Positions 1-53,529 of a DNA stretch of 53,529 bases are shown piece after piece. This stretch comes from Spirogloea muscicola. Lineage: Eukaryota > Streptophyta > Zygnematophyceae > Spirogloeales > Spirogloeaceae. The notes under the pieces are model-generated. The model saw nothing but the letters and a program-made list of their open reading frames with translations, made no database searches and was not told the origin of the DNA. The stretch spans positions 28,256-81,784 of the forward strand of contig WELB01000314.1 of assembly GCA_009602725.1 (NCBI GenBank), in the 5' to 3' direction. The translations under genes and the position numbers were made by a program. How positions within the stretch are numbered: position 1 is the stretch's first letter; each line of letters begins with the position of its first letter.

Positions 1-81
1 GCATGCTATGCGGCCCGGCGGGGCCGCCCGCAGGCCCCGCCGCCCCGCCCCGGGGGCCCGCTGCCCGAGCTGGCCCGGCTC

Positions 82-2686
82 ATGACGCAGCTCTGCTCCA
101 ACCCGCACTGCAGGCGCACGTCCCCCGGCGACGGCCCGTGAGCCCCGGCCCCCACGACCGGGACTGACGTGCTCGTGCAGATTGCGTCGTCCGGCCGAGG
201 CTCACGGCAGCGATCAAGCTTCCAGCTTGACGGCAGGCTTTGCCGGCTGGACTGCAGGGGCTCCGTGCTCACACTTGGCTATCAAGCCGGCGACGGGGCT
301 GGTCCAGGCCATCCCGGCTGCCACAGTGCGGAGGCCACCCTCCTGTGCCTGCAATTGTGTGCACCAGGGCTCCGCATGCAGGAGCCTGAGCTCTGTGTCT
401 TGTCGTGGTCGTGTCAGGACGTGCCGCTGGCACATCCGCAACTGCGGGACTGAGCTGCAGCCGGACAACGTGACTCTCTGCAATGCTTGCAAGATCAACT
501 TTGATCAGGCAAGCACCAACACAGATGAGCTCGGCCTCCGTCCTATCTGCTGCCTTAAGGCTGTCGAGCTTGCTGTGATGGGCTGTGCTTATCTGACCTG
601 CTCAGCCGGGTGCTGGGCTGACGGCTCATTGTCGCACTGTGACGGCTTGGTCTTGCGTGCCTGCTGGTGCTATCGCTTGCAGGGGAAGTACTGCCCCTTT
701 TGTATACAGATCTACCGCGAGAAAGACCCAGATAGCTTCGATGGCAAAGTGGTGAGCGCGGGCTCCTTCCTACCTGGAAGACACTCTAGAGGGTTCTCCT
801 CCTCCTCCTCCTGCCGTGCGTCCTAGCCAAGCCGGCTACTTCACTGCTGCAGACACACTTGCCCAGCTCCTGCCGCGAGCTTTTCATGCTGAAAAGGCTC
901 GCATGCAGGCAGGGGAAGTGCACTCCCTTGCAGAAAGAAAGAGCAGTCGTGCTGGCAATGACAGTCAGCCGCCACAACCTTGTGGCCTGCCCCACTTCGT
1001 TGATGTTCTGACGCAGAGCTCTGTGTTGGCTCCCTTGGCTCGGCAGTGGATGGGCTGTGACAACCGCAATTGCAGACGATGGGTGCACGTCGATTGCGAA
1101 TCGGCCACAGGCTTTCGAGTTGATTCGACCAAGTTATACCTCTGTCCTCATTGCCGAGAGGTCAGCTCGCTGAAGCTAAGGCCCGGTCGCCGATAGTCTT
1201 CGTACTGCTGCTCTCGTGATCTTGTGAATTGACATGACACACAGGCTTGGACGCGCCTTTTCACACCGGGGCTACTATTGCATCTATGCCTGCCAGAATA
1301 AGACCGAGATGGGGGATCGCAAAAAGGGGGGCCGTTACAACTTCGCTGCAGAGAGAACGTCAGATGAAAGCAGTGCATCGATGACAGTGGTCAGCAGCAG
1401 CTGCCAACAGTGCTCGCATGCATGTCATCGGCTGGTAGTAGAGGCCCCATTGTTGTCCATGCAGATGTTCCAGCCCTGGTTGCTGTGCATTTGCTGCTGC
1501 AAGTTCCGGCCTTTGCACCACAGTATTGTGATTTGGTTTGGATAGTAGATACTTGGCCATAAAACCAAGCTCCCTGAGACTTGGGCCCGCCTTGACAATT
1601 TGCAGCAGGAGGAAGCGGAGGTCAAAAAGCTCACAAAGCTGGATGGGAAAGGATCTGAGACAAAGCTGAAGGTATGCCCAGCTGAGCATAATCTACCAAC
1701 CTTATCAACCTGCTTATAGAACCCTATCACTGGCAGTGACACTCTTGAACACGAGTCAGGAGCTTACAGATGAGTTATGCTGAGATTTCAAATTAGCCAG
1801 CTTTCGTGCATGTGCTGATTAGACACACCGTGCGTTTGTCCTCGGTCTGGTCTCACCTTGCTGCTGTGGTTGGAAGGTCGAGGTCAAACGGATGGTGGAG
1901 TCACCAAGAAGAAGGATGAAACGACCTCCAAGAGTTGATATGAAGAAGCTTGAGGTCTGACATGCCTGCCTCGCCTGGTATTCGTACCACAGCTTAGCAC
2001 TTGCCTACGCAATGAGCTTGCACCTCAGATACGTGACGTGAAGGCCACAACTTCATGTAGCGGTTGTCTTGGCTGTCCTGTGTGGTGCAGGTGTCATCAT
2101 TGGAGAGGTACAAAGAAGTCTACAACCTGGAGGATGTGACCACAACTTGCAAGGTGTGAACTTGACTTTACAACAGCAGCTCAGAAAAGGGAGTCATGTG
2201 GAATGTGCTATGTGAGATTTATGACTGGTCTCAAGGGCAAGAGGGGGCTGCAGGGGCTGCAGCTGACTGCCACCTGGAATTGTGCTGCAACCTGCTTGCA
2301 GGAGGAGCTTGCCATTGCAGTGGCCAGTCACTTTGCTGAGCAGGTCAGGCAGTATGTCACCTGAGCACCGCCGTAAAGTGCCCTGGAGCTCACCAAAAGA
2401 TTGACATGTGAAGCTGCATGCGATTTTGCCAATCAGTTACAGACATGAGCTTCATGACTCGTCCAGCAGATGATATGAGTCGCACGTGTTGTCAGATGCA
2501 ACGATGCAACTCCGCAACACCCTCTGGTGTGTCCCCAGCTTACTGCTGACTCGCACTGTGGCCTTGCCTTGGCAGGTGGTGGACGAGGACGAGATCATCA
2601 TGTCGTTCTTCATATACTCGTTGCGGAAGCAGCGGGCACCTTCTGGCAGCTCCAGCGCAGCCCTGGCGAGGTCTGCTGCAGCTTGA
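82..2686 (+). CDS. PHD-finger protein with C-terminal SAP30-type Sin3-binding domain
   Basis: Likely nuclear chromatin protein, a histone-reading subunit of a Sin3/HDAC-type complex. Nine exons join in phase: 82-137, 418-508, 683-751, 1047-1160, 1606-1671, 1877-1954, 2091-2153, 2302-2343, 2576-2686, giving 229 residues. The first half is Cys/His-rich: CSNPHC, then CNAC, YCPFC, WMGCDNRNCRRWVHVDCE and CPHC, a PHD-type zinc-binding pattern with the typical W before the last ligands. A basic linker (SPRRRMKRPPRVD) leads to a helical part (KLEVSSLERYKEVYNLED, then EELAIAVASHFAEQ, then VVDEDEIIMSFFIYSLRK) that reads like the SAP30 Sin3-binding domain of plant SAP30-like proteins. The intron after 508 begins with GC, not GT. 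I start at ATG 82 because no in-frame ATG lies upstream inside the window; the true start could be outside. Domain calls are by eye. Confidence 0.75.
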
Positions 2687-4025
2687 AGTGGGCTTAGGAG
2701 GGGCTAGCCCGGCAGACTGCCGCGTGCGCAACAGCACGGACGGGGTGCGGAGGAGCCGGGGCAACATAGGCACCGCATGTGCACCCGCATGCATGTACAG
2801 GCAGGGTAGGACGCCTAATTATGAGGGCGGGATACGGCCGGGTGGCGGGGCCGCTGTCTGGGGGGCATCTTTGGGCATACCAGTGAACCGCAGGCCCTGT
2901 GGGATACGGCCGTTGCAGACTTTGCACTGCTTGCAGGCCCTTCACCAGCATGCAAGCGCCCTTGGCAAGGCCACCAGCTTCCGTGATGGTGCTTTTGGCT
3001 CCCCAGATCAGCCCTCTTTCTACTACACGTGCCACTTGAGGGTTCTAAGCCCTACTCCAGCCCCTATTCTCAATGGGCGAGCACTTTCTCCAGCCCGTGC
3101 TTTCCCCCCCCGCCCATAGCCCCTCGACTAGACTTCTGGGCTGGCTGTCACAGCCATCGCCCCTCTTTAGAAGAGCATCCTCCTCCCAGGCTAGAGCTTC
3201 GCTAGGTGTAGGCCCATTGTTTCCCCTCATTCGTTGCCCTTGGACTGCATTGGCTCTGCTTGCCCTCGACAGCCTCCCTTTCCTCATGCGTCACGCTCGC
3301 TCCTTATCTCGTGTGGCTTGTTGTAGGGATTATAGAGCTCCAGTTGATCGTAGCAACTTGCGCAAATTTAGCTAGCGCCTTTTGGCCCTTTGGACCTTGT
3401 TTATCTTTTCTGGGCTGGCTTTCACTGGCGAGCCCTTCTCTTTCACAGCCCTCGCCCCCTTGGATGAGCCGCTTCTTTCTTCTTTCTTTCTTTGGAAGAA
3501 GATTGGAAGAGCAGCTTTCTTGGCTCTGGCCAGGGGACCCACTTCCACGAGCCTAGCATCTCCGACCTGCGGCTGCTTAGCAGAGGTTACCGAGTGCTTC
3601 GTAGCTGCTTTGTTTCTGTGTGCTTGTTTCTCTTAGCGCTTCCCCTGGCCCCCTTCTTGTACTCTGTTCCTTCTTTTTTGGGCTGGCTTTTCCAGCCCCT
3701 ATTCTCAATGGGCGAGCACTTTCTCTTCTGTGCTTTCTGCGCCCTCCTGCTTGTGCATGCCCTCGGGCCTGGCCAATCACAGCCATCGCCTCTACCGCAA
3801 AAGCGGCTTTCTTGTCGGGGAAATGGCGTCAGGGCGCGGAACGTGACGCCGGTGGTCAGCCGACGCGTCAGCCGACGGGCGTCAGGCGGCGTCAGGGCGT
3901 GAGGCGGGGGGGAGCCCGCTTCAGCAGGGCCCGGGCCGAGGTGCGCAGGCGGCTCCGCGGCGGCGCGGCAGAGACCCCCGCCGCCGCCTCGCCTCCGCCG
4001 CCGCCCGCCTNCGCCGCCGGCGACC
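2687..4025. repeat. Intergenic: dispersed LINE 3'-tail fragments and GC-rich RAD23 5' region
   Basis: No gene seen. At 3050-3092 and 3563-3730 lie copies of the repeat family that ends in the hairpin GGGCTGGCTTTTCCAGCCC followed by a tail with GGGCGAGCACTTTCT. The stretch 3550-3600 still encodes a relic of the LINE C-terminus (ISDLRLLSRGY). The 3563-3730 block closely matches 15012-15160. From 3830 the sequence becomes very GC-rich and leads into the RAD23 start; one undetermined base lies at 4011. Confidence 0.7.
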
Positions 4026-7000
4026 ATGAGAATCACCGTCAAGACCCTCAAGGGCAACCACTTCGACCTGGAGGTGGAGGCCACCGCCACGGTGAGCCCG
4101 CCGCGCGCGGGAGCCTCCGGGCATCCGTTGCCGGGACTTGCGGATGGGGGGGCGTCCAGCGCGGGGGCTCGGCGCCCCTCTGACGCTTCCGAAGAACCCC
4201 TGCCCCTGCTCCAGCTGCAGCTGCACGCGGCTGTCTGCGCCGGCGCCGCCTGAGCCGTCGCTCCCATGCCCCGGCCGCCTTGCAGGTGGACAGCGTGAAG
4301 AAGCAGATCGAGGAGCTGCAGGGCCGCGAGGCCTTCCCCTGGGACCAGCAGCTCCTGATCCACCAGGGCAAGGTGATGGTGGACAGCACCACGCTGGACA
4401 TGAATCGCGTCTCCGAGAAGAGCTTCATCGTCGTCATGCTCTCCAAGGTAGCGCCCTCCTCTTCTTGCAAGCTCCCGGCTCGTCCGCGTGCTCCGAGCGC
4501 GGATAAGCGAGGCATGGCGGCTTGGGGCGGCAGGCGTGTGCACCCGGTGCTGCCAGACAGTGTCATGGAGCATCCGAGCTTTCACGCTGCTCGCCCCATC
4601 TAAGATTCTGTTCCCGCCAGTATGCGGAGATGATGAGGGCAAGAGCGCGGCGAGCTCGCCCCATCTACGACTCTGTTGCTGCCCGAATTCGAACATGATG
4701 AGGGCAACAGCACAGCGAGCTCGCCCCATCTAAGACTCTGTTGCCGTTGATATTCGGACATGATGAGGGCAACAGCGCAGGAAGCTCAAAATAAAGACAG
4801 GGAGGGAGAGCTACCGGCGTGGCTGGGGTCACCCAAGCTGAGTATTGCGGCGTGTCCTTTGCAGGGCAAGACTGCTGCCGCACCTCGTCCTGCTCCGGAT
4901 ACAGCTGGACAAGTGAGTGTGGCCAGCTGGGTTTATCTGGGCACCCCTTGGAATTCAGTCAGCTGGAACTGCTTCATGTAGACTGATGTAGGCATGACTG
5001 TGCTGCAAACGACCAGCTGTGTCTTTGGGGGTTTTAGGTTGTGGTGCCTGGGGCGTGACAGCATGTAACAGCAGATGCACAAACCCCTGCACCTTGCAAG
5101 GCCTGCACATCCTCTGCTGCCATTAGGTCTATGTCAGCACGTTTGGTTTGTTCATGGATGTCGTGCCTCTCTCACAATGTCTGCTCTGCTTTGCTGAGCC
5201 TTCTGCAGTCATCAGTTGCCACAGCACCTGCATCTGCCCCTGCTGCTTCAGCTCCTTCTCCAAGTCCATCTGCGCCAGTTCCTTCTACTGGGTACGTAGG
5301 GTTGTGTTGGGGTTGTTTCTTCATTGGCACAGATTCTGTCCATATAAGATTTGCATGCACATTGTCACACTGCAGATACTTTTCATCTATTAGGCTAGAC
5401 TCTGCACTGTACTACTCAGCTTTAGAGGACTACACTGGACAAAGTACAGAGCACACAATATGCTACAGGCAGAGATAGGGGACTTTGAAGGACAACACAG
5501 CGGACCAACTATGAGTGACGCACGACATGAAATTGACAGGGCTCCTGAGGCAGCTGGAGTAACAGGTGGCCCGGCTCAGTCACCAGCACCGCCAACGCCC
5601 ATAGCCACGGGAGCAGCTCCGTAAGTCCAGTGCCTACCTGAAAATCCTACCATCAATTTAGTTGCACATTAAAATAAGCGACTGTGCTACCTTTCAGTCA
5701 ACAGCACAGGAGCTTTGGCTGTGTATTGAATTTGTCTTCAATACACAGCCACCTTGAGCCATTCTGACACAAGCTGGACCCCTGTTCTGATTGACAGAGC
5801 AATCGGCACTGGTGACGTTTATGGAAGAGCAGCTGGCAACCTCGTCGCTGGAACGGAGCTCGAGTCTACAGTGCAGCAGATCATGGACATGGGTGGTGGT
5901 ATCTGGCAGCGTGACATGGTCATTCGCGCACTTCGTGCTGCCTTCAACAACCCTGAGAGGGCTGTGGAGTATCTCTACTCGGTACTGATCCAAGGATATG
6001 TCAAAGATTGCACGTTCTCATAGTTAGCTCAGGATAGTTTGCTCAGGATTTCCTTCCCTTGACCGGTACTGTTGTGAAAGCACTGGCTTTCCCTTCAGGC
6101 TTGTCCTTATATTACTGTGAATTTTCAAGCAGGCTTCTTCTCTAAGCTTCCTCTACTCTTGCTATGCAAAATCGACAGGGGATCCCAGAGGCGACCGAGG
6201 CACCAGCGCCCGTTGCTCGCCCTCCTGCAGGCGGTGACGACGTTGCTCCTGCTGCTGATCCTGGTGTCCCGGCTCCTGCTGCTGGAGCCGAGGTCAATGA
6301 AGCCCCAGCCCCTCAGAATCCTGCTACTGCCGTTCGTGCCCCTCCTTCTGGCGGCCCAAATGCTGCACCTCTGGACCTATTTCCCCAGGTCCAATGTGAC
6401 CCTCATTGCAAGCGCACAATTCCGTCTGCTGTGCTATGCATCTTAGGCTTTCAATACCTGATAGCATGTAAGCTCCCTGAATGAAACATGGAGCAGAACG
6501 CAATGAAGTCTTGTTGTTGACGGCTTGTTCAACTCTTTTTCACGCATCCCTGCAGCTTGACCAGATTCATTTCACAAGGCCTGTTGGTGTCAGAAAGGTT
6601 GCTTTTAAGTTGACCTGTGCACCTTTGACTTGAAACTGCAGGGTATGCCTGGACTGGGTGGTGCTGGCGGGGGTGCTGGAGCAGGCGCGCTTGACTTTCT
6701 ACGGAACAACCCTCAGGCATGTCAATTGGTAGTCCAAGAGATGGCAGCATCAGGAGGATGCACATGTTACCCCTGCCACAATACGGGCTGAGTATCAGTG
6801 ACATGAATGAACAGTGAAGCAGGCAGCTGCGGCCTTGTGGTTGTGGTTTATGAACCATCTAATGATAGTAATATTCATCTACCAAGTTCGTTATGAGCGT
6901 CTCCCTCCTCAGAACCGCAGATCAAGTTTCTTTATATTGACCTTTTGCAGTTTCAAGCTCTGAGGCAAATGGTACAAGCCAACCCTCAAATTTTGCAGGT

Positions 7001-7886
7001 AGAGACTGCCAGCGACGAATGCAGGCTGTCTGGTTGCAGTGCCTGCCCTTATCTGCTGCTCAATTTCAGTGAGCCGCCTGTAGGCCTCAATATCTATGTT
7101 AGACCGCAAGCCGTGATACTCAATTCGTACCCCGATGCTGCACATGCAGCCCATGCTGCAGGAGTTGGGCAAACAAAATCCCCAGCTGCTGCAGCTTATC
7201 AATAGCAACCAGGGAGAGTTTCTTCGTCTTATCAACGAACCTGGTGATGGTGGTGCTGGGTAAGCCCGTGATCCACCTGCGATACCAATAATCACAACAC
7301 AAGAGGGATGATAATCATGAGGACTCTGGCTAGCTCTGCTGGCATCTTGCTGTTTGACGATGTTAGCCTTTCCTGTCACTTTGAAGGCAGGGCTTCTTCA
7401 CTTTTAGAGTCGCTTAAGGGAAGCTTGCTATTGAGCCTACTATGGGGCCGGGTGTTGCAAGATAGCGAAGATGAGAATGTGACCTTGCCTTCACTCTCTG
7501 CAGGGATATGCTGGGACAAATGGGTGGTGGTGCACCCATGCCGCAGGCTATTAATGTCACCCCTGATGAGAAAGAAGCCATTGACAGGGTATGATGCGGC
7601 TCTGAAGGGCTGATAGCTCTTGCATGCTCATGAGACAGAAGTGCAGCTAATGTGATAGTCATGAGTTGAGCTTTTGTTGTCATTCTTGGCGTGTCTGACA
7701 TCAGTCATGATACCCATGGTGCCACTGCGCTGTTGTCTCTGATATGAGCATCGAATCTGTTGGTGCCAGCTGGAGGCGATGGGGTTTGACAGAGCGCTCG
7801 TCATTGAGGCATTTTTTGCGTGTGACAAGAATGAGCAGCTGGCAGCTAACTACCTACTTGAGCATGGCCAGGAGTACGATGACTGA
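4026..7886 (+). CDS. RAD23: RAD23: ubiquitin-like/UBA proteasome shuttle and NER factor
   Basis: Carries ubiquitinated substrates to the proteasome and stabilises XPC/Rad4 in nucleotide excision repair. Twelve exons join in phase to 422 residues: 4026-4091, 4286-4447, 4865-4912, 5209-5291, 5540-5620, 5798-5981, 6179-6388, 6642-6716, 6951-6998, 7150-7259, 7504-7588, 7770-7886. Order of domains: N-terminal ubiquitin-like domain (about 1-77, [20 protein letters not shown]), Ala/Pro/Ser linker, UBA1 (about 160-205, [18 protein letters not shown]), second Pro/Ala linker, XPC-binding/STI1 domain (about 290-352, [20 protein letters not shown]), and UBA2 at the end ([20 protein letters not shown]). 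This is the full family architecture at the usual length. The intron after 6716 starts with GC. The start is the first ATG and opens the UBL fold directly. Confidence 0.95.
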
Positions 7887-8322
7887 GCTAGTCTGACGCT
7901 GCTGCACATTATGCAGGTGCTTAGCCCTCATCGTCGGCTTATGGCATCAGGCTGGTCAGCCCAGTGCTTAGCTCACATGTTTTTCAAAGTAGCCCAGCTT
8001 GGGACTTGATACTCACAAGGTTCACTCTCAAAGGGTAGTAGAAAAGCCAGCCTGGGCCGATCTGGGGCGCTGTTGTCTGTCTGTGTGTGACAAACATTGA
8101 TTACAGTGACCTCAATAATATGGCCTGGTGGACTTCGGTAATAACGCTTAGGCAACATCTCTCTTCGTTGACTTTCATTGACTGAAGAATGCAACAGTGG
8201 GGAGAACATAAGATGCTGGATGTCTTGCTTGAGATGTGCAAGAAACGAATGTGCTCAACGGGATCGGACTTCGAGCTCGAGTATATCTGATAACCACATT
8301 GATGTCAAAGCAATGTTGGCAG
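7887..8322. other. Intergenic between convergent RAD23 and CCME
   Basis: Holds the 3' flanks of two convergent genes. I see no coding signal or repeat here. Confidence 0.6.
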
Positions 8323-9794
8323 TCATGTCCGCATGTCGTATACTTGTGACCTGGAAGGGGCCTGTGCTACACGCCCCACTGTTTTCTGCTCTGGTGGACC
8401 TATTGAAGGTGATGATGAAGGAGATTGGACGATGGAGAAGGGGCCAGTGGTGCTTGCAGGAATGCAGGCCGCTTCCGCTGCCAACTTGGAGGCCTCAATG
8501 GCAGCCTTGTTCTTGGCTACTGCGGCAGCCACTTCTTTGGGCATATACTTCTGCACAAGCACAGAAAGTGACACAGTATTCAGAGTGCCCAATGGAGAAA
8601 GCTGCAATGCAGACTGTGGTGGCAGACTGTCCACTACCAAGAACATCCCAGCCACTACCCAAAAGCAGAGATTCACAATGAACAACATTTGCGGCTGGTT
8701 ACATCAGGTTACTCACTTCGTCATGCTTTGCCAGGACCTCTGTTGCTGCAAAGTAGCAGCCTGCTGCAAGCGCCTTCTCGCTTGGCTTGGCAGCATCAGC
8801 ATGTGCAACTCGTAGGAGGCCGGGACTTTCAGTAGCTGGGTCCACCACTTTTAGAAACCCCTCAGCCACAACGCTGTGGCCTTCCCTGAAGAGGTCAGGT
8901 AGGGCTCCTCGATATCTCACCAGAATCTGCAAGCAGGCAGGATGAGCTAACCTCCTCATGGGTTTCTGCAGCACGTTTTGCTCTATTTGCCCGACTGCAT
9001 GCTGACAACATTTCTTGACTTTTATGGTATGCACACAACAAGCCCCAATAGCTCAAGAATTTCGAAGTCCACGGACACGATTGAAAGCTGACGCAATGCT
9101 TGACAAGCTCTTATGAGCTTCAGAACAAGGAGGGCTCACTTCGTTGGCCAAATCAGTGACTACAAACTCCATCTCAGTGGACCTGGGAAAATGATGAATG
9201 CTGCAAGGGAGACAAGCAACACAGGAAAGAGTTGTAGAAACAGTAGATCACAGCATGGGCAAGGGTTTGGAGGATCCCAGACACCTACTCGGCAAAGTGG
9301 ACGCAATGTGCGCTGCTGACGAGTTCCCAAGAGTTTGAGACTAGCTACCTGCCCTCTAGAACAAGCCCACCCAGGCGGAAACGATTCTTCCCAGGATCAG
9401 CTGCATATTTCTCTAGTGCCTGCGGCCGAGTAGTGCACAGTTTGACGATCATGTCAGTTGTAGCGCTTTGTTGTTGCAGAGAGCACTCTGCAGAGACAGG
9501 TGTCACATGTCTGAAGCCCTCATGACTTTGCAGTGCAAGGGTGTCGAGGGGCAGAAGTGATGCCTGTGTTGGCGTGATGTAGAACATGAGGCTCTCCTGG
9601 AAAGTGTTGATCATCAGGATGAAGAAGAGGGATACAGCTGAGCCACCAAAAGCAAGCGCCCAGAGTCTCTTAGCCTGCACTGCTCGTGCCCTCGCCCCAA
9701 TGTCGACGCGGCCACTGATATTCCTCCCGCTCCCAAGTCCTCCAATCCTTCCAGATACAATACAGGCAGGTGCAAGAGAGGGCCGTAAGTCAGA
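8323..9794 (-). CDS. CCME: CcmE, mitochondrial heme chaperone of cytochrome c maturation
   Basis: CcmE binds heme covalently at the inner mitochondrial membrane and passes it to apocytochrome c (system I). Exons on the minus strand join in phase: 9794-9349, 9315-9289, 9182-9140, 8926-8717, 8550-8323 (317 residues). Visible parts: the conserved lead VDIGARARAVQAKRLWALAF, one membrane anchor (GSAVSLFFILMI), the beta-barrel segments RFRLGGLVLEGS, STEMEFVVTD and VRYRGALPDLFREGHSVVAEG, and VLAKHDEKYMP with the heme-binding His (codon at 8725-8723). The C-terminus is a low-complexity tail. The first exon with the transit peptide is not certain; a phase-0 candidate is ATG 10498 to 10334, an Arg/Ala/Ser-rich GC-rich exon. 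The 27-base exon 9315-9289 was found only by phase and homology. Confidence 0.88.
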
Positions 9795-10333
9795 CTAGAC
9801 TACCGCTGAAGCTTTACTGCTTCTCAACAAACAAAATTTCAGAGACAAGCGCCGAGGCCCACACCTTCAACGGTTTATATTGCTATCTCTGGTGTCCAAG
9901 CATGACATGTATGATTGTCCGACTTGTCCTGCAGAGTAACACCGTCTTTGACTTGTGCCAGGAGGGAGAACCCTACAGGGTTGCATGGTAGGGAGCTGCT
10001 GCCCAAACTGAAGGGCGGTTGTGTATGCCAGCCAGTTGTGCGAAGAGAATGTGTTGGCAGTGCAACTGACTACAGTGCAACTGACTATAGTGCAACTAAA
10101 AGCGAGACTTTGACGTAGTCCAAAGCTTCTGCTGGGTGTCTGCGTTCGAGGCAAGGGGGGCGGCTGACCTGAGCCCCTCAAGCGACTCGCTGTACATGCC
10201 CAAGGGTTTGGGCGAGGCTGCGGCTGAGCTCGCGGCCTGCCTGCCTGTCCCTGAAGGCGCGCGGCGATGTGAGCGACACCACTGCTGACGAGCGCAGGAC
10301 TGATGGCCACGAGCTGACAGCAGCAGCAAGTAC

Positions 10334-10498
10334 CGGGTGGGACTGTGGACAGCCTGCCCCAGTGCCACCGTCGATGCAGGGTGAAGTGAGGCCGCATGGC
10401 GACGCGGCAGGGCCGCCTGGTCGCAAGGGCTGGCGCGTGGCGGGACCTGAAGCGGCGTACGCATGCGATCCGCCGGCGCGCAGGCGGGAGGCGTCCAT
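10334..10498 (-). other. Candidate first exon (transit peptide) of CCME
   Basis: On the minus strand an ATG at 10498 opens 55 codons rich in Arg, Ala, Ser and Gly with few acids, ending at a GT donor in phase 0, which fits the phase-0 acceptor at 9794. The composition suits a mitochondrial presequence, but other starts in this GC-rich island are possible; an undetermined base at 10651 shows the region was hard to sequence. Confidence 0.3.
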
Positions 10499-10789
10499 CA
10501 GCTCGCAGCCAGGGCTTGAGACGGAAGCCCGAGAGCCCGCCTGAGAACAAGGCGACGGCGGCAGCGGCGGGAGATGGCGTGAGAGGCGCGGCGCGCGCGG
10601 AAGCCGGCGCCGGGCGAGCGGGAGCCGCGGCGCGCTCGGGTGGGCGGGGCNGCACGCCGGGGCCGTCCGCCGCAGAGCAGGGCGGCGGCGGCGGCGGCGG
10701 GGGGGCGCCACGTCCGAGCGGCAGGGAGATGGACGGAGGGCCTGAGCGGCGCAGCACGCGGCGGTCCCAGGCGACTGCTTTGCACCGCC

Positions 10790-11280
10790 GGCCTTGCAGC
10801 AGCCTCTGGCTTGCGCAGCGGGGCTGCTCTTCCGAGCTTGTTCCACTGGCAGTCGACGTGCGCGCTCGGAGCCTTTGGCACGAAATGGCTTCACTTGCTC
10901 CGCCGCCTTGCGCGGCGCACAGCGGCCCGCCGCCTCGGGCAGCAGGGCGAGCAGCCCGGCTTCAACGTCGCCGGGTCCCTCGCTCAGTTCTTCCGAATGC
11001 GCTTGGCCATCTCGATGCAGCGGTCCCTTGCCCTTGCGGTTCACTTGCGCGCAGGCCGAGCTTTGGCGGCGGCCTCCGGCTTCCGTCAGGGCGACGTATT
11101 TCCGCCGGCTAGCTACTCAGACTTGCATCTCCTGACTCGAGGTTACTGAGCCTTCCCTGGCTGATGTCTTAGTCCTAGTCCTTCGCATTCCGGCTCCTTC
11201 GGACCTTGTCCATTCCTGTGGGCTGGCCTTTCCCAGCCACCAGTCAATCTGGCCGCGCTTCCTTTGGCTCCGTCATGAAC
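10790..11280 (+). mobile_element. LINE fragment: C-terminus of the ORF plus 3' tail
   Basis: Frame-shifted remains of the same LINE family as the intact ORF at 31314-34028. ELVPLAVDV at about 10846 matches the endonuclease-distal region, then in another frame RMRLAISMQRSLALAVHLRA and a terminal SYSDLHLLTRGY stop at 11149. The tail 11197-11262 carries GACCTTGTCCATTCC, the hairpin GGGCTGGCCTTTCCCAGCC and CAGTCAATCTGGCCGCGCTT, shared with 14605-14660, 30308-30366 and 47886-47950 on + and 39044-39102 on -. It is a 5'-truncated insertion lying directly upstream of a second copy. Confidence 0.85.
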
Positions 11281-11349
11281 ACCTGTATGCATCTGGCTGG
11301 CAGTTCACAGCCGATTCTTTCATATCAGCAGCCGCTTCCATCGCCCTCC

Positions 11350-14185
11350 GTCCTGTCATGCTGCGCGTCGCCGCGGAGCACCGCGACCACGCTGCGTGGC
11401 CCATCTTCCTCCTCTTCCCTCGCCTGCTCTTGGGCCAGGTGCTGCGTGAGCGCCGCAGCCAGTGCCGTCAGCCCCCTTCCGGAACGCGTCCACCTCCTCG
11501 AGAACGGGCGATGCCAGGAGCTCCTGGCGCAACACGGCGCCGCCGTGGCAGCAGCCGCCGCCAGTCGCCACGCCTGGCGCGGGGAGTCGTCGTCCGACAG
11601 AGCAGCGGCCATCCGGCGTGCTCTTCGCTTTGGACACGCCGGCGAGCTCTCGCGGGCTGTGCAAGCAATCGAGGACTCTTCGCTGGCTCCGCCGTCCTCG
11701 ACAATCAGACGTGCCCTGGACGCCCTCCATCCCGAAGCCCGCGCCCCCTCCCCCCCCCCTGGCTGCCCTTTGCGCCGCCAGAGGCGGTGACGCTCGACGC
11801 CGCAACCCTCCGCCGGGTATTCCAGAGCAGCCGCAGAGCAGCAGCAGGCAGCCCTCTGGCATGCTCATGGAACACCTTCGAGAGCTGTTCCTGGAGGGCG
11901 AGGCCTCCGACTTCAAGGCGCTGCTCCAAGTCTGTCAGCTCGTGGCCCAGACAAGGTCCCTGCTGCTACCCGTTCGGTACTCTGCTCCAGCAACCTCCTT
12001 GCCACTGCCAAGGCCAATGGCGGAGTCCGCCCCATCGCCATCGGCGAGGTTCTGTACTGTCTGGTGGCCCGCATGCTGTGGCAGCAACATCTCGGGCAGG
12101 CGCAGACCCACCTTGCCCCACACCAATACGGCGCTGGGCTACGAAGCGGCGGGGAGGCTGTTGCCCACAGCGTCCGCGCGGCCCTGGATCTCCACCCTGA
12201 CTGGATGCTCCTGGCTGTCAATGTGCAAAACACTTTCAACAGCGTGGAGCGCAGCGCCATCGCCGGGGGAGCTGCGAGCGGCCCTCCCTTTCCTCCTTCC
12301 CTTCTTCCGCCTTGGCTACGGCCAACCCAGCGACCTTCTGTGGTGGACAGGGAGTGATGAGGTGGAGACGCTGCAGTCGAGGGACGGGCACACGCCAGGG
12401 GGATCCTCTGGCAGGGTACTTTTCTGCGCTGGCGCACAATTGCGCTCTCAAGGCCACTGCGGCAGCGCACCCCAGCGTCCTCCTGCCGACCTACGTCAAC
12501 GACACCACACCGGGTCGGCAGCCCAGGGGATGTGCTGGCAGCCACCGTCAACCTCCAGCAGCAGCTGGCCGCCCTCGGCTTCGCCCTTCAGGCCGAGCAG
12601 TAAGTCGCGTGGTCGCCTCGCGGCTTGCCTGCCCCCTTGCCTCTGCCCACCGGATGCCTGACTCCTCCGGGCGGCCTCACCATCCTGGGGGTCCCCCTCG
12701 GCCCGCCTTCCTTCGTGAACGCGCAGCTGTGCGCCCGGCTCCAGGAGCACCTTCGACCGGCTGCCCGCCTCCCAGAGCTACAGGATATGCAGCTGGCCCT
12801 GGCCATCCTCACCAGAAGCATCGTCCAGCGGTCCCACTACCTTGCGCGGGCTACACCTCCCTGCCCGGAGGTGCTGGAGGCCTACGTCATGTTCGACACC
12901 AGCGTCATGGAGAGCGTGGTGGCCCTCATCCGACACTCGGGCTTCCTTGACTCAACAGCTGCTGTGCACCAGGCTACTCTACCCCTCAGCCACGGCGGCC
13001 TCGGCTGCGGCTCGCATCTGCAGGCCAGCGTGCCTCGGCAACTGGGCTCAGGTCGCCACGTCGGTGGCCCAGCGCTTCGTCTCAGGATGGGCGGCCCATG
13101 CTGCAGCAGCCTGTGGCGGAGGTGGCGACCGGCTCGTTCGTTGCCTTGTCAATTGGCGCTCCGCTCCGCTCAAAACGAGTTAACGAGTTACTCGTGGAGC
13201 ACCCAGCCCTCGCGGAGAGCGTGGTTCGTTTGGCGCACCTGGCCCACTCCATCGTCCCGCGGGCGCAGGCACGATACTTGGCGGAGGTCGACAAGGCGGC
13301 CTTCACGGCCGTGCTGCGGCTCCTCCTTCCGACAGACGTGCGCGGCCATGCTCGGCTGTGGTCGGCCTCCTCCCCTGGCACGGCAGCCTGGCTCTCCGGG
13401 CTCCCCGTCTATGATGCACTCAGGATGCCGGATGAACTTTTCCACACGGCATTCCACCTCCTGCTGGGCCTCCCACCGCCCTGTCTGCTAGGCGTGCTGC
13501 AGTGCGAGTGCGGGGAATGGTCGGCGGACCCGGCGGAGCTGGCGGCGCATGTCCTCCGCTGCGCCACTGGAGGTGAACGCACCGCTGCACACGACCTCCT
13601 CAGAGGCGCGATGTCTGGAATCTTCCAGGACGCGGGGTACACTGTCGCTCTGGAAAATACATCCACTATGCCCATCAGGGCAAATGCGGATGGACTGCAC
13701 ACTCGCCGTGTGGACCTGGTGGCGTCCACGCCGGGCGGCGGCCCGCGCGTCAGGGCCGATGTGGTCACCACCGATGCGGTGGATCGCGCCAATCCCGGGC
13801 CTTCTGCCTCGAGGGCTGGTCATGCAGCGGCAAACGCCACTCGCTGCAAGGCGGCCAAATACGCAGACCACCTGGCTGGGGACGAGTTTGTGCCCCTGGC
13901 CGTGGATGTGCACGGGGATCTTGGGTCCCAGTGGCTCGACCTGCAGGCCAGGCTTGCGCGGCACGCTGTGTCCCGCAGGCGGGTGAGCCGGCTGACTTCA
14001 ACGCCGCTGGCTCGTGGGCCCAGGTATATCGCATGCGTTTGTCAGTCCCCTCCAGCGTTCCATGGCCCACGCCTTGCATCTGCGTGCTGGCCGTGCTCTC
14101 GCTGCAGCCTCTGGCTTTCGTCAGGGGGATACTTTTCCGTCAGCTAGTCGGGTCGGATTTGAGGCTCCTCACTTGTAGCTACTGA
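11350..14185 (+). pseudogene. Dead LINE copy (RT plus restriction-like endonuclease), frameshifted
   Basis: A nearly full-length relative of the 904-codon ORF, broken into several frames. Recognisable in order: RRALRFGHAGELSRAVQAIE (about 11615), the RT core around 12200-12520, LGVPLGP (about 12690), then an open stretch 13098-14147 with the CEC..H..C zinc motif and the endonuclease-like RRVDLVASTPGGGPRVRADVV. Two catalytic sites are lost: RT motif A reads AVNVQNTFNSVE (Asp to Asn) and the YADD box reads YVND. The copy ends in GSDLRLLTCSY stop at about 14183, followed by a tail with the hairpin TGGGCTGGCTTTTCACAGCCC. It cannot be autonomous. Confidence 0.85.
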
Positions 14186-14229
14186 GTGGTCCATCCTCCA
14201 CCCGTTCTGACATAGCATTCCCAGGCCCC

Positions 14230-14930
14230 TCCGTCGTTGTGGCCCCTTCGAACTTTTGTCAAATTTTTTTGGGCTGGCTTTTCACAGCCCTTGCCCCCAT
14301 TAAAAGAGCCACTTCACTTCTTGGCCCACGCCTTACATCTGCGCGCTGGCCATGCTCTGGCTGCCTGCCGCCTCTGGCTATATTTTTGACGGGATTGCCA
14401 GGTTTGAGACGGTCTGGTGAGCTGCATGTTGCAGTACTGAGATTCTGTCTGTAACGTCTCGTGTCTAGTCGTGTAGTTTTTCCTTTTGGCACCTTGTTTT
14501 TGGCTTTGGATATTGTCCATTATTTTGTGGGCTGGCTTGGCCAGCCCCTCTTCGACCTTGGCTGATGTCTTAGTCCTAGTCGTTGGCACTCAGGCTCCCT
14601 CAGACCTTGTCCATTCCTGGGCTGGCCTTTCCCAGCCACCAGTCAATCTGGCCGCGCTTTTCCCTTCTCTCAGGGCGCGCCATTCTTGCATGTGGCAAGA
14701 AAAGAGCTGTTGTGAGCTGCTCCGATTTCGACGCCGCCGGGTCGCTTGCCCTGGTGTTCTTTTCCGGCTCTTTGGATTTTGTCCATAATTTTCGGGCTGG
14801 CCTCTGCCATATGGCGCGCACTTTCTTCTTGCCCTGGTGTTTGAGCCACCGCCCTCTCCTGGAAAGGGTATCGTGTATTTGGAACAATTGAAGGCCAATA
14901 TGTCCGAGTACAAAGGCAAGCACTCTCCCG
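14230..14930 (+). repeat. Stacked LINE 3'-tail repeats
   Basis: At least four hairpin-bearing tails follow one another: about 14268-14290, 14528-14550, 14605-14660 and 14795-14815. The third repeats the tail seen at 11197-11262 nearly base for base. The segment ending near 14925 (GAGTACAAAGGCAAGCAC) belongs to the family also seen at 20755 and 22660. No gene is present. Confidence 0.7.
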
Positions 14931-15004
14931 GAAGCGTCTTTCCTCCTCTGACTTAGTAGGCGTTACTGAGAGTTAGGTAGCTACTTGCGTCTGGCTGTGC
15001 TAGC

Positions 15005-15300
15005 CCCTCTTTTGCGGCTGCTTAGCAGGGGTTACTGAGTGATTCGTAGCTGCTTTGTGCTTGTTTTCTTCGCGTTTCCCCTGGCCGCCTTCTCGTACTC
15101 TGTTCTTTCTTTTTTTGGCTGGCTTTTCCAGCCCCTATCCTCAATGGGCGAGCACTTTCTTTGTTTCTTCGTGTGCTTGTTTATCTTAGCGCTTCTCCTG
15201 GCCCCCTTCTCGTACAATATTCAATCTTTCTTGGGCTGGCTTTTCCAGCCCCTATCCTCAATGGGCGAGCACTTTCTATTCTTTTCCTATGGGCGAGCGA
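15005..15300 (+). repeat. Two head-to-tail copies of the GGGCGAGCAC-tail repeat
   Basis: Copies at about 15012-15160 and 15161-15278 each end in a CTGGCTTTTCCAGCCCCTATCCTC hairpin followed by the ATGGGCGAGCACTTTCT tail. They match 3563-3730 on the same strand and 19975-20130, 22020-22115 and 38685-38735 on the opposite strand. Confidence 0.75.
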
Positions 15301-15844
15301 TATCTGGGCTGGTCTATCACAGCCATTGCCGTAATTTGGAAAGAGCCATTCTTTTCTTTTTGACCCGTGGTTGTTGAGCGGGTCAATTTGCTGTGGGTTA
15401 TGTAGATCTTTAGATGTGCTTGCCTTTGTACCTGGCCATTTGGCCTACATCTGTTTCTAATACACGGTCTTCCTTTTCCAGCTGCAAGTTGGACTTTGTC
15501 CAACTCCTGGGCTGGTTCTTTCTGGGCTGGCTCTTCGCAGCCCCCGCACTCTCTGGAAGAAATAAGCTCATCCAAAGGGCGAGAGCTGCAAAATGCCAGC
15601 CTGTAGAGTAGACAAGGTCCGAAGAATTACTATTTCCAGCTGCAACTTTGCTGCAACTTGCGGCTGCGGAGTCGGGAATACCAAGCTCCCATTCGTTGTA
15701 CCACTTTCATAGCTGTGTAATTTTAGCACCTTTCAGCCCTTCGCACCTTGTTTACAATTGCTGGCTTTTCAAAGCCAGCTCTTCTCTCCTCTTTCAATAA
15801 GATAATGGCTCTATGATCTAATTTTTTTTCTTTCAATGGCCTCC

Positions 15845-16500
15845 CTGTAAAAAGCATTGCTCGCCCATAGAGAAAGAGGGGCTAGCAAAGCCAGCCCAGA
15901 AAAGAATGGATTACACCAATGGCCACAAAACAGTGCCGGTAAGGAAAAATCACATACCAGGACACATTAAGATGCAGATGGATGCTCAGTATTTGCGGGT
16001 GAGCTGCAACTAATCAGAATGACTCGAAGCTGGGAAAGATCCACTCCGCCGAGACCCTGAGGCAGCAGCCATGGTACGGCCGGGTCCCTTTCTTTGGGCT
16101 GGCCTCTCACAGCCATTCCCGGCGGCTAGCCTTCAGAATTTACGCTGTTACTACAAATTTCAAGTGACCATCCTCGTGGTACTTGCTTAATTGTGTTCTT
16201 CTGTTCTGCGTTTCCCAGCCCCCAAAAAGCCCTAGTCAACACTTGCAAGTCAGAGTAGATAACGGCCGGAAAGAACAAAGAAGCTCTCTTAGAGGGGGCG
16301 ATGGCTTTGAATTGGACAAGGCAATGGCTGAATGGAGTCGCCACGCCTACAGCCTGAGGCGGCAGCTAGGATCTGGCCATTGCTGCAGATGCAAGGCGAA
16401 AGTCAGAGAACGGTGCAACATAATCGAGACGCATGCGCTAAAACAGGACCAGAGAGAAAGCCTGGGGCATTGAAATTAGTTGCAATCCATGCGGACATCT
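15845..16500 (-). mobile_element. LINE 3'-end fragments, minus strand
   Basis: 15850-16010 is the reverse complement of the tail at 30840-31030 (GCTCGCCCATAGAGAAAGAG, GCCAGCCCAGAAAAGAATGG). 16120-16500 read on the minus strand still encodes FNAPGFLSGPVLAHAS and a terminal YSDLQVLTRAF, the C-terminus of the LINE ORF with frame breaks. Typical 5'-truncated, decayed insertions. Confidence 0.65.
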
Positions 16501-18085
16501 GGACTACGCGCCTTAAGCAAGCTGGTGCAACCCAGGCCAAACCACCAAGCGGTAAACGCCCCGTGGACGCACGGGGAAGAAGAGGGTAATGAATATGAAG
16601 GCCAAGCCAAGAGGAACAACCACCGCACAACTCCCTCTGCATACATTCGGCTGACCCTCTCAGCCAGCCCTGCATAGCAGCAGCCGCGCCCTATCCCAAT
16701 ACTTTTTGTCGCCACAGCCAAGCACTGCGACCATGCTGCCTCCTTCCAGGCGGCGTCCCCGAGGACCTCCCCCCAGGCGGTGGCATGGGGCCTCAAAATA
16801 GCGCCTGCACCCCTGGAGTTGCATTCACTGCAGCGAAAGCTGCAAGATTTACAAAGCTTTTATGGATGGGACCGGAGGCTGGGAAAGGCCAGCCTTAATT
16901 GCATGGACAAGGTCTAAGGGGGAAGCTTCAACATGAAGCCGGAGGTCACTCCACAAAGAAAGTGGCTACAGAAGATAGCCACTTAGACCCCTAGTCGACA
17001 GTGAGAAGCTCAATGAGTAGCAGGGAAACTTCAACCTGCCAATATTCTGAGGCGGCAGCCAACACGCAGCCAGCATGCAGTCGAAAGGCGAAAGCCCTGA
17101 GAAAAATTACCAGCACAGGCAGCGGCTCAAGCAGCACTGGGTTGAGGGCCACAGTACAGTGGCTGCGCATGGCAGCCTTGTGAAGGATGGCAGGACGTGT
17201 GCAGGGTGGTCAGGCTGACCGCCAAGCGTAGGCCACAAGCAGGGCCAAAGGCGCCGGTTGCTCAGAGAATCGCAGCTCCTTCCACCTGCAACAGGAGATC
17301 ATGCTACCCGCAATCATGGCACAGCCGGACAAACTTGTGTAAAAGCTGGCATCTCTGTAATGGCAGCGCCTGTGGACGGCCAACCGGGGAAGGAGGAAGC
17401 GAGAGACTTCAAGAGATTCGCAGTATGTTGTGATCGTGCCAGCATACACCTTCCTCTTGTGCACTGCCGAAATTGCCAACTGGCCTGCAACGAGTTCAGG
17501 TCCTAGCCCCGCATCAAAGGCCCGGGCAAGCCCTCGGCTAGTTGCGTGGGAGTCTCACTGGTCATCTCCATGCCCAACCCGCAGCAATCGGAAGGTCGAC
17601 TCAAGGCAGTAAGCTGAGACATGGTGCTTTGCTGCAGATTGCCTGCTGCCTGCACAGGTATCCCCACAATACTTGCTGCAACTCTGTGCTCCTGAAGCCT
17701 GTCTCACGCACTCCACTTTCGCTCTCAGTTTCTTCTGGCCTGTGCGCCTCTAGACAAAGACCTACAGCCTCCTAACTCGGCCAGAAGAGCTGCTGCCTGC
17801 TCAAGGCCAGCCAGCCATCAGTCCAAGTAGAAGGAGCTGCTGCAAATTGGAGTCGCTTCTCTCTACTGAACAGCTCTGTCATCATTGTCTGAGTCCAAAT
17901 TCATAGCAGGTGGCCTTCCCTTCTATTTCCTCATTCCCTTCCGCACTGAGGCCCTCCTGATAGTCGAGGGTACGCTGATGTTTGTACCTGCCACCATGGA
18001 TCAGCAAAGCCAGCAGCCAATGCCACCAGCTCCACCTTTAGAGCCTGACCCGGCTGCAGCCAACACGCATCTAGCATATTCAAGG
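16500..18085. other. No recognisable gene
   Basis: Only short, unsupported ORFs on both strands. I see no domain, repeat of the families above, or RNA gene. Around 16860-16900 the bases GCTGGGAAAGGCCAGCC suggest one more decayed hairpin tail. Confidence 0.5.
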
Positions 18086-19195
18086 TTAAGAAGGGCCATG
18101 TGGTGCACTTAAGCGCAAGCCATTGTAGAGGACACGAGGTGGTGCTTCGTACCCTGGGAAGCTACTGGCTTTGAAGGGGTAAGACGAGAGGAGTTGCAAT
18201 CTTCCAGTTTGAAGTGCAAGGTCTGTCACATGCCACAGGCGGTATGGTTTTCCATTCTTGATTGCCAGGTGGAGTCTGCCGTCACGATGAAGTAGAGGCA
18301 CTGCTGACAGGAAGAAATTGAACACGAGCACTTTGTTCTTCCACACATTGACATCCTGGTCCTTGATGCCGCACCCAACATGTGGGAAATTGAAGACTAT
18401 CCTGTCACGACGATGCCAGTATCAACCATCAGTAAGAATTGGGTTACCTTTGCTTGGGCACTCGATGGCGACCAGCTAGCACTGCAGGCAACAGGATTTT
18501 CGGTACACAATGAGAGCTGAAGTGCTTGAGATCCCTATAGGTGAGGCTTTCTTTGACCTGTCAAATGGCTCATCGGTGACACATCGGGTGCCCTGCTTCC
18601 TCTTCCTCTTGCCTGTTGTGCCAAGAAGCTGCAACTCTCAGCAGCTTTCCAAGAAGGAAGGCATATGGCTAGCCCAAAGGGAGGCACTGCCACGAAGCAG
18701 TCAGTGGTGGCGCAGCATATGGTGAGCGGAGTTGAATATAGATCAGCAGTAACGTGCCTGACAAGCACAACCTTCATGCAGCCCCTGTCTGCTGAGGCAG
18801 ACAGTGTATAATATCTGGCAAGCAAGCTGCTCACCTACATGTAGGCATTGGCCAAGTCGGTTTGCATCTACACCAAAGAGGACTGTGGCCCCAGTAGCCC
18901 TCAAGTCATCAACAATGTTCCGCCCACTGCTATATTTCTGCCGCAGGAAGCAGCATGACTTTTAGCAGATAAGAGAATGAAGCAGACCGGCACCGCAAGA
19001 TGGTGCTCAGCACTATAACGACGATCTTGGGGTGGAAACTGGTCACTATGACAAGACAACGGTGTAGTGGAGACATGCCTCATAGACTACATCCTCCAAA
19101 TCTAAGGTTGTCGCCACAAGGCCAGAGCCGCTGCCAATCAGCCATGCGAGGGCCAGGCTGAAGCTGAAGTCCCCCTCTCCAACAAGAAGAATTCT
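18086..19195 (-). CDS. 25S rRNA (uridine-N3)-methyltransferase, BMT5/DUF2431 family (5' end unresolved)
   Basis: Rossmann-fold methyltransferase of the family that contains yeast Bmt5, which makes m3U in large-subunit rRNA; presumably nucleolar. Clear minus-strand exons: 19195-19079 with the SAM-binding start RILLVGEGDFSFSLALA and ATTLD; 18937-18839 (KYSSGRNIVDDL, ATVLFGVDAN); 18401-18086 with the hallmark RIVFNFPHVG and HRDGRLHLAIKNG, LSSYPFKASSFPGYEA to the stop. The first two join in phase 0 if the intron uses GCATGT as donor (GC-AG). A piece ending CCCAAGCAAAG before 18448 fits the phase 2 needed before 18401, but a small exon joining it to 18839 is missing from my model. Upstream, ATG 19883 (MGKKWKVHGPAWRRAAAAAV, GC-rich) is a plausible true start; the exons between are not resolved. 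Confidence 0.8.
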
Positions 19196-19859
19196 CTGCA
19201 AGACATCGCAACTCAACCGAAGCCCAAGTAAGTGACAGAACAGTCTGCTGCTGCCAAAATCTTGAAGGGGTCTGCTGTTGCCTAGGCTGCTGCCATGCTT
19301 CATCGTGATGCTACAGGACGTCTCTGTAGTGTCAAGAAAACTGCATATGCACGAGCATACGAGCATAAGCAGAACTGTTTGGCATTGAATCCACGCGGCA
19401 ACGGCTGTGCCTGCACTTTCTCGCGTTCTGCTGAGCTGTGGTCAACCTCGTCCACATCGGTCGGGAAACGGTCTGCCTCTGAATCAGAGGCAGGGACTGC
19501 GAGCTTCGCGTGAAGACGTGCATTGCCTTGCATCGCTGCAGGACGCCGCCTTTTCTCCGCTGACGCCTCGTTGGCCTTCGACTGCAAAAGGACTTCAGCT
19601 ACGTGTCGAAAGTGCCAAAAGGGAACAGAGGAGTACATGGCTAGTCCACAACCGCAGGGTACAGCACGCCGGCAGACCAGGTCAAGGTCAACTTCAAGCG
19701 TAGGGGGGACGTAGTTTGGCACCGAAAGGCTGTTCGGCCCTTGCGCCGACTTGCGGCCGGCGCCGTGGTCGGAGAGAGTGGCAGCCGGACCTTGCAACGG
19801 TGAGGGGTGGGCGCGCCTTCACGGACGGCAGCGGCAGCAGCCCGCCGCCACGCGGGCCC

Positions 19860-19883
19860 GTGAACCTTCCACTTCTTGCCCAT
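19860..19883 (-). other. Candidate start of the BMT5-like gene
   Basis: The minus-strand ATG at 19883 opens MGKKWKVHGPAWRRAA in a sharply GC-rich island, the same look as the first exons of RAD23, the ABC ATPase and the DUOXA-like gene here. It sits on the correct strand, about 690 bases upstream of the first certain methyltransferase exon. The link is inferred. Confidence 0.4.
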
Positions 19884-19974
19884 GCGGCGCGGCGGCGGCC
19901 GGCGGCGGCGTGCAGGCCGGGGCCCGGGCCTGCCGCAGGGGCGATGGCGACCGAAAGGGCCAGGACGAGGCAAG

Positions 19975-20580
19975 CAAGAAGAAAGTGCTCGCCCATTGAG
20001 GATAGGTGCTGGAAAAGCCAGCCCAAACAATCAACAAAGAATCACCAAAGTAGGAGAAGGGGGCCAGGGGAAGCCCGAGTAAGGCAGAGGTACGAAACAG
20101 GATCTCTAAGTGGAGGCAATGGCTGTGAGAAAGTAAGCTCATCCAAAGCAGGCGAGGGCTTTGAAAAGCCAGCCCGACGAAAGAACGAAGGGGCCGTAAT
20201 GTGCTAATTCACAACTTAGCAAGTACCATGTAGGAGAATCACTTTGTAACCATTTTGTGACCACGAGTTGTTGCTCTACTTTTGAGTGATCCATCCTCCC
20301 CCTGTTTTACCATTGCATCCTCAGGCCCCTTTGTAGCTGCTCACCGCTCTTAGGCCCCTCTGAACCTTTGTTCATTCTTTTTGGGCTGGCTTTTCCAGCC
20401 CCTATCCTCAATGGGCGAGCCCTTTCTTTCTTTTCGCAGCCCTTGCCCCCATTGGGAGTGCCACTTCTTCATCTCTACTTTTGTTGCTCTAGTTAGCAGC
20501 TGCAAGTCAGAAGAACTAGCCGCCGGGAAAAAGTAAGAGACCCCCCCTCCCCCCCCCCCCTCAAAAAAGAGAGACTCTCT
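19975..20580. repeat. LINE 3'-tail repeats in mixed orientation
   Basis: 19975-20130 is a minus-strand copy of the tail repeat seen at 3563-3730. 20280-20430 is a plus-strand tail with the hairpin GGGCTGGCTTTTCCAGCCC and the same lead as the tail behind the dead LINE copy (CATCCTC..CAGGCCCCT). 20455-20580 on minus encodes SSSDLQLLTRA, a LINE C-terminus relic. A C-rich run lies at 20545-20561. Confidence 0.7.
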
Positions 20581-20754
20581 CAGAAGAGGGCGATGGCTGA
20601 GTTGGCCAGTCCAGAAAATGACTGAAGTGGCTTGAAGGGGCAAGAAAGAGACAGAAAGCGCTGAAGCACACGGCGACTCAAGTGGCCTCTGGATGCTCAA
20701 TATCCCCCGTTAATCGAAGCACATGGAGTTCGATTAAGTGGATGGAGGGCCTGA

Positions 20755-20850
20755 GTGGCCAAGTACAAAGGCAAGCACATTGACAGATGTACATCACCTG
20801 CTGCTATGCTGACCCGTTCAATACGAGTCAGCACGTAGAGTTCTCGATGA
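20755..20850 (+). repeat. Dispersed repeat with GGCCAAGTACAAAGGCAAGC
   Basis: About 95 bases (GGCCAAGTACAAAGGCAAGC, ACATCACCTGCTGCTA, then a GACCCG..TCA..ACGAGTCAGCAC part) recur at 22660-22755 on the same strand; shorter pieces lie at 14903-14925, 21965-21990, 22240-22270 and, inverted, at 15405-15440. The C-terminus-like SDLYVLTCSY upstream of the 21965 piece links it to the LINE family's tail. Confidence 0.65.
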
Positions 20851-21404
20851 CTGTGAATCAGATAGGTTCTTTGGTTGTTACAAAAGCGGTACAAATGGTC
20901 CTATACCAGCCACATCCACAAGTTGTTGTCTTCGATGCTGTAGGCAATTGCATTATCAGAAGCACCATACAACCAGCAAGCCATAATTGAGAGCACTCTT
21001 AGTCAGTATGCGCCCATCGTATACGGGTATGCAATTGCGCAGGATACCGTGCATTGTTGTAGTCGACCGTTGTTGTATGCGCGAATACTGGATGACAATG
21101 GGCAAGCCCTTGTGCCACCATCTAAGGCTCGACCAGCTTTCTGGTGCAATGCCTGAGCCTGAGCTGGCTGCAAACAGGCTGACATACGACGCCGAAAAAC
21201 GACAAATAGGCTGCTGGCATGCCCATCTCTCCTGGAAGCTATATCCTCACGTCGTGCGTATCCCAGACTTGCGATGTTTCCCGTATAGGGCGATGGCTGT
21301 GATTGGCCAGCCCAAGAAAAAGGATGGAAAAACTTCGAAAGGGCCAGAAAAGCACTGAAGCACGACAGCGACTCCGCCCTTTGAGTCCCTGAACGCTCCT
21401 TCGG

Positions 21405-22115
21405 GCTGGCCTCTCACATGCGCCTGTCCATATCCCTTCAGCAGTCGATGGCCCACGCCTTGCATCTGCGGGCTGGCCATCCTCTAGCTGCAGCCTCTGG
21501 CGTTCTTCAAGGGGAATGCTTTCCGGAGTGTTTCGTGGCTACTTGATTCACTCTGTGCCTTAGCGTCCTCTCTGGCCCCTGCAAACATTGTTATTTCTTT
21601 TCTGGGGCTGGCCTCTCACGGCCACTGCCCTCTCCTGGAAGTGTCTTGTCTTCTTTCCGGAGGCTTTTCACAGCCCTTGCCCCTTTGGATCCTCGACTTC
21701 ATACTACTCGAGAACATCGCAAGTCTAGGATATGCACGATGAGGATATGCTTCCAGCCGCGATGGCCATGCCGGCAGCCTATTCATCATTTTGGCGAAGT
21801 CGTGTGTTAGCCTGTTTGCAGCGAGCTCAGGCACTTTCTGCAGGCTCATGCTTGCACCAGGAATCTGGTCGAGCCTTAGCTGGTGGCGCAAGGGCTTGTC
21901 GATTGCCGTCCTATATGCGGGCTTAGTTAGCGACCTCTACGTGCTGACTTGTAGTTACTGTGGGCGTCAGCTTAGCAGCAGGTGATGTACATCAGAAAGA
22001 AATTGCGCCATGGAAGAAAGAAAGTGCTCGCCCATTGAGAATAGGGGCTGGAACAACCAGCCCGAAAAAGAATGAACAGAGTACGAGAAGGGGGCCAGGG
22101 GAAGCGCTAAGTAAC
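21405..22115. mobile_element. LINE 3'-end fragments
   Basis: 21411-21530 (+) encodes RLSISLQQSMAHALHLRAGH, the conserved helix of the LINE C-terminus, after a hairpin-type GGGCTGGCCTCTCACA. 21600-21960 (+) includes a further tail hairpin and SDLYVLTCSY at the end of another fragment. 22020-22115 is a minus-strand copy of the GGGCGAGCAC-tail repeat. Confidence 0.65.
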
Positions 22116-22439
22116 AGAAACAATGGCAGAGGCCAGCCCTAAAACAATGGACAAATCCAAAGATGCCGGAAAGAAAAGTACAAATCTGTCTTTGTGCTTG
22201 CTTTCGTACTTGCCCCGATTGGGAGAGCCACGTCTTTGTACTTGGAGGGCCTGAGTGGCCAAGTACATCAGTCCTCTCTCTTTTTACTCAGGCCCTGATA
22301 CTCAATCATTCAGTCTTTAACCTTGCTTGCCTTGTGTGCTTGGCCACACTCAGGCCCTCCATCACTCACTACACACTCCAACCACCTTTTGGATACTGAG
22401 CAGCCATCTGCATCTCCCTCTGCACCATCTTGCACTTTG

Positions 22440-22860
22440 TAGTGTAGTCCTTTTTCAGCACCTCTTTCTTTGGCTTTGAACATTGTCCATTCTTTTTGGG
22501 TTGGCTTTGCCAGCCCCTCTTCCTCTTCTCAATGGGCGAGCACCTTTCTTTCTTCTTTTTGGGTGGGAGTGTGGGCCCGCCTCGTGGTGGATGGCCCTCG
22601 CGAAACACGTGGCAGCTGTCCGTCGGAAGGAAGATGTGTGTATTGAGAGATGGGGAGGCCATGTGGCCAAGTACAAAGGCAAGCACATTGACCAATGCAC
22701 GTCACCTGCTGCTAAGCCGACCCGCTCAGTAACCACGAGTCAGCACCTAGAGGTCGCTAACTGATGCCCGAATACCGGATGGCAATCGACAAGCTCTCAA
22801 GAGAGAGAAGGCGCGCGGTGCGCATGAAATTAAAGCGAGGTCGAAGGAGCGACGCCAAGC
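22440..22860. repeat. Further tail repeats directly upstream of the ABC ATPase gene
   Basis: 22440-22545 (+) matches the 30900-31032 tail (TTGTCCATTCTTTTTGGGTT, GGCTTTGCCAGCCCCTCTTC). 22660-22755 (+) is the second copy of the 20755 repeat. 22797-22856 is a minus-strand copy of the AACAATGTATTGGCTTGAAT-type tail (GGCGCGCGGTGCGCATGAAA). The transporter start follows within 70 bases, so its promoter must lie in or next to retroelement DNA. Confidence 0.7.
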
Positions 22861-22923
22861 CCGCCATGGTCGTAGCCCGGTGGCCACTGACACCGCCGTG
22901 CCGTGCCCCCCCCCCCCCTGCCC

Positions 22924-24434
22924 ATGTCCTCGCGCGCGGCCAACGGCGGCGACGAGACCGTCGGCCTGCTCACCAAGCTCAGCCGCTCGCTCAGCCGCCG
23001 CCACACCTCCCTGCGCGTCCGCGAGCCCTTCGCCGGCCCCAAGCTCACCGTACGCGGCCTGTCGCGCACCATTGCCAGCGGTGACCGTATCCTCGACGAC
23101 ATCAGCCTCGACGTCAAGCCCGGCGAGATCGTCGCCCTCATCGGCCCCAGCGGCAGTGGCAAGTCCACCCTTCTCCGCTCCCTCAATCGCCTGTGGGAGC
23201 CCGCCAAAGACGCCGTCTTCCTCGACGGCCAGGACATCACCCAGATCCCGGTTGTGCAAGTCAGGCGCCGCGTTGGCATGCTCTTCCAGACCGCGAGCTT
23301 ATTCGACGGTGTGCCCCCGCCATCGCCTCCAGAGTCTCCCTTGCCTCACCATCTTAGCTGAGACCTCATTTACCCGAGCATAACTATCGGTGTGTTTGCC
23401 AGCTACTATTTCCACTCACCCAGTGCCGGGGTGTACTGCCTGAGCCTTGACATGGGAATGCTCAGCTTCAAGTATTTCCACGGCGTCATTGCAGGTACTG
23501 TCAAGGACAATCTGCAATTCGGGCCCAGCTTGCAGAACAAGAGCCTGACAGACGAGGAAGTGGTGGAGCTTCTGGCCTTAGCTAACCTGGACGAAACTTT
23601 TGCCTCCAAGTCCACGATTGGCTTGTCTGGAGGGCAGGCACAGCGTGTGGCTCTTGCACGTGCCCTTGCCAATCATCCCGAGGTCTCCATTCCTGCATAA
23701 TGTCCTTCCCACGCATCCTATTTGAATGGCATTGATCTCCTTGACAATTGCTTGGCCCATGTCTGCTTGCAATCTCCTGGTTTGTGGAGCCATGCAAGCC
23801 TGCAACCGTTTGCGCAGTCAATGCAAGAGCCTTCTTGCAAAGCCAAGTGATGGGCCCCCTTGGCGACTCGGCTCTCAAGAGCAGAAGCAAGACTCCAGAA
23901 CTTTGGCTGTGCAGACGGCTTTCTTTCAGCCATGTTGGTGACTGTGGTCATTAAGCAGCCCTCATACAATCCTCATTCATTTTATGTGCAGGTTTTGCTT
24001 CTTGATGAGCCAACAAGCGCTTTAGATCCAGCTGCTACCCTGCGCATTGAGGAGACCATAAAAGAGCTTCGAGCTAAGACTGGCCTGACCTGTGTCTGGG
24101 TCTCCCACAGGTCAGCTGTCAGGAGCTGCCCGGCGCATGCAGCACTCATGTAGGAGCTGCAAATATGTCGTAAGTCAACATCGGACAGCCTCCGAGCATT
24201 GTCAGTACAGCATGATCCTGATCATCGTTGACAACTGCGTGCAACTTTGCTTGCTGCTGAGAGGAGGACTTTTTCTCATGTGGCAGTGCTGAGCAAGTCG
24301 AGAGAGTCGCGGACCGTGTAGTTCTCCTGGTCAAGGGTGCTATTGTGGATACCTGCTCACCCGAGGAGCTGCGTCAGAAGGACCATCCGCTTGTCAGGCA
24401 GTTCATGGACGGCACGCTCGTCAGTGAGGCTTAA
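22924..24434 (+). CDS. ABC transporter ATPase, STAR1/FetA type
   Basis: Nucleotide-binding subunit of a two-part ABC transporter; relatives are plant STAR1/ABCI17 (aluminium tolerance, works with ALS3/STAR2) and bacterial FetA. Exons 22924-23308, 23495-23682, 23992-24110 and 24287-24434 join in phase to 279 residues. Walker A is GPSGSGKST (about 74-82), Q-loop LFQTAS, signature [16 protein letters not shown] (about 171), Walker [14 protein letters not shown] (192 on), H-loop WVSHS (His about 231). All catalytic residues are present and no membrane segment is seen, so it must pair with a permease; the very next gene encodes one. I start at ATG 22924, just after a C run; a GTG upstream is unlikely in a eukaryote. 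The 5' exon is GC-rich. Confidence 0.9.
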
Positions 24435-24513
24435 AAATGGCTCCAGTCTCATGACCAACTCCACCTGAAATACGCACTTCAAGCTTTGCGTGCATCCTTC
24501 ACATCACCTTGGG
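24435..24513 (+). other. 79-base spacer between ATPase and permease, with two mini-ORFs
   Basis: The spacer has no TGTAA-type polyadenylation signal and no obvious promoter. Two tiny ORFs, ATG 24437 to TGA 24454 and ATG 24451 to TGA 24468, overlap and end before the permease ATG. Such a short gap is far below the other intergenic distances in the window and suggests a shared transcript. Confidence 0.6.
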
Positions 24514-25859
24514 ATGGCTGTACACTCAGCAGACATGCTTCTCCTGTACACCAGACTTGAGGACAAGATCATACCTGACGGTTTCTGGAAAGGCATGCTT
24601 CAGCCCGTACTGGCACTTGCATTAGTTGCAGGAGCTATATGTATTTCTGTATGGCAAGGGCTAGGACTCAGTAAAGACATGGCCTACTCTGTTACCCGCG
24701 CGTTTGTTCAGGTTTGTACTGTACTACCCATAAGGACGCAAATGCTTGCCGTCATCCTTGTTTACTGTGCCCTCTAGCTCCTGAGGAATGACTATGTGCT
24801 TACCACACGTTATTGCCAGACCTTGTACTGAATTAAGGACTGTTAGCAGCATAGTCAAGGGTATTCGAATGGAATTGCTGCTCTTCCAGCTCACAGACAT
24901 GCTCCCTGTGTTTGCAGCTCATCATTGTTGGATTCCTCCTTGACTTCATCTTCAAGGAAAATAGGACAATATGGATATTTGTTGCCTATGTGATGATGGT
25001 GAGGTGCTTTGACATTCAGAAACACATGTTGGCAGGCGACATTGACTAACGGTGTCAGTGAAATCCTTGCATCAGGGGGTAGTGCTTATGTTCTGCCATG
25101 GCAAGCGGGTCACTAGAGGATTCTCTCAGGCTGGAGCAAGTGGCTGTGCAGACTGTTGTGGCAGGCTCCACCGCAGGCAACAGAGCCAAACTTGTGCCAA
25201 AGGCTCAGGCCATTGCTACTATATCCATCTTGGCGGGGACGGCCATCTGTATGAGCGTCCTGGTAGCTCTGAAAATCTTCGAGTTCACGCCGCGCTACAT
25301 TATCCCCATTAGTGGCATGATGGTAGGCAATGCCATGACTGTGGTTGGCGTGACTATGAAGCGGTTGCGTGAAGACATACGACAGCAGCAGCAGCTGATT
25401 GAGGCTGCTCTGGCACTGGGAGCAACTCCAGGCCAGGCCATCATGAAGCAGGTATGCTCACCTCGGACTTTCTTGCAGCTGCACGGCAGCTGGAGCTGAT
25501 GGCGACCAAGTTGTTATGTCGAGTGGTCAGCATTGAATGTTTGAGTGCTTAGCATTGAATGAAATCAGAATTCTGAGGCTTCACTCCTTGGGCAGGTCCG
25601 GAGGTCATTGACTCTTGCATTGGCGCCTGTTTTGGACAATGCAAAGACAATGGGCTTGATCTCACTCCCCGGTGCAATGACGGGCCTCATCATGGGAGGT
25701 GCATCACCTTTGGAAGCCATACAGTTGCAGATTACTGTGCTCAACGTGCTCATTGGGGCCGCCACCTTCAGCTCGCTGTTGGCCACCTACCTTACCTGGC
25801 CCCAGTTTTTCTCCGGTACTTATCAGCTCAAAACAGAAGCTCTTTTCGCAGATTCCTAG
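24514..25859 (+). CDS. ABC transporter permease, ALS3/STAR2/FetB family (UPF0014)
   Basis: Membrane partner of the STAR1/FetA-type ATPase. Exons 24514-24711, 24918-24998, 25152-25451 and 25596-25859 join in phase to 280 residues, the normal family length. Several hydrophobic segments are visible: MLQPVLALALVAGAICISVW, LIIVGFLLDFIF, IWIFVAYVMM, ISILAGTAICMSVLVAL, YIIPISGMMVGNAMTVVGVT, and a C-terminal pair around TGLIMGG and ITVLNVLIGAATFSSLLATY. Family hallmarks are TVVAGSTAGNRAK, the cytoplasmic IEAALALGATPGQAI and SLPGAMTGLIMGGASPLEAI. In plants the complex acts in aluminium tolerance; in bacteria the pair exports iron. Substrate here is unknown. The alternative ATG at 24535 would shorten it by seven residues. 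Confidence 0.9.
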
Positions 25860-25971
25860 TGGACTTTGAAAAGTAGGTGTAGCATGTTATGCACACAGAA
25901 CCTGCCGATGAAGATCTGCGGCTACTGTGCTGCTAAGGCCACTTCAGCCTACTGAGTGGTGGCCTCTTCTG

Positions 25972-25976
25972 TGTAA
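25972..25976 (+). promoter_or_regulatory. TGTAA polyadenylation-type signal after the permease gene
   Basis: TGTAA is the usual poly(A) signal in green algae. It lies about 115 bases after the permease stop, whereas none is found between the ATPase and permease genes, in line with one transcript ending here. Confidence 0.4.
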
Positions 25977-26673
25977 GTTGGTCATCTCAACATCGTGTTT
26001 TTGCAATTCGTTCACTATTCTGCTCGCGGTCACAGTTTTTTCGTCTTAGGGTATGGGAAAATGGCTCTGGTCATCTTCATCCTCCAGATAAGATGCAAGT
26101 GGCACTGGGCATAAAGATGTAGTCTTGTTTGCACCCTGCAACCCGCATGTTAAGAGGCTTTAAGTTGTGCATATATAACAAACCATCCAATGTGGTGAAG
26201 CTGACTGCTGAATGCATTATCGTTTAGCTTTACTGGCCAGCTCATGCTGCAAACGCAATGACTGCTTCTGCTGCTATATGTAAGCCCTTTGACATGTTGT
26301 GAGAGGTGACTGATGCGCAGTCGCTATTCTGAGTTACATGAGCTTCATCTTGTAGTGGGCATGTCACTTAGGACATTTTATGGCGTCGACTTTCCAGAAT
26401 GAACTCAAGATGGCTGCCAATGTTCGTATTCCCTCAAACTTCCTATGAAGTATTCTTTTCCACGAAATTCTTATGTTGGATTGCCTATCACCAAAGGAAC
26501 TATAATGCAGGAGAAGTCTGGACCCACGCTCACCTTCTCAAAACAGTGTGACAGCTGAAGGCTGCCTGATTGAGTGTGAGCTGCCTGATGACATACTTGG
26601 GTGCTGGAGGCTTCAGAGTCATGTGGTCAACCTCTTGATGGTGTCCTGATAGACCACCGTGGCTCTTCAGAGT
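25977..26673. other. Intergenic, no gene seen
   Basis: AT-richer convergent 3' flanks of the permease and of the minus-strand nucleoside hydrolase exons. No supported ORF or repeat. Confidence 0.5.
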
Positions 26674-28329
26674 TCAGCTGCCAGATACATTAGCGCCCTC
26701 CCATAGTGGGGATGTACTTACAGGATCAGATGCTACCATTGCTCCACTTAAGCAAGCAGCAGCATCAGCTGCGTCAAGTGCAGCCAGAGTGGTATCCCAA
26801 AAAAAGTCTACGTCCATGCTACGAGCCACTTGACAATTTGGTGCTTTTCCACTTTGTTGCCAAATGTCACACACGGTCTGCCCTGCGCTCAGCTGCGGAG
26901 ACAAGACAAGGCTGTCACTGAGTACTATTTGCATGCGGAAAGCACATAAGCATAGGGCTCTGTGCATTATCTTGCTTATGATACTGCTGATGGCTACTTC
27001 TCTGTGCATAACACTAGTTGGAAGTAGTCCATGATAAATGTTGCAAACAGCTCATCAATTCAAATGAATGTATCACCTCACTTGTCGTCTCCACATCTAC
27101 ACGCAGGTGCTGAGTCTGGAATAGAGAGCAAACAAAGAGATACACCTGAGGTTGATAGTATTCATTCGGCCAACAGCTTGACCTCACAAAAGGGAAAGGC
27201 AGAGCACAACTACCTTGAAGATTTGAGGAGCGATCACAAATACCACTGCACAAGGATCATGAAGTGGTGGAAATTGAAAGCCAAAGACAGCCTTGTATGT
27301 CTTTGTGAAGAAGAGTAGTAGCTCTGCAACTGCACACAGGTCGGGTTGTACGACATTGCTCAACTGAGTTTGCAGAGTCCTTGCACAGCTAGCTAGGATC
27401 TTCTATAAGAGAACAGCTTTAGAAAATGCAGTGGCTTGGAGATCAAGGATGGTAGGAGTAGTGCTATGAGGTCGATCCCAGATGCTCTTAGGAGATGCTC
27501 AGTGCCATACCAAGCCTCCTGAAGTGCGTTGGCTTCCGTGTCAAAATTCGCTCTAAGATCTCTGAGGTAACCAGTGCTGTGTGTGTGACCTGCAGAAGAA
27601 GTTTCCTGCGTGTTAAGTCTTTCATGGTGGATTGCAGGCTGAGGGAGTGCAGTAGCTGCAGTGAGGAATATACAGAGATAGGCTGAGGAGTCTGCTCAGG
27701 GCTACCAAGATACAAGGGACCCATGGCCTTTTATGTGTCTATGTGAAACAGACACTCTCAGCATTAAGAACATCCACTTGGGGATAGCAGCAACATCAAT
27801 AAATAAGAAGCATCTTTGGGCAGAGTAGCAGTGAGGCACTAGCATGCTCAAGCAGAGAAAGTCATAAAGACCTCCAGGGGGATCATGGTCACTGGAGCTT
27901 GAGACTGCAGAACCATCTTTGCAGCCTCCGGATCACACTGCACACATTATGCAGGTGTATGCTTCTTTGAGGAACACAGCATGCTTACTTCGAGACAAGT
28001 GTGCAGAGCATGCGCCACCTCGATTAGTACCCTTGCAGAGCTTGTGCAGGGCATCATGAGATAAATGTAGGCAGTGTCGGCCTCCTCCGTAACAGCATGG
28101 TAAAATAGGCTGCACAGAAACCCATAGCTGACCTGGATATTGAACTCCATGACTGGCCCTGCAAGTCCAAAGCACCGAACTCTATTCTTAGCCTTACGTG
28201 ATTGCATGCACCTGACGTCCCTCCAGTCATGATGGACCTGCGGTCGTGACCTGTGGTCATGGGGTTTTTCTCAAGGCCTTGACCAGCCATCTCAGGCCTG
28301 CTTTGCCGCCCTGGTTGCAAGCTTGCTAT
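26674..28329 (-). pseudogene. Nucleoside hydrolase, C-terminal two thirds (split gene)
   Basis: Inosine/uridine-type nucleoside N-ribohydrolases cleave ribonucleosides to base and ribose. Minus-strand exons join in phase: 28329-28284 (SRPEMAG), 28250-28212 (RRSIMTGGTSG), 28158-28133 (GPVMEFNIQ), 27937-27872 (CDPEAAKMVLQSQAPVTMIP), 27589-27511 (VTHTALVTSEILERI), 27329-27214 (PPLHDPCAVVFVIAP, with the catalytic-region His), 27109-27077 (LRVDVETTSE), 26892-26674 (LSAGQTVCDIWQQ..MDVDFFWD). No frameshift in any exon. But the N-terminal Asp-cluster exon is absent upstream on this strand; it lies on the plus strand at 29000-29036. See the companion entry. A functional product from this locus as assembled is not possible without trans-splicing. 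Confidence 0.8.
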
Positions 28330-28464
28330 CTGGATGACAGACGAGGCCAAAAGCGGCGGTTGACATTCGACCGCCTCACCCGTATTTCCAAGGCCTAGAC
28401 ATCCACCTGTTTTGGGTAAGGTTGTCAATCAGCCTTGCAAAGATGACCTTCTTGCAGGCTTAGC

Positions 28465-28952
28465 TTGACATCCACCACATCGCGAAATAAGTATAAAGAC
28501 AGCGAGACGGGAAGCAGGAGCAAGCGCATGGATGTCCTGTTGCCCAAGTCTTGTGACTGCAGCAACACTGAGGAGAATGAGGAAAACAGCGGGCCACTAC
28601 GTGCTCACCCATCAGTACAATCTGCCCCGCTCATTGGTCGTCATAGCCATGTAATCAAACCATCGCGAAGTCAGGTGATAGCCGAAGTCAAAGCTGGGCT
28701 GTGTTTTGCTGACATTCTTGATTTCTCTGCGCTCCTCACAGTTCTAAGAGAAGAGACAGGATTGCTAGGTGATCGAAGGATGCTGGGTGGCAGAGCCACA
28801 GAGAGCATGTTATGCAGGGCCTCCAAAGTCAGGGAAACAGCAGGCACCTCAATGCATGATGCTACCTCTGGGTAGAGGGCAAGAACAGCTGATTCTTCAC
28901 ATGCTCTTGCTGTCTGGCTTTATCAAGTGAGGAGGCACGCAAGACCAGGCAG
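28465..28952. other. Unexplained spacer at the split nucleoside hydrolase
   Basis: Lies between the two halves. A 136-codon plus-strand ORF (28465-28875) starts at ATG 28465 but matches nothing I know and lacks splice or domain support. One rearrangement breakpoint should lie in this stretch. Confidence 0.4.
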
Positions 28953-29880
28953 AGAGTTGCTCTCGTCTGTACAGGCGCCCTTACCAATGCTGCAACGCCG
29001 CCCCGCTGCGGCCCCTCTGGCTGGACTGCGACCCTGGTGCGGCCACAGCAAAGGCGCGGCCACGGGCCCCCTCTCTCCTCTGCCCTTTGCGGGCATCCAG
29101 TGATCGTCAATCTCCCTCCTGGCAGGGCACGACGATGCCATCGCCATCCTCCTGGCCGCTCACAGCCCCGCCCTGAGGCTCCTCGGCGTCAGCACCGTGC
29201 ATGGCAACCAGGATGTGAGTGAGGCTCCTCCGCACCCCGCGGGCCCCTCACACCATCCGGCCTGAGCCAGGCTGCCATCGACTCCGTCACTGCTCAATCG
29301 CGCACCTTCTGTTTGCATAGGTGGCCCAGATGACTGCCAATGCACTCAAGGTGCTCTACCTCTGCGGCAGAGGCGACGTGGGTGCGTCGGCCTCCACGCA
29401 GTGCAACCCCTCCCTCTTGGGTTGCATTGGGTTGCTTTTTGGGTTCCCTTTCCTCCCCTCAGCTTATCTGACTTCCTATTGCTGACACGGGTTGCTGACA
29501 CGGGGTACAAAGAGAAATCTGCTTGCCTAGCCTGTGGCTCCGCTCATGTAGTCATGAACACCCTCTGTATGCACCTGGCTGGCTTTCACAGCCGCTGTTT
29601 AAATATCAGCAGCCACATTCGTTCTTGCCCACGCCACCCAGCCTGTGCCAGGAGTTCGTCTTCACGGTGTTCATTGAAGCTGCGCTCGCTCCACTCCGCA
29701 TCCTGGCCGGCAGGTGTGGTGCAGGGCCAGGCGCAGCCCTTGCTGCGCCCTCGACGGTCTTGCCCTGAGATCCATGGCAACTCAGGGCTTGACGGCCCAA
29801 CCGTTCTGCCTTCTCCGCACCAGCCCGTTGAAGGCAAGGCCGTCACCGTCATGGCCAATGCAATCATGTCGGCCTTCAGT
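28953..29880 (+). pseudogene. Nucleoside hydrolase, N-terminal exons with a misplaced middle exon
   Basis: Plus-strand pieces of the same enzyme. 29000-29036 encodes LRPLWLDCDPG and joins in phase to 29126-29214 (HDDAIAILLAAHSPALRLLG, STVHGNQD), giving the ribose/calcium-binding DCDPGHDDA motif. 29321-29381 (VAQMTANALKVLYLCGRGDV) joins 29714 onward (VVQGQAQPLLRP, PEIHGNSGLDGP, VEGKAVTVMANAIM). Directly in front of the first exon, 28953-28997 reads RVALVCTGALTNAAT, the ATGPLTN-type motif that belongs after the 29714 exon. So the order on the chromosome is exon 4, 1, 2, 3 on plus and exons 5 onward on minus. Either a real rearrangement or an assembly error. Confidence 0.75.
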
Positions 29881-30486
29881 GCCTGGTGCGCCCTCTGTAC
29901 TGCTGCTGGCATATAACTGATCAGAGTGCACTGCAGGTTTGAGTCGCCAAGAATTCACAGACTTCATACAATTAGTAACAGCTCAGCTGAGCAGCAGGGA
30001 AGACGCAGAGAGAAGGCGCGCGGTGCGCGTGAAATTGAAAGGGAGGCCAATTCTAGCCTTGCGAATGTCCTGTTAACTGGGTAATGAGCAGAGAGAAGAG
30101 GCACGCCCATTGAGGATAGGGCCTGGGAAACAATTTCTTGTCCTAGTTCCAGCAGACTCTTGACACTTGAATGACCCTGGTTCAACGTTTTCCCATCAAA
30201 CTTCGTCAGGGACAGCAAGGTGAGCTGCGCGGCTTCTATGCTGTATAGCAGGCTCATGCAGTGCACTTGCAGGCAGGCCGCGCTTTGGCTGCTCCTGCTG
30301 CTTCAGACCTTGTCCATTCCTTTGGGCTGGCCTTTCCCAGCCACCAGTCAATCTGGCCGCGCTTCCTGTCCTGCTGGGCTTTGTCGGGGTGACTCTGCCC
30401 TCGGCCCCCGCCCCTTTACGGGAGAGCCCCATTCCTTTCCAGCTGCAAATTACTCCAACTTGCGGCTGATGACTGGGACTTACTGA
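29420..30486. mobile_element. LINE fragments around the broken nucleoside hydrolase
   Basis: 29460-29500 (+) keeps SDFLLLTRV, a LINE C-terminus relic, inside the hydrolase intron; 29565-29610 repeats the CTGTATGCA..GGCTGG sequence also found at 11283-11335 and 42497-42545. 30005-30062 (-) is a copy of the GCGCGCGGTGCGC tail. 30235-30486 (+) is a 3' fragment ending YSNLRLMTGTY stop, with the tail hairpin at 30326-30344. Confidence 0.65.
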
Positions 30487-30542
30487 GCTCCCATCTGGGG
30501 AGCCCCCTTTCTTCCCATTCTGACGTCTTAGCGGTTAGTATC

Positions 30543-31035
30543 TTGCTTCTTGCGCCATCGAGCCCTTTCAGACCTTGTCCATTCTGTGGGCTGACCTCTC
30601 ACAGCCACTGCTCTCAGTTCGGCCGCGCCTTCGAGCGGCGGCCGGGTTCGCCAGGCTTCAATGCTGCCGGCTCCCTCGCGCAGGTCTTTCGGATGACGCT
30701 GGCGGTCTCGCTACAGCGCTCTTTGGCTCATGCGGTCCACGCGCGCACTGGCCGTGCTATGGTTGCTGCTTCCGGGTCTCGGCAGAGTGCCACTTTTCCT
30801 GCTTCGAGTTACTCTGATCTGCTGTTGCTGACATGTGGATACTGAGCATCCATCTGAATCTCCCTCTGCACCGTCTCGTGCTTTGTAGTGTAGTCCTTTT
30901 TCGGCACTTCTTTCTTTGGCTTTGGACATTGTCCATTCTTTTTGGGTTGGCTTTGCCAGCCCCTCTTTGGCTTTGGACATTGTCCATTCTTTTTGGGTTG
31001 GCTTTGCCAGCCCCTCTTCTCTATGGGCGAGCTCT
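30543..31035 (+). mobile_element. LINE 3' fragment with a tandemly doubled tail
   Basis: Encodes FNAAGSLAQVFRMTLAVSLQ and ends SYSDLLLLTCGY stop at 30845. Its tail holds two adjacent copies of a roughly 51-base unit (30915-30966 and 30967-31017: TTTGGCTTTGGACATTGTCC.., GGGTTGGCTTTGCCAGCCCC), each with the stem-loop. About 140 bases further, 31173-31330 is an inverted copy of this tail, so the two form a large inverted repeat. Confidence 0.8.
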
Positions 31036-31313
31036 TCCCTTTCCATTCGCTGTAGCCACTTGCATAGGGCACCACCACTGGCTGGTAACTGCGCCTCATT
31101 GCGGACGTTGTCACGACTGACGCGTGCGACCGGGCCAACCCCACTGCGACCGGGCCAACCCCGCTGTATCAGAGAGACGGCTCGCCCATAGAAAAAGAGG
31201 GGCTAGCAAAGCCAGCCCAGAAAAGATTGGACAATGGCCGCAGGCTTTAAAGGCCACAAAACAATGTCCGGAAAGTCAAAACTACACACCAAGACACGAA
31301 ATGAGGCAAGTGG

Positions 31314-34028
31314 ATGCTCAGTATCCACCAGTATCTGCCTCCGAGGCAGGGCATGCAGTGGCCAGTGCCGCTCGAGGCAAAATCTGCTGACCATCCGCCG
31401 GAGGACAACTTCTTCCCCTTACCACCTCTTCTTCCCCTTTCCACCTCAGAGGCTTCAGCTGTCCGCCGGGCCATTCGTTTTGGCCGAGCAGGGGACCTGT
31501 CCCGTGCTGCCCAAGCTCTGGACCCAGCCACCCCAGCACCTCACGATGCAGAAACCCTTGCTGCTCTCAGGACCCTCCACCCCCCTGCCCCAAGCCCCCT
31601 ACCCCCCTGGCTCGAGGAGTTTCAGCCCCCAACCATGGTGGACCTCAACCCAGCAGCTCTGCGGACAGCGTTGGTGCAGAGCCGGAAAGCAGCGGCTGGA
31701 GGGCCCTCGGGCATGCTCTTTGAACACCTTCGAGAGCTCTGGCTCGACGATGAGGCAGGTGACTTCAGTCTGCTGCACAAAGTGTGCCAAGCGGTGGCGC
31801 GCGGCCTCCTTCCACCCAAGGCCCGGGCAGCACTCACCAGCAGCACCCTGCTCGCTCTCTCCAAGCCCACCGGAGGCGTCCGACCAATTGCGATGGGCGA
31901 GGTCCTTACCCGACTGATTTCCAAGACCCTATTCCAGCAGCACAAAGAGGCGGCGCAGCTCCACTTCTCCCCCCACCAGTTCGGCGCAGGGCTGTCTGCG
32001 GGCGCGGAGACAGTGGTTCACGGTCTACGTGTTGCCCTGGATTGCAATCCCGATTGGATGGCCCTGTCAGTGGACGTGAAGAATGCATTCAACAGCGTTG
32101 ACAGAGGTGTCATCGCCGAGGAGCTGCGCACGCATTTTCCCTCCCTCATCCCTTTCTTCCGGTGCTCCTACGGAGCACCCTCCCGCCTGCTCTGGGGAGC
32201 GGGCACGTCACAGGTGGTCTTGCAATCCAGCACAGGCACCCGACAGGGAGACCCTTTGGGCGGGTTCCTCTTTGCATTGGCACACCTACGTGCGCTGCGT
32301 AATACGGCGGAGGCCCACCCTGCTGTCCTGATCCCAAGCTACGCCGACGACACCACCCTTGCGGGACCCCCAACTGAAGTCACCAGCGCTTACAGCACGT
32401 TGGAGCGCGAGCTTCACATCCTCGGCCTCCACATCCGGCCTGAGAAGTGTTCAGCCTGGTCTCCAGCCGGCATCCCTCCCTCCATCAAGCTGCCGGCTGG
32501 GTGCCAGACCCCACCACTCGGCATGGTGGTGCTTGGAGTCCCGTTGGGGGCTGCTGCGCATGTGGAGCAAGTTGTGGAGTCCACCCTTGAGAACCATCTC
32601 CAGACCCTCCCGGCCCTCCCCTCCTTACAGGATGCGCAGCTTGCGGTGGCCATCCTCACCCGGTGTGTGGCCCAGCGTCCCACTTACCTGTTGCGGACTG
32701 TACCCCCCACCACGGCACTAAACGCCATCTACTCTACCGTGGACTCCAGACTCCAACAGGCTCTTCACGGCCTGGTGGACCATCCCAATTTGTCCGCCAC
32801 GCCGGCTGCCATCCTCCAGTGTACCCTTCCTACCAGCATAGGCGGCCTTGGGTGCCGTCCACTGGCTCGCCTGTCCCAAGCAGCTCACCTGGGTTGCTGG
32901 GCCCAAGTGGCCTCCACCATCTCCAGTCGCTTCATCCTGAGGGGCCAGGCTGTTTTAGCACCCGCTATAGCGGGTGTTGCAACAGGGACCAGGCCCTTCC
33001 AGCTTTCCCTAACCGCAGCACTGCATGACCTCTCGTGCTCCCTACCAACACTTGCCGAGGGTCATGCAGATTTTGCGGCATGGGCACGCTGTTCCGATAG
33101 GAAAGCGCAGGCTCACTACACACACGCTGCGGACGTGCAGGCCGCCTCCGACTTGAAGGGACTGCTCAAGGACGATAGACGTGGCCTTACCCGGCTCCTT
33201 TCAATCGGCTCCCCGGGCGCGTCGGAGTGGCTAAACGCTCTGCCGATCTACGAGTCCCTTCGGCTTTCTGACAACCTTTTCCGCACGGCGCTCCACCACC
33301 ACCTTGGCCTCCCCCCCCCTTGCTTGGCTGGCATCCGCCAGTGCGAGTGTGGCCACATTGCCGACGACAAGCTCGCCTTAGCTTCGCACATGCTGAGGTG
33401 TGTTGAGGGGGGTGAGCGCATTGCCTCCCACGACCTACTAAGGGATACCATGTTTGGCATTGTGCGAGAGGCGGGATATCATCCGGCGATGGAGGTGTCT
33501 GGGATCATGCCAATCTCCTCAAGGCGCGGCAAGCCATACGTGCGGCGTCTGGACGTGGTCGCTACCCCGCGGGGCGGTGGGCCTCGTCTGCTCTTGGACG
33601 TGGTACTGATCGACGCATACAAGGCTGGCGCACCAACGTCAACCGTGTCTGGCTGGGCCACGTCCAGCGCGGAGCGCAAGAAGGAGCGGCACTACCATGA
33701 TCATCCTCGAGGGGACCATCTTTACCCGTGTGCCATGGATATCTATGGAGGCTACGGCGTGAAATGGTCCTCCCTGATCCAGCATCTGGCCCGGCTGGTT
33801 GATGCGCGTCGTCGAAGTCGGGGGGGCAGCTTGGGCCACTCCAGCATTCCGCAGGCCTTAGTTGCATATTATAGAATGCGGCTCTCGCTTAGTTTGCAGC
33901 GCTCGCAAGCATTGGCTCTTCATCAACGTGCAGGGCGCGCTCTAAGTCAGGCCTCCGGCTTTCGTGGCGGCGCTCCAGCTCCCCAAGTTAGCTTGTCAGA
34001 TTTGTTTGTGCTCACCCGTGGGTACTAA
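31314..34028 (+). CDS. LINE ORF: reverse transcriptase with restriction-like endonuclease
   Basis: An uninterrupted 904-codon ORF of a non-LTR retrotransposon. RT motifs: SVDVKNAFNSVD (motif A, Asp about residue 254), GTRQGDPLGG (motif B) and YADD (343-346). After the thumb comes a zinc motif CECG..H..C, then a PD-(D/E)XK-like site: RRLDVVATPRGGGPRLLLDV (Asp about 747 and 762) and KKERHY (about 789), the order seen in R2-type elements. The ORF ends SLSDLFVLTRGY. Catalytic residues look intact, so this copy may be active or recent. The listed ATG is doubtful: bases before about 31330 belong to an inverted tail of another copy, and similarity with the dead copy begins near 31440 (AVRRAIRFGRAGDLSRA). 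No N-terminal zinc finger or Myb domain is seen, so the element may be 5'-truncated. Confidence 0.9.
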   Translation: MLSIHQYLPPRQGMQWPVPLEAKSADHPPEDNFFPLPPLLPLSTSEASAVRRAIRFGRAGDLSRAAQALDPATPAPHDAETLAALRTLHPPAPSPLPPWLEEFQPPTMVDLNPAALRTALVQSRKAAAGGPSGMLFEHLRELWLDDEAGDFSLLHKVCQAVARGLLPPKARAALTSSTLLALSKPTGGVRPIAMGEVLTRLISKTLFQQHKEAAQLHFSPHQFGAGLSAGAETVVHGLRVALDCNPDWMALSVDVKNAFNSVDRGVIAEELRTHFPSLIPFFRCSYGAPSRLLWGAGTSQVVLQSSTGTRQGDPLGGFLFALAHLRALRNTAEAHPAVLIPSYADDTTLAGPPTEVTSAYSTLERELHILGLHIRPEKCSAWSPAGIPPSIKLPAGCQTPPLGMVVLGVPLGAAAHVEQVVESTLENHLQTLPALPSLQDAQLAVAILTRCVAQRPTYLLRTVPPTTALNAIYSTVDSRLQQALHGLVDHPNLSATPAAILQCTLPTSIGGLGCRPLARLSQAAHLGCWAQVASTISSRFILRGQAVLAPAIAGVATGTRPFQLSLTAALHDLSCSLPTLAEGHADFAAWARCSDRKAQAHYTHAADVQAASDLKGLLKDDRRGLTRLLSIGSPGASEWLNALPIYESLRLSDNLFRTALHHHLGLPPPCLAGIRQCECGHIADDKLALASHMLRCVEGGERIASHDLLRDTMFGIVREAGYHPAMEVSGIMPISSRRGKPYVRRLDVVATPRGGGPRLLLDVVLIDAYKAGAPTSTVSGWATSSAERKKERHYHDHPRGDHLYPCAMDIYGGYGVKWSSLIQHLARLVDARRRSRGGSLGHSSIPQALVAYYRMRLSLSLQRSQALALHQRAGRALSQASGFRGGAPAPQVSLSDLFVLTRGY

Positions 34029-34215
34029 TGTCATCTTAGGTACCTTAGATTAGGTCTCCGTATTATGTAGCATTGTTTAGTCTGCACTCGACTCTGCCTG
34101 AACAATGTATTGGCTTGAATTGGCCTCCCTTTCAATTCATGTGCCCCGCGCGCCTTCTCTCTTTTGGGCTGGCTTTTCCAGCCCCTATTCTCAACGGGCG
34201 AGCACTATCTTTGTC
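34029..34215 (+). repeat. 3' tail of the intact LINE, with conserved hairpin
   Basis: Contains CTGCCTGAACAATGTATTGG and CGCGCGCCTTCTCTC (34095-34160), then the stem-loop GGGCTGGCTTTTCCAGCCC (34168-34186) and the GGGCGAGCAC tail. These two parts are the repeats scattered across the window, which identifies most short repeats here as 5'-truncated LINE copies. Confidence 0.8.
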
Positions 34216-34264
34216 GGATGCTTGAGCAAGCGCTGAGAAGGGAGTGAAGAGGGGTTGCAGGGAG

Positions 34265-34500
34265 GGAAAGAGAGAGAGCAGGCGCGCGGTGCGCATGAAA
34301 TTGAAGCGAGGCCAATTCAAGCCAACACATGGTTCAGGCAGAAAATGCAGAAAGTGCAAAGAATGCAGCGCAAAGGATGTGGCTACATGAATGGACGCCC
34401 TGTACTAGGAGGGCCGGAGGGGGAGCCGTGATGACGGGGGCCATGTCGGCTCGACCTGTACCGCTTGTGGAGCTGCTAGGAAGCAGCAAAGAGTAAGGAG
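34265..34500 (-). repeat. Inverted LINE tail plus a roughly 150-base element before the splicing-factor gene
   Basis: 34270-34345 is the inverted copy of 34095-34160. It continues into 34345-34500, whose reverse complement (CTAGCAGCTCCACAAGCGG, CAGGTCGAG..CGACATG, CCTCCGGCCCTCCTAGTACA) matches 42650-42835 in front of the DDA1-like gene. Confidence 0.75.
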
Positions 34501-34621
34501 GCCGCAATGAAAGGAGGGGCTGCAGGGTGAACGAGGGTGGGGCGGGTTGGCAGCACGGAAACCCTAGCCCCCGGTCCTGCGCCCCACCGCCGCCCCCCGC
34601 CCCTCGCCCGCCGCCGCCGCC

Positions 34622-37034
34622 ATGTCGCGCGTGTACGTCGGCAACCTCGACCCCCGCGCCACAGGCCTGCTCCGCCTCTCCCTCCATCCCCCTCCCGCTG
34701 CCGCCCGCCCGCACCTGCGCAACTCCCCCTCCCCTCCGGCGCTCTTGCTGCTGGCGTGCAGCTGCCCGCCCTGCGCTTCGCCCTCACTCCTCACTGCCTC
34801 TCGACCGACACCTTGGAAGAAGTCGCCACACGCCCCGAAGCTCGCGCCTCCTGCCTGCGTGCCCGCTCACCATGCCTCCTCCCGCGCTGGCCTCTGTACA
34901 GAACGGGAGATGGAGGACGAGTTCCGCGTGTACGGAGTTCTCCGCAGGTCAGCCTCCCTGTCCCGCGCGCAAGCGTGCAGTTTTGAGCTTGTTTCCCGAT
35001 CTTGCGAGTCGGTGCCGTGAAGACGGACGAGTTCTTGGTGACAAGGCTGCCACGTGCTCAATGAAGCGCCGCACTACCGCGCTCCTGGCTCTGCAACCTT
35101 ATCGGGCCTCTATGTGTCTGGGGCTTACAGCGTCTGGGTCGCACGCAAGCCCCCTGGTTTTGCCTTCATTGAATTTGAGGACCGCCGCGATGCTGAGGAC
35201 GCCATCAAGGGCAGCAATGGTAACCGCGGTCTTGATGCCCAGCTGCCCTTCATGACGTGCAATCTACTTGCTCGCCTTCCTCGTTGTTGTCGGGCGCCCT
35301 CATTACAGAAGCAGACAGTGTCATGTTCTATGGTAGCCCTGGGCTGCCAGCCTTGCCTGCCCAGCTTGCTGCCAGTGTTCGTGTGGTGTACGTTGTAGTT
35401 GGACGACCTTGAGCTGTGACATCGTGCCTGCTCAGCCAAACTGCTCGTCCTAATCGCAGGTCTTTTTCTGCGTATGCATGCACCTGCTGTGCAAGGGCCA
35501 TGATCCTGCTTAATTATATATATCGACATGTGCATTTCTGGTGCTTCTGTTACCACAGGCAAGAATGGCTGGCGGGTTGAGATGTCTCGTGGACCTGGTG
35601 GTCCGGGGGGTGGCCGAGGAGCTGGTCGTGGTGGCGAAGAAATGCGGTGCTATGAGTGCGGAGAGCCTGGCCACTTCGCCCGTGAGTGCCGCCTGAGGGT
35701 GGGTGAGGCTGGCATTGGCGGCCCAAGGACTCGACCTCGCAGCCGCAGCCGCTCTCCAGCTCGCTACCGCCGCAGTCCCAGCTATGGTCGTGCCAGGTGA
35801 GAGATGGTCTGTTGTGCACGCCCCTTCCTGACCTGTCTGCTTCAGACTGTCCGGTGCTTCTATTTGGGCCTGCTTTTGCTCGGAGGCCATGGTGGCCGCT
35901 GGTCTGGATGTCCGAGCAGATACCAGTTTACCGCTCTTTGTCGAGTACTTGTCTTGAAGCAGACGTAGGGAGGTTCACAAGGGCTCTAGGTCTATCTTCT
36001 CGATGTCTGTGCTTGTTCCACATGGCCCTCGTTGTTCTGATGCACAACACGTGCTTTGGCTGGCCACGGCGGCTCAATGCATGCAACCCTGTCTCTCCCT
36101 CCTCATAAGCTCCGCCCAGCCCCGTGAGGCGGCCTAGGAGTCCTGGATACGATGAGGACCGCAATGGTCATTCCAGCCGGCGCCATCGTAGCCCTAGCCC
36201 CGTGTATCGTTCTCGATACCGAAGCCCTGACCGCAGGAGCCCTCGGCAGAGCAGGAGCAGGAGTTATGACAGGTACGGTTGACGGCCTAAGATGTCCTTC
36301 CCTTCTACATTGGCAGTGCGGTCGTCACAAGATGCAGGTGCCACTTCCATGGCAGGTGCACAGGTAGTCTCTTGGACAGCAGCATCCTCACAGATGGTTC
36401 CACCCACCTGCCAAGCTAAGCTGGCCTTCCATGTTCGACTTAGGGAAGCTCAAGATGCCTTTGGTGTCCACTGACAATGTCACAACAATGTCGTCTTCTG
36501 ATAGCAGCCCTCCCCGTCGAGCGGACTACTCGCCAAAGCGTCGAAGCAGGTCGCCTCCTCCTCGCCGCCGCAGCGTGAGCCGGTCGCCACCACCTCGTCG
36601 CGACCGATCTCCAGCAGCCAATGGGTGAGATATAGAAATATACAGCCTTGCAGTGGGTGTGGGTCAGACAAAGGGCACTGGTCGGCACGCGTGCGCAGAA
36701 TGCCAAGAGACTAAAGCTGTGACTAGTACCGTGGCTGATAGTCTGCAGTATGGTCAGATGGAAGCTTGGGCGCCTTGCAGAAGCCTCCTACTGTTGTCAT
36801 ACTTTCTAAGTCCCAGTTCAATCGGTTCTCCTGTCTGTGGTCTTGTGATCGGTGGCAACTCAGTCTGTGATCCGATATAGTACGTCCCCAGTTGATCCAG
36901 TTGATCCAGTTGATCAGCTTCCCGGCTTCTATGGCCTCGTTTGGCCAGCTCACGTACCTCGTCCTGCTCCTTGCAGGACCCCTCCTCCAAGGCGTCGCAG
37001 TCGCACACGCAGCCGCAGCCGCAGTCGGAGCTGA
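34622..37034 (+). CDS. RSZ-type SR splicing factor (RRM, zinc knuckle, RS domain)
   Basis: Plant-type relative of SRSF7/9G8 (RSZ21/22 group), a nuclear pre-mRNA splicing regulator. Exons 34622-34664, 34902-34947, 35131-35219, 35559-35796, 36120-36272, 36505-36624 and 36977-37034 join in phase to 248 residues. [15 protein letters not shown] (RNP2), then ..[34 protein letters not shown] (RNP1 region) and [10 protein letters not shown]; Gly/Arg linker; zinc knuckle [14 protein letters not shown]; then a long RS/SPRR-rich tail ending [11 protein letters not shown]. The first intron must begin GCCTGC after the codon for Thr14 (homology and phase leave no GT choice), a rare GC-AG intron of unusual sequence. 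The promoter region carries the inverted repeat element described upstream. Confidence 0.93.
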
Positions 37035-38680
37035 AGCTAGACAACAAGTCACTCACAGTCCGAAGATCCTTGTGGACCTTTGCTTGAGACGAAGACAATG
37101 ATGCTGGCAGCAACAAAGCATGGGTATCCAGAATGAATTGAAGACTAAAAAAGAATGACCACAACTGGGGAGTTCACAGGGCATGGATCTTCAAGCTCGA
37201 GCTGCTCGAGCTGCAGCACCTTCCTCAAATAGTAATGATGCTTCTGGCAAGTCACCTCCTAGGTTCCAGAGCAACATGTTGGCTCTGGCACTACGGACCT
37301 TTTGGTACTGCTGGATGAGTCCCCTCCCTAGGTAGAGGTCTTGATATCATGCCCCTTGATTTAGTTGTGAACTTGCATGTAGACAGCCTGTTGATGTGCC
37401 ATCAAGTCTCTTTTTGGTCATGAGGGGTTGACATCCTATCGTGACATTGTGTCCTACTGCTTGCCAAGCCAGGCTGTGCTCTTTACTTACTGGTCGGCTT
37501 TGGCACCTGTGTTTGCTGGAAGGTTGTCGATATCCCGGCTCTTCTCTGCACTTCTGCCCTCCCTTCAGCCTCTATGTCACTCTTTGACGGCTCTGCTTCG
37601 ACGCACCCTGCACCCTGCCTGGCTGTCTTCCTCCATAGCACCGTCCGCTGCTCAGCACTGCACTGCACTGCACGGCACGGCACTGCACGGCATCTGCTCT
37701 CACCCTGCGACACCTGGTATTGGTATTGGGTTAAAGAGGAGCTTGTGGTTGTCATATTGATCCTCACCTTGCAGACTAGCTGCTTAACGTGACTAATTGT
37801 TGCAGGTCTTGGCTTTGCCTGATGGTGGAGCTCGTCTAACAGGAAGATCAGAAAGGTTGCATTTGCTTGATTGCTGAAGTGACCCTGCAGAAAGTGAGAA
37901 CCTGCTCTGCACGAGCATGTGTACTTCTTGTCAATGTGACATGCTGCCAGTACGTTTTCCTGAGATGATATTTCCTTAAGCAGTTAATGTGGAATTGGAT
38001 GCATATCGGAAATCCAAGCTGGGTCACGTGTATTTTGGCACCTCTCCTGAAGTTGCATTTCACTTGTCGGTGTAAAGCCAGAAGTATTGGCTTGAGTTGG
38101 AATGTTAAAGAATCTGTGGAGTGAATGGGGTTCAGGATTGACCATTGGTAGTCAACAACAGATGAGACATCATGTGCAGATGCTGATTGTATGTGCACAT
38201 TCCACACAATATTGAGACAAGCAGGGTGCTTATTAAGATCATCGAGGTATCTGTTGCTTGGGAGGGCTTGTTATGGCTCAAGGTTAAGTGGAAGCACAAA
38301 ATGTTGATACCGTGAATACCTGGAATGCTAATCGTGAGTGCGTATCATGGATACTCATAACATGTGACACCTGGACAAACTAGTGTTTTGTGCTTTTAGT
38401 CAAGCACTAGCTTAGTCATTGCATTGATAGGCTGACGCTCGCACGGTGAACTCTGGCACTAATTGTTGGGGCTAGACCGCAAGCGTCTAGCTTTGTCTCC
38501 TGCAGTTTACATACCCACCTCTGGCTTGGTGGGAGCACTTGATCAGTCGAATTTTTAGGGGAAATGACAGATGTTGCCAACTTTTGGTAAGTGAAAGTGC
38601 AGCCCAAGATCTTGCTTGGCACATGCAATATTAAGGTTCCCGCCGCCGTCTCTTTCGTTTCTGTTGCTGCCGGCGCAGGG
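37035..38680. other. Intergenic, no supported gene
   Basis: 3' flank of the splicing-factor gene and unassigned DNA. A short GCACT/GCACGGCACT repeat lies at 37657-37693. Minus-strand ORFs (for example 38207-37848) have no domain or splice support. Confidence 0.5.
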
Positions 38681-38684
38681 AGAA

Positions 38685-39102
38685 GGGCTCGCCCATAGAG
38701 GATAGGGGCTGGAAAAGGCCAGCCCAAAACAGAATGAAACGTGCGAGAAGCAGGGCGGGGCGAAGAGGATGCGGGCTTGGCTAGTAGGCAGACCAGCCGC
38801 CAGAGACCCTCATCGTGACTTGTCTCAATTGACCGTTACACAGAGTGGCGCATTGCCAGGCATCATCTTTTTTGCTTTTTCGTTCTTGCTTGGCTTACAT
38901 CCTCTGGACATAGTCGGCAACTTAGGCTTGTGGTTCCCATATTGGTGCCACTTGCGTGGCTGTGAGGGTGTCTCGGTACAGTGTAGCCTAACTGTCTGCG
39001 CGTTTTTGCCACCATGGCACGACCATTCTACTGGCTCGGTTTGGCTTCCTTTCAGATTGACTGGTGGCTGGGAAAGGCCAGCCCATAGGAATGGACAAGG
39101 TG
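38685..39102 (-). repeat. Two LINE tails on minus upstream of the PPR gene
   Basis: 38685-38735 is the minus copy of the GGGCGAGC-type tail with its hairpin; 39044-39102 is the minus copy of the CAGTCAATCTGGCC-type tail. At 39209-39229 the motif CCCTAG repeats three times (CCCTAGCCCTAGCCCTAG), too short to be called telomeric. Confidence 0.7.
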
Positions 39103-39294
39103 TGAACGACATGCGGCCCGCGCGTCTTCCCTCTCATTGGTGGGACTGTACAGTGCCTGTAACTTGCTCTTTCACTCTTTCATTGCTCACTCTTGGGTAC
39201 CGGAGACGCCCTAGCCCTAGCCCTAGCTGATTGCCCCCGTAACCAGGACTTCAGTAAGGCCTGGAGACTTGGTTTAGGGTTTCGGGTTGTCTCC

Positions 39295-39856
39295 ATGGCC
39301 GCCGCCGCCGCCGCTCCCGCCCCGCCGCCGCCCGCCCTCGCCCGCGGCTCNTGCCGCGGCCGTGTCCCGCCAGGTGCGGCAGCTAGGCCGCCAGGGCCGC
39401 CTGCGGGACGCCCTCGCCGCCTTTGACGCGCTGCAGGGCGCGGGCGTGGGGCCCGACGTCGTGGCCGTCACCGCCCTCATGGATGCCTGCGTCCGCTGTG
39501 GCGACGTCGCCCGAGCCCACCGCACGTTCAACACCTTCTTCACCGGCGCCGCCGCCATGCGGCCGGACGGCGTGGCCCTCGGCGTGCTGCTGAGGGCCTA
39601 CGGCGCCAGCAGGCCGCCGCAGTGGGGCAAGATCACGCAGCTCCTCGACGTCGCGGACAGGTCCCTCCTGGTGGTGCCCTCTCTGGCGGTCTACAACGAG
39701 CTGCTGGACATCTGCGCCCGAGAGAACAACGTGGACAAGGGCCAGCAGCTGCTGGAACGCATGAGGGCGGCCGGCCTGCAACCGGACTCCCTTACTTTCA
39801 GAGTCGTGTCGCGGCGCAAGGCCCTGCGCAGTCACTTCAAGAAGCTCTTTGCTTGA
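39295..39856 (+). CDS. Small PPR protein
   Basis: Pentatricopeptide-repeat proteins bind organelle RNA. Single exon of about 186 residues, with roughly three to four 35-residue repeats: GRLRDALAAFDALQGAGVGP, VVAVTALMDACVRCGDVARA, VALGVLLRAYGA, VYNELLDICARENNVDKGQQ and LLERMRAAGLQPDSLTFR, then a basic end SRRKALRSHFKKLF as in several plant PPR proteins. The Ala/Pro-rich N-terminus could be part of a transit peptide. The undetermined base at 39351 makes the length 562 bases, not a multiple of three; without it the frame runs open from ATG 39295 (GSAAAVSRQVRQ), so the gene is probably intact. Confidence 0.8.
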
Positions 39857-41078
39857 CGGGCGAGCTTTAAAATCACACAAATGCGGCCTGGCTAGCACGA
39901 GCACTTCCACTGGTCTCACTAAAGTCATCGTCACTGCTCCTGCACAGGTCAGCATTTCGTACAGTATTTGATATGTTATGTTGGGATCCCAGCAGGCAAT
40001 GCTGCATTGATCACGGCTCTAGTTGATTGCAGCCCAACTATCCATGCATTGCGGCACCTTCTTTAGACAATTGACAGGGCTTTGCTCACAGCTATGTTCC
40101 TTGTCATCTTGTTCTTCTGGCTCAGCACTCAACTCAGACAGTGAGAGATGATGAAGCTTGTTATGATGTTCAGCACGGCACTTTTGCAGGTATTCTGTTG
40201 TTCTGAATGGTGGGGCCCCTCGGAAATGGCGTTTCCCTTGTGATAGCAAATGCGCTGGGTCACCAACATCTTTTGTGGTTGGCCTTTCACCCAAGCCCCA
40301 CAGATTGTCCCCTCATCTTGCCACATTGCGCTCCTTACTACCCTCCTTGGATTGTTCATGGCTCGATCAGTCAATGATGGTCGTACGACCAAGCGCCACA
40401 GCATGGCTAGGAGATAGCAGCTCCTTGAGGCAGCCATGTCGTATCTTGCTGCCTCTCGGTAAAATATCCTGACATGAACGCTGAGGCATTTATCCAAGGC
40501 TTTCCAACAAGTGACTCTCGCACCAATGCGGCTGCCGGTCCTCGGCAGGATAGGGCTGCCCAGGTAGTCTATCTTGCTGCCCAGCAACTAATATGACAGA
40601 TACATATAATAACCCTGTATTACGAGAGAGAAGTGGCTGTCGAAGAGCACCTAGGCCGCCCAATTGGACCTCGACTACAATGAGTTGGGCTTGGGAGAGT
40701 AGCAGACGGATCGAGGGTCCTCCACATTGAGAAGGAAAGCATTTTTGGTCACAAGTGATTGCTCTGATGCAGCACTGCTCCTGAGAAAGACACTGCTGTT
40801 GAAGTGACGAGGTTGAACATTTTGTCAGGTGTTGACAGCGTCAACGTATTTGTCAACAACGTGAACCTAAACTCTCGACAAACTTGTGACTGGTCGGTCC
40901 AAGTCTGACGACTCCAATAACTGACAATGTGCTCCAAAGGAACCTCATAGCGACCCGCCTCATTCTTCTCTTTACAGCAATGCTTCGACTTAGTGTCATG
41001 AGGATTTACTTTATAGGACATTGCCCGAGGGGATCATGGTTGAATTGACCCAGTCGAGCAGCAACCATGCTGGTCAAG
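39857..41078. other. Intergenic between convergent PPR and DDA1-like genes
   Basis: A minus ORF (40587-40129, about 150 codons) and several short ones have no recognisable domain. I see no repeat of the LINE family here. Confidence 0.5.
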
Positions 41079-42309
41079 TCAGAGGGACTTCTTTGCTCTC
41101 TCCAACAACACCTCCTGGAGAAAAGCGCAGTGCAACAACATTTGCCCGTCACTTAAAGAGCCGCAAGTACCTGACCAGCTGCATCTTGCCCACTTGGTAT
41201 CTGCAACTTGAGCATCACAAGCATGCTGGGGAGAGAAGTCACCTTCTTTCCAACTGAGGATAGTCCCTTTTCCCTCAGCAGCGCCTTCAGCTTTTCTACC
41301 GTGTAGTCATGGAGGTCCGTTTCAGTCGTCTTCCTCGCAGAACTCCCTCCAACAGTTTCTGCATTTGCTACAAGAGCCAGTAGTACTATACTTGCCCGGT
41401 CGAGGCAAAGCTCTTCCCATGCTTCCTCAGAAGCCTAAAGTGGTGTTTCAAGCGCGCTAGAGCATTGAACGAGCAGGCGTAAGCCGCCAAGCAAGCAAGA
41501 ATTCAGTGCTTCCAGGCCACCTTGTTTCCTGAGGAGCTTCAGAGGGTTGCCAAGGACTAAAACAAGGGAGGGGACAACGAAAATATACCTCCACGGAGGC
41601 CCTTGCTGGACGCGGCGCGCTTGACCAGCGGCTGCTCCCCGTCCGAGTGGCTGGAAGGGAGGGATGACGGCTCGCGGCCAGTAGCGTCAGGTGGTAGCCG
41701 CGCCCAAGGACCGGGTCGTGGGGCAGGGACAGCCAACAGCTCGGGTGCCACGCAAAGAGCGTGCGTGGCGCGTGTCCGGAAGTCGAGCTGATGAACGAGT
41801 GACGGACAACGGAGGAGCTCGTACAGGAACATGGGGCAGGGTGAGGAGGCGTCACCTCTCTGCCCTGGCCTCCTCCTTGCCGCCGCGCTTCTCGGGCTTG
41901 GGCCCCTTGAGAGACTCCTCGTGCGTCTTGCGCTTCAGCTCCAGCGCGCGGATGAGGATGTTGGTGGGGTCGGTGCGGATGTGCTGCCCGTCTGGCAGCG
42001 CCCGGGCGCAGGATAGCGTTCAGTGCCCTTGGTGGGCCTGTCTCACGCTCGTCGTCGCTCCAGAGATGGGGGCCAGCTCGCATGGGGCGAGGCTGGCTTG
42101 GCCGGGGGGGGGGNNNNNNNNNNNNNNNNNNNNNNNNNNNNNNNNNNNNNNNNNNNNNNNNNNNNNNNNNNNNNNNNNNNNNNNNNNNNNNNNNNNNNNG
42201 GGGCGGCGGGGGCAGGGCGGGAGGAGGGCGGGGGCCTGACCTGGGCCGCGGGCGGGGCGGCGCGCGAGAAGTAGCCCAGGCTGGGCAGCGCGTCCAGGTG
42301 CGGCGGCAT
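41079..42309 (-). CDS. DDA1-like protein with C-terminal SAP motif (one exon in the gap)
   Basis: DDA1 is a small subunit of CUL4-DDB1 ubiquitin ligases. Minus exons: 42309-42241 (MPPHLDALPSLGYFSRAAPP), [gap 42199-42114], 41991-41856 (DGQHIRTDPTNILIRALELK, K/E-rich), 41650-41589 (SHSDGEQPLVKRAASSKGLR), 41367-41243 (LHDYTVEKLKALLREKGLSS, VGKK), 41114-41079 (EVLLERAKKSL stop). LPS..FS near the start and Q.I.T..TNIL.R fit the DDA1 pattern; the later part is a SAP (DNA/RNA-binding) helix pair. From 41991 to the stop all phases match; exon 1 ends in phase 0 while 41991 needs one base, so at least one exon is missing, probably in the gap. Whether DDA1 and SAP parts are one protein rests on phase only. 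Confidence 0.55.
42114..42199. other. Assembly gap (86 undetermined bases)
   Basis: Run of N flanked by G-runs inside the first part of the DDA1-like gene. Single undetermined bases also occur at 4011, 10651 and 39351, all in very GC-rich 5' gene ends. Confidence 0.99.
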
Positions 42310-42489
42310 GGCCCGCCCTGGGCGCCGCCGCGGCAGTGGCGGTGGCGGTGGCGGTGGCGGTGGCAGTGGCTCCCCGCTCCCCGCTCCTCGTCTCCTCGTC
42401 CCACACACCGCATGCTGGCTGGCTTGCTCTCGCCTCCCCGCCGGGAACGCAACACCTCTTCCACACCTCTTTCCCCCCTCCTCTCTTCC

Positions 42490-43230
42490 TTTGCACCTGT
42501 ACGCATCTGGCTGGCAGTTTCCAGCCGATTCTTCAATATCAGCATCTAGCAGCTCCACCAGCGGTCCAGGCCGTCAGCACGGCTCCCCCCGCTCTGTGGC
42601 ACCTCCGGCCCTCCTTTCCCCCACCCCCCTTCCCTCCTGCCATTGCTGCTTCCTCACCCTCCTCTAGCAGCTCCACAAGCGGCGCAGGTCGAGTCGACAT
42701 GCCCGCCCTCAGCACGGCTCCCCCCGCTCTGTAGCACCTCCGGCCCTCCTAGTACAGGTCGTCATTTCATGTAGCCACATTCCTTGCACTGCATTCTTTG
42801 CACTTTCTGCATTCTCTGCCTGAACAATGTATTGGCTCGAATGATCGCTTTATTTTCATGGGCATCGCACGCCTTTTCACTACCACAGCAGGCTCGCTGA
42901 CCTGCGCTGCTCAACAGGGTACACTGGACACCCAGTGGCCGCCCGAGTCGCTCTGTGCTTCAGTGCCTTCTTTGGCCTCCTCAGCTACGGTACAAGTGCT
43001 CCTCCCTCCTTCGCCTGGCCCACCTGATCGATGCGCGTGATCGGAGTCGGGCCGGTAGCCAAGGGCACACCACTATCCGGCAAGCGTTACTTGTTACTCG
43101 GACAATGCGGCTCTCGCTTTGCAGCATTTCAAGGCTCTGGCCATACAGCAGCGCACTTGGCGTCACCAAGCCAGGCCACTGGCTTGGGTGGTGGAGCTCC
43201 GTCCCCCCAAAGTAGGCTATCAGGTATGTG
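42490..43230 (+). mobile_element. LINE-derived fragments upstream of the DDA1-like gene
   Basis: 42497-42545 repeats the CATCTGGCTGGCAGTT segment of 11283-11335. 42540-42610 and 42660-42745 are two copies of a unit (CTAGCAGCTCCAC.., CAGCACGGCTCCCCCCGCTC). 42815-42885 is the AACAATGTATTGGCT tail. 42975-43215 encodes LIDARDRSRAGSQGHTTIRQ.. and MRLSLC, matching LVDARRRSRGGSLGHSSIPQ near the end of the intact LINE ORF. Confidence 0.75.
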
Positions 43231-43710
43231 GGTGCTCAACTTGCTGGCACTGCAGTCCCCCTTCTGTTGTGTTATTCGTCCTGTTACCTTAACCCCTCTC
43301 ATCCTTGCTCTTTTTACAAACATGTGATGGCTTGCTTTGGCCTCCCTTTCATCCAATGCGCACCGCGCACTGTCGCCTCATGATTTTTGGGGTCTGCCCC
43401 CTGGACCCCATCCACTCTCCCTGGGCTGGCCCTCACAGCCACCTCCTCCTGCTACAAGAACATCTCACCCTCCCCGGCTCAGCAGCTCGCGCCCCTCCTG
43501 GCAGCAGGCTGCCAAGGCCGTGTTGTGCCCCACGGAAGTGCAGCGTGTTGCTCAGGCAACTCTCGTCCATCCCCAGCCACACTAGGCTGGCTCCCATGCT
43601 TGCTTGACAGCCTCGCCCGTCAATCAAGCGAGGCGCCTTCGACCCCCCTTCTCGTTTCTCTCCCCCCTTTGCGCGCTGCTGCAATATGCTGCCGAACCCC
43701 CTGCCGTACT

Positions 43711-46111
43711 CTAAAGGCGCGTGCACGAGAGGTCAAAGTCGTCAGGCGCGAGCCGAGCTAGCCACGCCGCCAGCAATCGCTTGGTCGCGCCGCTGTCCGC
43801 GCTCGCCAGCTCATACATGGAGCACAGGTCCAGTATGAGCGTCTCCTGCAATGACACCAGCGGGCTGCGCTGCAGAGCGCCCTCCAGCACGCCGATCGCA
43901 CCCAGCAGGTCCCGTCCGTACATCAAGCACAGCGCCTGACCAGCAGACAACACATGGGACCACAGGACTCACTGTCAGGCCACCAGGCCCGCTGTGCTGC
44001 CTAGCGTTCCAAAGGGTACAGGCGCAACACCCGATTTGAGATGACGGGAGGTCTTGTTCAGCCGCTTCTGTACGCTCTACGCCCTGCCAGAGAGAACAAC
44101 CACCCCCGTCCATGTGCACCTTTGACTTCCGGCCTCTCAAACATTACACAGCGTGGACCTGCTGCAAGGAAGACGTAGAGGAGCAGTTCATCGTCATCAC
44201 CTTGTTGTTGACAGCCACAACATTGTCAGGGTCCAGCTTCAGAGCTGCATCGAGCTCCACAAGCGCTGCCGAGTACTGCTTGGTGGCAAAGTGCAGAAGG
44301 CCGCGGTTCAGGTAGACTAGTGCCACAGTTGGGCCGGCACTCTGCTCCACCTCCATAAACGTAGCCTTGGCGCCTTCCAGGTCGCCCATCTGCAGCTGGA
44401 CATACCCGTACTTTGCCTGCAGCAGAGCTAAGTTGTTAGAGATTGTCACTCACCTTCGAATGACCTGTGCAAGGTGTTGCCAACAAGTCACACCCAGAGC
44501 TTCCTAGCTAAATGCAAGCCATCTCTTGGGGCCACGGTGCCTGCTCAGGGTAATACCGGCTCCTGTCACAGGATCAGCTTGTGGAGTTGACCTGGATGAC
44601 GGGATCACCAGGATGCTGCTCGACCAAGCTGCCCAACCACTGAAGCGCGACAAGAAAGTCTCGCTGAGCCAAGTGGTGATTGAGGACAGAAAATATCACG
44701 ATCTCCTGTCGCTTGCGCCACTTCTTCAGAGCTGGCATGCAACATCCAAAAGGCTGCCACTTTGTCAACGAAAGCAAGGAGGGAAGCACTGAGTGGATGA
44801 CACACAGGCTGCTGTGAGTATATAACCAACTTGCTATATTTCGGATTCCAGGATCTGCAGAAAGCCCAGTGGTATGCACTAACCTCTGTCTTGTAGGGGT
44901 GGGACCAATGTTGTCAATCTCCTCTCATTTCCATCCTCAGCCTCATCTGGACCGGCATTCCTTACATCCTCCGGCAAGTCTTCATGTCCTCGACTAACTG
45001 CTTCTTCTTGGGCTCTCATTGTGAAGTGGGCAATGTCACTTGCTGTTGGTGAGGAGGTTGCACGTGACATCTTTGCGTCCTCCTCGATCTGCATACCTGC
45101 AGCTTCTCTTGCAAGAGCAGAAGTATCCAAAGTTCCACTGGCTGGCGGAGAGGTCACAGGTGCTGCCTGCGGGATCTGCTTCGCAGATTGTTGCCTGCAA
45201 TGAGCCCAGCAGCATGGAGGGAAACCTGAGACTATTTCAGCAAGAGGTGCTACTTGGAGTCGTCACACCTGAAGCACAGCATGCCCTGAAAGCTGTCAAG
45301 CAGCCTTTTGCACTGCAGCAAGCTGGATTTAGGCTCAGGAGAGAGGCTAAGCATGGGTTGAGAGCCCTACACAATATTGACATCTGCTGATGTTGCTGCA
45401 GTGATGGCAGGGAGACTGAGCTTGCTCTTCTCAGCAGCACCTAGCTCATCAAGCTGCGGGTGTATTACTGTCACAAATCAATGACATTGAGACAAGAACA
45501 GAAAGAAGGGCCCCTTTGTAGAGGCATCACCTGCCCTTTGATGGCATTGTAGCAGTCACACACCACAAGCGAGGGACACCCTGAGCAGGACAACATCTTG
45601 TGCTTACAAGTCTCACCTTTGCATTGCAATGTGCCAGGAGTGCGTACAGTCGGTCTATGGTGGTGGCCGTATGTCCTAGCCTGTGTGGTAGCTCCGCATG
45701 AAGCAACCTCAGAGCAAAGGGGACCATGGAGCCTGCACTGTTTATGGTCAAAGGCATGAGCCAGTTGTCCACCTCCCCAGAAAGAAGGGTGATTGCTGAT
45801 CAGCTCTGGTCCCACCCAAGTCATTCTGTTCCTAATCACCACACTCACGGACAATCTTGTGCCATGTCTATGGTCTCAGCGATTGGAGAGATCGCATTAA
45901 AAAATCAGGCAGAGCAAGCAAGACAGCAGCAGCAGTGTAGCTGCACAGTACCTTGCTTGCTCGGGTAGGAACTGGGCCAAGATTCGTAGCTGTATTTGGC
46001 ACTGCCCAAGTCACCTTGCGCTTGGAGCTCGTCAGCTGCTGCCCCATACATGCGCAGCTTTACAAGCGCGAGGACATGGTATGCCGTGTACAACAGCTGC
46101 TCATGAGGGGG
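43711..46111 (-). CDS. TRAPPC12: TRAPPC12 homologue, TPR subunit of TRAPP tethering complex (5' end not resolved)
   Basis: TRAPPC12 acts in ER-Golgi vesicle tethering. Minus exons joined in phase: 46111-45952 (PHEQLLYTAYHVLALVKLRM, GNLD-like GDLGSAKYSYESWPSSYPSK), 45732-45617 (GSMVPFALRLLHAELPHRLG), 45166-44884 (Ser/Glu-rich insert), 44731-44592 (ALKKWRKRQEIVIFSVLNHH), 44416-44201 (KYGYVQLQMGDLEGAKATFM, VYLNRGLLHFATKQY), 43935-43711 (ALCLMYGRDLLGAIGVLEGA, LDLCSMYELASADS). The YPxxxGSMVPF and TPR order match human TRAPPC12 closely. The exon at 46111 may extend further upstream, and the N-terminal half is expected between 46112 and about 47570, where I cannot fix exons. Confidence 0.85.
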
Positions 46112-47570
46112 CTGCCAATGTTTGATGATAGTCAGCAGATGACCATGTGCACTCAGTTCAGCAAGCAATGGCGGAGGTACAGGCGGTGCTTGACAGCAAG
46201 AGAGTACTGTGAACGATGCCAGCCTTCTCCTAAGCACGGAGAAACTGCTGATTCAAGAGGAGCCGAAGCTAGGCAAAAGCCGTGAACAGAGTGATGGAAG
46301 GCCAGAGCTGCCAAGTTCCGAGGCAGCAGCAGAGATCACAAATTTAACCTGCAAATTTGGTCCTGTTGATTTCACTTCCTTGATTTTCTCAATAATGGCT
46401 CGCCAGGAGCCTTGCTCCTGTTATAAGATAGACAAGCACCCCAGTAATCACAGAATTGACAGTGGGAGAGAGGGACTCTGACTACAGCGGAGCTTCTTGG
46501 GGATGCGTTGACGGCAAAGACGCCTATGTATCACGTTCCCAGGTCTGGTAACGAGTATGGCTGCAATGACCCTGGCAGCATGAGGTCAGCGTGGTGGCCC
46601 TACCGCGAGCGCTTGAAGGCCGTCCACAGAAGACGGGACGTCTTGGCTGGACAGACGTCGGATCACAGGCGGCCCTGTGCGAGTGAAGGTGGCCTTGCCG
46701 ACCTCCGACATTACGGCGGAGGGAGAAGATGAGAGCATGTCCGGGTCCGAGGTAATTGCACTCGCCGTGGCCCGGTTGACTGGGCTGGACCTCTGGTTGA
46801 GCAGGACAGGCGAACTGCCGCTGCTCAAAGCTGGCTGCGAGAGAGCTGGACACCGCGATGGCAAGCATTCAGTGGATGGAGCTCACTGTGCCCGCTGCCT
46901 TAGCATCTGACTGAGCTGTTTGGTGCGACAGCTTTGATCACGTCAATCCGTGGCGCCGTGGAGATCCAAGCGGTCAAGGTGACAGAGCACAGCTTGCAAG
47001 AGGCTGGTGACAGCAGACCTGGGGAGAGCGGTGAAGCCGCCGCAGAGGAAAGTGGGGCGACTGTGGGCGCAAGTGGGTGTGGTTGCGCTGCAGGCACGGT
47101 CGGCAAGGGTGCCACTCCCTCGGCAAAGAGGCTCCACGTGGTGGACAGCTGCGGGAAGGCGGCTGCCAGCTCCGCTCCCAAGAAAGAAGGCTGTGGCTGG
47201 CGAGCCGTGGCTGCTGCCAGCGGCTGGGCCTCTGGTGGGGGGCCCGACATGGAATCCTTGACGGCTTGGGGAGCCTGCGCCACCCCACTCCTTCCCGTGC
47301 CCGAAGTGAGTGCTGCGTGCTGAGGTCGTGAGGTCTGCCTACCACCTCGTGCCTGCCCAGCCGCAGGCGCCCGAGAACCTTGGGAGGTGCTCCGTCGGCA
47401 ATACACACTATTCCCTTCGGCAACACGAGGGTTGCGGTGAGCGGGCGCAGCAGTTTCAGCGCAGCGATGAAGGCGCAGGGAGAGGGCTGGCTGGCGCTGC
47501 GCCTCAAGCCCCCCCCGCACGCGTGCCTTGGTCGACGTAGTTGTCACGGAAGCGCGAAGCCCAGGCATCG
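46112..47570 (-). other. Probable 5' part of the TRAPPC12 gene
   Basis: Minus-strand open stretches, Ser/Thr-rich at 46864-46586 (PDMLSSSPSAVMSEVG) and Ala/Pro-rich at 47568-46900 (FLGAELAAAFPQLSTTWSLF), have the composition of a TRAPPC12 N-terminal region. The 46.9-47.5 kb stretch is GC-rich like other first exons here. No exon borders could be confirmed. Confidence 0.35.
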
Positions 47571-47879
47571 ACCTACACTGCTGGCCACGTCAAGTGCAGA
47601 GCAGCACTACTTTGATCAATGGGCGCGCCCTTCCTCTGATCACCCTGCTGCGCCTGGCCACACAGGCCGTCCATCACATAATACACACTCCGTCCCGCTG
47701 TGATCGAGGTGAGCTCTTCCCAAGGGGACGGGGACTGTAAACAGAGAGCAGAGTAACAGCGCTTCCAAATTGACAGCAGTGGCTGTGAGAGGGCAGCCTA
47801 ACGGAATGAACACGGGCCGAAAGGGTCCTGAATGGCGCAATAAGCAAGATGCTAATCGCTAAGAACAAGACTCTTCCAG

Positions 47880-49260
47880 TCCTCTTTCAGACCTTGTCCA
47901 TTCCTTTGGGCTGGCCTATCCCAGCCGCCAGTCAATCTGGCCGCGCTTTCTTCCAGTAGAGGGGCGATGGCTGTGATTGGCCAGCCCAGAAAAAAGAATG
48001 AACATGGCTCGAAGGGGCCAGATCGTTAAGCGCACAGCGACTCAAGAGCCCACTGGGCCTCAATTCTCCCTGTTGAGCATCCGCAGGTCAGAGATACTAC
48101 TTCGAATCTCCGGCCCAGGGAAGAATGAACGAGGTCCAAAGGGCCGAGAGGCGCCATAGTGACACAGCTATGCAAGAGACTACAGCGATGAGCTTGGTAA
48201 GCCGAAGTCGGCAGCCGCAAGTCGGAGTAACTTGCAGCTGGAAAAGAAGGAAGAGTCTTCCAGTGGAGGGCCATGGCTGTGATTGGCTAGCCCAGAAAAA
48301 GGATGATCACCCCCGCTGTGATCACCTGCGAGGGAAGCATCCTGACTTGCAGCTATTGACAAAGGTTATTTGACAGCCATCCTTGGCGTAGCGGCTTGAT
48401 CATAAACTGGGTGATTGCGCTATACGGTGTCAAAAGACGTTGGACTTTCACTGCCTCCTGAAGATCACCTCCTCGGGTTTACACCTTGCTTGTGGGCGGT
48501 GGCCCCTCCAGACCTTGTCCAATCTTTGCGGGCCGACTTTCCCAGCCCGCGGCCCCTTGGGAGAGCTTACTTCGTTTGGAAGCGCTGCTCTTCGTTTGCA
48601 CCTCCCTCGGCCCTTCTGAGAGAGCCCCTTCCTTCTATTGCTTGCATCCGGTCTCGTAATGACATCTTGCTTGAGACCATGGCCAGCCTAGCATGTTCAC
48701 GTTGCAAGGGTGCGCTTCTGGCTGAGATGGATGTCCCAGCAGCAAATGTTCTCATGTTGCTGGCTGCGTGTCAGTGTCTCTGTGGCAAGCTCAGAAGAAT
48801 GGAACAATTGGAAGGGGCTCATCTAGAATGGGGCGAGGGTTGTGAAAAGCCACCAGGCAAATTGGACAAGGTCCAAAGCCGAAGGCGCTTAAGGAGCATG
48901 CCTTGCACACCTTGGCCCCTTCGAACTCTGTTCATTCTTCTGTTCTCTGGGCTGGCCTCTCACAGCCACCGACCTCTCCTGAAACCGTCCTTTCTTCTCT
49001 GCCTGAACAATGTATTGGCTTGAATTGGCCTCGCTTCAAGTTCATGCGCACCGCGCGCCTTCTCTCTCTCTGCACCACAAAGCTGGACAAGCTATAGCTG
49101 GTAGCGGGGATGATAAAAGCTGCCATCCTCAGTCAGGCTTCAATTAACTCTCTCTAAGCTCTTGACCTGCGGCTACTGAGCGGGTCAGCATACTTGAGAA
49201 GCAAGCTCTCCCAGAGGGGGCGAGGGCTGTGTAAGGCCAGCGAGTGTATTTGCAAACGGC
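47880..49260. repeat. LINE tails and C-terminus relics
   Basis: 47886-47950 (+) is the CAGTCAATCTGGCC tail. 48190-48274 (-) encodes PAASYSDLRLPTSAY, a LINE C-terminus. 48335-48370 (+) encodes PDLQLLTKVI. 48515-48560 and 48950-48970 hold further hairpin tails. 48997-49070 (+) is the AACAATGTATTGGCTTGAAT tail ending GCGCGCCTTCTCTCTCTC. No gene. Confidence 0.7.
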
Positions 49261-50420
49261 CTAAATTTCAACAATTGAGTTGCACGAGCTTGCACAACGG
49301 CCAAGTACAGCTTCTGTACTTACAGCTCTGGCCATCTGTCACTTGAAAACCCTGTTTTCGTTTGGGAACCCTATTGTTGCTTGGGCTGGCCTTTCACAGT
49401 CTTCACCCCCCTTGCAATACAACAGCTTTGAAGAAGAGCAGCTTCTTTTGTCACAGCCTTTCGCCCCCATATTCGGGAAGAGCTATAACTTGTGCTTCTC
49501 CAGCTCTGGCTGCCCCGCGTGGGCCCTGGATGTTGGGGCTCCACGCTCAGCCTCACGGTGCGGCTGCAGGACCAGTCCAACTATTCACCAAGGTCATTTG
49601 AGCACTGGCCATTCCTGGACTGGCAGCACCGTCTGCCCCTCTCCAGAGCCCGCCTCACACCATTTCTATTCTGGCCCCTTCGGACCTTGTCATTTCCTTT
49701 TGGGTTGGCCTCTAACAGCCATTCTGCATGCGACAACCTCTCATCTACCAACACCAGCCAAAACATAGCCCCCACCTCCGTGACTTCCCAGACTCAAGCT
49801 TACTGCCTCGCAGAAAAATCTGGGCAAGTTTCTCTGCTCGCCAATCCATCCCATCAAATTGTGCAACCCTCACTTGCCTTTGCACAGGACCTGCCTAACT
49901 GTGAGCAAACAATGTGAAGATGTACATGTGACCTTGCATGTCGTAACCTCAACAATACACCTCAAAGCACAGAACTGAGAAAACAGATAAGATTGGGTAG
50001 GCATAAGCGGCAAGGTGCTGCCAGCTGTATGTACAGTACAGTCTCACATGGCGTGCATGCTGGCTAGCTGTCAGCTGCTTGAAGGCCTAGCAACCAGGCA
50101 GCCTCACTTCCTGAAAGACACTCTTAGCCAGCCACAGCAAAAGTGAGTGCTGACTGGTGCATCACCCTGTGTTGCTTCTTATTGTCGAGCTGTCCTTGTG
50201 CAGTGGAAAGCTTCGCAGACACTGACAAATCTGCGGAGCTTCCGTACCAGGTGCCTAGCCAGCAAGGGGGCTGCAGACCTTAAAATATCGCATATGAAGT
50301 CTGTGAACTGTGAAAACCAACTTCAAAGGAGCACTTGGCAAGCTCTCTGCATACTCTGAGAGGAGCAACGTGGCGGAGTGGCAGCTTGCAGTCTCTTGCT
50401 GACATATGAAGCTGAACTCG
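49261..50420. other. No recognisable gene
   Basis: Two more hairpin-like tails (49382-49402 and 49700-49722) and unassigned 3' flank of the DUOXA-like gene. Plus ORFs of up to 162 codons here are built on repeat DNA and are not supported. Confidence 0.5.
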
Positions 50421-53373
50421 TCACAGCGCAGATACGGGTAGGTCGTGGCTGAAATGCAGCACGCTCTTGCCAAGGAGATAATCCATGGCGGTATTGCCTT
50501 GCTGGAAGTAGCTCGACTCAGGCTGCACAGTCCAGGCCACGGCAGCATCAGCACCTTGGACCACTCCAAGGGCACAATGCTTCTGCTGGCAGACGCCGAA
50601 CGCAAGGTGGAATAACTTACTGAGAGTCGGCGCTGCTGACGAAGCAAGACCACCCAGCAGGCGGCAAGGGCCAGGAACACCCAGATCTTGGACAGCAATG
50701 GTCGTGGCTGCAGGTGCAACCAAGCCAGGAGCTTCGACATGCGCTTGGTCCGGCGACCAGGCAATCCTGATCCAGAGCGCATCATGAGGATTATGGCAAT
50801 GGCAGCGGTGACGAGTCCCGAGAGCAGGACAACAAGGAATGTGACGCCGTAGCCTGGCTGGATGAACACTGTCGTTCCCTCTGGCGATGGCATAGGTACT
50901 TTGAGGTCAGCCGGTCGAAGAAGAGCCCACGTTGCACAAGCCCACTCCATGCATGTTCCGGTCAAGAACACGAAGCTGGCTCCCATCCAAGTCTGAAGAA
51001 CAGAACAAGAAGCATCTCGTACATCAGCTCCACAACAGGAACACACAGACTGGCCCGCTTCCTTCCGGCCAACATGACACCAGCGCCATGCATGCTTTGT
51101 GCAAATGGATGTGCTTACCAAGCTACGCCGCCGACTGAGCCGCAGATCTGCAGCCTCGGGTGTCGTGACTTTGCCTCCGCTCGCTTCGCCTGTCGCTGAG
51201 AGCATTAAGAAGAGCCCGGCAACTCCCCAGAGAGCAAATGCAAGCCACAGGATGACGCGCGTGAAGTAGCCGGCAAGGCGGTACTGCCTGTGAAGACGAA
51301 ATCAAGTAAGACCAGCAATCGGCATTCGCATTTTCCAGAAGCACGATCAACCGTTCTTGCTGACAAGGCAGCGGGAGCGCGAGGATGCAGTCGACCTGGG
51401 CCTTGATATCACGACGAGCTCTGCCGTGTGCAGCCATGGAGGGTCAGGACAGGAGGCACTGCGAGCTGCATTATCGCCCAAACCAACGAGGACTCTCAGA
51501 CGAACTCGGAGACTGACCTGCCCCAGCGAATACGCTCCTGATCAAAGACAAGGTACTCGGCAAGCTCTGATATTGGCAAGGGCACTCCTTGCACGATGCG
51601 CTCCCTGTACTGTCTGTTGTACAAGCCAGAGTACTTGCCGTGACCATTCCGCCCCTGCAATGACGGGGGACAAGGAGAAGCTCACATGGTGGCCACACTG
51701 GCTTGCTTCAGGCTGGAACGAGCCCAGCTCGTCTATGTGTGCGGACGTCTCCAACAGACCCGCTTCTGACACTATGCCCCAAGGAGCACCGCCGCCTGTC
51801 AAGGTCCCTCGCACAAACTTGCCGTTGCCTCGGACCACCGCATCAGCTGCCAGACCAATCGCTCAGGCTACCCACCTGCCCTCCGAGCCAGCTGTAGTGC
51901 TCGTTGAAGACAATGTTGCCTTCCTGTTGGTGTGTGGGCTCCCCAGTCAGCGTGTAGTTGACCCCCCGCAGCCCCACGTTCATGCCCATGGTGCAGTTTG
52001 TGAGCTCATCGGCGAAGGGGTGCAGAAGTACCTGGACCTTGGCAGTATCTGCACGACAGCAAGGCAAGGTGTAGGCATGGTCAGCACGCATGGCGCCCTT
52101 CACGTGTGCACACACCCGAAGTCGGAACTCGCGACATGGACATGACTAAGGGCGTGGACCGTGGACTACACACACCTCATGCTTTTAGGGTCAACAACAC
52201 TGCATTTAAGTGGGAGTCACGGGGCATCTCTAGCGAGCCCCGGAGTTCATGGAGACACAGCCTAGCCACTTGGGAAAGAGCTCTCTGCGGAAGGATGCTG
52301 GGCAAGGCTGGCAGAGGATGGAGAGGTGCAATGTTCCTCGAGGTGGTGCTAACCATGGTCCCACGTGTATGACCACTGAGATGCAACAAGCAAAGCGGCG
52401 ATGTACAGGTAGTACGTCACAGCGAGGGGGGCGAGAGCGAAGCGAAGCTTTTCTGTGCGTTGCAATCTCCTGAGGTGGTACTGGTCTGCACACGATTAAC
52501 AGGGAGAGTGAAACCTCGGCCGGCTGGGCCGCCACAGGCTCACCCGAGAGTGGCAGGCTCAATGGCCCCCCTCGGCGCGTAGACGAGTAGCGCAACCAGG
52601 CGGCGGTGAGTCGCATGTCCTGGCTGCTGAAGGATTGGACTTGTCATGCCACCCCAACCACTCACCGGGGTGGAGTGTGTCAACAGTTGCCGCAGTCGGC
52701 GGCTTGCGGCCCCTCACGTACAGGAAGAGCAGGGGCCACAGGCTCACAAGTACACAGCCAAAGGCGTACCCAATGCCTGCGCATCGCAGAGCGAGCGCCG
52801 CACAGCAATGTCACGGCAAGTACAGCCCGGAAAATGGCTCCCCATCCGACCTCGCCTGACCCCTGCTCGTGCTAGCACGTGCGGAGACGGCTAGAGAGCC
52901 GGTCGTGCGGCGGCCGGGAGCAGCCTCCGTGGAGCGCGGATGTCGATGGCAGGCGCAATGCACGGCCGCTAATAGAGGGGTAACGGCAGGGGCAGCGTGC
53001 CTGCAAGCTTGACATCGGCGCGCCAGTCCGTCCAGTGCGTCCCGAAGTTGGCGGGCTGCCGGTCGTAGTTCGCGAGGCCGAGGTAGGTGATGAGGCCGAT
53101 GACGCCGCTGGCCAGGACGAGCAGCACCAGGAACTGCGCGCACTTGCTCTTCTGCGAGGCCAAGCCGCTCCGGTGCGGTGCGGGCGTCAGCTTGCCCTCG
53201 CTTCGGCAGGGCGGAAGGGCAGCGCGCGCGCTCGAGGGGTCCGGTCGAGGGCGGGCGGGGCGCACCGCGTGGCTGCGCTCGGGGGGCGGGTTGGCGGAGT
53301 CGATGGTGGGCGCGCTGGCGGCGGCGGCAGCGTCGTCGGCCGTGGTCCGGAGCTTCATGCTGCTGCGCCGCAT
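50421..53373 (-). CDS. DUOXA-like protein (dual oxidase maturation factor family)
   Basis: In animals DUOXA brings dual oxidase from the ER to the cell surface and is needed for H2O2 output. Eight minus exons join in phase to 532 residues: 53373-53001, 52776-52666, 52452-52354, 52048-51876, 51654-51518, 51287-51119, 50992-50621, 50585-50421. Membrane segments at about 78-100, 126-146, 166-186, 309-328, 357-379, 403-425 and possibly 457-471. The extracytoplasmic part between the third and fourth has NCT and NYT glycosylation sites (212, 225) and the family signature MNVGLRGVNYTLTGEP, IVFNEHYSW, then RERIVQGVPLPISELAEYLV and RQYRLAGYFTRVILWLAF, in the same order as animal DUOXA. The N-terminal 77 residues and the C-terminal tail are extra. 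The first intron starts GCACGC (GC-AG). A nearby start at ATG 53358 is possible. Confidence 0.82.
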
Positions 53374-53415
53374 CTGCGGGCGGGCGGCGCAGCGCGCGCG
53401 GCGGCGTCGGCGGGC

Positions 53416-53529
<114 letters not shown>

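Follow-up and report, generated by a model that had tools for sequence, protein, structure and literature searches.

The streptophyte alga Spirogloea muscicola carries adjacent animal-type DUOX and DUOXA genes in three copies, and an earlier observation of a DUOXA gene in this DNA largely holds. Animals use DUOX and DUOXA for the production of hydrogen peroxide, for instance in the thyroid. The window, i.e. the whole stretch of 53,529 nucleotides that was analysed, corresponds to C314:28256-81784 (contig WELB01000314.1) in an assembly of 153 Mb and 471 contigs, and includes the DUOXA gene at its end, the DUOX gene lying just beyond. Taken as a whole, a true DUOXA partnered with a head-to-head dual oxidase is the best explanation of the data, and we hold it with high confidence.

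A preliminary description of this DNA, made from the letters alone, had assigned the gene to the DUOXA family, and the profile search agreed with it. The spliced core (414 residues, from just after position 53151 and without the last exon) matched PF10204 with an E-value of 9e-41 and 140.1 bits vs a cut-off of 23.3, and matches were also obtained exon by exon. Against the PDB sequences, the core detected human and mouse DUOXA1 only (E 6e-18 and 1e-15, respectively), and no further chain was matched up to E 10. NCBIfam gave no match to the core, as expected from a prokaryote library. The three motifs quoted in the preliminary description (GLRGVNYTLTGEP, VPLPISELAEYLV and RQYRLAGYFT) are all present on the minus strand, within 53373-50421. 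As in human DUOXA1 and DUOXA2, the algal protein shows a claudin-like loop, a motif of the LGGVNITLTG type with the N109 sequon, QYRLAG before TM3, and a divergent DUOX neighbour. DUOXA proteins have five membrane helices. By hydropathy, the algal one would differ from DUOXA1 and DUOXA2 in an extra N-terminal helix and possibly a second additional one towards the C-terminus: six separate peaks are seen, one of them the extra N-terminal one, and a seventh helix is possible. Past TM3, no confident phmmer alignment with DUOXA1 was obtained. The N109 sequon is retained, with VGLRGVNYTLTG aligned with VGLGGVNITLTG; according to a passage of PMC7794343, the glycan on N109 of human DUOXA1 contacts both subunits of the DUOX1-DUOXA1 complex. 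Membership in the DUOXA family stands on its own, independently of how the DUOX neighbour is classified.

As shown in Table 1, the splice model bears out the eight exons placed between 53373 and 50421, although with the same bounds and exon count the re-made model yields 543 residues instead of the 532 given before. The gene had also been called complete, and this applies to most of it: from 53151 to the stop, the three copies have an uninterrupted frame of the same length, with dN/dS ratios of 0.16-0.22, but the initial 222 bases of the coding model (53373-53152, around 74 residues) find no support in the two sister copies. Over these bases the copy on contig C68 is out of frame, and the downstream frame is closed there by a stop immediately ahead of the conserved part; the copy on contig C300 is partly N, and a stop interrupts the downstream frame in its readable portion. 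The sequence GCAG at 53151 directly precedes the conserved part. As these 222 bases do not look coding, the start given for the protein is tentative. The GC-AG intron noted before is intron 1.

Table 1. Features of the DUOXA gene and its upstream end (positions in the window).
Feature	Positions	Strand	Remarks
DUOXA exon 1	53001..53373	-	Bounds of the preliminary description; conserved in the three copies only at 53001-53151; 53152-53373 doubtful
Extra N-terminal membrane helix QFLVLLVLASGVIGLITYLGL and loop	within 53001-53151	-	From hydropathy
DUOXA intron 1	52777..53000	-	GC-AG in 3/3 copies
DUOXA exon 2	52666..52776	-	Membrane helix; would match animal TM1, by position only
DUOXA exon 3	52354..52485	-	Helix aligned with DUOXA1 TM2, preceding the claudin-like loop
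DUOXA exon 4	51876..52048	-	Extracellular claudin-like loop containing GLRGVNYTLTG; the N of NYT lies opposite human DUOXA1 N109, which is glycosylated
DUOXA exon 5	51518..51654	-	Remainder of the loop, VPLPISELAEYLV
DUOXA exon 6	51119..51287	-	QYRLAGYFT and membrane helix (TM3)
DUOXA exon 7	50621..50992	-	Last membrane helices (two hydropathy peaks), basic stretch between them
DUOXA exon 8	50421..50585	-	Tail and stop; reached via a 35-nt intron
Poly-T run of 112	53418..53529	.	Abuts an N gap; shared upstream region of the pair extends past the window

The last DUOXA intron is unusually short, 35 nt vs 118-430 nt in the 26 introns of the neighbouring DUOX gene. An unspliced tail after 50620 was also considered and is disfavoured by its ratio of silent to replacing changes, 3 to 11-12, vs 6-8 to 7-9 in the spliced frame. 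Another stretch around 52631-52545 shows high conservation, with 4 variable columns and 1 gap among 87, and an additional exon there was omitted: by eye it is in frame in only some of the copies, and a common frame in the three copies results when it is left out, which does not disprove it.

The profile search of the contigs with PF10204 gave matches at three loci of the genome, on C314, C68 and C300. These sister contigs can be aligned over around 30 kb each, in blocks, with an identity of 88-95% in the long blocks and of 81, 85 and 91% in three short ones of 158-279 bases, and eight further blocks, amounting to around 28 kb at 86-90% identity, connect the window with C68. Exons of UPF0014 and PPR genes were found within the window, and an ECM29 exon downstream. 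The genome is that of a photosynthetic organism, with 68 exon matches to the light-harvesting profile PF00504. Its LHCII protein scored 444 bits against the PDB chains 8htu and 7xqp, which we take to be from moss, 402 against 6kac, presumably from Chlamydomonas, and no more than 383 against 8bd3, presumably from Chlorella; with the organisms so assigned, the protein is nearer to the moss and land-plant chains than to those of Chlamydomonas or Chlorella, which disfavours a chlorophyte origin. The top match of LHCII was an LHCI-2 chain (9vfj_2, 620 residues), with 555 bits in two stretches. GRAS genes, a mark of land plants and Zygnematophyceae, gave 92 exon matches, several of them as evident sets on three contigs (e.g., C53, C160 and C91). 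Both the gene triplets and LHCII fit Spirogloea muscicola, for which a recent whole-genome triplication was described (Cheng et al. 2019, as cited in a passage of PMC9065682).

The algal-type origin put forward in the preliminary description is thus supported by the PF00504 exons, the affinity of LHCII, the GRAS genes and the UPF0014 and PPR exons of the window. The same description had argued against contamination, and so do the three diverged sister copies in their conserved surroundings. Having in mind that the DUOXA family is known mainly from animals, contamination of the assembly with animal DNA had to be weighed, and we consider it practically negligible: besides these copies, it is opposed by the alignments between the sister contigs, the eight blocks that link the window to C68, the UPF0014, PPR and ECM29 exons around the gene, and a GC-AG intron common to the three copies.

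The same genome was searched for a NOX with an N-terminal peroxidase-like domain, as had been suggested, and a DUOX gene was found adjoining DUOXA. The search with PF08030 produced three matches at E 0.001 (11 candidates scored), each of them divergent from a DUOXA copy, at a distance of 12-13 kb on the other strand (3/3 copies). On C314, the DUOX gene spans C314:83540-93874 on the plus strand, with 27 exons and 1788 residues, its start codon being inside a gap. Its exons, from open reading frames read just beyond the window, were joined at splice sites common to the sister copies, with a few choices in the regulatory loop made by splice score and therefore uncertain (between acceptors at 90177 and 90249, and of the exon following 90500). 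Each copy has GT-AG boundaries at all of the 26 introns for which it has sequence. Sequence gaps leave C68 without exons 1-7 and C300 without exon 1; outside these missing exons, the reading frame runs uninterrupted in C314, C300 and C68, starting at exon 8 in the last. Among the sister copies the dN/dS ratios were 0.09-0.13, and gap columns per pair of copies numbered 0-3 in exons vs 83-191 in introns. Both genes of the pair are under purifying selection and have been kept in triplicate.

The two genes are arranged head to head. Between C314:81406, where the conserved part of DUOXA starts, and the first visible DUOX codon at 83540 there lie, by the assembly, around 2.1 kb or less, 1753 bases of which are N. 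According to a passage of PMC2871058, the human DUOXA1/DUOX1 pair is divergent, with 135 bases in between, and the human pairs are divergent in general; the same article cites Grasberger and Refetoff 2006, a paper with the phrase 'eukaryotic operon equivalent' in its title.

The DUOX protein, whose peroxidase-NOX fusion is known here from the gene model and not from cDNA, matched An_peroxidase (PF03098) at residues 95-618, with an E-value of 1e-121 and 407 bits over positions 3-518 of the 530 in the profile, and its NOX core matched Ferric_reduct (PF01794, 6e-7), FAD_binding_8 (PF08022, 2e-15) and NAD_binding_6 (PF08030, 5e-23). As a peroxidase domain precedes a DUOX1-like NOX core, we classify the neighbour as a dual oxidase. 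Relatives were drawn from the PDB only, in such a way that animal DUOX was represented by the human and mouse proteins. Among these sequences, the peroxidase half gave 408 bits with DUOX1 vs 229 with the next protein, and the NOX half 280-282 bits with DUOX1, 159 with NOX5 and 151 with NOX2. In small unrooted trees of five sequences each, PDB and algal ones together, the alga grouped with DUOX1 with split supports of 100 for the peroxidase half and 97 for the NOX half. Identity to human DUOX1 is 40% in the peroxidase half; in the NOX half the identities are less sharp than trees and bit scores, with 36% between the alga and DUOX1, 32% between the alga and NOX5, and 38% between DUOX1 and NOX5.

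Like animal DUOX1 and DUOX2, the algal protein has a signal-like N-terminus, a peroxidase homology domain, a helix at the place of M0 and a NOX core, and its C-terminus, ETF or EAF, resembles the ENF of human DUOX. The NOX core is shared with the RBOH of land plants and with NOX5, both of which lack a peroxidase domain and a DUOXA partner. With lactoperoxidase, myeloperoxidase and DdPoxA the algal protein shares, by sequence, the peroxidase fold and the proximal histidine, and it differs from them in a glutamate in place of the distal histidine and in the fusion to NOX. At the place of the RASEMP motif of myeloperoxidase, the alga has RGEENP.

Residues whose roles in the human DUOX1-DUOXA1 complex are given in passages of PMC7794343 were located in the alignment. 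The haem histidines H1130, H1144, H1225 and H1238 are all present in the algal DUOX, together with H1148 and R1087 of the oxygen site. The positions of C118 and C1165, which bridge the peroxidase domain to the membrane domain, are both Cys in the alga, whereas no Cys is found at the aligned places in NOX5, NOX2, lactoperoxidase (8s6c) or DdPoxA. Cation site 1 is kept (T332, R395, D397), as are T170, W172 and D174 of cation site 2, with D109 replaced by Glu and S176 by Gly. E41, R50 and R507, which belong to the tetramer interface of the human complex, are not kept in the alga, nor is D1128, the residue holding the FAD ribose in the human protein, at whose place the alga has Leu.

The peroxidase domain of human DUOX1 has no haem-ligand histidine, according to the same source passages. 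In the alga, the proximal place (S331 in human) is His, as in 8s6c and DdPoxA, and the distal place is Glu, vs His in 8s6c and DdPoxA and Ser in human, so that of the pair of distal and proximal histidines of an active haem peroxidase, the proximal one is found. From this alignment we would expect that the algal peroxidase-like domain could bind haem, and a classical peroxidase activity appears doubtful.

Another difference from the animal proteins concerns the regulatory loop, which in human DUOX consists of a PH-like domain and two EF-hands (passages of PMC7794343). No EF_hand profile was detected at E 1 in the algal DUOX model, and a scan of the protein and, for each of the three copies, of all plus-strand frames over the regions covered brought up no EF-hand loop pattern either, although this pattern detects both loops of a human segment. 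The algal DUOX, without any EF-hand found, differs in this respect also from RBOH and NOX5, which have them. The PHLD/EF region gave no phmmer similarity to DUOX1 among the matches listed (60 of 264 rows), and for this reason PH-like and EF-like parts could be assigned by eye only tentatively. Unlike DUOX1 and DUOX2, the alga has in loop 0 a ubiquitin-like stretch, encoded by the exon at C314:91136-91387, which is conserved in the three copies. This match is weak, with a Pfam E-value of 0.12, below the cut-off; against PDB chains of single ubiquitin the E-values were 0.006-0.06 among the matches listed, the best being an engineered variant, and the far lower values of polyubiquitin chains reflect summed repeats. 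As EF-hands, a usual DUOX feature, were looked for and not found, we term the algal DUOX a variant. By most of the features tested the two genes are a DUOX-DUOXA pair, and they would work like one.

FAD_binding_8 had six matches in the genome, namely the three DUOX copies and a second triplet on C197, C355 and C271, of which the C197 copy looks by eye, from its motifs, like a ferric reductase of the FRO type. NAD_binding_6 had no genome match beyond the three DUOX copies in an exon-by-exon search, which a finely split gene could escape. The NADPH_Ox profile of RBOH (PF08414) was absent from the DUOX model and, searched exon by exon, gave 0 matches in the genome, but also 0 in 14 control genomes, so that no RBOH was found and its absence from the genome is not proven. 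The preliminary description had proposed as an option that DUOXA could have a partner other than DUOX, for which there is no need, as a DUOX gene is its divergent neighbour. That DUOXA serves another protein and the adjacent DUOX is incidental seems to us highly improbable, since the only NAD_binding_6 matches are the DUOX copies, the other FAD_binding_8 triplet is FRO-like in the copy read, and both the DUOX-specific cysteines and the glycan site of DUOXA are retained.

We read the pair as a putative H2O2-making DUOX-DUOXA complex from which the direct calcium switch is gone. By analogy with the human complex, DUOXA would bind the peroxidase-like domain of DUOX and allow the maturation of the complex and its arrival at the surface membrane, where DUOX would pass electrons from cytosolic NADPH via FAD and two haems to the oxygen outside, making H2O2. 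The divergent arrangement would permit the joint production of both subunits. As no EF-hand loop was found, we infer that calcium would not switch the enzyme directly, and control may pass through the altered regulatory loop with its ubiquitin-like stretch. As a guess, the alga could use the H2O2 for cross-linking of wall or mucilage, for signalling or for defence, as land plants do with their RBOH.

Regarding the origin of the pair, inheritance from an early eukaryote, with losses in land plants and most other lines, has in our opinion an even chance of being correct. It agrees with the deep split from animal DUOX in the small unrooted trees of both halves and with the proximal histidine that the alga retains and human DUOX1 lost, at the cost of requiring many losses. 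Acquisition by horizontal transfer in an algal ancestor, with an animal or some other eukaryote as donor, followed by triplication with the genome, is a plausible reading to which we give less credence. A head-to-head pair could travel as a single piece, and the survey in PMC9421330 describes, in the part considered, a DUOX clade for metazoans only; on the other side, the algal branch is long (40 and 36% to human DUOX1, when human DUOX1 and NOX5 share 38%), the genes have 33 modelled introns, an altered regulatory loop and an extra DUOXA helix, and a DUOX label was already printed for a prasinophyte transcriptome in a passage of PMC11217555. This low identity to human DUOX1 makes a recent animal source unlikely. 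With the present sequences, ancient inheritance and an old gene transfer are not separable. The ancient, wider role in NADPH-oxidase maturation suggested in the preliminary description is compatible with these data but is not proven by them, old horizontal transfer being the alternative. A viral source was considered as well and set aside: in scans that detect close relatives only, viral contigs yielded no relative of either the DUOXA or the NOX query, and contigs of prokaryote genomes none of DUOXA.

A more speculative proposal, which we regard as rather unlikely to be right in all its parts, joins these observations. The head-to-head DUOX-DUOXA pair would predate animals and would have survived in the algal line nearest to land plants, and would there have assumed or retained the function of RBOH; the EF-hand switch would have been lost and control taken over by a ubiquitin-like domain in the same loop, and the peroxidase-like domain, still holding haem through its proximal histidine, would be an intermediate toward the haem-free form of vertebrates.

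We found no description of a DUOX-DUOXA pair in a green alga in the titles, abstract openings and passages retrieved from the open full-text literature. Within the passages concerned, PMC9421330 reports only unclassified NOX-like proteins in Chlorophyta and only RBOH in land plants, PMC3591440 describes DUOX with EF-hands and places algae in a preNOX group, and PMC7072856 gives plants only NOX5-like NOX besides FRO. The DUOX label of PMC11217555 stands among genes of the prasinophyte Pterosperma cristatum, with no sequence analysis in the passage. A pair under selection in a streptophyte alga reopens the question of how old the thyroid-type oxidase is. As a natural DUOX in which no EF-hand was found, the algal enzyme provides material for studying the switching of the NOX core, and its peroxidase-like domain may still bind haem. 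RBOH proteins are named by three shared domains in a passage of PMC10834447, and under such naming the algal DUOX would be counted as an RBOH.

The DUOXA gene lies among conserved exons of other proteins (Table), and two of them, encoding a UPF0014 (ALS3-like) protein and a PPR protein, are both kept in the sister contig C68 and tie the DUOXA locus to a plant-type genome.

Within DUOXA itself, a stretch of intron 2 is less variable than other introns of the gene, with 4 variable columns in 87 versus 41 of 243, 60 of 306, 32 of 224, 40 of 236 and 23 of 126 in five of them. This stretch may serve as an alternative exon or have a regulatory role. In the neighbouring DUOX gene, a short intron segment is identical across the three copies.

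Besides DUOX, a second gene with a FAD_binding_8 domain was found, likewise at three places (contigs C197, C355 and C271), and the one copy that was read, that of C197, looks like a FRO-type ferric reductase. Downstream of DUOX, the ECM29 exon is followed by HEAT-repeat exons.

The T run at the end of the window is probably an assembly artefact. Homopolymer ends were found at further gaps of the assembly, as poly-A in region L022 and as poly-G in the DUOX copy on C68.

Features in the window and further along contig WELB01000314.1 (C314); L011 and L012 are regions of C314
Feature	Position	Strand	Remarks
UBA match, conserved exon	window 7743-7883	+	
BMT5-like methyltransferase match, conserved exon	window 18089-18421	-	
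UPF0014 protein exon	window 25083-25856	+	
Retroelement, open frame of 907 residues	window 31305-34028	+	reverse transcriptase domain PF00078, E 5e-15
Zinc knuckle match, conserved exon	window 35504-35797	+	
PPR protein exon	window 39278-39853	+	
TPR match, conserved exon	window 44147-44449	-	
Conserved stretch, DUOXA intron 2	window 52631-52545	-	also 1 gap
T run, 112 nt	window 53418-53529		adjoins N gap
43 bases identical across three copies	C314:90597-90639 (L011:2797-2839)		DUOX intron, exons 21/22
ECM29 proteasome-component exon	L012:1193-2077 (C314 about 98.8-99.7 kb)
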